From Chloroflexota bacterium (GTDB lineage: Bacteria > Chloroflexota > Anaerolineae > Promineifilales > Promineifilaceae): 64,000 nucleotides of DNA. The stretch is taken from the NCBI GenBank assembly GCA_018004935.1, contig JAGNBF010000010.1, positions 12,653 to 76,652 on the forward strand, read 5' to 3'. The position numbers and the translations under genes are program-made. The notes under the pieces are model-generated. The model saw only the letters and a program-made list of their open reading frames with translations. It made no database searches and was not told where the DNA came from. Shown one piece after another: positions 1 through 64,000 of the stretch. Position 1 is the stretch's first letter. The number at the start of each line of letters is the position of its first letter.

Positions 1-430
1 CTCCTGCGAAAATGTAGGGCGATTTGGCAAATCGCCCGGACGATTTACCAAATCGTCCTACAGATTTTCATCCCTCTTGGTGTGCCAAAGACACATGGGG
101 AACTCCTACAAAAATGTAGGGCGATTTTGTAAATCGCCCAGTGGACAATTTACCAAATCGTCCTACAGATTTTCATCCCTCTTGGTGTGCCAAAGACACA
201 TGGGGAACTCCTACAAAAATGTAGGGCGATTTGGCAAATCGCCCGGACGATTTACCAAATCGTCCTACAGATTTTCATCCCTCTTGGTGTGCCAAAGACA
301 CATGGGGAACTCCTACAAAAATGTAGGGCGATTTGGCAAATCGCCCAGTGGACAATTTACAAAATTGTCCTACAAATTTTCATTCCTCTTGGTGAGTGCC
401 CCACTTACGGGGAACTCCATCCCTCATTAA
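1..430. repeat. Tandem array of palindromic repeat family A (four units)
   Basis: Four units of about 102, 105, 102 and 110 bases begin near 1, 103, 208 and 310. Each has two short hairpins, GGGCGATTT/AAATCGCCC and GGACGATTT/AAATCGTCC, bounded by TGTAGG and CCTACA, then a spacer containing CATCCCTCTTGGTG and CATGGGGAACTCCTAC. Units 1 and 3 share one hairpin variant; units 2 and 4 carry CCAGTGGACAATTT. A reading frame stays open through the array because the period is a multiple of three, but the product would be repetitive and I do not call it a gene. Single copies recur near 33190, 51507 and 53570. Confidence 0.9.
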
Positions 431-484
431 AGAAACACGAATAAGAATAAACACGGTAGGCTTCACCGCGCCACAGGCCAAGAT

Positions 485-616
485 CGTTTTTCGCGGGCGG
501 CCGCCCGCGAAAAACGCCCCCTAAAAGGCCCACGCCCCTGGGGGCGGGGTTAGGGGTGGGGAACTCTGAGTAGGTAATCGCCCTAGACGGGCTGGCGAAT
601 GAATTGACACAACTGA
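485..616. repeat. Family E variable-stem hairpin followed by an M1 fragment
   Basis: A perfect hairpin with 15-base arms (CGTTTTTCGCGGGCG and its complement) spans 485-516. It is followed by the family E tail, CCCCTGGGGGCGGGG then TTAGGGGTGGGG. At about 575-616 lies a truncated M1 element ending in CTGAACAGTTA. This hairpin holds one of the few GCGGCCGC octamers found outside genes. Confidence 0.75.
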
Positions 617-673
617 ACAGTTACCCAAAAATTAACTTCCGTACACGCATCGCAAATAAAGGGTAAAATACTT

Positions 674-765
674 GTAACTATACACACCCTCAAGGGCTAA
701 GCTTGTCGAAGCCCGCTCTGCCTTCGACAAGCTCAGGCATCGCCATATCCCATCTGTATAGTTAC
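674..765. mobile_element. M2 miniature inverted-repeat element with 8-bp target duplication
   Basis: Terminal inverted repeats GTAACTATACA (674-684) and TGTATAGTTAC (755-765) enclose the common hairpin core built on CTTCGACAAGCTCAGGC. The flanks are an exact 8-base direct repeat, AAATACTT, at 666-673 and 766-773. It lies just 5' of the acyl-ACP desaturase. A longer reading frame runs through it, but the desaturase start is better placed at 847. Confidence 0.85.
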
Positions 766-846
766 AAATACTTTAACACACCACAACCCAAAACTGCACC
801 AGAATCGTATGCGCTGGTTGTAAAAATACCAAAAAGGATAAACCAA

Positions 847-1929
847 ATGAATAACTCCATTACCAGTTTACAGCAAGAACTGGTTGAACAGCGGCCGCAA
901 ACCCCTGTCGGCCTGCTCAGTAACGAGGAAAAAGACCGCCTGATTGAGCGCGGTTTCTTGGGGCTGTACCGCTGGTACGTCTCCCGTTCTCAAACCACCC
1001 GCAACTGGAACCCTAATACCGACTTCAACTGGCGTGCCTTCCGCACCGACCATTCTGAGGCTATCAACCGGGTTTTGGAAGGTTTTTTTGCCGTTGAACA
1101 ATATGTGCCCGATTATGTTCTGACCCTCCTGCGCGTTATTCGGCGGAGTCATGGCCGTTCCCATTTCCACATCCGCTGGGGATCGGAAGAAGAAAAACAT
1201 GCTGACCTATGGGAAAATACCCTTATCTTCTCCCGTTTTCGTACCCCCCAATGGATCGAAACCTACAAACATATCTTACGCGAAAAGGCATATGAATTAC
1301 CCTGGGACAATCCCATGCACATGATTTTTTATACCGTCGTGCAGGAGCGGGCTACTCAGGTCAATTACCTCAACACTGGACTGATCGCTTCCGGCAAAAG
1401 TGGCAATACTGAGTATGCGGGAGATGAAGACCCCGTTCTGGCCCGTGCCGCCCAGATTATCGCCATTGACGAAGCGGCCCATTACAACTTCTTTTTGGCT
1501 GGGGCCAATCTCTTTCTCTACTATTATCCGGCTCAGGCGCTAGAAGCGTTGCATGATGTCATCAAATATTTTGCCATGCCCGCCGGTGGATTGATTCCTG
1601 GTTATGAGCAGTTTTCTGAGGTGCTAATGCAATCAGGTATCTATGGGCCACGCCAATATTTGACCGATGTTTTGGACATGGCTCTGAAAAATTTGAGCAT
1701 AAGCAGTTGGCGAGCTTTTCGCAATGGCATTCGCCGGACACGTCAGGTTCCTGAACTGGATGGCCCTTTGCGGGAAACGGCTTTGTTTGATGTGCTGGAT
1801 TATGCCGAAGTCGAGAAAAAGGTTCAACGGTTGTTTGGGCGAATTCAGGAGTATGAACAGAAAATCGGGTTTGACCTGATTGATCCGACCCTGTTTGTAC
1901 CCAGTGGATTGAATGTGGGGACAGTTTAG
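847..1929 (+). CDS. Acyl-[acyl-carrier-protein] desaturase (ferritin-like di-iron)
   Basis: Predicted soluble di-iron enzyme that introduces a double bond into acyl-ACP, making unsaturated fatty acids. It has 360 residues, typical of the family. The two iron-binding motifs are visible: E115-x-x-H118 within a EEEKH run and E209-x-x-H212 within DEAAHY. E84 and E168 are plausible further ligands. The ATG at 847 is chosen because it follows AAAAAGGAT at suitable spacing, while the in-frame upstream extension lies in an M2 repeat element. A strong intrinsic terminator follows. Which carbon is desaturated cannot be read from the sequence. Confidence 0.88.
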   Translation: MNNSITSLQQELVEQRPQTPVGLLSNEEKDRLIERGFLGLYRWYVSRSQTTRNWNPNTDFNWRAFRTDHSEAINRVLEGFFAVEQYVPDYVLTLLRVIRRSHGRSHFHIRWGSEEEKHADLWENTLIFSRFRTPQWIETYKHILREKAYELPWDNPMHMIFYTVVQERATQVNYLNTGLIASGKSGNTEYAGDEDPVLARAAQIIAIDEAAHYNFFLAGANLFLYYYPAQALEALHDVIKYFAMPAGGLIPGYEQFSEVLMQSGIYGPRQYLTDVLDMALKNLSISSWRAFRNGIRRTRQVPELDGPLRETALFDVLDYAEVEKKVQRLFGRIQEYEQKIGFDLIDPTLFVPSGLNVGTV

Positions 1930-1964
1930 GGTGTATGAGAAGCCAGTCAGAGTATTATGAGAAG

Positions 1965-1998
1965 AACCCGGGTTTCTGCGAGAAACCCGGGTTTTTTT
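1965..1998 (+). terminator. Rho-independent terminator after the desaturase
   Basis: Perfect 13-base arms AACCCGGGTTTCT and AGAAACCCGGGTT with a GCG loop, running into seven T residues. It lies 35 bases after the desaturase stop codon. Confidence 0.85.
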
Positions 1999-2056
1999 GG
2001 GCATGGTTCAAAAGTCGGCACACGGTGCTTAACAGTATGGAGAGCGATTTGGTAAA

Positions 2057-2204
2057 GGCTGTGTTTCAAATGAGTTGAATAATTAATTGTTGAACTGTTG
2101 AATTGTTGAACTGTTAATGAAGCGGTAGACGTTTCTTCTCGTTAATCATTCACCAATTCACCGATTAATTATTTTCTTCCTCTCAACCGAAATGAAACAC
2201 ACCC
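2057..2204. mobile_element. M4 foldback element inserted into a family A repeat
   Basis: Termini GGCTGTGTTTCA and TGAAACACACCC are imperfect inverted repeats around an AT-rich core containing ATTAATTGTTGAA and TTCACCAATTCACC. The flanks TTTGGTAAA (2048-2056) and TTTGCCAAA (2205-2213) match at 7 of 9 positions. Both belong to a family A hairpin, so the element is nested. A sister copy at 33460 has an exact 9-base duplication. Confidence 0.75.
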
Positions 2205-2218
2205 TTTGCCAAATCGTC

Positions 2219-3616
2219 CTACTCCTCGCCCACATAGGCAATGCGGTACACCGCCTCACCGCTATAATCAAGCACATACAGGCAACCGTCTGGCCCTACT
2301 GCCACATCCAACGGGTTTAGGAAACCGGTAGCAAACAGGGTTGTATCCACCAGATAACTGCCATCGTCTGACGGAGCCAGTTCTATCCGCACCAGTTGGT
2401 GAATGTTCCATAATGCGACAAACGCATCCTGTTGGTATTCAATGGGAAACTGTTCGCCGGTGTAGAAAGTAATGCCGGTAGCGGAGCTATGCTCAGGGAA
2501 AATTTCGATGGGGCCGAGGGTATTCGTGCCAACGGGTGGGTCTTCAAAATAATAGGGAAAGCCGTAATTACCGCCTTCTATAATGTAGTTAAGTTCATCA
2601 CCAGGGGTGATGGTTAGACCATCGGGGCCGTTGTCAGTGGCGAAAAGATCACCCTGAGCGTTGAAGGCCAGATCAAACGGATTGCGGAAACCGGTGGCAA
2701 AGGTGCGTAGTTCGTCCACATCAGGGTTATAAACGAGGATGGTAGTGGCGTAAGGGTGGGTTTCGGGTTCAGCATTGGTGGTGGCCCCAACAGCGAAGTA
2801 GATCAACCCGTCGGGGCCGAGGGCTAGATCGTTGTTGGCGTGCCAGGGGTAGAGGCGAGCAGGTAAATCGGTGATCAGATCGTCACGCTCGTCACTCACG
2901 CCATCACCATCGGTATCGCGAAGCACGGACACGATACCACGGGAAGCGACGTAGAGATCGCGGCCGCGCCAGACCAGCCCCACCGGCGTATCAAACCCTT
3001 CCGCGTACAATTCAGGCACCTCAGCCGTACCATCACCATGATCACGGATAGCCCAAATGTCGCCATTAGAATCTGTGACGTAAAGGCGACCATCGGGGCC
3101 AAATTCCAGATTTGTGGGGACGCGGAAATAATCAGCACTATAAGTTGTGATCACAAATCCGGGAGCAATCTGAATATCCCCTTTCGCCGGATCCGGGGTA
3201 ATAGGTTCACGGGGCAGAGTCAGCCTCATCAAATTGACTATTGTTCCCCCAGTAATTAGCGGCACAAAAAGTAAGGTCAAGATTACAACCATTGTGCGGC
3301 CTTGCGCTAAGGCGGGCAAACCACGGGTTAAGACCAGACCCACAGCCAGAGCCAGGATTTGTGCCCCAATGACAACGGCTCCGGTCACGATGATAGGAAT
3401 GAGGTTGACGTGAATAACCTCTTCACCACCAAACCAGCGATTGCTACTCATCCACAGAAGTAGCCCCAATCCACTCAGGCTCTCTAATAAAAATGCCAGG
3501 CCAACCCAACGCCGCCAGTTAGCCAAACGAACCAGGAAAACTCCGGCTCCGGTTATGCCTAATAGAAGCGCAGTTAAAGTCAATAAAACCACTTCGGGAA
3601 GTTTAAATTCAAACAT
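2219..3616 (-). CDS. Membrane-anchored six-bladed beta-propeller, glucose/sorbosone dehydrogenase-like
   Basis: 465 residues. The first about 135 form four hydrophobic segments. An extracytoplasmic propeller follows, with repeated strand motifs such as NLEFGPDGRLYVTD, NDLALGPDGLIYFAVG, PFDLAFNAQGDLFATD and DVAVGPDGCLYVLD. This pattern is typical of PQQ-dependent sugar dehydrogenase-like proteins (GSDH/NHL type). Whether it binds PQQ or is catalytic is not shown. The ATG at 3616 is preferred over 3643 because AAAGAGG stands upstream of it, while 3643 has a run of C and no ribosome site. No operon partner: the HNH gene is divergent. Confidence 0.75.
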   Translation of the reverse strand: MFEFKLPEVVLLTLTALLLGITGAGVFLVRLANWRRWVGLAFLLESLSGLGLLLWMSSNRWFGGEEVIHVNLIPIIVTGAVVIGAQILALAVGLVLTRGLPALAQGRTMVVILTLLFVPLITGGTIVNLMRLTLPREPITPDPAKGDIQIAPGFVITTYSADYFRVPTNLEFGPDGRLYVTDSNGDIWAIRDHGDGTAEVPELYAEGFDTPVGLVWRGRDLYVASRGIVSVLRDTDGDGVSDERDDLITDLPARLYPWHANNDLALGPDGLIYFAVGATTNAEPETHPYATTILVYNPDVDELRTFATGFRNPFDLAFNAQGDLFATDNGPDGLTITPGDELNYIIEGGNYGFPYYFEDPPVGTNTLGPIEIFPEHSSATGITFYTGEQFPIEYQQDAFVALWNIHQLVRIELAPSDDGSYLVDTTLFATGFLNPLDVAVGPDGCLYVLDYSGEAVYRIAYVGEE

Positions 3617-4038
3617 GATGCCTCTTTTTTGAGGAACAGGCATAGGAGTTGATGGGGGGGGAGAAATTGTCTATGCCAGCCACGGCGATACTGTTTAGTA
3701 CATCTTCTTTCGGGCGGGTCTGGTGGATGAATTTATATGACTGAACGGTTATCTACTAACATAACGGGGTCTTCGGGATTTCAGGGGGTTGACACCATCT
3801 GTAGGGGCAACCCTTGTAGTTGCCCTCGGTGGGGCAGGCACAAGGCCAGCCCCTACATGTAGCCACACCCCGCGAATTTCGAAAGAACCACATAACGAAT
3901 TGTTAACACAAATTTGACTTTTCGCCATTCCCTAATCGTGAAATTTTGCGCTACAATATGAAGCGAGGATTGGGTGTTGAGAACTGAGTTCCCAGGTTAT
4001 GCAGGCTGGACCTGTCGTGTCTAAGCCGGTCTGCTTGT
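3617..4038. repeat. Intergenic region with M1 fragment and family I repeat
   Basis: About 3712-3749 matches an M1 end (TCTGGTGGATGAATTTATA then CTGAACGGTTA). About 3778-3893 is family I, a GC-rich palindromic block with GGGGCAACCCTTGTAGTTGC, GGGGCAGGCACAAGGCCAGC and CGCGAATTTCGAAAGAAC. Related copies are near 22330, 25826, 44855, 49600, 59680 and 60260. The last 140 bases before the HNH gene are AT-rich and may hold its promoter; no clear hexamer pair was seen. Confidence 0.7.
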
Positions 4039-4575
4039 ATGGTTATCGCACCTATGGAAGCAGTTCTTTTACTCAATGCCAGTTACGAACCCCTCCAAAC
4101 CATCTCCGTTCAACGTGCTGTTAATTTAATCCTGGCGGAAAAAGCCCTGGCGGTCGAAGGGGTAGCCCGCCGTTTGCGCACCGTCTATCAGGTTTTTGAA
4201 GTGCCCTCGGTGTTGCGGCTTACTTATTATGTCAATGCACCGCAAAAGGGGGCTATCTGGTCGCGTAAGGCGGTGTTGGAACGGGATCGTTGGACATGCG
4301 TCTATTGCGGCATCCGCCCTGGCCGTCGCCACAAAGGCATGTTTTTTCACCGAGCGGACTTCACCATTGACCATATTTTGCCCCGGTCACGAGGGGGCGG
4401 CAATACCTGGGGCAACACAGCCTGCGCCTGTGCCCCCTGTAACCAACGCAAAGCCGACCGGATGCCCCATGAAGCCGGGATGAAGATGCGCTTTGAGCCG
4501 AAAACACCTCGCGGCCGCGTCCTCATCGTCCAGGGTCACATCCCTCGTGAATGGAAAAAATACCTCGACTTTTAA
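4039..4575 (+). CDS. HNH endonuclease family protein
   Basis: 178 residues. The C-terminal half carries an HNH fold with two zinc pairs, C87-x-x-C90 and C131-x-x-C134, the DH pair at 111-112 and an Asn at 126 within GGGNTWGN. The N-terminal LNASYEPL stretch is characteristic of a widespread stand-alone HNH group in Chloroflexota, Actinobacteria and others, whose role is not settled. No methyltransferase partner is adjacent, so a classical restriction function is not supported. An ATG at 4054 would give the N-terminus usual in this family and is a reasonable alternative start. Confidence 0.85.
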   Translation: MVIAPMEAVLLLNASYEPLQTISVQRAVNLILAEKALAVEGVARRLRTVYQVFEVPSVLRLTYYVNAPQKGAIWSRKAVLERDRWTCVYCGIRPGRRHKGMFFHRADFTIDHILPRSRGGGNTWGNTACACAPCNQRKADRMPHEAGMKMRFEPKTPRGRVLIVQGHIPREWKKYLDF

Positions 4576-4800
4576 GCACCTGCCCTACCCCAAACATAAG
4601 TCATTCTTCGAGAATAAGATGGGTGGCGCGGTCAGGAGACCGGCCACAGCAATTCCGTAGGTTATTTGAGCCGCGTTCCTAAGCTGTTGCCAGAGCTTGC
4701 CGAAGGCAATACGAGGCTTCGACAAGTTCTGGCCTCGAGGACGTATACCTACGAGGCTTCGACAAGCTCTGGCCTTGAGGACGTATACCGTGGCGCTATG
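4576..4800. repeat. Intergenic repeats: family C block and a tandem duplicate of hairpin D
   Basis: About 4619-4656 is family C (GGTGGCGCGGTCAGGAGACC then GGCCACAGCAA). About 4710-4792 holds two adjacent 42-base copies containing ACGAGGCTTCGACAAG and GAGGACGTATACC. The copies differ at a few positions, which suggests local tandem duplication of an element arm. Confidence 0.65.
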
Positions 4801-5439
4801 TTAACGGAATTGCAAGGAACGAATCCGGGCCGGGGGAGCGTTGAACAAAACAAAGCGGTGCTTCACCTGGTAGTTACGCACATAATGATTAACGACCTGG
4901 CTCACCGCTTTGAGGCGGGCCTTTTCCTTTTTGCGCGACAAAACAGTGAAAATCGTCCGCCCCAAGGCGTATTCGATATAGGTCATCACCCCATCAGGGT
5001 TAAGAATCTGAGCGTAGGTATCAAAAAACTCTTTCACCAGGGCCGGGGGCAGATTGGTGAAAGGGACGGCTGAGATGATCACATCGTAGGTGGGGTTACG
5101 AGTAATCGTTTCAATGCCCGCCGTAAAAATGGTCACTTGATCTTTCACTCGTTGGAACGCTGGTTCGGTCTCAAAGCGGCGGGCGAGAAAAGACGTAAAC
5201 TTTGGCTCAATTTCATAAATATCCAGATGATCGCCAGGGCGCATATCTCTCACAATACGAGCGGTGATGGGGCCAGTACCCGCGCCTACTTCCAGAATAC
5301 GTCGGGGGGCCTCTTTTTGCCGCATCGCCGCCGTCATCGCTTTGGCCACAGAGCGAGAACTAGGGGTAATGGAACCAACTTCATGAATGTGTTGCAGGGC
5401 ACCCTTGAAAAATAAGGTGCGTTCTTTAAGCTGTCGCAT
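4801..5439 (-). CDS. Class I SAM-dependent methyltransferase, phospholipid N-methyltransferase-like
   Basis: 212 residues with SAM-binding motif I LEVGAGTG (49-56), an acidic residue after strand 2 (YEIEP) and SAVPFTNLP at the motif IV position. The order and the SITPSSRSVAKAM lead-in resemble PmtA/KsgA-like methyltransferases that act on phosphatidylethanolamine or RNA. The substrate is inferred, not shown. The start at 5439 is fixed by an AGGAGG ribosome site 5 bases upstream. The longer frame to 5538 runs into a repeat hairpin and is rejected. Confidence 0.75.
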   Translation of the reverse strand: MRQLKERTLFFKGALQHIHEVGSITPSSRSVAKAMTAAMRQKEAPRRILEVGAGTGPITARIVRDMRPGDHLDIYEIEPKFTSFLARRFETEPAFQRVKDQVTIFTAGIETITRNPTYDVIISAVPFTNLPPALVKEFFDTYAQILNPDGVMTYIEYALGRTIFTVLSRKKEKARLKAVSQVVNHYVRNYQVKHRFVLFNAPPARIRSLQFR

Positions 5440-5468
5440 ACTACCTCCTCTAGAAAAAGTATATGGAT

Positions 5469-5627
5469 TCGTAACTACTAAGGCTCTCAAGGGCTGTGCT
5501 TGGCGAAGCCTCATGTTGCCTTCGCCAAGCTCAGACAACGGCTTAGTAATCGTTCGGAAATAAGATAAGTGGCGCGGTTAGGAGACCGGCCACAGAAAAC
5601 TCAAAAGTTATTTGCGAGCAAACCCTA
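5469..5627. repeat. Intergenic hairpin D and family C repeat
   Basis: A hairpin with arms AGCTTGGCGAAGGC-like, bounded by GTAACTACTAAGG and GGCTTAGTAA, spans about 5469-5552. Family C (GGCGCGGTTAGGAGACC then GGCCACAG and TTATTTGCGAGC) spans about 5570-5627. They lie between the convergent-looking ends of two minus-strand genes. Confidence 0.65.
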
Positions 5628-5647
5628 AGGACTTGTGTAAAGCTATA

Positions 5648-8632
5648 CTAATTGGGCATGGTAGCAACCTTGGCTTCCCCCAAGAGAATCCAGGGAGCTT
5701 GCTGACCAATACGCTCATCCAGAATGGGGATGGTTTCATGGGTAAAGGCATTATAGAGGCGTAAGGTGGCGACGAACCGTTGCCCAGGAAACGCGGCCGC
5801 ATCCACAACAACCTCATGCGGTGACCATACTTCTGATCCGGCTACCCACTTGAGGGTGGGAATCGCCCCCAAAGCTGGCACTCCATCCTGCTCACTGCCA
5901 CTGCGCCAGGCCCACAATACACTTTCTGCCTGGTACCCAATCAGAGTCACAGAGAGATGATAATCACGCAAAACGGGCTGGCTGGCCGTAAACCATTGGG
6001 ATAAAGAAATCACCTGCTCTGGTGTTGGTGGCTCTTCAGGTCTGAAACCTGCGCCCAACCAGATGAGTCCCTCGCCCAGGGGCACATAATGAGTGGGTTC
6101 AACTGGGGGTATGATGGTCATGGTTTGCCAACGCCCCCAGGCAGTACGAAATTCAGGCAAAATAGGGTTCAACGCGGCCGCACCATCGCGCACTTCTGTT
6201 TGATACCCTTGCTCCGTTTGCCAGTGTAAATACAAGCGGGGTTCCGCCAGCGTGAAATCCCAATCGTAGCCCACCAGCCGCAACAGAGGCCGTCCACTGG
6301 GCACAGGGCGGTATACCGGGTTACGGGTAAATAGCGGCCGCGTCATCGCCGTCACCGTGAGGTTCGTGAGGGTGGTACGAGGCTGACCTTGTTCATCCAG
6401 CAGAGGTTGTAACCCTGTCAAACTAAACTGATACGCCCCTAACATTAATGCATAATTACCTGGTGCCGAACCGGGGCGGGGAGCCAGATGGAAGGAAGTG
6501 AGGGTAAGCCCGATGGCCCGCGGCCGCAAAGCCACATCTGCCTGCCCCAACAAAGCACCATCTGCGGCCACCAGATGAGCAAACAGGGTGGCCCCGACAG
6601 GGAGTTCGCCCAACGGCGACCAGGCGACTGTCAATACTGTTTCTTGCCCAATTTCCACCTGGGCTGGTTGCACCACATACCCCTGTACCACAAGCGCCTC
6701 GCCCAAGGTTAATAAGGCAGGTGTGTAACCGGCGGGAAGTTCCACCAATGGATCCTGACGGAACAGAAACGCTTCGCCATAAGGTTCCGGGGTTGGTAAA
6801 TGGCTATACGCAATTTCTTCAAAATGGGTGGTTATCACGGCGCGGCCGCGTGCCAACTCTTCCTCAATACGCCGCGCCCAGGTGTCATCATATTTTTCTG
6901 CCGTAGGGACAACATATTCCAACACAATATCTGGGCGTACCCCTTCCACCTCCTGCAAATAACGTAATGGGGTAAACCAATGCCACTCGGCCAGAAGGGT
7001 GCTATGAGGGGGGGCATTGTCTAGCCAGGGCCGCACGGTATCACGGGTATCGGTGACATGGGCCAGCCAGGTGTAGTTAGGCCAATTGGTCTGGAGTTGG
7101 GTCGCGGCCGCGAGGAAAATGAGGCCCAATGCGCCATACATCAGATACACGGGCAGGACAGCCAGGCCGGTTCTTCCATCCCCCCAGTCGAATAATTGAA
7201 GGGGAGCGGCGTGAGGTGTGGGGTTAAAACGTAAGCCTTGCCACCTGAAGTCTAAAACCAAAAACAGTCCATACCCCAACATCAACACCAGGGGCACGTA
7301 GGCGGGAAGCATATACTCGACGGTTTGAGGAGCGCGGTAGGTGGCCGTGATAACGGTATGCAAAAGAAAAGATCCACCCAATAGAAAAGCCAATTGACGC
7401 TCATGCCAAAGCAAAAACAGAAAGCCGATGACCATACCGGCCAGGAGTGCCGGGTGAAATTGGAAGGTCAGCACATTGGCCATCACCTGAAACCGTTGAC
7501 CAAAGGCCGCCCAGGAATCCAGGTAAAACAGATCGCCGCGAAAACCCAATCCCAGTGCATGGTTGAGAAAACCCTGGATGGTTGTCAGATCATCTGGCGC
7601 ACCAATGGCCCCCACGGCACCGCGCCAGGGCAGGTAAAGTAACGGCAACAAACCGAGTAAACCAAAAAGTAGCGGCCGCAACCAGCGCCGAGGCTGTTTT
7701 ACCAGATCAAAATCAATCCAGAGTAAGGCCAGGAACAATATCCCGGCCATAAAAAGAAGGGAAAGATGATGGGTCAACCCTAAACTGACAGCCAACGCCA
7801 ACAGCCACAACCACCGATCCGGAGAATGGGGTAGTGGATGACTGATACCTGATGTTTTTTCTTGGCCATGCCGTAACAAGGCATAGATAGCCAGGGCGGT
7901 AAAGAAGGCTGTCAGACTACGAATATTGGCTGTGGTGGCCTGGGCCCAAAAGGTGGTAGAAGTGCCCAGGGTGATCGCGGCCGCAATACCTGCCAGGCGC
8001 GTTTTGAGGTAGGCGGCGCGAGGAGCGAACGTGAGCACTGTTAAGTAGACCAATACCACGGTAGCCGCACTGGTAAAAGCGGAGAGCAGGTTGATTTTGG
8101 CGGCGGGTGCGGCCGCGAACGGCAATTTTGTCATCAGAAAAGATAACAGCGTATACAGGGGGAATCCGGGGGGATGGGCCACCCCCAGTAATGTACCCGT
8201 GTATTGAAATTCGCCATTGTCGGCAGGCAGAATATCTGGGGCCAGGGTAAAGGTGTAAAGGGCAACAGCCGTGATAAATAGAATAAGGGGAATAAGGACA
8301 GGGGTAAGGCGTGGGATAACGGGGGGTAAATCACCAGACTCCGGTCTCCCGATTGCCTGACCTTCTTTATTAATCATGAAGACAAATAAACAAAGCGCGG
8401 CCGCACTCCAGGCCCATTGCGGGTTTATTTCCGGATATAGGCCATACACCGCCAACAACAACAACGGCCAGGTTTGGGCCAGAGGCACACGGCGCAACCG
8501 CCAGCCCCCCACCAACATCACCAGGCAGGCCACAGTTAACCAGGCAAATGAGGGGAAAAAAGTGAAATCAGCCAGAACGCGGCCGCAAAAAAGCCCCCCT
8601 GCCACAACTGGCCCAATCCATATATGCCGCAA
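5648..8632 (-). CDS. DUF2723 / GT117-type membrane glycosyltransferase
   Basis: 994-residue polytopic protein. After several hydrophobic helices comes the hallmark DUF2723 loop ADNGEFQYTGTLLGVAHPPG (137-156), with acidic residues D138 and E141 and the HPPG turn. This corresponds to the catalytic periplasmic loop of GT-C enzymes. About ten membrane helices run to about residue 520. The remaining 470 residues are an extracytoplasmic beta-rich region, longer than in minimal family members. Likely role: transfer of a lipid-linked sugar to a surface protein or glycan. It is the first of several GT-C genes in the window. Fourteen GCGGCCGC octamers fall in about 3 kb. Confidence 0.8.
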   Translation of the reverse strand: MRHIWIGPVVAGGLFCGRVLADFTFFPSFAWLTVACLVMLVGGWRLRRVPLAQTWPLLLLAVYGLYPEINPQWAWSAAALCLFVFMINKEGQAIGRPESGDLPPVIPRLTPVLIPLILFITAVALYTFTLAPDILPADNGEFQYTGTLLGVAHPPGFPLYTLLSFLMTKLPFAAAPAAKINLLSAFTSAATVVLVYLTVLTFAPRAAYLKTRLAGIAAAITLGTSTTFWAQATTANIRSLTAFFTALAIYALLRHGQEKTSGISHPLPHSPDRWLWLLALAVSLGLTHHLSLLFMAGILFLALLWIDFDLVKQPRRWLRPLLFGLLGLLPLLYLPWRGAVGAIGAPDDLTTIQGFLNHALGLGFRGDLFYLDSWAAFGQRFQVMANVLTFQFHPALLAGMVIGFLFLLWHERQLAFLLGGSFLLHTVITATYRAPQTVEYMLPAYVPLVLMLGYGLFLVLDFRWQGLRFNPTPHAAPLQLFDWGDGRTGLAVLPVYLMYGALGLIFLAAATQLQTNWPNYTWLAHVTDTRDTVRPWLDNAPPHSTLLAEWHWFTPLRYLQEVEGVRPDIVLEYVVPTAEKYDDTWARRIEEELARGRAVITTHFEEIAYSHLPTPEPYGEAFLFRQDPLVELPAGYTPALLTLGEALVVQGYVVQPAQVEIGQETVLTVAWSPLGELPVGATLFAHLVAADGALLGQADVALRPRAIGLTLTSFHLAPRPGSAPGNYALMLGAYQFSLTGLQPLLDEQGQPRTTLTNLTVTAMTRPLFTRNPVYRPVPSGRPLLRLVGYDWDFTLAEPRLYLHWQTEQGYQTEVRDGAAALNPILPEFRTAWGRWQTMTIIPPVEPTHYVPLGEGLIWLGAGFRPEEPPTPEQVISLSQWFTASQPVLRDYHLSVTLIGYQAESVLWAWRSGSEQDGVPALGAIPTLKWVAGSEVWSPHEVVVDAAAFPGQRFVATLRLYNAFTHETIPILDERIGQQAPWILLGEAKVATMPN

Positions 8633-8769
8633 AACGTAACGCGTAATATACCCCCACCATACACTAGAGTTTATCGGTAATAACCATCCGAAGGTTTATG
8701 TCAACTGACGACACAAAGGTACAAACCTTCTGAAGGTTTCCCAATGCTATTACCAATAATGTCTACTGT

Positions 8770-9069
8770 TCACTGGTCACTATTTGCTGGCTTCCGTCGC
8801 CGGGCCAGCTCCTCTGCCACATCATCCCAGGTTAGATCAACCGCCACCAGCAACACCGATACATTAAAAATGAGATCCGCCACTTCAGAAATCAGCCGCT
8901 CCTGACCTTGCCCTTTGGCCGCCACGATAATCTCAATCGCTTCCTCACCAATCTTCTTGATGATTTCATCTACACCCTTCGCCAGTAGTTGGGACGTATA
9001 CGATCCCGGCGTCGGATTCTGTTTTCGTGCCTGCAAAACGGTCGTTAATTCGGTTAAAAAGTCATTCAT
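8770..9069 (-). CDS. hisE: Phosphoribosyl-ATP pyrophosphatase
   Basis: 99 residues, a complete stand-alone HisE of the alpha-helical MazG-like fold. It hydrolyses phosphoribosyl-ATP to phosphoribosyl-AMP and pyrophosphate in histidine synthesis. Visible metal-binding helix motifs are KIGEEAIEIIVAAK (E42, E43, E46) and ISEVADLIFNVSVLL (E82, D85 region). No other his gene is adjacent; it lies 41 bases downstream of methionine aminopeptidase on the same strand and may be read from that transcript. Confidence 0.9.
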   Translation of the reverse strand: MNDFLTELTTVLQARKQNPTPGSYTSQLLAKGVDEIIKKIGEEAIEIIVAAKGQGQERLISEVADLIFNVSVLLVAVDLTWDDVAEELARRRKPANSDQ

Positions 9070-9110
9070 GGGCTGAACTCATTTTGACTCTGGCGCGTCT
9101 GGGTCAGGTA

Positions 9111-9890
9111 TTACAAAACGGACAATATCTCTGGGCCATTGGCCGTGATAGCAATCGTATGCTCATATTGGGCCGAAAGTGAACCATCTTTGGTGACAAC
9201 AGTCCAGCCATCCTTAAGCATTTTGCAGGCGGCTTTGCCAATATTCACCATTGGCTCGATGGTAAACACCATACCGGGGCGAATTTTGGCCCCCACACCG
9301 GCTGGGCCAACATGGGGCACTGAGGGTTCTTCGTGTAAATCCTGGCCAATGCCGTGTCCGCCCCATTCGGCGACAACGCTGAAGCCGTGGCGCTCAGCAA
9401 CGGCCTGAATAATGGCCCCGACATCACCAACAGTACGGCCCGGTTTCGCGGCCGCGATGCCTTGCGCCAGACACTCCTGCGTCACCTCAAGCAACTGCCG
9501 GGCCTCTGGTCTCAACCTGTCTACCCCTCCCACTGCATAGGTATAACAGGAGTCTCCACACCAGCCGTTATAGCGTAACCCAATATCAATTTTGACAATA
9601 TCGCCATCCTTCAAACGAATAGGACGAGTGGGCGGACCGTGGCAAATCTCATGATTCACCGAGGCCGTAATAACCCCAGGAAAAGGCGGATGTGTCGGTG
9701 GATTACCCCGATACCCCTTATATAATGGTTGCGCCCCTTTCTTACGAATATAATCCGCCGCCAGCGCATCCAAATCAGAGAGCGTCACTCCTGGTTGAAT
9801 AGCCGCTTCAAACTGGGCGAAAATTTCCGCCACCAGCCGATTGGCCTCGCGCAGAGCGGCAATTTCGTTTTTTGATTTGATTTTAATCAA
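9111..9890 (-). CDS. map: Methionine aminopeptidase type I
   Basis: 259 residues. Removes the N-terminal Met from new proteins. All five metal ligands of the pita-bread fold are present: D102 (KIDIGL), D113 (GDSCYT), H179 (GGHGIG), E212 (FTIEPM) and E243 (YEHT). H80 fits the substrate-contacting His. The start appears to be TTG at 9890, preceded by GAGGG at good spacing. There is no N-terminal zinc-finger extension, so this is type Ia. HisE follows in the same direction. Confidence 0.95.
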   Translation of the reverse strand: MIKIKSKNEIAALREANRLVAEIFAQFEAAIQPGVTLSDLDALAADYIRKKGAQPLYKGYRGNPPTHPPFPGVITASVNHEICHGPPTRPIRLKDGDIVKIDIGLRYNGWCGDSCYTYAVGGVDRLRPEARQLLEVTQECLAQGIAAAKPGRTVGDVGAIIQAVAERHGFSVVAEWGGHGIGQDLHEEPSVPHVGPAGVGAKIRPGMVFTIEPMVNIGKAACKMLKDGWTVVTKDGSLSAQYEHTIAITANGPEILSVL

Positions 9891-9937
9891 AATACCCTCA
9901 CAATAGGCGTCCTGAAGAACTACCCATTACTCACTTC

Positions 9938-10094
9938 GTAACCGTTCAGTTGAATTAATTCATCTGCCAGGCCCACCCGATCGTAAAACGACCAGGATAT
10001 TTTTACAAAGGCCGCTGGCCTGGGCTTTTAGCCCGCAGGGCTTCGTCTGTTTAGCCCGGCGGTTTGACCGCCGGGTGGAGTAACTGAACGCTTA
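9938..10094. mobile_element. M1 inverted-repeat element (157 bp)
   Basis: Ends GTAACCGTTCAGTTG and AACTGAACGCTTA are inverted repeats. The core contains GATCGTAAAACGACC, AAAGGCCGCTGGCCTGGGCT and the GC hairpin GCCCGGCGG/CCGCCGGG. Unlike the copies at 36235 and 53621, it has no matching 9-base flanks, so one flank was probably lost or rearranged. Confidence 0.75.
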
Positions 10095-10349
10095 CGCTTT
10101 CAAGATAAAGATTTTGGGTTTTACGAGACGTTATCCCGAGTGTTCCCAATCGTAAATGCTATACTAAACCTCTCGAGGGCTGAGCTTGTCAAAGCCCGTT
10201 TGCCTTCGACAAGCTCAGACAACAGGCTTAGTATAGATGTTCAGAAAATGATTTTGAGCCTGGTTTGTAGTAACGGCTTTAGCCGTCCAGCGTGGGACCG
10301 CTAAAGCGGTTACTACGAACCCAAAATCTTTTTCTTGAAAGCTATAGTT
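10095..10349. repeat. Intergenic hairpin D and paired short repeats
   Basis: Hairpin D lies at about 10171-10228 (CTGAGCTTGTCAAAGCCCG and CTTCGACAAGCTCAG). On either side are AGTAACGGCTTTAGCC and GCTAAAGCGGTTACTAC, which pair with each other, and TTTTCTTGAAAGCTATAGTT, an end motif shared with 22300 and 59650. Nothing coding was seen. Confidence 0.6.
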
Positions 10350-10451
10350 GAGTCCACTGAAAAAAAGTCAAAACAGTTAAAAGCCCGGTTTCTTTTTCTC
10401 TGGAAGCGACGGTTAAATTAGTCAGAAACCGGACTTTTTGCAGTAGACTCA
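10350..10451. mobile_element. M3 102-bp element with 5-bp target duplication ATAGT
   Basis: Ends TGAGTCCACTG and CAGTAGACTC are near-perfect inverted repeats. The interior has AGCCCGGTTTCT pairing with AGAAACCGGACTT. Exact 5-base flanks ATAGT lie at 10345-10349 and 10452-10456. It is in the opposite orientation to the copies at 30278 and 47873, which have the same 102-bp length. Confidence 0.85.
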
Positions 10452-10559
10452 TAGTTGCCTTCTCACGCTGAATGAGATTACCCACAAATAGCTAACTTTT
10501 CAACTTTTGCCCCACCTCCCTGACCTCGTTACAATTTCAGGCTCTAAGGAGATATTGCC

Positions 10560-11321
10560 ATGACTGTAGGCAAAACCGTTGTTATCGTTCCTACTTATAA
10601 TGAAGCGGATAATATCCGTGACCTCGTTACCCAATTATTGGCTTTACCAGTCCAACTTGAAGTGTTGGTCGTAGATGATAATTCACCTGACCGCACAGGT
10701 GACTTGGCAGATGAATTAGCCCAAACCTACCCGGGGCGGGTACATGTGATTCACCGGCCAGGCAAAATGGGTTTAGGCACGGCATACATTGCTGGATTCA
10801 AAAAAGCGATGAATGAACTCAATGCCAGCCGGGTGATGACCATGGATGCGGATTTTTCTCATAACCCCCGCTACATTCCCGCCATGATTACCCTGAGCCA
10901 GAATAAACATGTCGTCATCGGCTCACGTTATGTGGCTGGCGGGGGTTCACTCAATTGCACCTGGAAACGTATCTTACTCAGCAAAATAGCCAACGGAGTA
11001 GCCAAAACGCTGTTAGGGCTAAAAGCCAAAGATACGACCGCCGGTTTCCGATTATATCGCCGGGAAGTTCTGGCTTCTATTCCTCTAGAACGCATTTTTT
11101 CCAGTGGTTATTCCTTCCTGGTAGAAATGTTGTTTATGTGCCAGCGACGTGGCTGGCAAATTGGGGAAGTACCGATTATTTTCGAGGATCGGCGCAAGGG
11201 ACAAACAAAGATTTCCCGCCAGGAGATATACAAGGCTCAATATACCATCTTTCGCTTGTTTCTGCGTCGCCTGCGGGGTGGCGAACCCAGACAAGCAACG
11301 ATCCCGGTCTCGACACCATGA
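10560..11321 (+). CDS. Polyprenol-phosphate mannosyltransferase-like GT2
   Basis: 253 residues. Predicted cytoplasmic, membrane-associated enzyme moving a sugar from a nucleotide donor to polyprenol phosphate. The GT-A motifs are present: PTYNEADNI at 11-19, VVDDNSPD at 37-44 and the DAD metal site at 96-98. The later GSRYV and DTTAGFRLYRREVL segments are typical of DPM1-like enzymes without a membrane tail. A clear AAGGAG site precedes the ATG. It overlaps the next gene by 4 bases (ATGA). The lipid-sugar it makes could feed the GT-C enzymes encoded just downstream. Confidence 0.87.
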   Translation: MTVGKTVVIVPTYNEADNIRDLVTQLLALPVQLEVLVVDDNSPDRTGDLADELAQTYPGRVHVIHRPGKMGLGTAYIAGFKKAMNELNASRVMTMDADFSHNPRYIPAMITLSQNKHVVIGSRYVAGGGSLNCTWKRILLSKIANGVAKTLLGLKAKDTTAGFRLYRREVLASIPLERIFSSGYSFLVEMLFMCQRRGWQIGEVPIIFEDRRKGQTKISRQEIYKAQYTIFRLFLRRLRGGEPRQATIPVSTP

Positions 11322-12238
11322 TTCATATTGTTTGTAACTTATGCGGCCGCGATGATTGGCATGTGCGTTTTCCCGTTACCATGACCGATCCAGATAGTTT
11401 AAATGTAGATGCTTACCGTTGTACCAGTTCCAGCTACGGTTCCCACGCCCAAATTGTTCAATGTAATCACTGTGGTTATGTATACGCCAACCCCCGTTGG
11501 CCCTCTGAGGCTCTTATTCAGGCATATACTGCCGTTGAGGATGAAGTCTACGAACGAGAACGAGAAGGCCGAGAGCTTACTTTCCAGAAACATTTGCAGG
11601 CAATGGAAAAAATACGGGGCGAAAACAAACGCGGCCGCATCCTGGACGTAGGTGCCTATATTGGTGTCTTTGTCGAAGTTGCCCGCCAACGAGGGTGGGA
11701 AGCCTGGGGTCTGGAACCTTCCGCCTGGGCCGCGCAAGCCGCCCACCAGCGAGGGCTAAACATAATCGAAGGTACACTGGAAAGCCCCACCCTTCAAGGC
11801 CAGACTTTTGATGTCATTACCCTGTGGGATGTCATCGAACATGTAGATGATCCCTACAGCGAACTGGCCCGCGCTTTTCAGCTTCTCACGCCTGGGGGTA
11901 TGGTGGTTGTGCATACAATGGATATTGATAGCTGGATGGCCAGACTTATGGGCGCACGCTGGCCCTGGCTCATGGATATGCATATTCACTACTTCAGCCA
12001 GAAAACTTTAGCTCAGATGTTGGAGAAAATCGGTTATCGGGTCATCTGGTCTGGGGCACAGGGGCGTTATTTACGCCTGGGATATGTTGCCTCACGCGTG
12101 GAAGGGTTAAGCCCTTTTCTGGGTAAACTGTTCCGCCGTGTCGTTTATGGCCTACGCCTGGATCGGCTGGCTATCCCGCTCAATTTCGGTGACTTATTTA
12201 CGGTTTATGCCATCCGGCCCGAAAAGGGCAGTGGCTAA
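11318..12238 (+). CDS. Class I SAM methyltransferase with N-terminal zinc ribbon
   Basis: 306 residues. The N-terminal ribbon has C6-x-x-C9 and C49-x-x-C52. The Methyltransf_23-type domain has ILDVGAYIGVF (108-118) and the post-motif DVIEHVDDP (171-179). This architecture is common in sugar or surface-polymer modification clusters. The substrate is unknown. The ATG overlaps the stop of the GT2 gene, indicating translational coupling. A much longer open frame upstream is a shadow of that gene. Confidence 0.82.
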   Translation: MIHIVCNLCGRDDWHVRFPVTMTDPDSLNVDAYRCTSSSYGSHAQIVQCNHCGYVYANPRWPSEALIQAYTAVEDEVYEREREGRELTFQKHLQAMEKIRGENKRGRILDVGAYIGVFVEVARQRGWEAWGLEPSAWAAQAAHQRGLNIIEGTLESPTLQGQTFDVITLWDVIEHVDDPYSELARAFQLLTPGGMVVVHTMDIDSWMARLMGARWPWLMDMHIHYFSQKTLAQMLEKIGYRVIWSGAQGRYLRLGYVASRVEGLSPFLGKLFRRVVYGLRLDRLAIPLNFGDLFTVYAIRPEKGSG

Positions 12239-12248
12239 CAGCCTCATT

Positions 12249-13715
12249 ATGACCATTCGTCGCCTTTTCCCTCTGCTTTTCCTGCTGGCGTTGTTTACTA
12301 TCGCCGTGCGCGAAACGGCTGATCCGGATTTGTGGTGGCATTTACGCACCGGTCAATGGATTTGGGAACAAGGTATTCCCCGCGTAGATCCGTTTTCTTA
12401 CACCCGCCTGGGGGAACGCTGGATCACCCATGAATGGCTCTCTGAGGCGATCATGTGGGGTGTCTACCAGATAGGCGGGTTGCCAGGGCTGAGTCTGACG
12501 TTTGCGGCTATCATCGCGGCCGCGTTTTGGCTTCTGTATCGCGCCTCCCCAGGACAACCATACCTGGCCGCGTTTATCACCCTGCTGGCGGCGATTACCT
12601 CCGCCCCCACATGGGAAGCGCGGCCGCAAATGTTCAATCTCCTCTTCCTGGCTCTGTTTGTCTATCAGGTAGAACATTATCGAACGGGTACAAGTTCGGC
12701 CCGGGCCTTACTCTGGCTCATCCCCCTCACCGCTTTATGGGCAAATTTACACAGCGGCTACCTGTTAGGGGTCGTCGTCCTGGGAGGATATGCCCTGGGG
12801 GAGATGGGGCAACGGCTCATTCACCAGCGCTGGCCTCAGATACAGTTCACTCCTGGTTTGACCCAATGGGGGCAGATTCGACCGTTGGTGCTTATCACCG
12901 GGGGGAGTTTTCTCGCGGCCGCGTTCAACCCCAACGGCTTCCGCCTCTGGATTTACCCCTTCGAGACACTCCGCAGTCCAGCCATGCAACAATATATCAA
13001 AGAGTGGCAGTCACCCGATTTCCACCTGTGGGATTTCCGCATTTTTGCCTTGATGCTGGGTCTTGGGGTACTGGCCTGGGTATGGAGTGGGACGAAACCC
13101 CACCTGGCGGAGTTGATTCTATGGGGCGGCGGTGCGGCCGCGGGGCTGACTTCCGCCCGTAACATTCCCCTCTTTGCCGTCGTTGCCTCGCCCATCATCA
13201 TTCGCCATATGTTACTCGCCAGCCAGGGACAACCCTTCTACGCCTTACTGGCTGGCACCAGCCCCGAACCAACACTCAGCCGCCTGTTACGTCAGCTCAA
13301 CTGGCTAATTCTGGTCCTGGTTATCCTGGCCGCTTCTATTTGGGTAGGGCGGCGGTTGAACAACATAGAGCCGCTGATCGAGCAACTATACCCCATTGCG
13401 GCTGTAGATTATCTGGAAGAACACGGTTTAACTGACCAGCGCATTTTTAACGATTACAGCTTTGGTGGCTACCTGATCTGGCGTGGCCTGCCCGTTTTTG
13501 CCGACGGCCGCGCCGATGTCTATGGGGACGCCTTTCTTTTTTACTATTTACAAACGTATCTGGCACGCGCAAACTGGCAAGAACCGCTCGATACGTGGGA
13601 TGTGGATGTGGTACTGATGAGTCAGGGAACCGCGCTCACCTCCCTGTTGACCGCCAGCCCGGCCTGGGAGCAGGTTTACGCCGATGATGTAGCGCAGATT
13701 TTTGTGCGCCGGTAA
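12249..13715 (+). CDS. Polytopic GT-C-like membrane protein
   Basis: 488 residues with about ten hydrophobic helices. After the first helix comes ADPDLWWHLRTGQWIW (24-39). Acidic residues here, followed by a long periplasmic loop, fit a GT-C glycosyltransferase fold and match a group common in Chloroflexota and related phyla. The soluble tail (FNDYSFGGYLIWRG, FADGRADVYGD) is also typical of that group. It starts 10 bases after the methyltransferase and completes a three-gene operon with it and the GT2. The exact donor and acceptor are not known. Confidence 0.7.
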   Translation: MTIRRLFPLLFLLALFTIAVRETADPDLWWHLRTGQWIWEQGIPRVDPFSYTRLGERWITHEWLSEAIMWGVYQIGGLPGLSLTFAAIIAAAFWLLYRASPGQPYLAAFITLLAAITSAPTWEARPQMFNLLFLALFVYQVEHYRTGTSSARALLWLIPLTALWANLHSGYLLGVVVLGGYALGEMGQRLIHQRWPQIQFTPGLTQWGQIRPLVLITGGSFLAAAFNPNGFRLWIYPFETLRSPAMQQYIKEWQSPDFHLWDFRIFALMLGLGVLAWVWSGTKPHLAELILWGGGAAAGLTSARNIPLFAVVASPIIIRHMLLASQGQPFYALLAGTSPEPTLSRLLRQLNWLILVLVILAASIWVGRRLNNIEPLIEQLYPIAAVDYLEEHGLTDQRIFNDYSFGGYLIWRGLPVFADGRADVYGDAFLFYYLQTYLARANWQEPLDTWDVDVVLMSQGTALTSLLTASPAWEQVYADDVAQIFVRR

Positions 13716-13737
13716 GCCGCACCAGCAGTTGCATATA

Positions 13738-13960
13738 CTACCAAAGGGTAACGATTAAGCCTCTCGAAGGCTAAGCGTGTCGAAACCCGTTTTTGCCTTC
13801 GACACGCCCAAGCAACAGGCTTAGCAGTTACGCCAAAGGGCATAATCTGACCTTTTCCCGCCGTGTCGCCGCGTTGGGAATATCCGAGGCCACCCCTAAC
13901 GCCACCCCAAACCGCACTGGTGGGTTTCACTCCTTTCCTCTGGGAGCGCCGGAGGACTTA
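13738..13960. repeat. Intergenic hairpin D and degenerate family E tail
   Basis: A hairpin with CTAAGCGTGTCGAAACCCG and CTTCGACACGCCCAAG spans about 13758-13828. A stretch with CGCCGCGTTGGGAATATCCG also occurs in altered form near 26130 and 59880. No gene was seen in the 338-base gap; the final 90 bases probably hold the next promoter. Confidence 0.55.
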
Positions 13961-14053
13961 GTTTATGGCTATAACAAAGCCCAATCGGGCCACCCAGGCC
14001 GCAAATGTTTGTATGTTTAACCCAGGGCTTTCCGCTCTGGGCGGGGCGAATCT

Positions 14054-15670
14054 ATGAAACGGCACGATTTAATCTGGTTGCTGTTGGCAGGGCTATTGTT
14101 CCAGGGTTTTTGGCTTCTGCTACTGCCCACCCCGGCTTACATGGATGCTTATTACTACACTACCAACGGTCAACGGCTGGCAGAAGGGCACGGCTGGACA
14201 GAAATGGTAGTCTGGCAATATCTGGATAATCCCGCCGGTGTACCGACGCCCAGCCATACCTATTGGATGCCGTTACCCTCGTTGTTCGCGGCCGCAGGGT
14301 ACACCCTCACCTCATCCTTCCGGGGGGCACAACTCCCCTTCTGGCTAATGACCAGCTTGCTCCCTCTGCTCAGTTACCTGATTAGCCATAAACTGGGCGG
14401 TGAACGGTGGCAGAACATCGCGGCCGCGCTTTTCACCCTGAGCGGGGGGTTTTACCTGGCAAACTGGAACCAGCCAGAAACCTTCGCCCCCTTTGCCTGG
14501 GCTGGGGGTGGCTGTCTCTTTCTGCTGGCCTGGGCCGGACAAAAAAACCTTAGCCAGCGAATAACTCCATTTCTCTATGGGGGAGTCGGCGTATTGGCCG
14601 GGCTGGCCCACCTCACCCGTGCCGATGGGGTACTGTTGTTGGCGGTGGCGTTTCTTGTCGTTTTCATTAACCAATGGGCTGTCTGGGCTGTCAGAGGCGA
14701 AACTGCCGGGAAACAAAATCTGGGAAAAACCAGCCTGCTCGCGCCAGATATGCCGCTCCGGCGAACTTTTCTGGGACTTGGGTGGATTTTGCTGGGTTAT
14801 TTGCTGGTTATGCTCCCCTGGTTTAGCCACAACCTGCGGACAACCGGTCAACTTTTGCCGACCACAGGCACACAGACCCTGTTTTTGACTACCTATGATG
14901 ATCTCTTTGCTTATGGGCGCACCTTCAGTCTGAGTAGTTATCTGGAGTGGGGGTTAGGTAACATCCTGCGGGCTAAAGCCCGGGGAATGGGGAATGCTCT
15001 CCAGACCTTTATCGCCATCGGTGGCCTGATCTTTTTGACCCCATTTGTTTTAGCGGGGGGGTGGTGGTATTGGCGCAGAGGACAAAACCGCTGGTTGCGG
15101 CCGCTACTTCTCTACACTCTGGCCCTGTTTGCCGCCATGAGCCTGGTCTTCACCTTCCCTGGCGAGCGTGGCGGGCTGTTTCATTCCTCTGTGGCCCTGT
15201 GGCCCTGGTTTATGGCTTTGGTTCCGGCAGGCATCAGTTGGAGTGTGGAAGGCATGGCGCGGCGGCTACCCCATTGGCAACCGGCGCGGGCCAAACGGCT
15301 GTTCACCGGTCTGTTCATCGGTGTGGCTTTGGTATTGGGGCTTGTACTGGGCTTCACACGCGGCACCACCGATGTAAATGCCCGGCTTTATGCCCAGGTG
15401 GGAAACTCACTGCCGGAAGAGGCTGTGGTGATGGTAGGGAATGCCCCTGCCTACTATTATTTTACGCATCAACCAGCCTACAGCCTGCCCAATGAACCCA
15501 TCGAAACGGTGCTGGCCGCGGCCGCACGTTATCACATTACCCATCTCATCCTGGATGAAAACCATCCCTTACCCTTAGCGGAACTTTACGGCGGAACCCT
15601 ATCTCACCCCGCTCTGGAACAAGTAACCACTCTGGAAACCATCCGTGTCTACCAGATCACGAACCGATGA
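14054..15670 (+). CDS. GT-C family glycosyltransferase-like membrane protein (PMT/ArnT type)
   Basis: 538 residues, about eleven membrane helices. After helix 1 comes YMDAYYYTTNGQRLAEGHGW, with D31 in the place of the catalytic Asp of PMT/ArnT enzymes. Next is a HTYWMPLPSL loop, also typical. A short C-terminal periplasmic segment ends the protein. It probably transfers sugar from a polyprenyl-phosphate donor to a surface acceptor. It stands apart from the upstream operon by a 338-base repeat-bearing gap, so it likely has its own promoter. Confidence 0.72.
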   Translation: MKRHDLIWLLLAGLLFQGFWLLLLPTPAYMDAYYYTTNGQRLAEGHGWTEMVVWQYLDNPAGVPTPSHTYWMPLPSLFAAAGYTLTSSFRGAQLPFWLMTSLLPLLSYLISHKLGGERWQNIAAALFTLSGGFYLANWNQPETFAPFAWAGGGCLFLLAWAGQKNLSQRITPFLYGGVGVLAGLAHLTRADGVLLLAVAFLVVFINQWAVWAVRGETAGKQNLGKTSLLAPDMPLRRTFLGLGWILLGYLLVMLPWFSHNLRTTGQLLPTTGTQTLFLTTYDDLFAYGRTFSLSSYLEWGLGNILRAKARGMGNALQTFIAIGGLIFLTPFVLAGGWWYWRRGQNRWLRPLLLYTLALFAAMSLVFTFPGERGGLFHSSVALWPWFMALVPAGISWSVEGMARRLPHWQPARAKRLFTGLFIGVALVLGLVLGFTRGTTDVNARLYAQVGNSLPEEAVVMVGNAPAYYYFTHQPAYSLPNEPIETVLAAAARYHITHLILDENHPLPLAELYGGTLSHPALEQVTTLETIRVYQITNR

Positions 15671-15714
15671 ACAATAAGACTGATATTTTATGACAGCCTC
15701 TGTATCGGTTTATC

Positions 15715-15950
15715 GGGGGAAAACCCCACCCCTAACCCCGCCCCAGGGGCGGGGAACTTTTCTTGGTGCGGTTTTTCGGGGCGTTCGCCCCGAAAAACCG
15801 CACTATCCGGGTGTCCCCTTCCGGGCGGGAAGGGGGAAACCCAACGGCCTTCGGCAAGCTCAGGCCTCGTTGCCCGGGTAATTTTGAGAAGATACTCGTT
15901 CAGAATTAAATTGGGTGGCACGGTCAAGGGACCGGCCACAGCAAATCGTT
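15715..15950. repeat. Family E variable-stem hairpin and family C block
   Basis: Conserved flank CACCCCTAACCCCGCCCC leads into a perfect hairpin at 15766-15803 with 18-base arms (GTGCGGTTTTTCGGGGCG) and a TT loop. The other flank (CCTTCCGGGCGGGAAGGGGG) follows. Family C (GGTGGCACGGTCAAGGGACC) is at about 15911-15950. It lies directly 3' of the GT-C gene and could act as its terminator. Confidence 0.75.
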
Positions 15951-16106
15951 AAGTTAAATACGGACGATTGCTTATTTCCGAATGATGACTAAGGTTCTAC
16001 ACAACCTTAACACCCTTATCGGCCAATTTTTGCCTGGTGAGAAAGAAAGAACACAATGAACAGTGCGCTAAAAACACAGAAATTCACCGAAAAAAGCCAG
16101 ACTACG

Positions 16107-16199
16107 GTAAGCGTTCAGTTCCCTGAGAAAAAGAGCCTTCCGAACGTTTCCGCAAACGTGTTGACCAGTGGGACAAACCTTCGGAAGGCTGAACGGTTA
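16107..16199. mobile_element. Short M1-type element with 9-bp target duplication, in frame with the next gene
   Basis: Ends GTAAGCGTTCAG and CTGAACGGTTA are inverted repeats. The direct repeats CAGACTACG lie at 16098-16106 and 16200-16208. Element plus duplication is 102 bases, exactly 34 codons, without a stop in the frame of the downstream membrane protein. Confidence 0.8.
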
Positions 16200-16214
16200 C
16201 AGACTACGGGAAAT

Positions 16215-17735
16215 ATGAACCTGAATCGTCTTCTCGTTGTTGTCGTTTTTGGTCTGGGCCTTTATTTGATCTTGCCTACTCTCAGTGGTCATTTAGGGTT
16301 TCCTCTGGATGATGCCTGGATTCATCAGACGTATGCGCGTAACCTGGCCGCTACTGGTCGGTGGGAATATGCCCCAGGGGTTGTCAGTGCGGGTTCTACA
16401 TCCCCCTTGTGGACCACATTACTGGCAATTGGGTATGCCCTGGGTTTACCCCATTTGCTTTGGGCATACTTGTGGGGAGGCATAGCGCTTTTTTTGCTGG
16501 CCTGGGGGGGAATGCGGCTGTGGCAGGCAATCTGGCCAGAAAAAAGTCAGCAAGCCACCGTGATTGGCCTGGTGCTGGCACTCACCTGGCAACTGGTGTT
16601 CGCGGCCGCGTCCGGTATGGAATCCGCCCTGTTTATTGCCCTGACATTACACCTGAGTGCCGCCTACAGCCAATGGCGCCGGGACCCCCTGCCCAGTTTC
16701 AACGCCCCCCTCTGGATAGGGCTGGCTTGTGGCACCCTTATCCTGCTTCGACCAGATGGTCTGGGACTGGTTGCCCTGATCGGTGCGGGTATCATCTTGC
16801 GCCCCAATGGGATACAAGAACGATTACGCCTGTTGCTCGTGTGGGTGACCGCGGCCGCATTACCCCTTGTGCCCTATTTTGCCTTCAACCTGGCCGCATC
16901 GGGCCATATCTGGCCGAATACCTTTTACGCCAAACAGGCCGAATACGCCATCTTGCTCAGCCAGCCTCTCTGGCAAAGGATTCCCCAACTGTTTTTCTTT
17001 AGCCTGGGGGGGCCAGAAAGTGGCTGGCGCGGCATCAGTGGCGCACATCTGCTCCTATTGCCCGGCTTAATTGTGGCTACAAGCCGGGCCATTCGTTCCG
17101 ATTGGCGGCAACGACGGCTCCTTTGTCTGTTGCCTGTATTGTGGGCGGCAGGGTTGGTCTTACTCTATGCCCTGCGCCTACCCGTCACTTACCAACGCGG
17201 CCGCTACCTCTGGCCCGCTCTCCCCATCTGGATTATCTATGGTCTGGCCGGGTGGCAAATCATCCTGAACACAGCGACTAGCCAACGGCTTGGCCCCCTT
17301 ACCCACCGCGCCATCCAATGGACATTTGCCCTTTTGCTCCTGGTTTTCCTGGTGCTGGGCGGGCTGGCCTACCAGACTGATGTGGCCTTTATTGAAGGTG
17401 AAATGGTGCAGGTGGCCCATTGGCTCCAGGATAACACCGACGAGAACGCCATCATTGCCGCTCATGACATCGGCGCAATTGGTTATTTTGCGCCGCGGCC
17501 GCTTCTCGATCTGGCCGGTCTCATTTCGCCTGATATTGTGCCCTACCTACAGAATGAAGCAGACCTGGCGACCTACATCCGTGCCAGTAATGCCACCTAT
17601 CTGGTAACGGCACCGGGCTGGCCCTACGCCTCTCTCACTACGGATGTTACCCCCCTCTATATCACAGATTACGCCTGGACAACCGGACAAGGGGTCAACA
17701 ACATGGCCGTTTACCCACTCCGACCGCACCCCTAA
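16215..17735 (+). CDS. GT-C family glycosyltransferase-like membrane protein
   Basis: 506 residues from the ATG at 16215; about eleven helices. After helix 1 comes FPLDDAWIHQTYARNL (29-44), an acidic pair in the GT-C catalytic position, then SAGSTSPLWTTLLA, a signature of this membrane family. The frame is open upstream to an ATG at 16056, which would add 53 residues, of which 34 are encoded by an inserted M1 element plus its duplication. Neither start has a strong ribosome site. I prefer 16215 because it gives the short N-terminus seen in the two sister proteins. Confidence 0.7.
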   Translation: MNLNRLLVVVVFGLGLYLILPTLSGHLGFPLDDAWIHQTYARNLAATGRWEYAPGVVSAGSTSPLWTTLLAIGYALGLPHLLWAYLWGGIALFLLAWGGMRLWQAIWPEKSQQATVIGLVLALTWQLVFAAASGMESALFIALTLHLSAAYSQWRRDPLPSFNAPLWIGLACGTLILLRPDGLGLVALIGAGIILRPNGIQERLRLLLVWVTAAALPLVPYFAFNLAASGHIWPNTFYAKQAEYAILLSQPLWQRIPQLFFFSLGGPESGWRGISGAHLLLLPGLIVATSRAIRSDWRQRRLLCLLPVLWAAGLVLLYALRLPVTYQRGRYLWPALPIWIIYGLAGWQIILNTATSQRLGPLTHRAIQWTFALLLLVFLVLGGLAYQTDVAFIEGEMVQVAHWLQDNTDENAIIAAHDIGAIGYFAPRPLLDLAGLISPDIVPYLQNEADLATYIRASNATYLVTAPGWPYASLTTDVTPLYITDYAWTTGQGVNNMAVYPLRPHP

Positions 17736-17840
17736 CCCGGCTCCAGGGGCGGGGAACTTTTCTCGGCGCGGTTTGGGGGCGGACGCCCCCAAACCGCGCC
17801 GGTAGGTTTCTCCCCTTCCCTCTAGGATCGAAGGGAGATG
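17728..17840. repeat. Family E variable-stem hairpin at the end of the GT-C gene
   Basis: The hairpin at 17765-17800 has 17-base arms (GGCGCGGTTTGGGGGCG) and a GA loop. Its flanks are GGGGCGGGGAACTTTTC and GGTAGGTTTCTCCCCTTCCC. The element begins within the last codons of the membrane protein gene: the CGCACCCCTAACCC piece supplies its final residues and stop codon. Confidence 0.75.
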
Positions 17841-17936
17841 GGTCTTCAACCCAAACCTACCCAGGCTGTTGCCGTCAACAAAATTTCACTTTATGACTGT
17901 GGTAAGTATAAAACAGCAGGCCAACGGCCTTCGTAA

Positions 17937-18089
17937 ATGATAGAGAGGACGGGTTTGGAGGAAAACCGTTTAGGGGAAGCGTTGGCCTGGGCAGAACGGC
18001 AGGATATTTTAGAGCGGTTAGAGGAGAGGTGGCGGTTTTATGTGCCCTTATTACGCCGTTGGTTGCTGGTAAAGGCAATGGGGAATTAG
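17937..18089 (+). CDS. Possible 50-residue small protein or gene remnant
   Basis: An ATG-initiated frame encodes a charged helix-like peptide (ERTGLEENRLGEALAWAER near the start, RRWLLVKAMGN at the end). Codon choice looks genuine, but there is no convincing ribosome site. The frame begins right after a family E arm (CCAACGGCCTTCG). It ends 4 bases inside the stop region of the convergent zinc-ribbon gene. It may be the surviving 3' end of a longer gene. No function assigned. Confidence 0.3.
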   Translation: MIERTGLEENRLGEALAWAERQDILERLEERWRFYVPLLRRWLLVKAMGN

Positions 18090-19195
18090 TGGCTCTGCCA
18101 ATCCCCCTGTTTCTGTTTCTCTGCCCGGTTAAAGCGCCAGGTGATGAATAAAGGAGCCAGGGCCATTATACCCAGCATCAGGGCCAGTAACATAATACCA
18201 CCGCCAATGACGGCCGGGACGCCCCCCAAAGCCAGCCCGACGATAGCCGCCACCAGCCCTACCAGAAAGAGTCCCAAAGCCAGAAGGCCGATACCGACCG
18301 CATATAGGCTGGCTTTTTTGAAGGATGCCCGTCTGCGGCCGCTAACCTGCCCGGTTTGTCCGTTGATAAACAAGGGATGGGGCTGGCGCTCATCGTCAAA
18401 ATAGTGCGAGACGTAAACGGGTGTGAGGAGTTGGGTCCAATGCTGGTTGCCATACCGGCTCGACCAGCGGAAATCACGAATATGATCGGCTTTACAGGCG
18501 GTGCGGCAGTCGCCGCTGGCCCGCTGTTGGAAATGGGGTTCGGCGTCGGGCCAGGCATCCTGGGGGGAGCGGTTGGGTAGACGGATGAGGGCATTCGCGG
18601 CCGCGTCGGGCCGATACCCTTTGCCTGCCTGTAAATCATACTGCCCCACCCGTTGCTGTAATATTTTGTGTTCGTCCAGAGCCGGAGCGGTCACATTGTG
18701 ATAACGGCGATTTAATCGCCCCAACCGGGGTTCCCAGCGCACCTTTGTTTCTTGCACTTCCTGAGTGCGCCATTGGTTCCCCGCATACCGCTCCTGATGG
18801 CTAACCACCTGGTAGTTAAACCCTGCTTGCGCCTGCCATTGGGCCTGGACATCACTATCTACCAACCAGAGTGGCAGATAGAGCAGGCGTAACCGCTGAT
18901 GCAGGTTTTGCGGCCGCAAATCTTGCGGCGCAAACCAGATGTCGGCGGCAAATTGTTTAACACTGTGGGCCACTTTCTCTTGAGAGAGGGTAGGGGGGAT
19001 AATCAGTTCCGGTGGTTGTAGCGAAGCGATTTCCGCCCCCGTCTGCTCTTCTAACGTGTCCTGGCAACAGTGGGGACAGAGCAAGGGCAGGGAGCCTGGG
19101 GGAAGTAGATAACTCCAACCACAATGAGGGCACGCGGCCGCGAGCAGAGCCATGCCCCAGGTATTGATGAGCGAATCAGGAACTGGTGTTGTCAT
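18086..19195 (-). CDS. Zinc-ribbon membrane protein of unknown function
   Basis: 369 residues. An N-terminal double-CxxC ribbon (C22-x-x-C25, C40-x-x-C43) is followed by about 220 soluble residues. These include LRLLYLPLWLVDSDV and TPVYVSHYFDD, which resemble the cytosolic repeats of proteins with a similar ribbon-plus-membrane layout. Two closely spaced hydrophobic helices (about 293-320 and 325-350) and a basic tail end the protein. I recognise the architecture but not a named function. Confidence 0.65.
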   Translation of the reverse strand: MTTPVPDSLINTWGMALLAAACPHCGWSYLLPPGSLPLLCPHCCQDTLEEQTGAEIASLQPPELIIPPTLSQEKVAHSVKQFAADIWFAPQDLRPQNLHQRLRLLYLPLWLVDSDVQAQWQAQAGFNYQVVSHQERYAGNQWRTQEVQETKVRWEPRLGRLNRRYHNVTAPALDEHKILQQRVGQYDLQAGKGYRPDAAANALIRLPNRSPQDAWPDAEPHFQQRASGDCRTACKADHIRDFRWSSRYGNQHWTQLLTPVYVSHYFDDERQPHPLFINGQTGQVSGRRRASFKKASLYAVGIGLLALGLFLVGLVAAIVGLALGGVPAVIGGGIMLLALMLGIMALAPLFITWRFNRAEKQKQGDWQSH

Positions 19196-19634
19196 GGCCT
19201 GGTATGATAGCCCAAATGGCCGTTTTGAATCAACTTAGTGAGCGTCTAAAAGTATACCCATAAATCGTGAGGCACAGACCTGACAGGTTTTAGAAACCTG
19301 TCAGGTCTCCCACAAAACGCGGATATACTCAGCGTCTAAAAATAAGCTGGGTGGTATGGTCAGGAAGACCGGCCACAGCAAATGCCAAAGTTATTTGCGA
19401 GCGAACCCTGAGTCCTCGTTCAGCTAGCAATTCTCAATTTTGGCTTGCTCCAGGCGTTTACCGGTTTTTGTTTTCACGAGAGGGCGAACAGCCTTTCAGG
19501 CTGTTCTACGGTTTGGCCCATTTTTCGAGCATGCTTCTGGCGGTCAACGGGTTTAACCGTTGGCGGCATGGTTCAGATCAACTTTACAAATATGTAGGGC
19601 GATTTACCAATAAACCACGCCCTGGGGCGGGGAT
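19196..19634. repeat. Intergenic palindrome B, family C block and family A fragment
   Basis: A perfect palindrome B with 15-base arms (AGACCTGACAGGTTT) lies at 19276-19308. Family C (GGTCAGGAAGACCGGCCACA, TTATTTGCGAGCGAACCC) is at about 19349-19413. The hairpin GAACAGCCTTTCAGGCTGTTC is at about 19485-19506, and a family A remnant (TATGTAGGGCGATTTACC) near 19590. No gene was seen. Confidence 0.65.
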
Positions 19635-21167
19635 TTATTTGGCGAAATTCACAGCCCGCGTTTCCCGAATCACCGTCACCTGAATCTGACCAGGGTACTG
19701 CATACTATCTTCCACCGTCTTGGCAATATCTTTGGAGAGACGAATCGCCGCCAGATCATCAATCTTATCCGGTTTCACAAAGATGCGAATTTCCCGTCCG
19801 GCTTGCAATGCATACGCCCCTTCTACACCCTTAAACGACATAGCAATTTCTTCCAACGTGCGTACTCGTTTGATGTAATTTTCCAGGCTCTCCCGTCGTG
19901 CCCCTGGCCGTGCCCCAGAGATAGCATCGGCCACTTCCACAATGATGGCTTCGATACTTTCCTGGTCAACTTCATGGTGATGGGAGGCTACCGCATTCAC
20001 AATCGTGGGATGCACATTAAATCGTTTGATGAACTCCGCCCCCAACATGGCGTGTGTCCCTTCCTGATCATGATCCATCGCTTTGCCCAGGTCATGGAGC
20101 AAAGCGGCAGTTTTCGCAATATCCACCTCTAATCCCAGTTCGGCGGCCAAAATAGAAGCCAGTTTAGAGGCTTCGACCGCATGATAAAGCTGGTTTTGGC
20201 CGTAAGAAGTACGGAATTTCAGCCGCCCCAACATTTTGATGATTTCTGGATGCAAACCATGCACATTGGCCTCAAAGGCGGCTTCTTCACCGGCATCTTT
20301 GATCACTTTGTTGACCTCAGCCGTGGAATCCTTGATGCTTTTTTCTATACGGGCGGGATGGATACGACCATCGGAAATCAGTTTTTCCAGGGCGCGACGA
20401 GCCACTTCGCGACGTACCGGGTCAAAACTGGAGACGGTCACGGCTTCAGGGGTGTCATCTACCACAATGTCTACCCCGGAAGCGATTTCAAAGGCGCGAA
20501 TATTCCGGCCATTCCGGCCAATAATGCGTCCTTTCATCTCCTCATTGGGGATGGGCACCACAGAGACAACCATCTCCGCGACCTGATCCGTGGCAATCCG
20601 TTGGACAGCTAGAGCCACCAGGCTACGGGCTTTCACTTCGGCGCTTTCTTTGGCTTCATCCTCAATCTGCCGGATAACACGGGCCATATCTTGCCGGGCT
20701 TCTGCTTCGACTGCTGTAAGAAGCTCTTGTTTGGCCTCTTCTTGGGTCATATTGGCCACTTTTTCCAATTCGGCCTGGCGCTGTTCCTCAAATTCATCCA
20801 TTTGTTGTTGGCGTTTGTCCAATTTACTCTGGCGACGATTGAGGTTTTGTTCGCGGATTTCGATCTTTTGGATCTGTTTATCTAGTTGGGATTGCCGCCG
20901 GTCAATGCGCTCTTCGGCGCGGGCAATATCTTTAAAGCGACGTTCGATAAGGGTTTCCGCTTCGGCGCGAGAGTGTTTTACTTCTTGCTCGGCTTTGGCG
21001 AGGAGATTTTCGGCATCCTGGTCCGCGGTACGGCGCCGGGCATCGGCTTCTTCATGGGCTTTGGCGTAAATGGCATCCGTTTGCGGTTTGAGGAAATACC
21101 AGACGAGTCCTGCGGCCGCGCCCCCACCCACTAATAAGCCAATAATGATTCCTATGACGATATCCAT
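19635..21167 (-). CDS. rny: Ribonuclease Y
   Basis: 510 residues, the standard length. Membrane-anchored endoribonuclease that starts mRNA decay. In order: a membrane helix (3-24), a long Glu/Arg/Gln-rich coiled coil (30-200), a KH domain with GRIIGRNGRN (213-222), and an HD domain with H358-D359 in LLHDLGKAMDH and a later SHHHEVD. It lies 18 bases after recX on the same strand, so the two are probably co-transcribed. The AAGGAA site before the ATG supports the start. The gene has only one GCGGCCGC octamer. Confidence 0.95.
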   Translation of the reverse strand: MDIVIGIIIGLLVGGGAAAGLVWYFLKPQTDAIYAKAHEEADARRRTADQDAENLLAKAEQEVKHSRAEAETLIERRFKDIARAEERIDRRQSQLDKQIQKIEIREQNLNRRQSKLDKRQQQMDEFEEQRQAELEKVANMTQEEAKQELLTAVEAEARQDMARVIRQIEDEAKESAEVKARSLVALAVQRIATDQVAEMVVSVVPIPNEEMKGRIIGRNGRNIRAFEIASGVDIVVDDTPEAVTVSSFDPVRREVARRALEKLISDGRIHPARIEKSIKDSTAEVNKVIKDAGEEAAFEANVHGLHPEIIKMLGRLKFRTSYGQNQLYHAVEASKLASILAAELGLEVDIAKTAALLHDLGKAMDHDQEGTHAMLGAEFIKRFNVHPTIVNAVASHHHEVDQESIEAIIVEVADAISGARPGARRESLENYIKRVRTLEEIAMSFKGVEGAYALQAGREIRIFVKPDKIDDLAAIRLSKDIAKTVEDSMQYPGQIQVTVIRETRAVNFAK

Positions 21168-21185
21168 GATTACTTTCCTTAACCT

Positions 21186-21812
21186 TTAGGGTTCATCTTC
21201 TAACTCACGCCAGAGGTCATCTACTACCTGGCGGATGGTTTGATATTGGAAGCCGCGCCGTTGTAGATAACCACCTAATTTGGCGCGGAATTGTTCTTGA
21301 GGCAGGTGGCGATAGGTGCCGAGTTTACGCTGGGCGGCGTCTCGTGCGGCCGCGACCTCATCTACCTCATTTAATAACGAATCTATAACATCCCGGCTTA
21401 CACCTTTTTGCTGTAGCTCATAACGTAAAGCCATCTGGCTACGCGGTTTGAAAGTGAGCCGCTGGTCAATCCAGTATTCACTAAAAGAAGAATCATTTAA
21501 CAGGTCTAGAGCCTGCAACTGGGTAATTACCTGCTCAATTTGGGTATTGTCATACCCTTTACCATGTAGATAACGCTGTACTTCACCAATACTACGCGGC
21601 CGCTGGCTAATAAGCCGAATAACCTGCTCTTTGGCTTTAACCAATAGATCCTGGCTCTGCCGAAGAGCAATTTGCTCCTCAGTAAGGTTATCACCTGTTT
21701 TTAAACCGGTTGCGGCCGCGAGAGACAGGCTAAAAGCATACTGTTCGTCCAGGAAGATATTTACCCGGTCTTTGTTCTTCACTTGTGCCGTTATGGCCGT
21801 TATCGTAGGCAT
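21186..21812 (-). CDS. recX: Regulatory protein RecX
   Basis: 208 residues from the ATG at 21812. Modulates RecA filaments. The three-helix repeats are clear: RPRSIGEVQRYLHGKGYD, LDLLNDSSFSEYWIDQRL and KPRSQMALRYELQQKGVS. The N-terminal extension of about 60 residues is a beta-rich segment common in non-proteobacterial RecX. The frame is open for 66 more codons upstream, but that part is Cys/Gln-rich and unlike RecX. Order recA, recX, rny on one strand. Confidence 0.9.
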   Translation of the reverse strand: MPTITAITAQVKNKDRVNIFLDEQYAFSLSLAAATGLKTGDNLTEEQIALRQSQDLLVKAKEQVIRLISQRPRSIGEVQRYLHGKGYDNTQIEQVITQLQALDLLNDSSFSEYWIDQRLTFKPRSQMALRYELQQKGVSRDVIDSLLNEVDEVAAARDAAQRKLGTYRHLPQEQFRAKLGGYLQRRGFQYQTIRQVVDDLWRELEDEP

Positions 21813-22035
21813 GTTTGTATCAGATTCCCGGTCAGAACCGGCACACTGGCTCGATTTGGTTTCCCCATCTTGCCTGGTGAGGTCAGCCCGTAAGCCCACA
21901 TCAAATAAAAACAGCCGTGACATTTCTGCCAACGGCTGTTGCTGATGAATGCAGGCACGCGGACGAGGAGCATCAGGCTCATCGCCAGGGGGAAATGAAT
22001 CCCGGATCAATGTAACTGTTGACTGAGTTTCTGTA

Positions 22036-22170
22036 TCAGGTGACAGATGTCACACGGCGAAGAATAGATTCAAACGATGTCGTTACCTCTTCGATCAACT
22101 GCCTAATAGGATAAACGAAGTGGTAGCGGATTGCGGCCGCGTACTCACGATACAGTCCCTGGATATAGTT
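22036..22170 (-). pseudogene. Possible gene remnant between recA and recX
   Basis: A stop-bounded open frame of 44 codons with plausible coding content (IQGLYREYAAAIRYHFVYP, then IRQLIEEVTTSFESILRRV) has no ATG or GTG start of its own. It contains a GCGGCCGC octamer read as Ala-Ala-Ala, as in the real genes here, whereas repeats mostly lack that octamer. I read it as the 3' end of a decayed gene. No family recognised. Confidence 0.25.
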
Positions 22171-22225
22171 TTATCGCCTGGTTTCCCTGGTATCAATCGT
22201 TTTGTCTATGGGTGACTTAGATAGG

Positions 22226-22406
22226 GTAACTACTAAAGCCGTTGCCTGAGCTTGTCGAAGATAACACAGGGTTTCGACAAGCTCAGCCCTCGAGAGGGTT
22301 AATATAGCTTTTAAGAAAAAGATTTTGACTGTACGGGCAACCCTTGTGATTGCCCCAGTGGAGACCAGCTCCTACTCAAAATCATTATCTTAAGGTCTAT
22401 AGTTAC
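22226..22406. mobile_element. M2-type composite element with near-exact 8-bp duplication
   Basis: Begins GTAACTACTAAAG and ends CTATAGTTAC. The interior joins hairpin D (GCCTGAGCTTGTCGAAG) to a fragment of family I (GGGCAACCCTTGTGATTGCC). Flanks TAGATAGG and CAGATAGG agree at 7 of 8 positions. Confidence 0.7.
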
Positions 22407-22549
22407 CAGATAGGACAGATACAGTCCCATATACCACCGGTTGTTTATACTTAATACCAGCCCACACAGGCGGACTCAACAACAATTTCGCGTTTCGTTC
22501 TGCACACCAACCGGAACCATCCGGTTGTACCACAACACAGCCATTGGGT

Positions 22550-23584
22550 TTAGCCAAACTCCACTTCGCTTTCGGCTACAATTGAAGCCGCGACGGGAAG
22601 GCTGGCTTGTTGGCGGATAATTAGTTCAATCTCTTGCAAAAGGGTCGGGTTATCCACCAGGTAATCTTTCGCATTTTCCCGACCCTGGCCTAAAGCCATA
22701 TCACGGTAACGGAAGTATGCCCCCCGTTTTTCTATCACATTGCTCGCCACTGCCAGGTCAAGCACATCACCCGCCCGGGAGATGCCCTGGTTATACATGA
22801 TATCGAATTCACATTCTTTAAAGGGTGGAGCAACTTTGTTCTTTTTCACTTTCACGCGGGTACGATTGCCCACAACTTCTCCCCCGGTTTTGAGCGCTTG
22901 TATGGAACGAATATCGAGACGCACTGAGGCATAAAACTTGAGCGCGTTACCACCGGAGGTTGTTTCTGGATTGCCAAACATGACGCCAATTTTGTGGCGG
23001 ATCTGGTTGGTGAAGATGGTCGTTGTGTTGGTTTGTTTGATAATGCCGGAGAGTTTACGCAATGCCTGAGACATGAGTCGGGCTTGCAGACCGGGATGAT
23101 TATCGCCCATTTCGCCTTCGATTTCGGCGCGGGGAACCAAAGCGGCTACGGAGTCCACCACCACCACATCCATTGTTCCAGAGCGGATGAGGGCTTCAGC
23201 AATTTCCAGGGCTTGTTCCCCTGTGTCGGGCTGGGAGACATATAAGTTGTTCACGTCTACACCTAACCGGGCGGCATAAGTGGGGTCTAGCGCGTGTTCC
23301 ATATCTACAAAGGCGCACAACCCGCCCATTTTTTGGGCTTCAGCGACGACGTGTAAGCAAAGGGTGGTTTTGCCAGATGATTCTGGCCCAAAGACTTCAA
23401 TGATGCGGCCGCGTGGAAAACCACCCACTCCCAGTGCCAGGTCAAGGGAAAGACAACCACTCGATATAGATTGCACTACCATGTTTCGGGCATCACCCAG
23501 GCGCATAATGGCGCCCTCGCCAAATCGTTTTTGCAAGGAAGCCAGGGTGGTTTGTAACTGATTTTCGCGGCTGTCTTTGGCCAT
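22550..23584 (-). CDS. recA: Recombinase RecA
   Basis: 344 residues. DNA strand-exchange ATPase. Walker [10 protein letters not shown] spans 66-74. The DNA-binding loop region [18 protein letters not shown] and the [17 protein letters not shown] segment are conserved. Unusual: residue 95 is Met in VDMEHALDP, where most RecA proteins have Ala, and IRHKIG replaces the common LREKIG. The tail is short and only weakly acidic. AGGAA lies just before the ATG. No LexA-type operator was recognised upstream. recX follows after a repeat-filled gap. Confidence 0.97.
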
Positions 23585-23893
23585 TAATTCCTCATATTTG
23601 AGGGGGAGTGAGTATCAGGTTGAGAGGCGGATGAAGATAAAAGATGGTTGTTTTGAGCCTGAAACCCTACTCGATACGCCTCAACAAAAGGGGCTTGTTT
23701 CGTCCAGGTAGCAATCAGAGGAATCTCCGTCAGTTAAGTTTACTGTAGGGTTTTGACGCAAGCTGTCAGAAAGTTAGCGACGAACTGTGGAGAAGGTACC
23801 CTGTTTACCGATGAAAATGATTATGTAGTGTACAATAGGGAAGATCATCCGGCAAGTTTATTGAATGGTTGTTCGGTGATTCATGGTAGTTCT
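23585..23893. other. Divergent promoter region between recA and a GNAT gene
   Basis: About 310 bases without repeats. A TTG-initiated in-frame extension of the GNAT gene begins at 23753 but has no ribosome site. No convincing SOS operator (neither GAAC-N4-GTTC nor the E. coli type) was found by eye. A TACAAT hexamer at about 23830 could be a -10 element, without a good -35 match. Confidence 0.35.
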
Positions 23894-24784
23894 ATGACGA
23901 TTCGTCTCGCCCAACTAACTGACCGTCAGGCCCTGGTCTCACTGTGGCAGACTGCTCCTTATGTTCATCTCCATGCGGAATGGCAACTGCCCGTAGAATG
24001 GCTGGGTGAACCGGGGTTTGTGGTGTGGGCAGAGCCGGTGCGCCGGGCACTGGCCTGGCCTGTAGAAACAGGGGATGTGCTTCGTGCCTGTCTGGCGCTG
24101 GTGGCGGATCCGTTACCGGCGGGGTGGGTGCGCATCGCGGCCGCGTCCATCACTTCGGCCCTGGCAGATACTTTCCAGCCACTGCTGGAAAGTGCCTGGC
24201 CCACGATCATCGAACAGGGCATAACGGAGTTGGGCTGGTTGATATTGGAGCCACGCACCCCGTCATTTCTGCCCCATCTGGGTTTTGCTCCCCTTACGGA
24301 ATTGGAGACGTACATCAAAACTGATGGGTCTACAAGGCAACCGGCGAGTAATGAGCGTGTGCAAATTCGCCCGGTGCGGGTGGAAGATATGGCGGCGATT
24401 GTACGGTTGGACGCGGCCGCATATGCCCCATTGTGGCGTTATAGTCACCAGACATTTACCCTGGCGCGGCCGCAGGCCCTTACCTTTGATGTGGCGTTAT
24501 GGGATGAACAAATTGTGGGGAGTTTGTTGAGTATGCCAGGAGATGATCGGGGGAGTGCTCATCTGGTTCGCCTTACGGTTAGTCCGCAGGTACAGGGGCG
24601 GGGAGTTGGCCGCACCCTGATGAATCATTTCCTGGCGCAATGTTGTCAGCGGGGGTTAAGCCACATTTCCCTCAATACCCAATTAGACAACGCCTCGTCA
24701 CAACGCCTATACCGGCAATATGGCTTTCGCCCCTGGGGGGCAAGAGTGGGGGTCTGGCGTAAAGAAGTGAGTCGTGATTTCTGA
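23894..24784 (+). CDS. Tandem GNAT-fold N-acetyltransferase
   Basis: 296 residues. The C-terminal half is a clear GNAT domain: IRPVRVEDMAAIVRLDAAAY, then LVRLTVSPQVQGRGVGRTLM with the Q-x-x-G-x-G acetyl-CoA loop, and a final LNTQLDNASSQRLYRQYGF. The N-terminal half is a diverged GNAT-like repeat lacking the loop, giving a pseudo-dimeric layout. Acceptor unknown. The ATG at 23894 starts the first strand (MTIRLAQLTDRQAL). Confidence 0.75.
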   Translation: MTIRLAQLTDRQALVSLWQTAPYVHLHAEWQLPVEWLGEPGFVVWAEPVRRALAWPVETGDVLRACLALVADPLPAGWVRIAAASITSALADTFQPLLESAWPTIIEQGITELGWLILEPRTPSFLPHLGFAPLTELETYIKTDGSTRQPASNERVQIRPVRVEDMAAIVRLDAAAYAPLWRYSHQTFTLARPQALTFDVALWDEQIVGSLLSMPGDDRGSAHLVRLTVSPQVQGRGVGRTLMNHFLAQCCQRGLSHISLNTQLDNASSQRLYRQYGFRPWGARVGVWRKEVSRDF

Positions 24785-24839
24785 TAACACCTGACACTCT
24801 TGTTGGCTGAGGCTGTCGAAGCCCGTATTCAGGTATTCC

Positions 24840-25802
24840 TTACCCCATGTATCGCCACACCCCATCTATCTCTTCTTCTACTATTGCCCCTTCTTGTTTG
24901 AGTAAATCGAGATAACCCACGACCATCCACAGAGCGGTGAAACGAATTTGGAGTGGGTAATCGGTGTACATCCGGTCTACCAGGGTGGCAACGGTATTAA
25001 CCCCGGCCTGAATGAGTTCCAGGCATTCCTGTTTACGTTTTTGGATGCGGCCGCGTTGGTACGCAATCAACCCCCGGTGGTTAGTAAAGGGATCCCCATG
25101 CCCCGGATATACCCATTCAATAGCCAACGGCTCCACCTTTGCCACCGATTCCAGGTAAATAGGGAGGCTTAGGGTACGCGCTTGCCCATCTTCGGGGCGC
25201 TCTACCACAGGGGTAGGCGTTTTGGGCAAAAGGTGATCGGCAGAAAGGAACTGGCGTGTTTCCGGCTGATAAAAACAGGTCATCATACTGGCGTGGCCGG
25301 GTGTATGAATAACCTGCCAATCCAGCCCCCCCATCGTCAACGGTTGGTCCAGGCCAAACGAGACAATACGCTCAGCGGGCACAGAGTCCGTCTGCTGGAC
25401 GATGTGGGTCATATAGCCGATGATTAATTGTTGGGCAAAAGGTGGTAATCCCAACCGATGCAAGAATTGATCCCGATAAAAAGCGGTGCGTTGTTCCCAG
25501 TTGCCGTGGAAATCTATCAACCAGGGTTTGCCCGGTTCATAGATCCAGATAGTGGCCGCTGATTCTTGCGTGATGCGCCCCGCCAGACCACAATGATCAA
25601 CATGGGGATGGGTGATAATAACCCGGCTCAGGTCGGCAATGGTGAGATTGTATTGGGCCAGGGTAGTGACGAGGGTGGCATACCCTTTTTCTGATTTGAT
25701 ACCCGTATCTACCAGAATTGGCTCTGGGGTGGGAAATAGATAAGCATTGACGGAGCCTACCTCTAAACCTGTGTCTAATTCGATGCGTATGGGATTTGTC
25801 AT
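24840..25802 (-). CDS. MBL-fold metallo-hydrolase
   Basis: 320 residues. Metallo-beta-lactamase fold with H65-x-H67-x-D69-H70 (THPHVDHCGLAG), then HTPGHAS, FLSADHLL and YPGHGDP supplying the remaining metal ligands. The C-terminal RKQECLELIQAGVNTVATLV region resembles the helical winged tail of LACTB2-like thioesterase or nuclease proteins. Substrate not determined. It is convergent with the GNAT gene, and family I repeats sit upstream. Confidence 0.82.
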   Translation of the reverse strand: MTNPIRIELDTGLEVGSVNAYLFPTPEPILVDTGIKSEKGYATLVTTLAQYNLTIADLSRVIITHPHVDHCGLAGRITQESAATIWIYEPGKPWLIDFHGNWEQRTAFYRDQFLHRLGLPPFAQQLIIGYMTHIVQQTDSVPAERIVSFGLDQPLTMGGLDWQVIHTPGHASMMTCFYQPETRQFLSADHLLPKTPTPVVERPEDGQARTLSLPIYLESVAKVEPLAIEWVYPGHGDPFTNHRGLIAYQRGRIQKRKQECLELIQAGVNTVATLVDRMYTDYPLQIRFTALWMVVGYLDLLKQEGAIVEEEIDGVWRYMG

Positions 25803-26182
25803 AACTTAAGTTCTTTCGGAATCCGTGGGGTGTGGCTAAACGTAGGGGCTGGCCTTGTGCCTGCTCCGTGAAGGGCAACCACAAGGGTTGCCCCTACAAA
25901 TGGTGTCAACCCCCTGAAATCTCAAAGACCCACAGCTTATTTGATGGTAACTATATAGGTAGCTCTTTTGCCAGAGAGACCCTAAAGGTTTTAATCACCA
26001 TCACGCCAGAATCACCAGAGGTCAAAACCTTTAGGGTCTGAATAGATGCTTTGACGGGAGTTATACTGCCAAAGGGCATAAGCTGACATTTTCCCGCCTT
26101 GTCGCTGTGCCGCTTTATCACCGCGTTGTGAATATCCGAAGCCACATTCCTCGAGAGGGTGAGTCGTTACAAAATAACCCCC
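25803..26182. repeat. Intergenic family I repeat and a 16-base-arm palindrome
   Basis: Inverted family I (GTTCTTTCGGAATCCG, GGGCTGGCCTTGTGCCTG) is at about 25808-25920. A palindrome with arms AGACCCTAAAGGTTTT and its complement lies at 25977-26039, separated by about 30 bases. A stretch with TTCCCGCCTTGTCGCTG follows near 26090. Confidence 0.65.
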
Positions 26183-28099
26183 TTATTCGCGGGAAACGGG
26201 GAGTAAAATGTGCATGGTCGTACCCTGCTCGAATTGAGTATGCACCTCGATGCGGCCGCCTAAACCTTCAATGTAATCTCTGGCCCAAAACAACCCAAAT
26301 CCCATGCCCCGTTCTTTGGTGGACCATTTCATATCAAAAATATAGGGTAAATGCTCGGGGCGGATGCCCGTGCCATTGTCTTGAATGGCGATATGAAGGA
26401 ACAGACCATCTGGGTAAACCTGAACGACTAATTCCCCAGGGCGTTTGGCTTCGATGATGGCATCTATGCTATTGTCTAACATAATTTTGAACGCCTCAGT
26501 TAACATGATGGGTACGGTAAACACAGGGGGCAGGTTAGGTGTAATATGCTGTTGCAGGTTAATCTGGTAGACGGCGGTGTGGGTACTGACTTTTCGTAAG
26601 GCTTCTTCCAGGCAGGCGGCTATCTGGGTGGGTGTTTCGTCGGCGGGACGCCAGGGTTCGTGGAGGCGGTCTAGCAGGCGTAGGGTATCGTTTAACTGGA
26701 TGGTTAGTTCCTGGTTGATAGTGAGCAACTCTTGTTGTTGCTGACTGGTTAATTCCTGAAATTGTTGGAACAGGTAGAGATGCATACGCACGGAGCCAAT
26801 GCGGTTGCGTAACTCATGAACGGCCGCGGCCGCGCTGAAGGCCATCTTCCCAAAGACCGTTGCTACTTGTTGTTGTTCCTTAGCTTTGCGGTAAAGGCGG
26901 GCATTGTTAATGGTCGCGGCCGCTTGTCGGCCAAACGCCTGAAGGAGTTCAACTTCTTCAGGGCCAAAGCCGCCCCCCCGTTCTGTCGCCGCAAATAAAT
27001 TACCCATCATCTCCCATTGGCCGGTTGTCGTTTCCAGATAACAGGGTACAGCAATGATCTGTTTGATACCCAGAGCGGGTTGGATAACATGGTTGATAAT
27101 GGGCCGGGCAATCATAGGTAAGATGGGAGTAAAGATGCTAAATAGTTGCTCGCTGGTGACAGCATGACCACGCCGCACCGCTTCCACGCTTAGGTTGTTG
27201 TGGTACTTCTCGTCATAGATGAACACACGGGCAAAGGAGGGATCCGGGTTGAGGATACTTACCGACTGGCCAATCAATTGGGAAATGCGCTCTTCCCAAA
27301 TGCGAATCTGGGCTTCGGAGACCACTCGGGGGGAGAAAGAGACAGCGCGTAGGGGTAAGGAACCATCGGCTTCGTAAGTGGCGACCATTGCCCCCATATA
27401 ACCCAGCCCTTCCACAATACCCATCACAATCTGGTGTAAGACGGCCTCTTCTTGCTGAATGTGGGCCTGTATCTGGATGGTCAACTGCCGGGCTACCTGC
27501 AACACACGTTGGCGATGGCGCTCCATTTCAATCGCGGCCGCGGCCTGACGACTAAACGCACTAAGGATACGCACATCCTGTTCCGTAATGACTCCCCGTT
27601 TTCCGGCAAATAGATTCCCCACAATCTCCGGCTCTTGCCCGGGAACGTCAATAAAAAAGGGCACGGCCACAATCTGTTTGACCCCGACAAAGGGTTGAAT
27701 CAGTTGATTAACTATCGTTTTGGTAATAGGGGGGAGAACCGGGTCAAAAAGAGTATACAAATCATCTGTAATCACCGGTTCCCGACTGAGGGCGGCCTTG
27801 ACACTGAGATTCGTGCTGTGTTCGTCGGCATTGGTAAAAACCCGGGCAAACGTAGGGTCTGGTTCGATAATACTGACCTTCCGTTGCATGAGACGGGATA
27901 CAGTCGCTTCCCATTCCCGGATCTGTGCTTCTGGAGCCACCGTTGGGTCCACGTAAAAAGCCCGTACCGGCAGGGAATGATCCCGCTCATAGGTAGCGAT
28001 CATCGCCCCGGTGTAATCAAGCACCTCTACGATGTCGCGCACAATCTGATGGAAGGCGGTTTGTAAACTGCTACTAGGTTCGCTATTGGGATGAGCCAT
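26183..28099 (-). CDS. Soluble two-GAF sensor histidine kinase
   Basis: 638 residues, no membrane helix. Two tandem GAF-like domains (about 10-195 and 215-405) are so similar that they must be an internal duplication; both contain a YTGAMIATYE/YMGAMVATYE and QIVAVPF/QIIAVPC pair. An H-box follows with H428 in VHELRNRIGSVRMH, which departs from the usual H-E-x-x-N-P. HATPase motifs are LTEAFKIMLDNSIDAI, DNGTGI and MGFGLFWARDYIEGLGG. No response regulator is adjacent. The signal is unknown. Confidence 0.82.
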   Translation of the reverse strand: MAHPNSEPSSSLQTAFHQIVRDIVEVLDYTGAMIATYERDHSLPVRAFYVDPTVAPEAQIREWEATVSRLMQRKVSIIEPDPTFARVFTNADEHSTNLSVKAALSREPVITDDLYTLFDPVLPPITKTIVNQLIQPFVGVKQIVAVPFFIDVPGQEPEIVGNLFAGKRGVITEQDVRILSAFSRQAAAAIEMERHRQRVLQVARQLTIQIQAHIQQEEAVLHQIVMGIVEGLGYMGAMVATYEADGSLPLRAVSFSPRVVSEAQIRIWEERISQLIGQSVSILNPDPSFARVFIYDEKYHNNLSVEAVRRGHAVTSEQLFSIFTPILPMIARPIINHVIQPALGIKQIIAVPCYLETTTGQWEMMGNLFAATERGGGFGPEEVELLQAFGRQAAATINNARLYRKAKEQQQVATVFGKMAFSAAAAVHELRNRIGSVRMHLYLFQQFQELTSQQQQELLTINQELTIQLNDTLRLLDRLHEPWRPADETPTQIAACLEEALRKVSTHTAVYQINLQQHITPNLPPVFTVPIMLTEAFKIMLDNSIDAIIEAKRPGELVVQVYPDGLFLHIAIQDNGTGIRPEHLPYIFDMKWSTKERGMGFGLFWARDYIEGLGGRIEVHTQFEQGTTMHILLPVSRE

Positions 28100-28338
28100 A
28101 GGCGTATGCTACTGAGTGTGTTGCGTAATTTTCGACCTGACGATTCAGGTGTTACAACTTAGTAATTGTCCAAGAATAACTTCCCGTTTTGCTGTGGCCC
28201 GTCTCCTGACCGCGCCACCCAAGTTATTTTTAGACGCTCACTTTGAGAAGGTGAACCCGCTGACGCGCACCCCCAGCCCTTTCCCGCTTCGGGAGAGGGG
28301 CAGGGAGAGGGTCTGTATCATTACAAAGCGTCCGTTTA
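28100..28338. repeat. Intergenic family C and Chloroflexota-like GC hairpin
   Basis: Inverted family C (GCTGTGGCCCGTCTCCTGAC) is at about 28193-28214, followed by CTTTCCCGCTTCGGGAGAGG, which is related to the piece at 32215-32240. The rest is unremarkable. Confidence 0.55.
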
Positions 28339-30003
28339 TTAGGGCCAGATTATCTCTAGCCATTCACGAACTTCAATCGGATGAAGAAATTGTCCCAGGT
28401 AATGGTCTCCCAGCCAAAGCTCAAAATGGAGATGAACATCACCATCGGGGTTTTCTTGGGTTATTGGGGAACCGGAGTTTCCCACATTGCCTAATCGTTG
28501 CCCGACGGTGACGCGTGTCCCGACTTCTATACCGGGGGCAATAGCGCTGAGGTGGGCATAATGGGCTACCCAGCCATTATCCAGTTGTAGCCAGATCTGG
28601 CGGCCGCGATAAAAATCTAAAACCTCAGGGGAGGTGAATCCTTCGGCCAGGACGGTTTCATGCATTTGCCCAAAGAGCCAGGCTGTGGGAGTAATGTAAC
28701 TGGTATCGGCGCGGATAATAACCCCGGCGGCCACAGCTTGAACAGGGGTACCAATGGTTTTGTAGAAATCCATACCCTCATGGACACCCAGACGGTAATG
28801 GCGGGGCGCGCCAGGCAACTGAAACTCCCGCAAGGCTACACTGGTATCCACGATGGGGCGTAATAGCCCCTCTAAAGTTGCCAGGGTGAGCGGATCATGG
28901 GGTTGGCCTGAGGCCAATAACACCCCCCCGGTGATGGTCGCTAATTGTTCGGGCCGCTCTACGAAGTAGAGTGCATCCCGTCCGGCCAGGATGAGGCGGG
29001 TGTCATCGGCCCAGAAGGTACTGATCGGCTCGGTGAAGGTCCAGTCACGAATGAACTTGCCGCTGGCGGCGGTGAAGGCTTGCAGGTGAGAGCCAGCCTG
29101 GTCCAGGATGTAGAGGGTGGTAGGGGTGGCGAGAATAGATCGCGGCCGCGTTAATACCCCTGACAATGTCCATTCTACCTGTGTGCGCAAAGCCGCTTCC
29201 ACTTTAACGACTTGCCCCATTTCCGCACCTGCCTGGGTCAGCACATAGGCAAAACCCCCCTGCACACTCAGATCAACCTCGCGACCATCCCCCGATAACC
29301 AGGCATAAATATCCCCATCATCAGTGTAAGCCTGAACGAATTTGTAGCTGGTTTCCAGAAGAAAACGGGTGTCCGTATCCGCACTCAGGGCTACATAATA
29401 TTGTGAAGAAACATCCCGCACTCGCCGGTCGTACCGATCTAGTTGCCATAAATTGGTAACGGTATTGTAGTTGTACACATCCCCCGCCCGATCCAGCACA
29501 TAGAGCATTTCCCCGGCACTGTCCAGATCGAATGGCTCCAGAACAGGCACAGCATCTATGATGGCTCCAGCCTGGAGAATGACCTGGGGGGGAGTGGGGT
29601 GAAGGAGATCGAGGCGTAGGACGCGGCCGCTGTCTAACAGATAAGCCGTATCACCAATAACTTCCAGCGTACGTGGGTGGACGAAGTTGCCCGGTTCATA
29701 TTGCCACAAACCAGTATTGTCTAGCCCCATTTGCTGGGTGCGGGCCGTGAGTCTATCTTTGGCGGCTGTTGCCGGGCTGGTGGGGGTTGGCGATGGTTCA
29801 ACCACTGAAACTGTAGCGACAGGTAAAGTGGCTGTTTGTGTCGGGGGGATGGTGGGGGTGGCTGGTGCCGGGATGGCTGTGGTGGGGGCCGTAGCGATAG
29901 GTGAAGGGGTAGAAGCGGTGGGCACGCGGCCGCAGGCAACAAGACTCAATAAAAAAAAGGTAACTATACACGTCAGAAACCAGGTTTTTCTCTTATAGGG
30001 CAT
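28339..30003 (-). CDS. M23-family peptidase lipoprotein with beta-propeller-like middle
   Basis: 554 residues from ATG 30003. Lipoprotein signal LSLVAC with C24, then a Pro/Thr/Ala-rich linker, a central beta-repeat region (NPVLEPFDLDSAGEMLYVLD type), and a C-terminal M23 domain with the metal motif HEGMDF and the catalytic HLHFE. It likely cleaves peptidoglycan peptides or binds the wall. The start codon and first about 14 residues lie inside an M2 element (29960-30053). Removing element plus one duplication (102 bases, in frame) restores a GTG-started signal peptide at 30096 preceded by AGAGGTGG. Either start is possible today. Confidence 0.8.
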   Translation of the reverse strand: MPYKRKTWFLTCIVTFFLLSLVACGRVPTASTPSPIATAPTTAIPAPATPTIPPTQTATLPVATVSVVEPSPTPTSPATAAKDRLTARTQQMGLDNTGLWQYEPGNFVHPRTLEVIGDTAYLLDSGRVLRLDLLHPTPPQVILQAGAIIDAVPVLEPFDLDSAGEMLYVLDRAGDVYNYNTVTNLWQLDRYDRRVRDVSSQYYVALSADTDTRFLLETSYKFVQAYTDDGDIYAWLSGDGREVDLSVQGGFAYVLTQAGAEMGQVVKVEAALRTQVEWTLSGVLTRPRSILATPTTLYILDQAGSHLQAFTAASGKFIRDWTFTEPISTFWADDTRLILAGRDALYFVERPEQLATITGGVLLASGQPHDPLTLATLEGLLRPIVDTSVALREFQLPGAPRHYRLGVHEGMDFYKTIGTPVQAVAAGVIIRADTSYITPTAWLFGQMHETVLAEGFTSPEVLDFYRGRQIWLQLDNGWVAHYAHLSAIAPGIEVGTRVTVGQRLGNVGNSGSPITQENPDGDVHLHFELWLGDHYLGQFLHPIEVREWLEIIWP

Positions 30004-30053
30004 GAGTGGGTCTACGCAAAAACCCGGTTTCTCCAGCGAGGCTGTATAGTTAC
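29960..30053. mobile_element. M2 element inserted in frame into the lipoprotein signal peptide
   Basis: Termini GTAACTATACA and TGTATAGTTAC; exact 8-base flanks AAAAAAAG at 29952-29959 and 30054-30061. The interior hairpin pairs AGAAACCAGGTTTTT with AAAAACCCGGTTTCT. Element plus duplication is 102 bases with no stop in the gene's frame. Confidence 0.88.
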
Positions 30054-30277
30054 AAAAAAAGAAACACCACTTTTTCCAATGTATCTGCGCCAGCACATAC
30101 CACCTCTACCAGTCAGATTTTTGGGTTCTGCTGTTTTGGTCGGGAAAATGGACTGGTGTCGCGACTGTAACCAGCCAATTCTGGCTTTCATGAGCCAGTA
30201 TTGGTTTTCCCCTAGAGCAAACCTGGGGCAAGTCTAACACGAACTGCCCTGGAAATGAAAATGCCCGCTTATATCTA

Positions 30278-30379
30278 TGAGTCTACTGCAAAAAGCCCGG
30301 TTTCTGACTAATCTAACCGTCGCTTCCAGAGAGAAAGAAACCGGGTTTTTAACTGCTTTGACCTTTTTTCAGTGGAGTC
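30278..30379. mobile_element. M3 102-bp element with 5-bp target duplication ATCTA
   Basis: Ends TGAGTCTACTG and CAGTGGAGTC. Exact flanks ATCTA lie at 30273-30277 and 30380-30384. The interior AAGCCCGGTTTCT pairs with AGAAACCGGGTTTTT, a terminator-like hairpin. Confidence 0.88.
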
Positions 30380-30479
30380 ATCTATAGTTACCCTGGTTAT
30401 AAAGTAACATTTTGTTTGCGACCACAGCCTGCGTAAGTTGAGGCTCAAGGCCCATCCCCTGCCTTTCCCAGAGGAAAAG

Positions 30480-30715
30480 TAAGACCACCAGCGCGGTTTG
30501 GGGGGCAATGGCGAAAAACACCGCCACAAACAAGAGATGGAGAAGGTGTCCCTCCCCTCGGCGCGGTTTGGGGGCAATGGCGAAAAACACCGCCACAAAC
30601 AAGAGATGGAGAAGGTGTCCCTCCCCTCGGCGCGGTTTGGGGGGCGTCCGCCCCCCAAACCGCGCCGGAAAAAGTTCCCCGCCCCTGGGGGCGGGGTTAG
30701 GGGTGGGGGAAATAC
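30480..30715. repeat. Family E hairpin with a 69-base tandem duplication
   Basis: Two adjacent 69-base copies (about 30492-30560 and 30561-30628) contain ATGGCGAAAAACACCGCC and AGATGGAGAAGGTGTCCC. They are followed by the full hairpin at 30629-30666 (18-base arms GGCGCGGTTTGGGGGGCG, loop TC) and the conserved tail CCCCGCCCCTGGGGGCGGGG. In each duplicate the left arm is present but the right arm is replaced. Confidence 0.75.
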
Positions 30716-30761
30716 CCAACACACAAACACATCTCCTTACTCAAACTTTAGAAAACCCATG

Positions 30762-32054
30762 TTACATATGTTTGGCGCGATGCATTTCCCGTTCCAGGCG
30801 TTCTTTGTAAGGGAAAAAGTCCACTTCAATCGTATGCCGCCGAGAAGTGATATATCGCTTACGCATCGCGATTTGAGTGCGATCAATATCCCGCCATAAA
30901 GTATCCTTATCTGGCAAAACCAAAGTCCCCTTCAACAAACCGGCTATCCATTGCGCCTGTAACTCTGCCAGAGGCATAATCGCCCCCAACGGCTGAATGA
31001 AGCCGAGAAAATACAGCCCTGGTAACTCCGGTGGCACTACATGCAAATACAGGTTCATCACATTGGCCTGCACCTGATACACCTCAGGGGACAAAAAAGG
31101 GAAGTTGATTTTGTAGCCAGTAGCATAAATAATGGCATCCAGTTGTTCTTCACTCCCATCGGTAAAACGCACCCGATTACCCATCAATCGGTCAATATTG
31201 GGTTTCATCGTGACCAGTCCGGCTTTGACTTTGTGGAGTAAATCTTGAGAGACTGTAGGGTGCTCCGCCAGGATAGGGTTGGGGGGTAAGGGCACACCAT
31301 AACGACGCTGATCGCCACGTACCCAGTAAAGTAAATAGTAGTAGAGCAGTTGTTGCAGGCGGAGGGGCAGGCGGGAGAAGGCAGAACTGGTGTAATGGTC
31401 GAGCGGCCGCCCCAGGGCATACTTGGGGATGATGTGGGCACTGCGCCGGGTGGAGAGAAATGTTTTGGCGGCGTTGCGCCCCATTTCACAAGCCAGATCC
31501 ACGCCGGAGTTGCCGATACCCACAACCAGTACACGTTGGTCTTTGAAGGGATCAGGCACTTTATAATCGTGGGCGTGCATGATCAGGCCATGAAATTCGC
31601 CGGGAAAATCAGGCCAGCGGGGATGCCAATGATGACCGCTGGCAACGATAACGGCCCGGTAGGCACGTATTTCGCCATTATCGAGGGTGACTTCCCAGCG
31701 GCCGCGGCCCGCCGGGCATACCTGTTTCACACCGGTACGGAAGGTTATGGTGTTCCGTAAGCCGAAGTGGTCCACATAATTTTCAAAGTAGGCCAAAATT
31801 TGGGAGTGGTGAGCAAAGTCAGGGTAATCTGTGGGCATGGGAAAATCAGAGTAGGCCATGCGCTGTTTGCTGGTATTGATCATGAGTGACTGATAGGCTG
31901 AAGACATGCCGTTGTCATTCAGGTAACGCCAGTTACCTCCTATGCCTGACCCTTTTTCAAAGCAATCATAGGGAATGCCCTGTTCATGTAATATCTTTGC
32001 CGCCACAATCCCGGATGACCCCGCGCCGATGATGCATACTTTATCTATGGACAT
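30762..32054 (-). CDS. Flavin-containing monooxygenase-like oxidoreductase
   Basis: 430 residues. FAD-binding GAGSSGIVAAK (10-20) and NADPH-binding VGIGNSGVDLACE are both present. Between them is a FPGEFHGLIMHAHDYK segment close to the FMO fingerprint F-x-G-x-x-x-H-x-x-x-Y/F. A C-terminal ATGYKINFPF motif is also typical. It probably oxygenates a soft nucleophile or small ketone; the substrate is not known. An ACGGAG site precedes the start. It is followed on the same strand by repeats, not by a partner gene. Confidence 0.85.
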   Translation of the reverse strand: MSIDKVCIIGAGSSGIVAAKILHEQGIPYDCFEKGSGIGGNWRYLNDNGMSSAYQSLMINTSKQRMAYSDFPMPTDYPDFAHHSQILAYFENYVDHFGLRNTITFRTGVKQVCPAGRGRWEVTLDNGEIRAYRAVIVASGHHWHPRWPDFPGEFHGLIMHAHDYKVPDPFKDQRVLVVGIGNSGVDLACEMGRNAAKTFLSTRRSAHIIPKYALGRPLDHYTSSAFSRLPLRLQQLLYYYLLYWVRGDQRRYGVPLPPNPILAEHPTVSQDLLHKVKAGLVTMKPNIDRLMGNRVRFTDGSEEQLDAIIYATGYKINFPFLSPEVYQVQANVMNLYLHVVPPELPGLYFLGFIQPLGAIMPLAELQAQWIAGLLKGTLVLPDKDTLWRDIDRTQIAMRKRYITSRRHTIEVDFFPYKERLEREMHRAKHM

Positions 32055-32342
32055 GTTGCTACTCCGTAAGTTTGTGGCGTTGGTAAAGTAAGGAATGGGA
32101 ATTAAATAACCTGCTCACTCAAAGGGGCGCGGTCAGGAAACCGGCCACAGTAAATGGTCAAGCGCAACTATACAACCCCTCACCCTAACCCTCTCCCCCA
32201 GGAAGAGGGAACCAACTCCCCTCTCCCGAAGCGGGAGAGGAGCCGGGGGTGAGGGGTAGCTGTTCCGGTGATCGCCACAGTCAGAGTACCTGTATAGTTA
32301 CGTTCAATCTATTTAATTATTGATCCTGAGTGTACCAATACC
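32055..32342. repeat. Family C block and M2-type composite element
   Basis: Family C (GGGGCGCGGTCAGGAAACCG) is at about 32124-32153. The element at 32164-32301 begins GCAACTATACA and ends TGTATAGTTAC. It encloses CCCTCACCCTAACCCTCTCC and its reverse complement. Flanks GGTCAAGC and GTTCAATC agree at 6 of 8 positions. Confidence 0.65.
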
Positions 32343-33182
32343 TTATTGCTCAAACCCCCGATACGCCGGGGGTGCGTTGTTGTGGTCGTCAATTTCCCAG
32401 TTTTTACGCCAGAGAGAATAGGCCCCATCTACCTTGACGGTTTCGCCGGTGATGTACGCGGCCGCGGGCGAGAGCAAAAAGGTTACTGCGGCCGCGCACT
32501 CTGCCTCGGTACCCATTCGTTTCAGGGGGATATCCTGCTTCATCGCCAGAATAAACGGTAACATCTCTTCCCCATACTGCAAAATGCCGTTGCCTTCAAT
32601 AAGGCCGGGGGCAACCGCATTCACCCGCACCCCGGAGCGTGCCCACTCTACGGCCAACGTTTTGGTCAGGTTTTCCACCCCGGCCCGGGCCGCGCCTGTG
32701 TGGGCCATACCGGGAAACCCCCGCCACATATCGGCGATGATGTTGATAATTGCGCCCCCGTGTTGACCCAAATAACGATTATACGCTTCGCGGCACATCA
32801 TAAATGTGCCCGTCAGATTTGTCTCAATCACTGCCTGCCACCCTTTGGTGGAGATGGCCTCGGCGGGACTCATAAACTGGCCCCCGGCATTATTCACCAG
32901 AGCATCTATTTTGCCATACTGGCCTAAAACGGTGTCAAAAAGGGCACTAATCTCTTCTTCTTTGCGGATGTTGCACAGATGAATGGAGGCGGAACCGTGC
33001 GCGGCCGCGATCTCAGCCCGTGTTACCTCTAGCCGCTCTAACTTCCGGGCCGCCAGCACCACCTGTGCCCCCAAAGCCGCCAACTCGTGAGCAATCGCCC
33101 GGCCAATGCCCGAACCCCCACCTGTTACCACCACTACCTGCCCGGCAAACAAATCCGGCCGAAAAATAGATTGGTACACCAT
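32343..33182 (-). CDS. SDR-family oxidoreductase, 2,4-dienoyl-CoA reductase-like
   Basis: 279 residues. Rossmann motif TGGGSGIG (20-27) and NNAG (97-100). The usual Y-x-x-x-K is replaced by MAHTGAARAGVENLTKTLA: His161 and Arg166 stand where Tyr and Lys are expected. The Ser of the triad is also missing in INIIADMW. This pattern recalls the dienoyl-CoA reductase branch, which uses a rearranged active site. The ribosome site AGGAG, 6 bases before the ATG, is part of a family A repeat unit. Confidence 0.8.
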   Translation of the reverse strand: MVYQSIFRPDLFAGQVVVVTGGGSGIGRAIAHELAALGAQVVLAARKLERLEVTRAEIAAAHGSASIHLCNIRKEEEISALFDTVLGQYGKIDALVNNAGGQFMSPAEAISTKGWQAVIETNLTGTFMMCREAYNRYLGQHGGAIINIIADMWRGFPGMAHTGAARAGVENLTKTLAVEWARSGVRVNAVAPGLIEGNGILQYGEEMLPFILAMKQDIPLKRMGTEAECAAAVTFLLSPAAAYITGETVKVDGAYSLWRKNWEIDDHNNAPPAYRGFEQ

Positions 33183-33450
33183 AAACTCTCCTACGAAAAT
33201 GTAGGGCGATTTTTTAAATCGCCCAGTGGACGATTTAAAAAATCGTCCTACAAATTTTCATTCCACCTGGTGAGCACCCCGCTCATGGGGAACTCCTACG
33301 AAAATAGCCACGGATACTGGAAACACGGATAGGAAAGAACACGGATAAGAATGAAAAGTTGTGGCGTTATTTTCATCCCTCTTGGTGCACCGTAGGCCCA
33401 TGGGGAACTCCTACGAAAATGTAGGGCGATTTGGCAAATCGCCCGGACGA
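33183..33450. repeat. Family A repeat units upstream of the SDR gene
   Basis: Two family A units (about 33190-33255 and 33410-33450) are joined by ATAGCCACGGATACTGG and AACACGGATAGG. The same linker occurs at 53445-53480. The unit's CTCCTACGAAAAT, read on the minus strand, gives the SDR gene its AGGAG site. Confidence 0.8.
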
Positions 33451-33459
33451 TTTACCAAA

Positions 33460-33614
33460 GGATGTGTTTCAAATGAGTTGAATAATTAATTGTTGAACAG
33501 TTGAATGGTTGAATGGTTAATGAAGCGGTAGACGCTTCCCTCGTTAATCATTCAACAATTCACCAATTCACCGATTCATTATTTTCTTCCTCTCAACCGA
33601 AATGAAACACACCC
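33460..33614. mobile_element. M4 foldback element with exact 9-bp duplication TTTACCAAA
   Basis: Ends GGATGTGTTTCA and TGAAACACACCC. Direct repeats TTTACCAAA lie at 33451-33459 and 33615-33623. The target is the GGACGATTTACCAAATCGTCC hairpin of a family A repeat, so the insertion is nested, as at 2057. Confidence 0.85.
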
Positions 33615-33669
33615 TTTACCAAATTGTCCTAGAGATTTTCATTTCAACGTATCCCGCATGACCCCCTCC

Positions 33670-34137
33670 CTATCGCATCTTCTTACATTCCATGTTGGCA
33701 TGTATATTCAAGTAACGTAACCAGGCTTTAACACTCAGATCGCCATACATATTGTGTAAAACCTTCCGTTCCGCGACGTTCGCCTTATCCAGATCCCGTA
33801 CTAACGACACCGTCGTGGCGCGTGTCTGCGCAAACTGTTGGCGCAAAGTAACCCAATCCGTTTCCCGAGCGGGGCGATACCCGTTATATTCATCCTGCAC
33901 AAACGCCTGCCCCAAAGCCACCCGCAAACGACTCTGTCCCCATCGTTCAATACCAATGATATGGTTCAATACTTGCCGATTCCGGGTATTATCGGGCAAT
34001 TTTGCCAGTTGTTGCTCTAAGGATGCCCCACTTTGAGCTAATGTTTGTCCCATCTGGCTTACAGTACGCCGCCGTACCGGCCATTCCAAAAACAAAAACC
34101 CTGCTATACCCATATTGGTTATCCTTTTCTGTTTCAT
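33670..34137 (-). CDS. DinB-superfamily-like protein
   Basis: 155 residues, predicted four-helix bundle. NHIIGIERWGQSRL with H59, and RYLNIHANMECKK with H146, fit the metal-binding His positions of DinB/YfiT-like proteins. The middle has DEYNGYRPARETDWVTLRQQ, also usual in this group. Members often act on thiols such as bacillithiol or mycothiol, but no such link is visible here. An ATG eight codons in is a possible start. No GCGGCCGC octamer. Confidence 0.6.
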   Translation of the reverse strand: MKQKRITNMGIAGFLFLEWPVRRRTVSQMGQTLAQSGASLEQQLAKLPDNTRNRQVLNHIIGIERWGQSRLRVALGQAFVQDEYNGYRPARETDWVTLRQQFAQTRATTVSLVRDLDKANVAERKVLHNMYGDLSVKAWLRYLNIHANMECKKMR

Positions 34138-34283
34138 GATTATTATGGTACCACCAGTGGATTATTCTCAATTCTAAGCAAACAGACAAACCATCCGTTA
34201 ATCAAGATTTTACTATTCCCCTATTGCCCGCATAAACCCTGTTCCCTATAATCCGCCTGGAATTACAACTGAGGGGGACACCC

Positions 34284-36233
34284 ATGGCATTCATCACTGG
34301 TGAACAAGTTGGCCCATACACTATCGAAGCCGAACTGGGACAGGGGGGGATGGCATCCGTTTTTAAAGCCCATCATTCCGGTCTGGATCGTTATGTGGCG
34401 ATCAAAGTTATGCACTCAATGTTTAAGAGTGATGATTCCTTTGTCCGTCGTTTTCAACGGGAAGCCCGAGTGGTGGCTAAGTTGGAACACCCGCATATTA
34501 TTCCGGTATATGATTACGCAGAACACCGGGGGCATCCCTATCTGGTCATGCGGTATGTGGAAGGAATTACCCTGAAAGAGCGACTGCGCGAAGGTATGCT
34601 CTCCCGCAATGAGATGGTGCGCCTGGTAACTGCCATTGCTGATGGCCTGGATTATGCTCACGGCCAGGGTGTTCTGCACCGCGATGTTAAACCCTCAAAT
34701 ATTATGCTTACCAAAGGTGGGGGCATTTTTATTACCGATTTTGGCCTGGCGCGTATTTTGCAGGCAGGTGAGTCCACAATGTCGCAGGGGATGATGATGG
34801 GCACACCCCAGTACATCCCCCCGGAGCAGGCTCGCGGATTGGCGGAACTGGATCACCGGGCCGATTTGTACTCTTTAGGGGTCATCCTGTATGAGATGAC
34901 GGTAGGGCGAGTTCCATTTGATGCGCCGACTACCTATACTATTATTCATGATCAGATCTTTACCCCACCTCCCAAACCCCGAGATTTGAATGGACAATTA
35001 TCGCCAGAATTAGAAGCGGTTCTGCTTCAGGCATTGGCGAAAGAACCAGAAGCCCGTTTTGCCAGTGCCGGGGAGATGGTGACGGCTTTTGTGGCGGCGC
35101 TTCTGGCGTTGCCGGGGGAAGTGGCACAGGCCGGAACCTTGCTTTTGCCCGATATTACCCCGGTCGCCCAGACGAAATACACTCCGGCCAGCGCCACACG
35201 CCTGCATTTGCCGATAACGCCCACGCCCACGCCGGTTGCCCCCACAGCGCTTTCTCCCTTACCCCCTACCCTGGTCGAACCAGCTGTTACCCAACTCGCG
35301 GCCGCATCTACCCCTTCTCCTGTTACTCCTCGTCGTTTCCCTGTTCCTTTAATTATCGTCGGATTAGTTGGGTTACTCCTCGTGGCGACGGCCATCATTC
35401 TGGTCATGGGGGCACGGAATCGCCAGATTCAGGCTGATTTACGGCGGGCCACAGCCACCGCGGCCGCACAAATCAGTCTCAATGCAACAGCCACCGCGGC
35501 CGCGATCCCTACCTTACCCCCCACCCTCCTACCCCCCCGACCTGACAATCAGGGGGCGCCAGGTCAGCAACCTTTGCCCGGCCCCTTCGGCCCAGACATG
35601 GCTTTACCCGCTCTGGAGAGCGCACGCCCAATAGCCGAACTGGAACCTCTGCTGGCGGCGAATCCGGGAAATCGCGGGTTACAGTTGGAGCTTGCGGCCG
35701 CGTATTTCCGTGATGAACAATACGAAAAAGGGTTGCAACTCCTGCAACCACTTGGTGGGGAAATTGACTCGCCCCTACCCTATATAGGTTTGGCCGAAGC
35801 CCTGCTAAACCAACGACGAGATAACCTGGCCATCGGCATTCTTCAGACCGGTCGAGAAAAGTTCCCTGAAGATACAGGCCTGCTCAGCCTGACCATGTTC
35901 CTGTTCATCATCAATGAGTACCCCCGCCCTCTTGTCACCGACCTGATCACTGACATCCGTGAGGTGGCCCCCACCGCTCCGGTCCGCGCCTTGGGCGATG
36001 CGTATGAACAATCTATTGAGGTTGACTGGATGACAGCCAGTTATACCTTGGGCGATGGTTTACTCCAGGCCACCGGAACCGATCGTTACTACCTTTCCTT
36101 TATGTTAGCACTTGTTTATACGGAGCTAGATGACATACCCGCGGCCCGTCAGGCTTATCTGGATGCCCGTTCTGTTACTCCCTTCTGGCTCAACATGCGT
36201 ATTGATGAAGCCTTAATCGCCTTACCGGAGTAA
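34284..36233 (+). CDS. Transmembrane Ser/Thr protein kinase with TPR-like tail
   Basis: 649 residues. Kinase domain: GQGGMASVF loop (19-27), K41, HRDVKPSN with D134, DFG at 152-154, GTPQYIPPEQ. A Pro/Thr linker precedes one membrane helix (about 353-376). The outside part has Ala/Thr repeats, then a helical TPR-like region (about 450-649) with paired ELAAAYFRDEQYEKGLQLL and LIGLAEALLNQRRDNLAIG-type hairpins. Probably a PknB-type sensor whose extracytoplasmic TPR region binds a partner. GAGGGGG precedes the ATG. An M1 element sits exactly at the stop codon. Confidence 0.88.
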   Translation: MAFITGEQVGPYTIEAELGQGGMASVFKAHHSGLDRYVAIKVMHSMFKSDDSFVRRFQREARVVAKLEHPHIIPVYDYAEHRGHPYLVMRYVEGITLKERLREGMLSRNEMVRLVTAIADGLDYAHGQGVLHRDVKPSNIMLTKGGGIFITDFGLARILQAGESTMSQGMMMGTPQYIPPEQARGLAELDHRADLYSLGVILYEMTVGRVPFDAPTTYTIIHDQIFTPPPKPRDLNGQLSPELEAVLLQALAKEPEARFASAGEMVTAFVAALLALPGEVAQAGTLLLPDITPVAQTKYTPASATRLHLPITPTPTPVAPTALSPLPPTLVEPAVTQLAAASTPSPVTPRRFPVPLIIVGLVGLLLVATAIILVMGARNRQIQADLRRATATAAAQISLNATATAAAIPTLPPTLLPPRPDNQGAPGQQPLPGPFGPDMALPALESARPIAELEPLLAANPGNRGLQLELAAAYFRDEQYEKGLQLLQPLGGEIDSPLPYIGLAEALLNQRRDNLAIGILQTGREKFPEDTGLLSLTMFLFIINEYPRPLVTDLITDIREVAPTAPVRALGDAYEQSIEVDWMTASYTLGDGLLQATGTDRYYLSFMLALVYTELDDIPAARQAYLDARSVTPFWLNMRIDEALIALPE

Positions 36234-36234
36234 C

Positions 36235-36390
36235 GTAACCGTTCCATTGTGTCAATTCATCCGCCAGCCTGCCCGGTCGTAAAATGACCGGGTTATCGTG
36301 ACAAAGATTGTTGGCCTGGCGTTTTAGCCCGTAGGGCTTCGTCTATTTAGCCTGGCGGTCCAACCGCCGGGCGGGGTAACTGAACGCTTG
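36235..36390. mobile_element. M1 element with exact 9-bp duplication spanning the kinase stop codon
   Basis: Ends GTAACCGTTCC and CTGAACGCTTG. Direct repeats CGGAGTAAC lie at 36226-36234 and 36391-36399. The duplication contains the kinase's last codon and TAA, so the gene was left intact. Confidence 0.9.
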
Positions 36391-36743
36391 CGGAGTAACT
36401 CCAGTTGCGGTATTCTCCGACTTTCATACGTTAATATGACTAAATCTCTATACCCCGTTCAGGAGTAGACGTGATATACATAGGACTGTTGTACTGTCAT
36501 GTTAGATTTGCGGTTCTCGGCGTGTGCCAGGGTAAAAATGGATAACCATGTGCCTGCACGCCCCCTTTAATGGTAATTATTCGTCTATCCATTTGCTCCT
36601 TGCATCAACGTTAGGCTTGCCTCGACCTTCTCCCCTTTATCATGGGCTTTGTATTGGATTCTCTTTCTATTGCCTGAAGCAAGAAATGACGGGAAAGGTT
36701 GCTTGCTTTTTGCTTGCGTTTTAACCATCAATTAGGAGGTTCC
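36391..36743 (+). promoter_or_regulatory. Long leader region before the giant secreted protein
   Basis: About 340 bases with no repeat family. It contains a two-tier hairpin (GGCGTG at 36519-36524 pairs with CACGCC at 36557-36562, with an inner ATGG/CCAT) and a run CTTGCTTTTTGCTTGCG. AGGAGG stands 6 bases before the ATG at 36744 and fixes that start over 36699. It may be a structured 5' leader; no known riboswitch recognised. Confidence 0.35.
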
Positions 36744-39700
36744 ATGTCTGAATACGCTCCCCAGACGCGGCCGCGGACGTTTTTCCTGCGGTTTCTTGTT
36801 CTTGTCTTTCTTTTCTTGACCTTCAACACTCTTGTCTTTACTGGTCCGGCCAATGCTGGCCCAGGTCAGACGCCATTCTTTTCCCTTAACTCCAGCCTCA
36901 CCGCTGGTCAGACCATCGCCACACCCTACCTGCTCCCTAGCGGTACCCGCCCCTTTAACTTCTCACTAACCGTAAGTGGCAGTGGCCCGGTGCAGTTGGA
37001 AATTACTAATGGCTCTGGGGGAGCGGTCTGGATGGGCACGGCCCAGGCCGGAGAAACGGTGTGGGGTTTTGGTACCCTGACGACTGGCAATAACAACCTT
37101 AAACTGACAAACCAGGGCGCGGCCGCGGCCAATGCCTCCCTGAAACTGTATGACATCCCCACCGCCCCTTACAACTGGTCCGGTGTCGCCAATGGTTCTG
37201 GCCTCAACAGCCAGGCCCGTGTCACCTTCCCTACCAGCGGCTTATACACCTTTACCTACACCGTCGGTAGCGGCCGCTTCCAGTTTGAAGCCAATACCAA
37301 CCACCTTCAAAAAACTGTCGAAAGTAATGGTTCCGTTGTCTATTACATCCCCGCCGGAACACACACCTTCACCATAGACCAGAACAGTACGACGGGAGCC
37401 AGTTGGGGCTTAAACATTACTGGCCCAGGCGCTACCAATGATAGCCTGCCCTACACCAAGAGCGGTGGTAATTTGGGTGGCGTTGGCAACGATTTCAACG
37501 AAGAATGGTTGCCTATAGACCTCACGGCCGCCTCATCCATCAACCTGGCCTTCACGGCTACCGGCAGTGGCATCGACGATTTCACCATTGAAGCCTACAA
37601 TCCCAGTAACGTCCTCATTACCACCATCAATGGGCCAGAAGCAGGCGAAACTCTTTGGTCAACCTTTGACCTACCCGCAGGCACCAACCGGCTACGTCTC
37701 CTCGCCAATGGGGGCAATACGGCTTCACTCGCTTACAACCTGACTGTTCATGCTGTCCCCACAACTGTTCCCTACAGTTGGGATGGTAACGCCAATATGG
37801 GCACACTCAACAGTCATATTCGGCTCAATTTCCCCACCACCGGACGCTACACCTTTGCCTTGAATATAGACAGTGGTAGCGGGCGTTATCAGTTTGGGCT
37901 TGATAATGATTACATCCTCAAAACAGTCGAAGATGATACGAGCGTGGCTTACTATGTCACTGCCGGTGTGCATGATCTGTATATTGAACAAGATGATGGC
38001 ACAGGAGCAAATTGGAGTGTAGGCATTACCCTGGCCGGATCTGGTAACGATACCCTACCTTATAGCAAGAGCGGTGGCGACATCGGTGGTACGGGTAACG
38101 ATTTCAGCGAGGAGTGGTTGCCTGTGGCGCTTGGCACGACAACAACCGCTAACCTGTTGCTAGAATTAGCCGGTAGCCCCAATGACCGAATCATTGTTGA
38201 GTTATACAACACAGGCAGTACAACCCCAGACTTTGTCCTGGATGGTGTGTTTGGTAGTGAGAATGTGTGGGCTAATTTCACCCTTACCAGTGGCGTCAAC
38301 CGGTTACACCTTATCACCGCCGGTACAAACAGCGGTGTCCTGAGCTATGACCTGAGCCTGAGCACCGTGCCCACAGCCGGAACCGTCAACTGGAGTGGTA
38401 GCTCTCGGGGTGCTAATCCAGTCAACTCCGAAACCGTCATTAACTTCCCCAGCACCGGGGTTTACCACTTTGTCATTACCAACACCGTTGGCTTTGCCAA
38501 CCTGGTGCTCGATAGTGCTCTATTACAGATACCCCCTACCAATGGCCTGACCAGCGGTTATGATGTGCAGGTAACGGCAGGTAATCATACCGTTTATGTG
38601 GTGCAAGACCCGGCTTTTGCCAGTACAGATTGGGCCGCCACTGTGCGCCCCGTTACCAGCGGGCCTGGCTTCTTTACCTTCAGTGGGACGATTGGTGATG
38701 GTATTGAACTGGTGCCAGAATACCCGGTTTTGTCAGGGACGCTGGATTTTAACTTTGCTCTGACCACAACCGGCGATGCCGTGGAATTGGAAATTGTGGA
38801 CGAGAGTAATGTGGTTTTGTGGAGTGGCACAGCCCTGAACGGAGAGACGTTATGGGGTACAGGTACACTCAGTAATGGCACGAATGCCATCCACTTGACC
38901 AATGTGGCGGGTGGCGCGGCCGCAAGCGTAGACCTCACCCTTTACTATATCCCCACCGCCCCTTACAACTGGGATGGCAACGCGGCCGCGGCCGGTCTCA
39001 ATAGCGAAATCCGGGTCAACTTTGCCACACCCGGCCTCTATACCTTCACCGGTGGTTTGAGTAGCGGTCGTTACCAATTCCTGGTCAACAATAACTTCAT
39101 CCAAAAAACCATCGAAACCAACAACACCAGCGTGGCCTACTTTGTCCCCAATGGCACACACACCCTGGTTATTGATCAAAGTACCACCGCCGGTTCTAAC
39201 TGGAACCTGGCTGTCTCTGGCGTGGGAGCGACTACCAATACCCTGCCTTATAACAAAACCGGTGGCAATATCGGTGGCCCGGCCAATGATTTCACCCAGG
39301 AATGGTTGACCATTAACCTGGCCGCGGCCGCGCAGGTAAACATGGCGACTACCCTGGCCGGTACCTCTGGTGATAGCCTGGAGATTGAAGTCTATAACCC
39401 CAGCAGTGCCCTCATCACCACCACCACAATCTACGCCGGTGAGATGAGTTGGGATACGTTTGATCTGCCCGCGGGCACCAGCCGTCTACACCTGGTTGCT
39501 GATGCGGGTAACGCGGCCGCGCTCACCTATACCAACCTCAGCCTCTCTGCTCTACCTACCCCGGCCCTTACCCTTACCGGTATAGCCTATGCTGGTGGCG
39601 AAAACAGTCAGGTTCGGGTCGCCTTCCCCAATGGCGGTCTCTACACCTTCAGCTATGCGGCCTTCTCTGGACGCTACCAATTCTTGCTCAATGACGAATT

Positions 39701-40763
39701 CATCCAAAAAACAGTAGAAGCGGATGGGAGTGTAGTTTATTATGTGCCCGCCGGTACCCATGAGTTGGCGATTGTGCAAGATGATGCCAGTGGGGCCAAT
39801 TGGGCACTGAATATCAGTGCGGTAGCAGGAAACAACGACACCCTGCCCTATGCCAAATCCGGTGGTAACATTGGGGGTACAGGCAATGATTTTACGGAAG
39901 AATGGTTGCCGATTCACCTGGGGACAGCCACACAGGTTAATGTAGAAGTGACGCTCATCGGCGCGGCCGCGAACAACCTGCAACTGGAAATTGTCAATGC
40001 CAGTGGTACCACCATCCTTAACCTGGATCCCCTCTTCGGTACAGAAACCGTCTGGGCTACCGTAGACCTGCCGTCCACAACCAGCCGCTTCCACCTTCTG
40101 ACGGATGGCGCCAATACCGGCAATCTGGCCTATAGCCTCACCGTTCATCCCATTCCTGCTATTACCGGGCTTACTCAGGATAGCTATAGCTGGGACGGGC
40201 GCTCTCTCAGTGCGGGTATCAATGGAGGCATTCGGCTTAACACCGTGATTAGTGGTACCTATCGGCTGGATGTGGCTATGCCTAACGGCTTTGCCGCCCT
40301 CTACATTGACAGCACCCCGCCTCCCTTCCAGGCCACTAATGTCATTACCTATGTTCTCTTCGTGAACTTGGATGACGGGATGCACACCTTCATCACCGAC
40401 CAGAGTGGCGACACTGATTGGACGATCACGGCTACGTTGGATGTGGCCTCAGCCCCTGAGGTATATAGCACCAATCCGGTCAGCGGCACCATTGATGCCC
40501 CAACCAACATCACCATCACCGGCTTTAACTTCATGCCCGGCGCAACAGTGGCCTTACAGTCTGGCGCTACTACCCACCCGCTGGGCAGTGTCACCTACAT
40601 CTCGTCTAGCCAACTGACGGCTATTGTTCCGGCCGGTTTACCAGTAGGTTTGTACGATGTCGTCGTAACCAACCCAGATGCGCAAGAGGGCACGCTAGTC
40701 GGTGGTTTTGAGGTGTATGATCCCATTCATCTCATCTACTTGCCCATCATCCTTAAACCGTAG
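36744..40763 (+). CDS. Giant secreted repeat protein with PPC-like domains and a TIG domain
   Basis: 1339 residues. Signal peptide (FLVLVFLFLTFNTLVF then ANA cleavage) leads into at least six beta-sandwich repeats of about 190 residues. Each opens like PYNWSGVANGSGLNSQARV and includes GRFQF, YYIPAGTHTF and GGNIGGTGNDF-EEWLP blocks. The first about 120 residues recur in similar form near residue 660 (GFFTFSGTIGD, then APYNWDG), so the protein arose partly by a large internal duplication. Near the C-terminus is an IPT/TIG domain (VYSTNPVSGTIDAPTNITIT). The tail YLPIILKP may be a surface-sorting end. A likely adhesin or sheath component. Nine GCGGCCGC octamers. Confidence 0.8.
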   Translation: MSEYAPQTRPRTFFLRFLVLVFLFLTFNTLVFTGPANAGPGQTPFFSLNSSLTAGQTIATPYLLPSGTRPFNFSLTVSGSGPVQLEITNGSGGAVWMGTAQAGETVWGFGTLTTGNNNLKLTNQGAAAANASLKLYDIPTAPYNWSGVANGSGLNSQARVTFPTSGLYTFTYTVGSGRFQFEANTNHLQKTVESNGSVVYYIPAGTHTFTIDQNSTTGASWGLNITGPGATNDSLPYTKSGGNLGGVGNDFNEEWLPIDLTAASSINLAFTATGSGIDDFTIEAYNPSNVLITTINGPEAGETLWSTFDLPAGTNRLRLLANGGNTASLAYNLTVHAVPTTVPYSWDGNANMGTLNSHIRLNFPTTGRYTFALNIDSGSGRYQFGLDNDYILKTVEDDTSVAYYVTAGVHDLYIEQDDGTGANWSVGITLAGSGNDTLPYSKSGGDIGGTGNDFSEEWLPVALGTTTTANLLLELAGSPNDRIIVELYNTGSTTPDFVLDGVFGSENVWANFTLTSGVNRLHLITAGTNSGVLSYDLSLSTVPTAGTVNWSGSSRGANPVNSETVINFPSTGVYHFVITNTVGFANLVLDSALLQIPPTNGLTSGYDVQVTAGNHTVYVVQDPAFASTDWAATVRPVTSGPGFFTFSGTIGDGIELVPEYPVLSGTLDFNFALTTTGDAVELEIVDESNVVLWSGTALNGETLWGTGTLSNGTNAIHLTNVAGGAAASVDLTLYYIPTAPYNWDGNAAAAGLNSEIRVNFATPGLYTFTGGLSSGRYQFLVNNNFIQKTIETNNTSVAYFVPNGTHTLVIDQSTTAGSNWNLAVSGVGATTNTLPYNKTGGNIGGPANDFTQEWLTINLAAAAQVNMATTLAGTSGDSLEIEVYNPSSALITTTTIYAGEMSWDTFDLPAGTSRLHLVADAGNAAALTYTNLSLSALPTPALTLTGIAYAGGENSQVRVAFPNGGLYTFSYAAFSGRYQFLLNDEFIQKTVEADGSVVYYVPAGTHELAIVQDDASGANWALNISAVAGNNDTLPYAKSGGNIGGTGNDFTEEWLPIHLGTATQVNVEVTLIGAAANNLQLEIVNASGTTILNLDPLFGTETVWATVDLPSTTSRFHLLTDGANTGNLAYSLTVHPIPAITGLTQDSYSWDGRSLSAGINGGIRLNTVISGTYRLDVAMPNGFAALYIDSTPPPFQATNVITYVLFVNLDDGMHTFITDQSGDTDWTITATLDVASAPEVYSTNPVSGTIDAPTNITITGFNFMPGATVALQSGATTHPLGSVTYISSSQLTAIVPAGLPVGLYDVVVTNPDAQEGTLVGGFEVYDPIHLIYLPIILKP

Positions 40764-40783
40764 ACAAACCCTGTTCCTTCCAG

Positions 40784-40945
40784 CCCCTAAAGGTTTGTGA
40801 AAACTTTTAGGGGTTGGATGTTAGTAAGTCCAGGCTGAAGGCCCATCCCCCATCCCCTTCCCAGAGGCAAGGGGGGAAACCCAACGGCTCGGTTTGGCGG
40901 GCGGCCGCCCGCCAAACCGAGCCGGAAATCGTACCCCACCCCTTT
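40784..40945. terminator. Hairpin and family E palindrome after the giant gene
   Basis: CCCCTAAAGGTTT pairs with AAACTTTTAGGGG at 40784-40813, without a long T tract. It is followed by family E: CCCTTCCCAGAGG-type flank, then a perfect hairpin at 40886-40923 with 18-base arms (GGCTCGGTTTGGCGGGCG) and a GC loop. Confidence 0.55.
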
Positions 40946-40995
40946 GGAGACCGGCCACAGCAAAAAGGGAAGTTATTCTTAGATAGTTCCTAAGT
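40944..40995. repeat. Family C block
   Basis: GGAGACCGGCCACAGCAA followed by GGGAAGTTATTCTTAGA. The same tail follows the family C copy at 52586. Confidence 0.6.
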
Positions 40996-41009
40996 GGGCG
41001 TCAGGGTTT

Positions 41010-41384
41010 TTATTCTGGTGGCTCTGCGGGAGTCTGCGGCCGCGTTCCTCGCCGGAACAATGAAGGGGTTTCTTTCTGGTGATTGGCCACCATGTCAATA
41101 AAGCTCAACAAAATCCCCAGGCCGATAAAAACATAAACCATTGTAAACAGTTTGCCCACATCCGTTTTGGGAGTGAAATCGCCATAACCAATCGTTGTCA
41201 GAGTGATCACAGTAAAGTAGAAGGAATCAAGCCATTCCCAACCTTCTACATAATGGTAAAACGTAGCTCCGCTGGCGATAACCAACCCTGTTAGCCCCAG
41301 CAGGCCCCGTGAATCTGGGTTACGGAACAGGCTGATCACCGTTCGGGCAAAACGAGTAAAGATAAAAACAAATGGTAGAGGCAT
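41010..41384 (-). CDS. Two-helix potassium channel subunit
   Basis: 124 residues. Selectivity filter TIGYGD (64-69) lies between two membrane helices (about 27-46 and 78-99). It is a minimal KcsA-like pore (Ion_trans_2) with no RCK domain; regulation must come from elsewhere. The short basic and Pro-rich C-terminus is cytoplasmic. It is probably active as a tetramer. Family I fragments flank the upstream side. Confidence 0.88.
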   Translation of the reverse strand: MPLPFVFIFTRFARTVISLFRNPDSRGLLGLTGLVIASGATFYHYVEGWEWLDSFYFTVITLTTIGYGDFTPKTDVGKLFTMVYVFIGLGILLSFIDMVANHQKETPSLFRRGTRPQTPAEPPE

Positions 41385-41527
41385 AAGATTTTAGTTCTTT
41401 CGCAATTCACGATGTATGGCTACAGATGGGGTCCCCCCCTGAAATCCTGAAGACCCTAAGCTTTTCACCACCAAACCGCCCATATTACCCCTGTAAGGCC
41501 GATTGAATAGCGACCCCAATCTTAATC

Positions 41528-43636
41528 TTACCCCTCTTGCCAACGCGCCCGCGCATCTACGGCCATTACCCCCTGACCAATGGGTAAAACCCGCAATGGG
41601 TTGATTTCAATTTCGGCCAGTTGGGGCCAATCGGCGGCTAGTTGGCCCAGCCGTTGTAAGGTATCCAGGGTTTGTGCCTGATCTGCCGGGGGAAAATGGC
41701 GATACCCGGCCAGCCGCCGACCGGCTCCCGTCTGTGCCAGGAGCCATTCCGCTTCTCGCCGGGAGAGGGGCGCCAGAGCAAAGGCGACATCTTTTACTTG
41801 CTCGACTTCTACACCCCCGGCTCCGAACATGAGCATAGGACCAAACTGAGGGTCTTGTACTGCCCCTATAATTACCTCATGTCCGGTGGGGATCATTGGT
41901 TGCACGGTCACACCCTGAATGGTGGCCTGGGGGTAAGCGTGGCGACCGTTGGCAATGATAGTGGTGAAGGCTGTCGTGACCGCGGCCGCATCCCGTAAAT
42001 TTAGCTTCACACATCCAGCATCCGATTTATGCACAATCTCCGGCGAGGCGATTTTGAGGACGACAGGCCAGCCCATTTGCGCGGCCATCCTGGCGGCCTC
42101 TTCGGCCGTGTGGGCCAACCCTAATACCGGGACGGGTATACCATACGCGCAAAGCAGGTCGTTTACCATTTCTGGGGGCAAAAAGCCGGGCGCGGCCGCA
42201 GAGAGAATCCTCTCCGCCTGTGCCCGGTCAATCCCGTCTGGCCGTGTTGCGGGCGTCAGGTCGGTGGCCAGATGCTCCGCCCGTTCGCTCAAGATAGCCA
42301 GAGCGGAAGCGGCCCGCTCCGGGAAACGATATTCGGGCACATGCGCCGCCCGAAAATGCTCCACTGCTTCCTGAATAAGCCGTTCACCCATAAGGGCAAC
42401 AACGACGGGTTTACCAGCGGTGTAAATGGTGGGAATGATGGCGCGGGCAACGGCTCCGGCCGTGTGCATGGGGGGGGGCGGCAAAATTACGAGCACACTA
42501 TCCGCGGCCGCGTCGTCTAATAATAAGCGTAAACAGGCGGCGTATTGCTCCGGAGAGGCCCCGGCCAACATGTCTACCGGGTTATGAACATTGGCGGCGG
42601 GGGATAAGATGGCCTGGAGTTGAGCCTGTGTCTGTTCTGATAATGGGGCCAACTGTAGTCCATTTAGCTCCAACGCATCTACGGCCGTGACGCCTGGCCC
42701 CCCGGCATTGGTCAAAACAGCTACTCGCCGACCCTGGGGCAAAGGGCACCAGGCTAATGCTCGCGCCCAGTCAAATAACTCTTCGCTGGTGTCGGCGCGG
42801 ATGATACCAGCCTGGCGGAAGGCGGCGTTGAAGGCAGAGTCGGCTCCGGCTAAGGCCCCGGTGTGGGAGGCCACGGCTTGCCGCGCCCCGGCAGAGCGGC
42901 CTACTTTAAGAGCGACGATGGGTTTGTGGCGGGTGACTTCTTGCGCGGCCGCGATAAACCGTCGCCCATCCTGCACCCCTTCCATGTACAGAGTGATCAC
43001 CTGTGTATCCGGGTCTGCCGCCACCGGCAGAAGCACATCCGTCTCGCCCACATCCACCTGATTCCCCAGGCTGATCAGGCGCGAGAGGCCAAATCCCTGC
43101 CCACGTGCCCAATCAATCACTGCCGCACAAATCGCCCCAGAATGAGAAATGAAGGCGACATCACCGGGAGTGGGGCCGGGTGGGGGCAAAAAGGTGGTAT
43201 CTAGCGGCAAATGGGTATCGAGCAGACCAATACAATTGGGGCCGATCAGCCGTAAACCACATTCACGGGCAATCTGTAAACAGGTTGCTTCCAGCTTTGC
43301 CCCTTCCGGCCCGATTTCCCGAAAACCCCCGGACGCGATAATGATGGCGCGGATGCCACGTTGTGCACATTGGCGCAGTGCTTCCGGCACGGTTTCGGCG
43401 GGAATTAGCAACACCGCCAGGTCTACAGGGTCGGGCACATCGGCCAGAGAGGGGTAGAGCGGCCGCCCCAGCAACAGAGTGCCACCAGGATTGACGAAAT
43501 GAATCGCCCCCCGATAGCGACTTTGCAGTAAATTGCGGGCCAGGCCAAAACCCAGCTTGGTGGGATTGGCAGATGCGCCTACAAGGGCGACGCCGGTGGG
43601 GGCAAAAAAGGGAGTGAGGGAAGTGTCTATGACCAT
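41528..43636 (-). CDS. ADP-forming acyl-CoA synthetase (fused alpha and beta subunits)
   Basis: 702 residues. Converts acyl-CoA, ADP and phosphate to acid, CoA and ATP, or the reverse. In order: CoA-binding domain (about 6-140, VALVGASANPTKLGFGL), ligase domain with the active His258 in ASHTGALAGADSAF, and a C-terminal ATP-grasp domain (about 480-700, GWPVVLKIASPEIVHKSDAGCV). The AcdA-AcdB order, fused, is common in Chloroflexota. ATG at 43636 opens the CoA-binding fold; the 38-residue upstream extension runs into a repeat. Confidence 0.85.
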   Translation of the reverse strand: MVIDTSLTPFFAPTGVALVGASANPTKLGFGLARNLLQSRYRGAIHFVNPGGTLLLGRPLYPSLADVPDPVDLAVLLIPAETVPEALRQCAQRGIRAIIIASGGFREIGPEGAKLEATCLQIARECGLRLIGPNCIGLLDTHLPLDTTFLPPPGPTPGDVAFISHSGAICAAVIDWARGQGFGLSRLISLGNQVDVGETDVLLPVAADPDTQVITLYMEGVQDGRRFIAAAQEVTRHKPIVALKVGRSAGARQAVASHTGALAGADSAFNAAFRQAGIIRADTSEELFDWARALAWCPLPQGRRVAVLTNAGGPGVTAVDALELNGLQLAPLSEQTQAQLQAILSPAANVHNPVDMLAGASPEQYAACLRLLLDDAAADSVLVILPPPPMHTAGAVARAIIPTIYTAGKPVVVALMGERLIQEAVEHFRAAHVPEYRFPERAASALAILSERAEHLATDLTPATRPDGIDRAQAERILSAAAPGFLPPEMVNDLLCAYGIPVPVLGLAHTAEEAARMAAQMGWPVVLKIASPEIVHKSDAGCVKLNLRDAAAVTTAFTTIIANGRHAYPQATIQGVTVQPMIPTGHEVIIGAVQDPQFGPMLMFGAGGVEVEQVKDVAFALAPLSRREAEWLLAQTGAGRRLAGYRHFPPADQAQTLDTLQRLGQLAADWPQLAEIEINPLRVLPIGQGVMAVDARARWQEG

Positions 43637-43927
43637 TAACGATTTCCGGTGAGAAGGAGGGACTTCGCGGCGCGGGTTTTCGGGGCTTCGCTCCGAAAAC
43701 CCACGTCTGGAAAAGTTCCTAAGGACCTGTAAAAGATTAAGTTCCGTCAAGACCTGACAGGTTTTCGGAAACCTGTCAGGTCTAAATCGGGAAGTTTATA
43801 TTTTACGAACCCTAAGGTTGTTTTTCACGGGTATTCGCCTGCGAAAAACGGCCCAAATTGGTTTCCTCTTCCTGTCGAGAATTATTAGGGCGATGGGTTC
43901 ATTTGGGTGAGTATGCAATTGCCCTCC
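43637..43927. repeat. Hairpin and palindrome B block
   Basis: An imperfect family E-like hairpin (GGGTTTTCGGGGC/CTCCGAAAACCC) is at about 43673-43702. Then comes palindrome B with arms AGACCTGACAGGTTT at 43750-43783, within a larger unit ending GAACCCT that also occurs at 50902-50990. Confidence 0.65.
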
Positions 43928-44446
43928 TTATGCCTCTTCTTCACGTTGCAATTTTTGCAGGATCTGTTGTGCATGGCGATCCTGGGGATCGCTTTGTAAG
44001 GCACGTTGGAACCAGGTGATGGCCGCCTCTTTTTCGCCGCGATCCCGGTAGATAAGACCAATGTTGTAGGCGGCATTGGGCAGGGCCGGATTTAGGGCCA
44101 GGGCCTGCTCAAAGGCGGCAATCGCCCGTTGTTGCTCATTGTCTTGGGCCAGAATGGGGTTGCCCAGGTAAGCCGCGCCCAGGTTAAGCCAATAGTGTGG
44201 ATTGTCGGGGTGCTGTAAAAGGAGTTTTTCCAGTACGGGGATGGCCTGCCGGAACTGTTTGCTGAGGATGTAGGCACTACTCAGATTGTGGGCGGCATCG
44301 GGGTGATCGGGTTGGAGTTGGTGGGCCAACTCCAGGTTGTGTCGGGCTTCTTGGGCGCGGCCGCGCTGTAATAACTCTGTGCCTTTGCGGAATAAAGCCT
44401 CAAACCGTGCCTGGACCATGGTTTGTTTTGCGGATGGTTGGGACAT
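43928..44446 (-). CDS. TPR-repeat protein
   Basis: 172 residues, four TPR units from about 15 to 165 (RGRAQEARHNLELAHQLQP, then KQFRQAIPVLEKLLLQHP, AAYLGNP-QRAIAAFEQAL, and RDRGEKEAAITWFQRALQS). No signal peptide or membrane helix. Presumably a protein-binding adaptor. A clear AGGAG precedes the ATG. No operon partner. Confidence 0.82.
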   Translation of the reverse strand: MSQPSAKQTMVQARFEALFRKGTELLQRGRAQEARHNLELAHQLQPDHPDAAHNLSSAYILSKQFRQAIPVLEKLLLQHPDNPHYWLNLGAAYLGNPILAQDNEQQRAIAAFEQALALNPALPNAAYNIGLIYRDRGEKEAAITWFQRALQSDPQDRHAQQILQKLQREEEA

Positions 44447-44931
44447 AGGTTTCTCCTGAAGATGAAGGTTGGGGAAGGGTGAAGAGGGAGTGTTTTACGG
44501 TTCGCTCAAGATTATACTTACCACGGTCATAAAGTGACATTTTGTTAGCGGCAACAGATTGGTAGGTTTGGACTGAAGACCCATCCCCCTTCGATCCCAG
44601 AGGGAAGGGGGGAGAAACCTACCGGCGCGGTATGGCGAACGGACGCTCGCCATACCGCGCCGAAAATAGTTCCCCGCCCCTGGGGGCGGGGTTAGGAGTA
44701 GGGGTGGCCTTGGATAAACCCAACACGACGATAAAGGGAGACGGCGACAGGGCGAAAAAATGTCAGATTATGCCCTTTGACAGTATAAGTTGGGTAACGC
44801 AGTCAGGAGACCGACCACAGCAAACTCAAAAGTCATTTGCGGGCGAACCCTATGGATGGCCCTCGGCGGGGCAGGCACAAAGCCAGCCCCTACCTGTAAC
44901 CCCCACCCCACGAATCCCGAAAGAACTGAAA
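44447..44931. repeat. Intergenic family E hairpin, family C and family I blocks
   Basis: Family E with hairpin at 44624-44661 (15-base arms GGCGCGGTATGGCGA) is flanked by CCCATCCCCCTTCGATCCC and CCCCTGGGGGCGGGG. Family C is at about 44798-44855 and a family I fragment at about 44855-44925. No gene seen. Confidence 0.7.
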
Positions 44932-46149
44932 TCATTCACCTGCTGTCTCACTGCGACTTCGTGGTCTGCTACTTAACAAAAGTAATGCGGTAAGCAAAAA
45001 ACCGGCCAGAACGAGTAATAACCATAACCCATTTTGGCGGATGGCAGTCAGAACAGTCGGTTGGCCAATGAGTTGCTGTTGCCATTGCTGTTCCAGGGTA
45101 ATGAGTGTCAGGTTGGTGGCAGTACGTAGGCCAGCGGCACAATTTTCGCCTCGGGCGTAGGCATGGATGAGCCGGTTTAGGGCAACGGTGCCAAAACTTT
45201 GCTGGAGCCATTGTACCAGAGAACGACTTTGAGCCAGAGCCAGAGGCGTTTGGGTCGGGTCGGTGGGCCAGGTACAGAGAGTGGTGAAAGGGAGTAGGGA
45301 TTGGTCCGCGGCCGCGGCCGCTAATACGGCTCGTTCTGCCCCTGTTTCCTCTAGCACCACCCCAACCAATCCTTCCTGTAACCAACGTGGCACCTGGATA
45401 TAGTTGGCCTGAGTTGCCTGGTACAAAAATAAGCGGCTTATCTCCTGCGGCACGGTTTGGGCCAGGTCTTCGCTGGCCGTGCGCGGATTTACCGCTACTA
45501 CCAAAATAACCCCTAAATCAGGATCGGCGTGTCCATCAGCCCAATCCCGGTCACCCAGGCGCAGGGCGGCCCGTAAATCGCTGGCCGTAGGGTACACATA
45601 AAGGGAGAGCGGCTCCGGCAGGGTGAGGGGAATAATCTGGCTCAGGGATTGCCGGGTCTGTTGGGCCAGACGCAGGGCCGTAGCTCCAGTCTCTTTGTTT
45701 TCCCCTGTCCAATAAACGGTAATCCCCTCAGCCGTGGTCTCCTGCCAGGGGAAGCGCGTGTCGTTGTAAACCAGTATTTGGCTGGATAGGGTAATATGGT
45801 CACCCCCGGTGGTTTCTAGCTCCCACCAGTAACGAACGGGTGCGAAGGGGGCAGGGCGCAAACCCGGTTGCAGGCGTAAGGTGTAGGTAAGGTTAAGGGT
45901 AGAACTATTGACGGGTAAGAGGGTGGTGTAGGTAAAACTGAGTCCGGGCGCGGCCGCGAACAGTACCGCCTGCTTTATTTCCACCTCGCTTTGCCCCGTC
46001 AAGGTGAAATGAAGGGCCTGCCCATAATCATGACTGGCGGTCATCACCACCGCTGGCGGAGAGGGTTGGCCCAAAAACCAGGATGCCAGTCCCGACAGGA
46101 GAAAAAAAAGAGCGAAACGGATCAGTTGCACACGCATAAAGCCAATCAT
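44932..46149 (-). CDS. Peptidase-MA-like membrane protein with lost zinc motif
   Basis: 405 residues. N-terminal anchor (FALFFLLSGLASWFL), a beta-rich extracytoplasmic half, a peptidase-MA-like half and a C-terminal helix (LWLLLVLAGFLLTALLLL) with a basic tail. The family's HExxH is replaced by QEISR (235-239), while the downstream PRWLQEG (254-260) is kept. Zinc catalysis is therefore doubtful; it may be a scaffold. The start at 46149 is an inference; the frame to 46209 begins in a repeat. Confidence 0.65.
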   Translation of the reverse strand: MIGFMRVQLIRFALFFLLSGLASWFLGQPSPPAVVMTASHDYGQALHFTLTGQSEVEIKQAVLFAAAPGLSFTYTTLLPVNSSTLNLTYTLRLQPGLRPAPFAPVRYWWELETTGGDHITLSSQILVYNDTRFPWQETTAEGITVYWTGENKETGATALRLAQQTRQSLSQIIPLTLPEPLSLYVYPTASDLRAALRLGDRDWADGHADPDLGVILVVAVNPRTASEDLAQTVPQEISRLFLYQATQANYIQVPRWLQEGLVGVVLEETGAERAVLAAAAADQSLLPFTTLCTWPTDPTQTPLALAQSRSLVQWLQQSFGTVALNRLIHAYARGENCAAGLRTATNLTLITLEQQWQQQLIGQPTVLTAIRQNGLWLLLVLAGFLLTALLLLSSRPRSRSETAGE

Positions 46150-46306
46150 AATGATGCTCTTGGCAGATAGCAAACCGGGTTGTAGCAATTCCCAATTTGG
46201 CCTGAGCATCTAAAAATGTGGAGGCCGCCCGGATGTAAAACGTCCGGGCTATAAGTACGAAGGCCGTTGGCCTAAAACAAAGAACATGTTCATTGGCACA
46301 TTTAAT
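46150..46306. repeat. Degenerate M1 core
   Basis: AGGCCGCCCGGATGTAAAACG and CGAAGGCCGTTGGCC match the inner part of M1 elements; both ends are lost. Confidence 0.5.
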
Positions 46307-47869
46307 CTAATCAGCATAACGATCAAATAGTAGTTTAGCCAAACGCTGTAATTGGGCGGGGTGGCATTGGCTTTGCTGAAGCAGGTCGTCTATTTCCGTC
46401 GGGGTGAATTGCACGGGCGTTTCGAGCAGGCGTTGGCTCAGGAAGGTGCGAGCTTCGGGTTCGGTAAAGGGGCCGAGTGTTTTTTCGACAAAGATGTTGT
46501 GAAAGGGTGACAGGCCATTGGTAGTGCGGGCAGGGAACACATTTACCAGCGGCCGCTGTGAGGCTAGACACAAGGCAAAATGGGGTTCCTGGGCCAGGGC
46601 ACGGAGTAAATCGTGCAGGCGGGGGTTGAAGTCAGGTTCGGCCAGACGTTCTACCTCGTCGAGGATGAGGAGCAGGTTGCGGCCGCGAAGCGTGTTTTTG
46701 AGTTGGCGCAGGGTGTCACCGGCTTCACCCAGCCGGGTGAGGATTTCGCTACAAAAATCGGCTTCGTCAAGAATGGTTTGCAGGTCGAGAAAAACGGAGG
46801 TGGTATCAGAGAGCCAGGTAGAGGCGGTCTGGTAGAGGGTGTAGAGCAGGGATGATTTACCGATTTGGGAGGGGCCGACGAGGGAGATGCTACTGTGTTT
46901 ACGCAGTTCGTTGTGGATTTCGCGCAGTTCCCGTTGGCGACCGAAGAAGCGGGTGGGATCGTTGATGCGGCCGCGTATTCCAAACGGATTCTCACGTCGC
47001 ACTGGTTTGTTACCCGGCAAAAATCCCTGCACAATCTCCCCCGGCACGGCCAACACCAAATCCCGCAATTTAGCCGACTCCGCCAGGTTAAACCCCCCGC
47101 TCACCATCCCCACCACCTGCTGTGTCGCCACATCCACCACCGGCGCACCGCTCATGCCGTGATCCACCTCTTTGCTATCGAGCTGTAAGAAGGGCAAACC
47201 GGTCTCATCTAACACGCGGCCGCGTACCACCCCTCGCGCATGTAATCCGCGTATCGCTCCGGCCGGGGGATAACCAAAGGTGATAAAGGGACGGTCTTGT
47301 AATGACAGACCAGCGGAAAAGGTAAGAGGGGTGAGAGAAGAGGGCCAGGGAGCACGCGGCCGCAACACCGCTACATCTTTCTGCCCCGGGGCTTTGGGTT
47401 GCGACGAGGACAGGGCCACAATGTCGGCCAGATAGGTTTCTGAATGGGTATGCGGCCGCACCATCACATCTCCGGTCAACTTGTACACCACATGCGCACA
47501 AGTCACAATGAACGGCCCAGCCACGACAAACCCCGTGCCCAGGATTTTGCCCTTCTCGCCCAGGATGGCGACGATGCTATTTTCCAGATTGAACGGGGTG
47601 GGAACGGGGTCGGGTGCGGAGATAGGTGCAGAGGGATCACGCCAGGGGAATTGCGGCCGCAATATCTCACACAACGCCACCAACGCCTCTAACTGACCCC
47701 GTCGCTGGCAATAGGCAATCAACTCCCTGGCCTTACCATTCTTCCCTTCCCCACCCAGGTCCTCAAAATCAATACCCACATCCGTACATAGGCTGATCAA
47801 TTCATCTAACTTAAACTGAGTCGTCAATCCCTGCCGCAAATGGGTTAAATATTTCGGGTTATTATTCAT
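46307..47869 (-). CDS. EAD-trypsin-STAND NTPase fusion, probable conflict or stress-response protein
   Basis: 520 residues. An N-terminal effector-associated-like domain (1-75; LISLCTDVGIDFEDLGGEG, ARELIAYCQRRGQLEALV) is followed by a trypsin-fold protease with H126 (TCAHVV), D165 (KDVAVL) and S240 (GMSGAP). A STAND-type NTPase follows: FGRQREL (309-315), Walker A GPSQIGKSS (332-340) and Walker B LLLILDEVE with D404. It ends soon after the NTPase with no sensor repeats. Kaur, Burroughs and Aravind described related EAD-linked conflict systems. An M3 element lies at the start codon; without it the gene would begin 15 bases after the S10 peptidase. Seven octamers argue against recent import. 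Confidence 0.85.
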   Translation of the reverse strand: MNNNPKYLTHLRQGLTTQFKLDELISLCTDVGIDFEDLGGEGKNGKARELIAYCQRRGQLEALVALCEILRPQFPWRDPSAPISAPDPVPTPFNLENSIVAILGEKGKILGTGFVVAGPFIVTCAHVVYKLTGDVMVRPHTHSETYLADIVALSSSQPKAPGQKDVAVLRPRAPWPSSLTPLTFSAGLSLQDRPFITFGYPPAGAIRGLHARGVVRGRVLDETGLPFLQLDSKEVDHGMSGAPVVDVATQQVVGMVSGGFNLAESAKLRDLVLAVPGEIVQGFLPGNKPVRRENPFGIRGRINDPTRFFGRQRELREIHNELRKHSSISLVGPSQIGKSSLLYTLYQTASTWLSDTTSVFLDLQTILDEADFCSEILTRLGEAGDTLRQLKNTLRGRNLLLILDEVERLAEPDFNPRLHDLLRALAQEPHFALCLASQRPLVNVFPARTTNGLSPFHNIFVEKTLGPFTEPEARTFLSQRLLETPVQFTPTEIDDLLQQSQCHPAQLQRLAKLLFDRYAD

Positions 47870-47872
47870 TTC

Positions 47873-47974
47873 TGAGTCTACTGCAAAAAGCCCCGTTTCT
47901 GACTAATCTAACCGTCGCTTCCAGAGAGAAAGAAACCGGGCGTTTAACTGCTTTGACCTTTTTTCAGTGGAGTC
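47873..47974. mobile_element. M3 102-bp element abutting the EAD-trypsin-STAND start codon
   Basis: Ends TGAGTCTACTG and CAGTGGAGTC. Exact flanks ATTTC lie at 47868-47872 and 47975-47979. The first copy overlaps the start codon complement (CAT at 47867-47869). The hairpin inside is terminator-like, so it may reduce read-through from the S10 gene. Confidence 0.9.
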
Positions 47975-47991
47975 ATTTCTCTGTTTACCGG

Positions 47992-49473
47992 TCAGCGTGT
48001 GGTAGCCGAGAGAATAAAATGGGTCAGGTCATCTTTTAGCCGTTTAAGGGAAGGCAGATGAATGTACATCATGTGCCCCGCCTCATAATAAGCCATCGAA
48101 ACATTGCCATGCAGAGAAGGATCCAGTCCCAGATGGGCCACGGTATAATCAGTGGCAAAGTAAGGGGTAGCCAGGTCGTAATAGCCATTGGCGATGAAAA
48201 GTTTGAGAAATGGGTTTTGGGTCATGGCCAAGCGCAAAGTTTCAGCCACATTCACATACTGGTTCTGATGTTTGTCATATTTCCAGGCCGTATAAACCTT
48301 TTCCGATAGGATTTCATAAGGTAAATCGGTCTCGAAATTGAGATCGCGACGCAGGTAATCATTAAGCGCACTGGTGTAAGCCCCGGCGATGCCGTTGTAA
48401 CTGGGATCGTACTCAAACGCTTCCCCCACCCCATCCCGATCCATGCCCAAGAAACGACTATCCAGTCGGCCCACGGTGCGGCGCTGAGTGCGCAGGAGTT
48501 CTTTACAAAAACGGATGATGTCTATGCGTAAATTACTCCGCTCAATGTAATCTTGCGACAACCCGGTATAACGGGCCAATTTAGCGGCAATTGTGTCCCG
48601 TTCACTGGCAGAAAGTTTGTCTCCTTTCATCAAAGCCAATGTGTACTCGTTCATCGCTAACGCTTCGGCTTCGCTGAGGGTGCGCTGTAAATCTTCCTGC
48701 AAATCCTGATGTAACTGTTTGTGATACCAGGCTGTGGCGGCAAAAACAGGTAAATAGAGGATAAAGGGCAAATCATTCCCCGGTAACATCTCAATTGTTT
48801 GAAAATTCAGGACGGCCGAAACAAGCATAATGCCATTGAGATAAAGGCCATGCCGGTTTTGCAGATATCCGGCTAATCCCCCTGCCCGTGTGGTGCCATA
48901 GCTCTCGCCGATGAGGAATTTGGGGGAATTCCAGCGTTTGTAGCGGGTTACATACAGGCGGATGAATTCACCCACAGAATTAATGTCTTCGTTGAAGGTG
49001 TGGAACTGCTCGGCTTTTTCGCCGGGTACGGAACGGCTGAAGCCGGTGCCGATGGGATCAATAAACACCATGTCGGTGTGGTCGAGCAGGGAATAGTCGT
49101 TATTGACCAGGCGAGCCGGTGGGGGTAAGGGCATCCCTTCGTCATCGAGCAGGACGCGGCGCGGGCCTAACACCCCCAGGTGCAACCAGACAGACGACGA
49201 GCCAGGGCCACCATTAAAGGAGAAGGTCAGCGGCCGCGAACTCACCTCTTCTACTCCATCCTTTGTATACGCCACAAAAAAGACCATCGCTTTGGCCTTT
49301 TCCCCCTTCTCCTCATCCTCAACTTTTAGCAGAATCGTACCGGTTGTGACGGTATAAGCGATTGATTCTCCACCAATGGTCGCCGTGTGGTGTGTCTGGA
49401 CAATTTTCTCTACCGGCTCGGGCAGGTTTTCTGATTTCTTCTCTTTGTTTGGGCTATCAGCGGCTTCAGGCAT
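47992..49473 (-). CDS. S10-family serine carboxypeptidase-like protein without a signal peptide
   Basis: 493 residues. Catalytic triad visible: S191 in GESYGTT, D433 in NGYYDLATPY, H467 in YEAGHMMY. The oxyanion NGGPGSSS motif spans 88-95. Most S10 enzymes are exported, but this N-terminus (PEAADSPNKEKKSENLPEP) is hydrophilic under either possible start, so it is probably cytosolic. AAGGAG precedes ATG 49473. Before insertion of the M3 element it would have been followed after 15 bases by the EAD-trypsin-STAND gene, which suggests a two-protease operon. Confidence 0.82.
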   Translation of the reverse strand: MPEAADSPNKEKKSENLPEPVEKIVQTHHTATIGGESIAYTVTTGTILLKVEDEEKGEKAKAMVFFVAYTKDGVEEVSSRPLTFSFNGGPGSSSVWLHLGVLGPRRVLLDDEGMPLPPPARLVNNDYSLLDHTDMVFIDPIGTGFSRSVPGEKAEQFHTFNEDINSVGEFIRLYVTRYKRWNSPKFLIGESYGTTRAGGLAGYLQNRHGLYLNGIMLVSAVLNFQTIEMLPGNDLPFILYLPVFAATAWYHKQLHQDLQEDLQRTLSEAEALAMNEYTLALMKGDKLSASERDTIAAKLARYTGLSQDYIERSNLRIDIIRFCKELLRTQRRTVGRLDSRFLGMDRDGVGEAFEYDPSYNGIAGAYTSALNDYLRRDLNFETDLPYEILSEKVYTAWKYDKHQNQYVNVAETLRLAMTQNPFLKLFIANGYYDLATPYFATDYTVAHLGLDPSLHGNVSMAYYEAGHMMYIHLPSLKRLKDDLTHFILSATTR

Positions 49474-49859
49474 GGCGTTTCTCCTTTGTTTGGGATGGGG
49501 GGATTTTAACAGATCATAAAAACTCGTGGGAACTTTGCGGCCGCGGGTCTGGTTGCCCCAATGGTTATTAAGCTTCTCCAAAATTTAGCTTTTAAGATAA
49601 AGATGGGTCTTGGGGATTTTAGGGGGTTGGCACTATCTGTAACGGCAACCCTTGTGGTTGCCCTCGGCGGGGCAGGCACAAGGCCAGCCCACCCCACGAA
49701 TTCCGAAAGAAAATCATGGGGCACAGACCTGACAGGTTTTAGAAACCTGTCAGGTCTCCCACAAAACGTGGCTATACTCGGTAGAAACTCGAATGGGCCA
49801 TTCATTATCCTACAGGTGAATCTGTGCGTATATAGGGCATGATCGGGTATGATAAGCTC
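49474..49859. repeat. Divergent intergenic region with family I and palindrome B
   Basis: One GCGGCCGC lies at 49537, outside the chosen S10 start. Family I (GGCAACCCTTGTGGTTGCCC, GGGGCAGGCACAAGGCCAGC) spans about 49600-49710 and palindrome B 49725-49757. The final 80 bases precede the HMG-CoA lyase gene. Confidence 0.6.
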
Positions 49860-50798
49860 ATGGACAATCACCTACGCATCTACGAAGTAGGCCCCCGGGA
49901 TGGCCTGCAAAATGAGGCCAAACCAGTCACTACGGCCGATAAAAAAATCCTCATTGATGGGTTGGTCGCCGCTGGTCTGAATGAAATTGAGGTCGCCAGT
50001 TTCGTTCATCCTAAACTGGTGCCGCAAATGGCCGATGGGGATGAAATTGCCCGTTGGGCCATGATGGAACATGGGCAACCCTGGCCGCCGCGTCGTCTCG
50101 TTGGCCTGGTTCTCAATGAGAAAGGGTATGATCGTGCCCTGGCCGCCGGGTGTAATGCGGTGGCGCTGGGGGTATCTGTTAGTGAAACCTTCAGCCAGCG
50201 CAACACCAATATGTCCAGCCAACGTGCCCTGGAAATTGTCCAATCGTTGGTCAAACGGGCACGGCAGGATGGCCTATGGGTGCGTGTTTATCTGATGACC
50301 TCCTGGGTCTGCCCCTTTGAAGGCAATATCAATCCCTGGAAAACCATCGCCTTTGCTGAAAAGATATGGGAACTGGGCATAGATGAATTGGCCATTGCGG
50401 ATACCATTGGTCATGCCAACCCGTTTGATGTGGGTGACCTCATGGCCGAATTGGGCAGACGGCTAGACATGAACAAATTGGCCGTGCATTTACATGATAC
50501 GCTGGCCTTTGGTCTGGCCAATACCTATGCCGCCCTCTCGGTAGGGGTTCGGATTGTGGATACGAGCATTGGTGGGTTGGGCGGTTGCCCCTTTGCCCCG
50601 GGGGCCGCGGGCAATCTGGCCACGGAAGATTTGGTGATGCTGGCTTATAAAATGGGGCTGGGGACAGGGGTAGATTTTAATCGGCTGTGGCCGGTGGTGT
50701 ATCATGCGGAAAAGATGCTAGGGCGACGTATCGGCGGCCGCATCCGGGCCTGGTGGGAAGCCGAATGCCGCAATGAACCGGTGGTGACGGCTCCTTGA
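49860..50798 (+). CDS. Hydroxymethylglutaryl-CoA lyase
   Basis: 312 residues. Cleaves HMG-CoA to acetyl-CoA and acetoacetate (leucine catabolism). TIM-barrel signatures: EVGPRDGLQNE (9-19), the metal-binding HLHDTLAFGLAN, and the family loop GLGGCPFAPGAAGN with the catalytic Cys. ATG 49860 gives the normal N-terminus; an ATG 7 codons upstream also exists. The downstream thioesterase gene is in the same direction but is separated by an M2 element. Confidence 0.92.
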   Translation: MDNHLRIYEVGPRDGLQNEAKPVTTADKKILIDGLVAAGLNEIEVASFVHPKLVPQMADGDEIARWAMMEHGQPWPPRRLVGLVLNEKGYDRALAAGCNAVALGVSVSETFSQRNTNMSSQRALEIVQSLVKRARQDGLWVRVYLMTSWVCPFEGNINPWKTIAFAEKIWELGIDELAIADTIGHANPFDVGDLMAELGRRLDMNKLAVHLHDTLAFGLANTYAALSVGVRIVDTSIGGLGGCPFAPGAAGNLATEDLVMLAYKMGLGTGVDFNRLWPVVYHAEKMLGRRIGGRIRAWWEAECRNEPVVTAP

Positions 50799-50823
50799 AA
50801 CAATCCCCATTTCAACATAGAAC

Positions 50824-50999
50824 GTAACTGCTAAACCGTTGCCTGAGCTTGTCGAAGGCAACACGAGGCTTCGCCAGGCTCAGCCCTCGAGAGTCTTAGG
50901 GCCTGTAAAAGATTAAGTTCCGTCAAGACCTGACAGGTTTTCGGAAACCTGTCAGGTCTAAACCGGGAAGTTATATTTTTACGAACCCTTAATAGTTAC
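50824..50999. mobile_element. M2-type composite element bordering the thioesterase start
   Basis: Begins GTAACTGCTAAACC and ends CTTAATAGTTAC. It contains hairpin D and palindrome B (50926-50959). Flanks CATAGAAC and CATGGAAC agree at 7 of 8. The second flank contains the ATG at 51001. Confidence 0.75.
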
Positions 51000-51000
51000 C

Positions 51001-51465
51001 ATGGAACACAAAACAATGAAACAACTTCCTGAACACGGTCCCTGTTTTGTATGTGGCACGGCTAATCCTCAGAGTATGGGGGTGCGCTGGTTTATACAAG
51101 ATGATGGCACAATTTATGGCGAAGTGACGCTGGATATTCACCAACAAGGGCCACCCGGCCATGGTCATGGGGGGGCCTCAGCGGCTTTGTTGGATGAGGC
51201 GATGGGTACGGCGGTGTGGGCGGCGGGGCATATGGTGCTGGCGGCAAATTTGAATGTGGATTTCCGCCGCCCGGTTCCCCTGGGTGTGCTTCTGAAAATT
51301 ACGGCCATGGTGGTAGATAAAAGCGGCCGCAAACTGTACACTCGTGCTGAACTGGCGCTACCGGATGGGCACATCGCGGTTAAAGCCACGGGTCTCTTTG
51401 TGGAAGCGCCCCAATTGTTTACGGCTGTGGCTAATCAATTTATTGGCCTCTTACCGGATGCGTAA
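51001..51465 (+). CDS. PaaI-type hotdog thioesterase
   Basis: 154 residues. Hotdog-fold acyl-CoA thioesterase. GPPGHGHGGASAALLDEAMG carries the conserved HGG-x-x-x-x-x-x-E/D active region, and a short N-terminal CFVCG-type Cys pair is present. ATG at 51001 lies inside the target duplication of the upstream M2 element; the ATG at 51016 (KQLPEHGP) is the likelier ancestral start. It follows HMG-CoA lyase and may have been in one transcript with it. Confidence 0.8.
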   Translation: MEHKTMKQLPEHGPCFVCGTANPQSMGVRWFIQDDGTIYGEVTLDIHQQGPPGHGHGGASAALLDEAMGTAVWAAGHMVLAANLNVDFRRPVPLGVLLKITAMVVDKSGRKLYTRAELALPDGHIAVKATGLFVEAPQLFTAVANQFIGLLPDA

Positions 51466-51601
51466 TTCGGCGTGGTTCAAATGTTGGTAAACTGTGTTTA
51501 ACACTTTGTAGGGCGATTTGGTAAATCGCCCACGAGACGATTTACCAAATCGTCCTACAAATTTGTAAAGCTGGCCTGACCCATACCCGTAATTCCTACT
51601 T
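51466..51601. repeat. Family A hairpin unit
   Basis: One unit, TGTAGGGCGATTTGG to AATCGTCCTACA, at about 51508-51561, lies between the thioesterase and GT2 genes. Confidence 0.7.
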
Positions 51602-52507
51602 ATGACCGATCTCTCGATTATCATCATCTCTTATAATACCCGGCAATTATTGGACGATTGTTTAGAAACGGTGTTCGCGGCCGCGGTTCCCCCCGGTGGG
51701 CTGGACGTTTGGGTGGTAGATAATGCCTCTCGCGATGGCAGTCCTGACATGGTAATGGCAAAATACCCCCAGGTTCACCTGATCCGCAACCAGACAAACG
51801 TGGGTTTTGCCACAGCCAATAACCAGGCTGGCAAACTGGCCCAGGGAAAAGCCATTCTCTTCCTTAACTCCGACACCCGCATCAGCCCCGATGCCCTGGT
51901 GAAACCCCTGGATTACCTTAACACCCATCCCCAGGTGGGCGGTTTAACCGTGCGCCTGGTACTTCCCACCGGCCAACTCGACCCGGATAATCACCGGGGG
52001 TTTCCTACACCGTGGGCGTCATTGTGCCACTTCACCGGTTTGAACCGGCTTTTTCCCCTTAGTCCCCGCTTTAACCAATATTTCCAATCGTATCTGGACT
52101 TTACGCAGACCCACCGGGTAGATGTGACCGCCGGATCATATCTGCTGATGCCCATGGCTTTGTACCGGGAGTTAGGCGGCTGGGATGAACAATATTTTTT
52201 CTATGGCGAAGATATTGACCTGTGTTATCGCATTAACGCGGCCGCTTATGAAATTGTTTATTTTCCCCTGGTGGAAGTGATTCATTACAAAGGGGCAAGC
52301 TCCGGCTTTAAGAAGGAATCGGCAGGGCTGGTGCCTCGCCCCCCCAGGGAGACCCGGGTAAAAGTAGCGCGAGAATCGGCACGGGCGATGAAGATTTTCT
52401 ATGGCAAGTTCTACCGCCAAAAGTATAACCCCCTTGTGACCTCGTTTGTTCTTCTGGCCATTCAGGTTCAGGGGTGGCTCCGTATTCTTAAACACCGCCT
52501 GACGTAG
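51602..52507 (+). CDS. GT2 glycosyltransferase (rhamnosyltransferase-like)
   Basis: 301 residues. GT-A fold: LSIIIISYNTRQLL (4-17), VVDNASRDGS, and NSDTRI as the metal-binding motif. The later FYGEDIDLCYRINAAAYEIV with the ED catalytic pair matches the WbbL/RfbN-type family. A basic and hydrophobic C-terminus may contact the membrane. Likely builds surface polysaccharide. Sugar and acceptor unknown. Confidence 0.85.
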   Translation: MTDLSIIIISYNTRQLLDDCLETVFAAAVPPGGLDVWVVDNASRDGSPDMVMAKYPQVHLIRNQTNVGFATANNQAGKLAQGKAILFLNSDTRISPDALVKPLDYLNTHPQVGGLTVRLVLPTGQLDPDNHRGFPTPWASLCHFTGLNRLFPLSPRFNQYFQSYLDFTQTHRVDVTAGSYLLMPMALYRELGGWDEQYFFYGEDIDLCYRINAAAYEIVYFPLVEVIHYKGASSGFKKESAGLVPRPPRETRVKVARESARAMKIFYGKFYRQKYNPLVTSFVLLAIQVQGWLRILKHRLT

Positions 52508-52644
52508 AAGCGGGGAAAATCTTTGGGGATCAGGGGCACAATCTGTTACGCACTTATCTGGTTAGGGTTCGCTCAAAATTAAATTGGGTGGTGCAGTCAA
52601 GAGACCGGCCACAGCAAAAAGGGAAGTTATTCTTAGACAGTTCC
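52508..52644. repeat. Family C block between convergent genes
   Basis: GGTGGTGCAGTCAAGAGACC then GGCCACAGCAAAAAGGG at about 52586-52626. It could serve as a bidirectional terminator, although no T tract is seen. Confidence 0.55.
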
Positions 52645-53433
52645 TTAGAATGATTCCAGGAAGTGGCGCACGGCCTCGTTGAAAAGGTCGGGTTGTTCCA
52701 GGTTTAGCAGGTGGCCTGCCCGGGGGATGATGACAAGTTGGGCGTTGGCAATGCCCTGATGCATGGCCTGGCTTTCGCTGAGGGGGATGATCTGATCGTC
52801 GGCTCCGTGGAGAATGAGGGTGGGTACATCAATATCGGCGAGGGTTGGGGTAGAGTCAATGCGGCCGCGCATGGCCGCAATCGCCCCTAACGCCCCTTCC
52901 ACCGACGTTTCTAGCATCATTTCGCGCACAAAATCTACCAGATCACTGTTTTCTTGATAAGCAGAGGGGGCCAGTAGTTTAGGGAGCATCTGTTCTACGA
53001 GGGCGGTCACCCCTTGCTCATGGACAAGTGTCGCGGCCGCGTCGCGTGCCTTCTGCCCTTCTTCTGTATCAGCCGTGGCTTTCGTCCCGGCCAGAATCAG
53101 CCCGGCCACCATACCCGGATATTGTCGGAACACCTCAAAGGCGATATACCCTCCCATCGAAAGCCCCATCACCACAAACGGCCGATTGATACCGATGTCA
53201 TCCAGCAGATTAACACAATCTACTGCCAGTTGTTCCATTGTGTAGGGGGCCGGTGTGGCGGTGGTGTTACCATGTCCACGCAAATCGGGGGCAATGAGGC
53301 GGCTCACGTCGGCCAGCGCCAAAAGTTGGGGTTCCCACATGCTACTCGTAAGGGGGAACCCGTGAATCAGCAGGATAGGCACGCCACCGGCACTGTCCTG
53401 GTAAGCGATAAGGAATTCAGGGTTATTGGACAT
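52645..53433 (-). CDS. Alpha/beta hydrolase
   Basis: 262 residues. HGFPLTSSMW (24-33) supplies the oxyanion HG; nucleophile S92 in GLSMGG; D212 in HGADDQIIP; H241 in PRAGHLLN. It fits the 3-oxoadipate enol-lactonase/haloperoxidase-like group; the substrate is unknown. The ATG is preceded by TAGGAG, which derives from a family A repeat, as for the SDR gene at 33182. Confidence 0.86.
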   Translation of the reverse strand: MSNNPEFLIAYQDSAGGVPILLIHGFPLTSSMWEPQLLALADVSRLIAPDLRGHGNTTATPAPYTMEQLAVDCVNLLDDIGINRPFVVMGLSMGGYIAFEVFRQYPGMVAGLILAGTKATADTEEGQKARDAAATLVHEQGVTALVEQMLPKLLAPSAYQENSDLVDFVREMMLETSVEGALGAIAAMRGRIDSTPTLADIDVPTLILHGADDQIIPLSESQAMHQGIANAQLVIIPRAGHLLNLEQPDLFNEAVRHFLESF

Positions 53434-53620
53434 GATGACTCCTACGAAAATAGCCACAAATACTGGAAACACGGATAGGAAGAAACACGGATGGGGATGA
53501 AAATTGTGGCGTCATTTTCATCCATCTTGGTGCGCCAAAGGCCCATGGGGAACTCCTACGAAAATGTAGGGCGATTTTGTAAATCGCCCAGGGGACGATT
53601 TACAAAATCGTCCTACAGAT
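53434..53620. repeat. Family A units upstream of the alpha/beta hydrolase
   Basis: Linker ATAGCCACAAATACTGG-AACACGGATAGG, then a family A unit with GGGCGATTTTGTAAATCGCC and GGACGATTTACAAAATCGTCC. Same order as at 33183-33450. Confidence 0.8.
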
Positions 53621-53781
53621 GTAAGCGTTCAGTCGTATCTATTCATCGGCCAGACCCGCCCGGTCGTAAACGACCGGGCTATGGTTACGAAGGCCGCTGG
53701 CCTGGGCTTTTAGCCCGCAAAGCTCCGTCTGTTTAGCCCGGCGGTTTGACTTGACTGCCGGGCGGGGTAACTGAACACTTA
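53621..53781. mobile_element. M1 element with exact 9-bp duplication CCTACAGAT
   Basis: Ends GTAAGCGTTCAG and CTGAACACTTA. Flanks CCTACAGAT lie at 53612-53620 and 53782-53790. The unoccupied site is visible in the first array (CGTCCTACAGATTTTCAT), so this is a nested insertion into family A. Confidence 0.92.
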
Positions 53782-53792
53782 CCTACAGATTT

Positions 53793-56396
53793 TCATTCAG
53801 CCACACTCAGGGCGCAACGGAAGCCGACATCATCTAGAATGGTGATAGGATCGAGGGGGCGGCGGTGTGTGGCCCGAGCCTCATCCAGGCCAGTAATATC
53901 AAAGATGCGATAGCTCCCGCCGCGCACAATTCGGGCCGTACCGGCTTCTGGGCCAGTCGGGTTGATCTGGGGTGATTGGGCATAATAATCTGGTGCATAC
54001 CAATCGGCTACCCATTCCCAGGCATTACCGGCCATATCAAACAGGTCGAAGGGGGATGTGGCATTGGGAAAGTTGCCAATAGGCGTCAAACCGGTGAAGT
54101 GATCGTTGATGTTGGCCAAAACATCATTGGGTTCGTTGCCCCAGGGGTAAAGGAACCCTTCGGGACCACGGGCGGCATATTCCCATTCGGCTTCTGTGGG
54201 TAGGCGCGTGTCGCGCCAGGCACAGTACGCGGCCGCGTCGTCCCACTTCACATTCGTTACCGGCATATTCTCTTGCCCTTCGGGGAACGCGGCCGCGTTC
54301 TCCTGCTCTGGGGCTTCCACTATTTCAAGCTCCGTATAATACAGATTCAGCCAGATAGAACCCTGGGTGTAATCTCCTCCCGCCGAACCAAATAACCAGA
54401 CAGACACTTCCGGTGCCGCCGGATTCACCATTTTGTCATCTGGATTAGCAGGTGTAAAACAGCAACTACCATCTATGCGGGGCAAAAAATGTTCACTGTG
54501 ATCCCGCACGCCATCATTAAACATGACATGAATGCCCAGATTATCAAAAAGCAGTTCATCGTTGAGAAACACGGTGGCCGTGCCCCAGGTAGCTACGTAG
54601 GCGGTCATTTCTGGGTAACGGGGGGTTTCATTGCCGCTATTACCGTGCATCAAAACAAAATCGGCTATACCCCCCTCTTTGAAGGGCGCATTATCACCAC
54701 TAAAACTGGATTGTACAATGCGAAAGTCACCGGAAAAGCTGGGTATTTCTCCGGCCAATCCCCCTCCCGACTCTTCTTCACCACCGGCAATAATGGTTCC
54801 CGTGAAGGTTGCTACCAGCAAACCGGTATCATTATCGGCGTCCAGGGTCATCGAAAGAGTGCCTGTGCCGGGCTGAACAGAGACGCCTCCGTAATCAAAA
54901 CGGTTTTCCGGGTCACCCAAGGCATAGGGTGTGGTTCCCTGAATATGCCACTGGGAAGGGGCGGCTGGTTGCCAGTGGGTAGGGGCAGGACGGTTCGCGG
55001 CCGCGATAAATTCGGCATAGGCCCCATTTGTTACCTCATATTGGTCGAGAAAGTAAGAGGGTAGTTCAACCAGATGGGTGGGGGATTCATCGGCATTGCC
55101 GCTGTTGTTGCCCATGACAAAGGTGCCACCAGGAATAAAAACCATGCCGGGAATAGCCGGGGGCACCTCATGGGTGGGGGGCGGAGCCGTCGGGGTAAAT
55201 GGGGAGTTTGTCACCCCAGGCAAAGCGGCGGTTGCGGCCGCGGATGTGGGTGTTGGAAGCGTGGCGACGGGGGTCGATTGGCGCAAAATCAAGGCCAGGG
55301 CAACGAGCGTCAGCGCTCCAATCGCCACCATGGGCCAGACCCAGGTGGGTAGGGAGCGTGAGGCCACCGGCACAGTTACCGGTGGTGGGGCAGAAAGGGC
55401 GGTAGGCATGGGTGTCGGGTTGACCTCAGTCAGGGCCAATTGGGAAGGGGTGATGGGGGCAATGGGGCGGGCCGCCGGGAAGGCGGTGGTGGGTTCGGAA
55501 AGGGTCAGGGGAAGAATAGGGACCGGTTGCGTGAGGGGACGGCCTAGTAAAACGGCTTCGACAATATTGAGGAGATCCGCCGACATCGCGGCCGCGGTCT
55601 GGTAGCGCTGTGCCGGTTCCCGATCTAAGGCCTTTAAAATAACCCGCTCTACCCCCACATCCAACCCCGGAACTAACAACCGTGGTGGCTCTGGGGGTTC
55701 ATTCAGGCGGCGCATCATTAATGTAGGGCCACTTTCTCCTTCATAAGGCCGTTTACCCGTCACCATTTTGTATAACAACCCACCCAGAGCATAAATATCT
55801 GTGGCCGGAGTGACGGGTTGATTGAGCACCTGCTCCGGGGCCATATAATCTGGCGTCCCTGTCGCCAGGCCCGTATCCGTCAGACGGCTATCTCCCAGCA
55901 GTTGGGCAATGCCGAAATCAGCCAGGAATAGTTGCCCTGCCTGATTAATGAGAATATTAGCCGGTTTAATATCCCGGTGAATCATCTGGTGCTGGTGGGC
56001 AAAGTGAATGGCGTCTGCTATCTGGCGGAAGAGGTAAACGGCTTCTGGCACGGGTAAAGATCCTCCGCGTGCCTCCAGATAATTTTCTAGTGAGTGGCCA
56101 TTGATGTACTCCATGACCATGTAATAAAGGCCATCGGGGGTAACATCAAAGTCATACACTTGAACAATATGGGGGTGCCGCAACGCGGCCGCGGTGCGAG
56201 CTTCCCGACGAAAACGTTCCACAAAACCAGGTGTATCCGTAAGAAACGGGTGGACAATCTTGACAGCTAATTCCCGTCCCAACTCCGGGTGGAGCGTCCG
56301 ATACACTTCAGCCATCCCCCCTCGCCCAATTAAGCTATCGAGATGATATTTGCCGACCGTGCGACCGACATGATACGCAAAAGATGAAGCAGTCAT
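53793..56396 (-). CDS. Ser/Thr kinase with extracytoplasmic, split FGE-sulfatase-like domain
   Basis: 867 residues. Kinase: GRGGMAEVY (25-33), K46, HRDIKPAN with D142, DFG 160-162. Pro/Thr linker, membrane helix (about 350-370), then an FGE-like fold beginning IPGMVFIPGGTFVMG (414-429). That fold is interrupted at about 479-705 by a beta-rich block with DHSEHFLPRIDGSCCFTP, then resumes with MPVTNVKWDDAAAYCAW to RIVRGGSYR. The two catalytic Cys of true FGE are absent, so it is a binding scaffold. The start at 56396 places the kinase at the normal N-terminus. Probably senses an outside ligand. Confidence 0.85.
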   Translation of the reverse strand: MTASSFAYHVGRTVGKYHLDSLIGRGGMAEVYRTLHPELGRELAVKIVHPFLTDTPGFVERFRREARTAAALRHPHIVQVYDFDVTPDGLYYMVMEYINGHSLENYLEARGGSLPVPEAVYLFRQIADAIHFAHQHQMIHRDIKPANILINQAGQLFLADFGIAQLLGDSRLTDTGLATGTPDYMAPEQVLNQPVTPATDIYALGGLLYKMVTGKRPYEGESGPTLMMRRLNEPPEPPRLLVPGLDVGVERVILKALDREPAQRYQTAAAMSADLLNIVEAVLLGRPLTQPVPILPLTLSEPTTAFPAARPIAPITPSQLALTEVNPTPMPTALSAPPPVTVPVASRSLPTWVWPMVAIGALTLVALALILRQSTPVATLPTPTSAAATAALPGVTNSPFTPTAPPPTHEVPPAIPGMVFIPGGTFVMGNNSGNADESPTHLVELPSYFLDQYEVTNGAYAEFIAAANRPAPTHWQPAAPSQWHIQGTTPYALGDPENRFDYGGVSVQPGTGTLSMTLDADNDTGLLVATFTGTIIAGGEEESGGGLAGEIPSFSGDFRIVQSSFSGDNAPFKEGGIADFVLMHGNSGNETPRYPEMTAYVATWGTATVFLNDELLFDNLGIHVMFNDGVRDHSEHFLPRIDGSCCFTPANPDDKMVNPAAPEVSVWLFGSAGGDYTQGSIWLNLYYTELEIVEAPEQENAAAFPEGQENMPVTNVKWDDAAAYCAWRDTRLPTEAEWEYAARGPEGFLYPWGNEPNDVLANINDHFTGLTPIGNFPNATSPFDLFDMAGNAWEWVADWYAPDYYAQSPQINPTGPEAGTARIVRGGSYRIFDITGLDEARATHRRPLDPITILDDVGFRCALSVAE

Positions 56397-56641
56397 AAGT
56401 TCAACAAAAAAGGCTGGTCTTCGGGAATTCAGACAGAACTGCAAGCCTGCATTGAATATCTATGCCGCTGATAAAATGTATGGGTATCTTCTCAATAAAA
56501 TGTGGTGAAGTTGGTTGAGCCTGTCGAAACCAACGGCCTGCGACAAGCTTAGGCCTCGTTGTCCCCGAAATCTTGAGAAGCTACATGTATGGATAAGAAT
56601 AGAGGATTTTGTAATGGGCGGCTACTAACTTAGGGAAGGGA
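56397..56641. repeat. Short intergenic with hairpin D fragment
   Basis: CTGTCGAAACC and TGCGACAAGCTTAGG at about 56515-56560 form a decayed D hairpin. Nothing else seen. Confidence 0.5.
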
Positions 56642-59557
56642 TCACCTGGATCTGAACAGGTTACCACCTAAATAGGGGCGGCGCTCCGTCTCTTTCTGTT
56701 TGTTATACAAGGGTAAAGTAAAAGCAAACGTGGTGCGATAAAGCGGGTATGCGTATTCATCTAGCCAGATTTGTTCCCCATGGGCCTCTATCGCCATCTT
56801 ACAAAAAGCCAATCCCAACCCATGTCCCCGTTCTCGTTGTGTGCCCACAGCAAATTTCTGAAACAACCGATCCCGTAAATTGGGGGAAATACCGGGGCCA
56901 GTATCATTTACTTCGATCAGAATGCGTTTTTGCCAGGAAGCGTTTTTGCCCCGTAAGGCGTCTGTTTCTTTAACGACTACATGAACCGTTCCGTGAGCAG
57001 GGGTAAATTTGAGGGCATTCCCTACCAGATTGCGTAGGGTTCGCTCCACCAGTGTGCGGTCGGCCCAAACCAGGGGGAGCATAGGGGCAATTTCGCTGGT
57101 AAGGGTAATTTCGCGGGATGTTGCCAGGGGTTTTTGCAGGTGTAAAGCTTCTTCTACCAGTTGGGCAATGGCAAAGGCTTCATAGTCTAGCGGAAACTGA
57201 TCGCTCTGGAGTTGGTTAATCTCCATGATACTATTGACCATGTGCAACATTTTTTGCAGGGTGCTGTAGGTCACATCAAACAATTGGCGTTGGGTAGCGT
57301 TAGGCGATTCCCGCAAACCCAGTTCCAGGAGTTGTACGGTTCCGGTGATGGCGGTGAGGGGATTACGAAAGTCATGAATCATGGTACGGATTAAATCTTT
57401 ACGCATGTCCTCTACCAGCCGCTCTTTTGTAACATCACGCAAGACAAAAAGGCGTCCCAGTGTGGTTTCTTCGGACATGACAGGCAGGTTAAGCCAATGG
57501 ATCGTACGCCCTTGTATTTCCAACTCACCTTCACCAGGGGGTTCATTCCCACTCACAATACAACGGGTTTCACTCAGAAGCATGTGGGCCGCACTGCGGG
57601 CAAGGTGGCGCAAATGGAAAATCAGGTGGCCGATGGAGCGGCCAATCCACCGTTCTGTCTGGCTGGGCACATGAAGCATGTGGAGGGCCAGTTCATTGAT
57701 CACCAAAATATGTTGGGGGACGCTGATGAGGATAAGACCATCGCGGCTGGATTCGATAAGGGTGTGTAAGCGGCCGCGTTCCTCTGTTATCTGGCGGAAA
57801 AGTTGGGCGTGGCGCATGGCAATGGCCGCATGTTGGGCGATTCCCAGGCAGAGTGAAATTTCATCGGCACTAAATGCCCGCCGATAACGACTCTCCCATA
57901 TTGCCGCATAAGCCAATGTCAGCCCCCCTACTTGAAAAGGGATCGTCATGGCAGAAATGCCCCCATAGTCCATCATGTGCTGGCGCAAGAACGAACCCAA
58001 GGGGGCATCATCCCGGTGTATAATGCTAACGCGCCCCTCGATGAGCGACTCAATAATTCCCGGCAAAAAGTTTATCAGTTCATAACTTTGGTAGAGGTCG
58101 GAAACACGTTCTTTCTCGTTGGCTTCAGGGCCGTAATATTCGGCTAATACGATGGCCCTGCCGTGTACGGCCTCAAAATCACAAATATAAACACTCGTCA
58201 CATCTATGGCCTGGCAGAGTTGTTCGGCAATCAGTCGGAACACAATGGGCAGGTCGAGACTGGAAGAGATGAGGGTATTGGCCTGGCGAAGGGTTGTCTG
58301 TTCGAGGAGGCGGCGTTGCGTTTCCGCATAGAGCCGGGTGTTATTGAGGGCGAGGGCGATGGTCTCGCCCAATGACTCGGCCAGGGCAATATCTTGTTGA
58401 TCAAAAGCATTAGCTTTATCACTGGCGACATCAAAAATGCCTAATATTTGCCGACCTGTGCGCATGGGTACGGCTATCTCGCTACGCACTGAGGGGTGTC
58501 CCATGTAGTAATCAGGATCGGCACTGACATCTGGTACATATTGGGTCTGTTGGGTGCGAAAGGCGCGGCCCGTAATTCCCTGGTTGGTAATACGGCGGCG
58601 GCTATGGGCGATGCCGATATAACCGGCCGTAGCCATGTTGATCAAATAGGTCTGGGTTTCATCAGGTAGGGAAATGGTGACGGCGGGCCACCCGGTCAGT
58701 TCGGCCACCTTATTGGCGGCGGCCTCGACAGCAGTAGAGGGTTGAAGGTGGGCACCGACGGTTTGTAAAACGATGTAAAGGGTGTTGAGCCGTTCGGTCT
58801 GGCGGCGTTGTTCTTCGTAAACCTGGGCATTGTGTAAGGCGAGGGCGATCTGATCTGCGGCCGCGACCATAAACATGGCGTCATCCTGGCTGAAATGATG
58901 AGGGGCCGAATGCGTCAAAGTCAGAATACCCACAGGTTGTTCATCATTAATAATAGGAATAACCAGCGCCGAACGGTGTGTGACCGTATCTTGCGGCAAG
59001 ATTAACCAACGTTCATCCAATTCGGTATCGGGTACGAGTGCCATCTGTTTATGCCGCAACACCCACCCGGCCATACCCTTATCCATGATCATGCCAATGT
59101 AACGCGGATCATGATAAAGCGTATTGATATGGCTGGAAAAAATGGAGTAGGTGACATTACCTTTGCCATTGACAAGGAACAACCCGGCTTCTTTGGCGTG
59201 CGTCAGCTTCATGGCAATATCTAAGACATTCTGCAATGTCTCTTGTAAGGACACACGGGAAGTAATAGCCCGGGTAATAGCCACCAGATTGGCAAAAAGT
59301 CGTTTTTGCAGGTTGATTTGTTCGGCAAGTGCCTGGGTGGAAAAAGAGGGAGCAAAAGGGGCTACGGGTTCTACGGTATTCGTTACGGGGGGGAGAGATT
59401 GGAGTGTGGCTTCAAATTGAGCCAAAGAGAGTTCAGCAATCGCGGCCGCGTGTTCTTTGGTGGCTTGCCCCAATTCATACAATTTAATGGCTGCCAAAGT
59501 AGCCACATTCAAGGGTTTACCTTGTTCAACCGGGTAATATTCTACAGAATTGGGCAT
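56642..59557 (-). CDS. Soluble three-GAF, PAS sensor histidine kinase
   Basis: 971 residues, no membrane helix. After an N-terminal helical region (1-85) come GAF1 (about 85-245), GAF2 (255-410), GAF3 (420-590) and a PAS-like domain (595-710). The HisKA domain has H728 in MIHDFRNPLTA. The HATPase domain (about 830-950) has NLVGNALKF, DTGPGI and GHGLGLAFCK. No receiver domain and no adjacent response regulator. It probably integrates several small-molecule or redox signals. ATG 59557 is the best start; the extension to 59728 is repeat-derived. Confidence 0.87.
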   Translation of the reverse strand: MPNSVEYYPVEQGKPLNVATLAAIKLYELGQATKEHAAAIAELSLAQFEATLQSLPPVTNTVEPVAPFAPSFSTQALAEQINLQKRLFANLVAITRAITSRVSLQETLQNVLDIAMKLTHAKEAGLFLVNGKGNVTYSIFSSHINTLYHDPRYIGMIMDKGMAGWVLRHKQMALVPDTELDERWLILPQDTVTHRSALVIPIINDEQPVGILTLTHSAPHHFSQDDAMFMVAAADQIALALHNAQVYEEQRRQTERLNTLYIVLQTVGAHLQPSTAVEAAANKVAELTGWPAVTISLPDETQTYLINMATAGYIGIAHSRRRITNQGITGRAFRTQQTQYVPDVSADPDYYMGHPSVRSEIAVPMRTGRQILGIFDVASDKANAFDQQDIALAESLGETIALALNNTRLYAETQRRLLEQTTLRQANTLISSSLDLPIVFRLIAEQLCQAIDVTSVYICDFEAVHGRAIVLAEYYGPEANEKERVSDLYQSYELINFLPGIIESLIEGRVSIIHRDDAPLGSFLRQHMMDYGGISAMTIPFQVGGLTLAYAAIWESRYRRAFSADEISLCLGIAQHAAIAMRHAQLFRQITEERGRLHTLIESSRDGLILISVPQHILVINELALHMLHVPSQTERWIGRSIGHLIFHLRHLARSAAHMLLSETRCIVSGNEPPGEGELEIQGRTIHWLNLPVMSEETTLGRLFVLRDVTKERLVEDMRKDLIRTMIHDFRNPLTAITGTVQLLELGLRESPNATQRQLFDVTYSTLQKMLHMVNSIMEINQLQSDQFPLDYEAFAIAQLVEEALHLQKPLATSREITLTSEIAPMLPLVWADRTLVERTLRNLVGNALKFTPAHGTVHVVVKETDALRGKNASWQKRILIEVNDTGPGISPNLRDRLFQKFAVGTQRERGHGLGLAFCKMAIEAHGEQIWLDEYAYPLYRTTFAFTLPLYNKQKETERRPYLGGNLFRSR

Positions 59558-60492
59558 TCGTGACTGTCCAGCACAAAAATCCTGGGGAATGTTTGTCAAT
59601 ACTGACACACTCGGCACGTTTACCGTCCACTCGTAGAGTATGAAACTATATATGGCTTTTAAGAAAAACACTTTGGCGGTAGAGGCAGGCCTTATGCTTG
59701 CCTTCACTTCGTAGGAGGGCAAGTACAAAGCCTGCCTCTACTCCAAATTATCATCTTAAGGACTATAGTTTCACCACTGTAACCGTATACCGTCTTTTCC
59801 CTACTACCAACCTTCCCCTCAAAGATAATTTTTCAGGCGGACAAAATGGGGAACAAGGCACACAATTGACTGCCGAGAGGTTCGCCGTTTTGGGAATACG
59901 GCAAGGCGGGAAAGGTTAATTCTTAGGAATATACGCTAACCCTGGTTTTTGTTTTAGCCAGCGCACAACAGTTTTAGACTCCCACGCCGGGTCAGTTATG
60001 CACGGCTCCACTAACATGGCATAATACTGTTGTTAGATTGTTTAAAGGTAATCCAACGCTTAAAAGGTAAAGAAATAATGGATAAAGTGGCTCTTCTCTT
60101 TGCCTGAAAACGCGGATTCATTCAATCTTAGTAACGACTAACCCTCTCGAGGGCTGAGCTTGTCGAAGCCCGTTTGTTTTCGACAAGCTCAGGCAACAGG
60201 CTTAGTAAAGGCTGTATCGTTACAACATAAAAACCATTGGGTTTTTGGGATTTCGTGGGGTACGGGCAACCCCTGTAGTTGCCCCATACCGGGCAGGCAC
60301 GAGGCCAGCCCGTACATCTGGTATCAACCCCCTGCACTCCCAAAGAGCCAAAACATTTGTGCCTGGAGCCGAAGCATTAACTAATCAGTGCCTACCTGCA
60401 ATTCAGCTACTCAAGAATCTTTTTATGAACAACAATTGTTCAGGTTTTGCTTCTAACCTGGTCATTATATCATCCCCTGAAAAGGAGTACAC
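59558..60492. repeat. 935-base intergenic region with three repeat families
   Basis: An element with ends GAAACTATA and TATAGTTTC lies at 59642-59773, enclosing TAGAGGCAGGCCTTATGC and its partner GCAAGTACAAAGCCTGCC. Hairpin D is at about 60139-60207, within GTAACGACTAA to GTATCGTTAC. Family I lies at about 60260-60345. The 150 bases 59920-60120 have no repeat and no gene. Confidence 0.65.
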
Positions 60493-61137
60493 ATGCACTT
60501 ATTTCTCATCCGACATGGACAAAGCCATGTTAATTTACGCGATTGGACGGGTGGAAACCAGGATGTTGGATTAACAGCCGAAGGGGCAGAGCAAGCGGCC
60601 GCGTTAGCTCAATGGCTCCCGGGCAAAGTAACTTCTGTCCAGGCCATCTATTGCAGTACAATGCAACGCGCCATTGAAACAGCCACACCGCTCAGTCAGG
60701 CGTACCAAATACCCCTGACATTTAGCGATAATCTGCGGGAAATTGGCCTTAACCGTCAGGATCATACGCCCTGGCCCAATGAGAAACTACCCGCTTATGG
60801 TCATATCTGGGGCAGTGAGATCCCCTTCTCGACAATCACACCTGAGGTAGAAGGGGGCGAAAGTCTCATGCATTTTCGGGTACGTGTGGGCGCTTTTATC
60901 GAATCACTGGTATCCCGTCACCGTGAAGAGACGATTTTAGCAATCTGCCATGCAGGGGTGATTGAAGCCGCCCTGGATCACATTTACAACATTGGCCCGT
61001 TTCGCCGTTGTGAAGCCTGGACCAGCAATACAGGTGTTACTTATTTTGAATATGTCGCTCATGCCAGCCGCGAGACCTGGCGGCTTCGTTACCATAACCG
61101 GACAACGCATCTCGCTACCCTCAATGAGGCACGATAA
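60493..61137 (+). CDS. Histidine phosphatase superfamily protein
   Basis: 214 residues. Phosphoglycerate-mutase-like fold with R7-H8 (LIRHGQ), R59, E83 and H153 (AICHAG). Catalysis would use a phosphohistidine at H8. Members act on phosphosugars, alpha-ribazole phosphate or phosphoproteins; the sequence does not decide which. AAGGAG precedes the ATG. Confidence 0.85.
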   Translation: MHLFLIRHGQSHVNLRDWTGGNQDVGLTAEGAEQAAALAQWLPGKVTSVQAIYCSTMQRAIETATPLSQAYQIPLTFSDNLREIGLNRQDHTPWPNEKLPAYGHIWGSEIPFSTITPEVEGGESLMHFRVRVGAFIESLVSRHREETILAICHAGVIEAALDHIYNIGPFRRCEAWTSNTGVTYFEYVAHASRETWRLRYHNRTTHLATLNEAR

Positions 61138-61567
61138 TCCTTGGCATTTAGAGCGAACGGGTTTTCTAAAACCATTAGATGTCAGAGGGAAGGGGAGAAA
61201 CCCACTGGCGCGGTTTGGGGGCGTCCGCCCTCAAACCGCGCCGCGAAAAGTTCCCCGCCCCTGGGGGCAGGGTTAGGGGTAGGGGTGGCCCGGGATATTT
61301 CCAAGGTGGCGATAAAGCCGCACGGCGACACGGCGGGTCACAGAGCTACACAAGATTTGTAAGTCGTCCGGGCGATTTACCCCAAGGTAGAGACGCAAAA
61401 TTTTGCGTCTTTGCCCGGTCAGGAGACAGCCACAGCACAAAAGCGCAATAACTGACTGTGAACAATATAATGAATGTACGGGTAAGTTCATCTGTGTTGT
61501 GACTCTGGTTAATGAGATAAACTGGAAAAACAATTTATATCGTCCGGCAAAACGAAAAGGGATGAAT
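61138..61567. repeat. Family E hairpin and short repeats
   Basis: Hairpin at 61207-61242 with 17-base arms (GGCGCGGTTTGGGGGCG, one mismatch), then CCCCTGGGGGCAGGG. A family C fragment follows near 61420. The stretch 61450-61567 probably holds the promoter of the rhodanese operon. Confidence 0.65.
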
Positions 61568-61957
61568 ATGGAATTTCTACGTAAATTATTTGCTCGTAAA
61601 GAGGAACAGATACATCCGGCAGTAGCTCCCCCGCCCCGTCCAGAAATTGTTGAGATTAGCCCGGCTGACCTGATGAAGGAGTGGCAAACGGCTAACCGCC
61701 CCATTCTATTAGATGTGCGCGAATCTTATGAATGGCAACAGATGCACGTTCCCAACAGCCTGCATGTGCCCATGAATCAAATTCCCGCCAGCCTGGGCAA
61801 GCTTAATAAAGAAGCCAATATTGTTGTTATTTGTGCTACGGGCAGTCGCTCCTATAGCGTCACGGCTTTTCTGGCCCAAAATGGCTTCAAAGTGCGTAAT
61901 TTGCGGGGAGGCATTATGCGCTGGCATCAAAGTGGGGGAGAAGTAGTAGCAGGATGA
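61568..61957 (+). CDS. Rhodanese-like domain protein
   Basis: 129 residues. One rhodanese domain with C89 in VVICATGSRS as the sulfur-carrying residue; preceding LLDVRESYEWQQMH is typical. ATG 61568 is chosen over 61562 because AAAAGGG stands at proper spacing only for the second. It overlaps the next gene by 4 bases (ATGA), so the two are translationally coupled. Confidence 0.85.
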   Translation: MEFLRKLFARKEEQIHPAVAPPPRPEIVEISPADLMKEWQTANRPILLDVRESYEWQQMHVPNSLHVPMNQIPASLGKLNKEANIVVICATGSRSYSVTAFLAQNGFKVRNLRGGIMRWHQSGGEVVAG

Positions 61958-62661
61958 AACTAAAAATGGCGGTCATCTTACCTGTTGTGGCCGATTTATT
62001 GGCCTCGGCCCTGGCCTGGGTGTTGGTTCCCTGGTTTGGTCTTTCGTTACAAACACGCAATACGGGAGCGGCGTTGGTTCTCGCGGCCGCGACCCTGCTC
62101 TATTTTGTGGCCGTACACCTTCTCAAAAAACTTAAACTTCAGCCTGAGGGCTTTATCTGGCAGGGCCTCGCGCCGTGGCTAAAAGAAGAGCGTCAACGAG
62201 TATTGGCGTTCTGTTTCAGCATCTTTCTCACCTGGGCCTTGGTGGAACAGTCGGGTTTTTTTCGTACCATCACGCAAGTAGACCTGGGCGACACGGGTCT
62301 GAGTTATTATCTGTTATTAGGGCCACTGTGGTGGGTAGTGTTGGCCTTTCTCTACATGTTTGTCCTGAGCGCCCCCACAGATACTACCCTTGAATGGAAC
62401 CGCGGCCGCGATTTAGGGCTTATTTTCCTGAGTTTAATGGCAACCAACTTGATGATGAGTATGCTGGCTGGCTATCTCGCGGCCGCGCCCTACCTGGACA
62501 ACGTTCCCTCGTCATACCAAACCTGGCTAACCATTCCTCTTTTTGCCCTGCTATTTCTACCCCCACGTCTGCTCTATCTCTTCAAAAGTCGCACCCCACC
62601 CTACAGCCTGGTCACATTTTGCCTCGTCGTTGTCGTAAATGCCCTTCTACCTGGTTTTTAG
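61954..62661 (+). CDS. Polytopic membrane protein of unknown function
   Basis: 235 residues, six hydrophobic helices. The only soluble part of note is the loop KKLKLQPEGFIWQGLAPWL. No family recognised. Coupling to the rhodanese gene suggests a role in sulfur transfer or transport, but this is inference. Three GCGGCCGC octamers. Confidence 0.6.
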   Translation: MKLKMAVILPVVADLLASALAWVLVPWFGLSLQTRNTGAALVLAAATLLYFVAVHLLKKLKLQPEGFIWQGLAPWLKEERQRVLAFCFSIFLTWALVEQSGFFRTITQVDLGDTGLSYYLLLGPLWWVVLAFLYMFVLSAPTDTTLEWNRGRDLGLIFLSLMATNLMMSMLAGYLAAAPYLDNVPSSYQTWLTIPLFALLFLPPRLLYLFKSRTPPYSLVTFCLVVVVNALLPGF

Positions 62662-63105
62662 GAGCAAGGGTTAAATAAGTTGTACGTTTGCTGTGGCACG
62701 GTCAGGAGACCGGCCACAGCAAACTCAAAAGTTATTTGCGAGCGAACCCTTAGTGGTTACGATTTTCCGTATACATGCCTAGAATGGCTACCACAAAAGA
62801 CCCATCCCCCTACGCTCCCAGCAGGAAAGGGAAACCCTTTCATCACCTCAATCCGCAACCTGGGGCGTAGCGCCCCTTCCCAGCGGGAAAGGGAAACCCC
62901 CCTTTGTGTCATTTTTCGCGGGCCGACGCCCGCGAAAAATGACACAAGAAAAAAGTTCCCCGCCCCTGGGGGCGGGGTTAGGGGTGGGGGAAACTCCATA
63001 AACTCAGGCCACGCTTTCCCGAAATATTCAGAAGATATCTTTGGGGGCAAAAAAAAAGACCTACCCTATAGGGTAGGTCTTTTTTTTCAGACAAAAAGTT
63101 GCTTC
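62662..63105. repeat. Family C and family E repeats before the pilin
   Basis: Family C at about 62694-62754; family E from about 62800 with a perfect hairpin at 62904-62947 (20-base arms opening TTGTGTCATTTTTCGCGG), then CCCCTGGGGGCGGGG to 62995. This stem differs entirely from that at 17765 although the flanks match. Confidence 0.75.
63057..63087 (-). terminator. Bidirectional terminator after the pilin gene
   Basis: Arms AGACCTACCC and GGGTAGGTCT with a TATA loop, flanked by nine A residues on one side and eight T residues on the other. It lies 18 bases after the pilin stop codon. Confidence 0.9.
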
Positions 63106-63258
63106 TTAACCAGCCAGGGTGTTGCGGATTTGGCTGAAAACAATACCAATCTGGGGGCCAAGCAAAGCCAGAATGGCAATGACGACGATGGAAACCAACA
63201 CGAGTACCAGAGCGTACTCAACCAAACCTTGACCTTGTTCTTTGTGTAAGTATAACAT
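63106..63258 (-). CDS. Flp/Fap-type pilin
   Basis: 50 residues, too short for usual gene finders. LYLHKEQGQGLVEYAL carries the processing site (cleavage after G9), followed by a 20-residue hydrophobic helix and a short tail (SQIRNTLAG). Type IVb Flp pilins assemble through a Tad apparatus, not present in this window. AAGGA stands 9 bases upstream, and a strong terminator follows. A possible -10 TATAAT lies upstream at 63314-63319. Confidence 0.88.
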   Translation of the reverse strand: MLYLHKEQGQGLVEYALVLVLVSIVVIAILALLGPQIGIVFSQIRNTLAG

Positions 63259-63673
63259 GATTATTTTTCCTTTTTTGATAGATGAATGACAGTAAATTGT
63301 CTAGATAAACATCATTATAAATGCTTATCCAGGGAAAACCATAGTAATTCAGTACCATCCTTGTCGTTGCCCACTCATACAACATCATAAAATAGCGTTT
63401 TCATTTACCTTTCAGATTTAGAAAGGAAAACGCGTGGGCTGTGGTAGTAGTTAAAGCATAAACTTCGTCGCTTAATGAATATCTTACAGGATACAAAAGA
63501 TGAGGTCAAGCAACATTATTTTATTTATTTAGCCTTTTTAACAGAAAATTGGGTCAGGCGTCGAGGCTTTTGTTCACTAACACGAATAAACCAATGCGGT
63601 AGAACAAAAAGCCGCAACCCTTAACTGAACGAAAGATGAAAATTAAGCCGATCAGAGCTTTGGGGGGATGTTT
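63259..63673. promoter_or_regulatory. AT-rich upstream region of the pilin
   Basis: Unlike most gaps it has no repeat family. A minus-strand TATAAT is at 63314-63319, with a poor -35 match. A hairpin GCGTTTTCATTTACC-like to GGAAAACGC occurs near 63393-63432. A short open frame near 63540 has no valid start. Confidence 0.35.
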
Positions 63674-64000
63674 CTATTCCCTGGCGGCATTTTGCCCGGT
63701 TTCGGTCATCTCGGCCCGCCACAAAGCCTGCATATCCCGACTACGAGCCAAAAGCTCTTCGAGATTGCCTTCATCGACTACGGCCCCATCGCGCAAAATG
63801 ATGATGTGATCAGCACGGCGCAATACGGCCGGACGATGAGAAACGACCAGACAGGTGGGGGTTTTTAATTGACTAAAGAGTCTTTCCCATAGAATTTGCT
63901 CCGTTTCTACGTCCAGAGCACTGGAGAGGTCATCGAAAATGAGTAATTCGGGTTGGTGAACAAACATACGCGCGGCCGCGCTCCTTTGCACCTGTCCCCC
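63674..64000 (-). CDS. ABC exporter ATP-binding domain, C-terminal part (truncated by window edge)
   Basis: 109 codons are visible. GGQVQRSAAAR is the ABC signature, LLIFDDLSSALD the Walker B and D-loop, VVSHRPAVL the H-loop. The residue after the Walker B Asp is Asp, not the usual catalytic Glu, as in the degenerate site of heterodimeric exporters. The 5' part lies beyond 64000. Confidence 0.85.
   Translation of the reverse strand, partial: GGQVQRSAAARMFVHQPELLIFDDLSSALDVETEQILWERLFSQLKTPTCLVVSHRPAVLRRADHIIILRDGAVVDEGNLEELLARSRDMQALWRAEMTETGQNAARE

Follow-up and report, generated by a model that had tools for sequence, protein, structure and literature searches.

The Rickettsia palindromic elements (RPEs) are small palindromic repeats of about 150 bp that are found repeatedly in frame in protein-coding genes, to which they add residues, and they have been reported in unrelated metabolic genes (PMC10969869). 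In Yersinia, the RU-2 repeat lies within one predicted signal peptide, that of a 144-aa annotated ORF (Delihas 2007, PMC2759123), and this is the only direct precedent that we found in the literature on bacterial MITEs and signal peptides. A signal peptide with an internal in-frame addition still works, and even helps export, in the BKC-1 carbapenemase, where the addition is a 16-residue duplication of the core and not a mobile element (PMC8262980).

Here, the signal peptide of a lipoprotein gene from a Chloroflexota bacterium contains a MITE, and the reading frame is kept as it is in the RPE insertions; the same is found in four genes of this genome. However, unlike the RPEs, this is a 94-bp MITE that is seen only in signal peptides and is bordered by duplications that define the empty site. 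It is not filed as an RPE, from which it is set apart here by its length (94 bp against about 150 bp) and its host lineage (Rickettsiales for the RPEs). For RU-2, the part of the account available to us shows no empty site, while here four genes have orthologues in other genera and three of them have duplications and readable ancestral signal peptides. What is new here is the recurrence in one kind of site, the readable empty sites and the link to IS66.

The features of the locus in the window (the whole stretch of 64,000 nucleotides that was analysed) are listed in Table 1. Read directly, the plus strand from 29952 to 30061 is AAAAAAAG-GTAACTATACA...TGTATAGTTAC-AAAAAAAG, i.e., a transposase-less element whose 11-bp ends are perfect inverted repeats and whose flanking 8-bp duplication is exact. 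The label M2 comes from the initial annotation and is kept only as a name. The single open frame of this copy reads NYTASLEKPGFCVDPL-MPYKRKTWFLTCIV. Matches to the terminal inverted repeat with at most one mismatch occur 10 times in the window, against 0.48 expected in shuffles, and an Rfam search with the element gave no match.

Table 1. The MITE and its host gene in the window, in window coordinates.
Feature	Position	Strand	Basis
Fused ORF, 585 aa, M23-peptidase lipoprotein with the element in its signal peptide	28339..30096	-	ORF list; Pfam PF01551, E 1.6e-15
M23 peptidase domain, residues 438-564	28405..28785	-	Pfam PF01551
Lipobox cysteine codon (LVAC)	29932..29934	-	Sequence
Target-site duplication copy 1, AAAAAAAG	29952..29959	.	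Sequence
94-bp IS66-type MITE (M2)	29960..30053	-	Sequence; ends common to IS66-family elements of relatives
Terminal inverted repeat GTAACTATACA	29960..29970	+	TIR pattern search
Element-supplied ATG (MPYKRKTWF...), near predicted hairpin apex	30001..30003	-	Sequence and folding
Terminal inverted repeat GTAACTATACA (complement on plus strand)	30043..30053	-	TIR pattern search
Target-site duplication copy 2, AAAAAAAG	30054..30061	.	Sequence
Original GTG start codon	30094..30096	-	Sequence; GTG start calls in orthologues
AGAGGTGG, Shine-Dalgarno-like, three bases upstream of GTG	30100..30107	-	Sequence

The window also contains other repeats. A 92-bp sister MITE at 674-765 has GTAACTATACA ends, an 8-bp duplication AAATACTT and a CTTGTCGAAGCCCG-type interior, and in a 138-bp element at 32164-32301 near-identical ends flank a CCTCACCC... 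palindrome, with no clear duplication. A separate family of repeats of about 110 bp is present at 10342-10454, 30273-30387 and 47868-47976, with copies that are 92-95% alike; it shares the AAAAACCCGGTTTCT palindrome core, with ends that differ, and one of its copies is about 220 bases away from the studied element. In the gap that separates the lipoprotein gene from the next one, there are two tandem GGCGCGGTTTGGGGGCAATGGCGAAAAACACCGCC... units (30490-30628).

The ends of the MITE can be traced in genomes of the same family. There, L250 (in G007) is 1478 bp long, has GTAACTATACAGGT at both ends and is flanked by a perfect 8-bp duplication, GATTTTAG twice, and the ends of L266 (in G016) are identical to those of L250. 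In both, GTAACTATACA is identical and a PF03050 transposase is present. Since identical ends and 8-bp duplications occur in these IS66 elements of relatives, the studied element, which is short, transposase-less and present in many copies with IS66-matching inverted repeats and an 8-bp duplication, is best called an IS66-type MITE. It has the ends GTAACTATACA and the 8-bp duplication in common with IS66-family insertion sequences; however, it lacks the transposase, and its interior is unrelated to theirs beyond the ends. In its own genome, searches for IS66 transposases (PF03050) and for IS4-type or DDE_Tnp_1 transposases (PF01609) found none, and no inverted pair at 1-3 kb, i.e., no autonomous partner with the same ends, was seen on inspection of 98 exact terminal inverted repeats. 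This 8-Mb genome holds dozens of IS66-type MITEs for which no transposase was found; the enzyme's gene has been lost, or else it is missing from the assembly.

The ORF of the host gene is open from the GTG and has no stop across the whole element. The element and one duplication make up 94 + 8 = 102 bases, a multiple of three, so the reading frame holds over the 34 added codons. Without them, MLAQIHWKKWCFFF is joined to LLSLVACG, and the empty form of the gene is M(GTG)LAQIHWKKWCFFFLLSLVAC|G, i.e., MLAQIHWKKWCFFFLLSLVACG from the GTG after AGAGGTGG. Signal peptides were judged by hydropathy and lipobox rules, and by these the gene has a charged n-region, a hydrophobic core and a lipobox ending in Cys, which predicts a lipoprotein signal peptide. 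The exact duplication, the inverted repeats, the uninterrupted ORF and the readable empty site agree with the initial annotation, which had described a 102-base, frame-preserving insertion of M2 within a lipoprotein signal peptide, a GTG-started hydrophobic signal peptide upon its removal, and an element that brings an ATG and the Lys/Arg-rich MPYKRKTWF. The observation is thereby confirmed, and with the exact duplication, the readable empty site and the element-free orthologues, an insertion of the MITE into the signal peptide of a pre-existing surface lipoprotein, with the frame unbroken, is supported.

An alignment-based contig scan for the window gene found 35 loci, on contigs that are nearly all from Chloroflexota and mostly from Anaerolineae metagenome bins; the contig scan with the single window protein as query found no relative. 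The closest orthologues are less than 50% identical. The N-terminus is readable in 33 of them; a hydrophobic signal-peptide core is present in 31 of these and a strict lipobox in 22. A rule-based start caller put the start of several orthologues at GTG. It had been proposed that the insertion reading fails if relatives without the element lack a GTG-started lipoprotein at this site. As the orthologues have a core and a lipobox, with several starts at GTG, they do not refute it.

The surveyed genome (7.98 Mb, 229 contigs) is Anaerolineae-like. A search of it with the element scored about 40 copies, besides many further candidates, and a pattern search gave 62 sites; about 55 well-scored copies were extracted with their flanks. 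Of the 27 full-length copies, 17 are bordered by an 8-bp duplication in which no more than one base differs, and these duplications are AT-rich (26% G+C). Of the six frames of the family consensus, GTAACTATACAGCCTCGCTGGAGAAACCGGGTTTTTGCTTAGGCCAACTCATGCCCTACAAGAGAAAAACCCGGTTTCTGACGTGTATAGTTAC, a single one is open, which reads directly as NYTASLEKPGFCLGQL-MPYKRKTRFLTCIV; copies with TGAGG instead of TTAGG have this frame closed. No selection on the frame is seen across the family, which evolves neutrally in the ATG frame. Full-length copies were found neither in the 58 relatives searched first nor in 51 other genomes of the same family, where two partial matches of 34-36 nt were the only ones.

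Each of the extracted copies was checked for fusion to a long gene. Exactly four are fused, all in the ATG frame, all N-terminal and all in signal peptides, and the three cases beyond the window strengthen the earlier claim that the element has been taken up into a secretion signal. The first copy, C64, is that of the window gene, with its exact duplication AAAAAAAG. The second, C139, has the empty site MSKKIFRLLLLFLVMGLSQSPITAQ-E, where a strong AGGAG precedes the ATG, and the duplication TCGACTTT; its filled form is ...MPYNRKTRFLTCIVT-RLLLLFLVMGLSQSPITAQ. For the third, C223, the empty site is MNIKRIKPFFFLWLLGMSWLMACQ, also given as MNIKRIKPFFFLWLLGMSWLMAC-Q, with the duplication CTTCTTT (7 of 8 bases) and the filled form ...MLYKRKTRFLMCIVT-FFLWLLGMSWLMAC. 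In these three, the target duplication is retained, which makes the empty signal peptide readable. The fourth, C194 (L117; MPHKRKTRFLMCIVTLLLGSLALAAC), has no duplication, its left flank being replaced by other repeats, and from the element ATG it reads MPHKRKTRFLMCIVT-LLLGSLALAAC. Upstream of this fusion, several mobile repeats are chained and the native lipoprotein start is gone. In n-region charge and core hydrophobicity, the filled forms are equal to or above the empty forms. Among themselves, the four copies are 80-89% identical, whereas each is nearer to non-fused copies than to the rest of the four; with these different nearest relatives, they are separate insertions. Orthologues of all four fused genes, in other genera, mostly have ordinary element-free signal peptides, and the element peptide is absent from all orthologue N-termini that were printed. 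This is a rare clear case of secretion signals repeatedly joined by one MITE family in one genome.

Other candidate fusions were rejected. On inspection of their translations, L012, L062, L069, L105, L106, L107 and L103 appear to represent upstream read-through before native starts, while in L085 the long part is upstream and the ORF ends shortly past the element. The L103 copy (C196) lies directly 5' of an intact lipoprotein start that has its own AGGAG-type site and is untouched. None of a further 57 sites, which belong to sister families and have the same inverted end but mostly other interiors, is fused; one of them, L207, opens into a membrane protein that was interpreted as starting at a site of its own further downstream.

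We suggest, with a probability of about 0.82, that an IS66-type MITE entered a T-rich stretch coding for a signal-peptide core and that a lipoprotein signal peptide was kept, now partly encoded by the element. Codons for hydrophobic residues have T at the second position, and the hydrophobic core of an existing signal peptide would thereby offer a T-rich target to a 94-bp element that makes an 8-bp duplication. As 94 + 8 is a multiple of three and one frame of the consensus is open, the protein would be read through into its mature part. The right half of this frame-neutral element happens to code for M-P-Y-K-R-K-T-(R/W)-F-L-T-C-I-V-T, i.e., a positive n-region of K and R residues and, with FLTCIVT, the first part of a hydrophobic core; the tail of the old core (FFLLSLVAC) would in this way be extended rather than destroyed. 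The insertion, the empty site, the frame, the intact downstream gene and the recurrence in four genes are all read from the sequence; the protein is presumably made and exported. The recurrence may reflect a target bias to T-rich core codons together with selective tolerance, the latter because the element carries a signal-peptide-like N-terminus by chance.

An alternative, which we consider to have slightly less than an even chance, is that the recurrence is pure survivorship: insertion would occur at almost any AT-rich site, insertions within genes would disappear unless they do no harm, only signal peptides would tolerate 34 extra residues, and the fusion would be a neutral scar, with no role for the element peptide. 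In line with this, no surviving copy is seen within a gene body, and silent and replacement counts are near neutral. The silent-to-replacement ratio is 11:15 in three fused copies against 47:119, a silent excess that is not significant (P = 0.17), and these counts do not show that the fused peptide is under selection. In rough chance models whose gene numbers are assumed and not measured, random insertion predicts 0.09-0.46 in-frame signal-peptide cases, with P of about 1e-4 to 1e-2 for at least three, and survival restricted to intergenic and in-phase signal-peptide insertions predicts 0.8-1.6, with P of 0.01-0.08 for at least four. If tolerance is assumed, the four cases exceed expectation only mildly. 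However, 4 of 55 copies are fused against 0 of 57 sister sites (Fisher P 0.055), which points to the element's own sequence and its frame-neutral length; among the sister elements whose second end was found, many are 93 bp, and since 93 + 8 is not a multiple of three, these do not keep the frame. By the models and the sister comparison together, the recurrence far exceeds what random landing would give and moderately exceeds what tolerance by itself would give. In C194, moreover, no start other than the element ATG is plausible, which argues for a role of the element there. It can be speculated, though we hold this only tentatively, that the element is a portable start-plus-n-region module, whose chance-encoded MPYKRKTRFLTCIVT remodels or regenerates signal peptides where it is in phase, including the C194 start.

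For the partly element-encoded signal peptide of the window gene, the start codon has two candidates. The consensus AGG seven bases ahead of the element ATG is changed to AGA in this copy (TAGACCCACTC-ATG), while the old GTG retains AGAGGTGG. This favours the GTG, from which the entire element is open, and the gene would somewhat more probably initiate there; its signal peptide would then be 55 residues in length and have a long n-region. The version of the initial annotation, in which the element replaced both the n-region and the start codon and translation begins at its ATG, is possible and somewhat the less probable of the two. From that ATG, the gene reads MPYKRKTWFLTCIVTFFLLSLVAC, a compact lipoprotein signal peptide; the ATG is near the apex of a stable hairpin predicted for the RNA of this copy (-32.5 kcal/mol, z -4), and C194, which has no good upstream start, probably does use the element ATG.

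An assembly artefact, in which unrelated flanks were joined at a repeat, is very improbable, for although the 229 contigs are apparently a metagenome bin, identical 7- to 8-mers flank the element and the flanks join to a proper signal peptide at three independent loci, and a 94-bp repeat is below common read lengths.

In a single genome, one family has come to lie in signal peptides on at least four occasions, three of them with defined empty sites. At these sites, signal peptides can be tested directly in the states before and after insertion, to learn how an added n-region and start codon are tolerated or used. The T-rich core codons, the frame-neutral length and the chance-encoded positive and hydrophobic peptide offer a mechanism by which signal peptides may serve mobile DNA as a landing zone. 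If the element does act as a start-plus-n-region module, one MITE family would have repeatedly rewritten secretion signals, and the start codon of C194 would be only element-derived.
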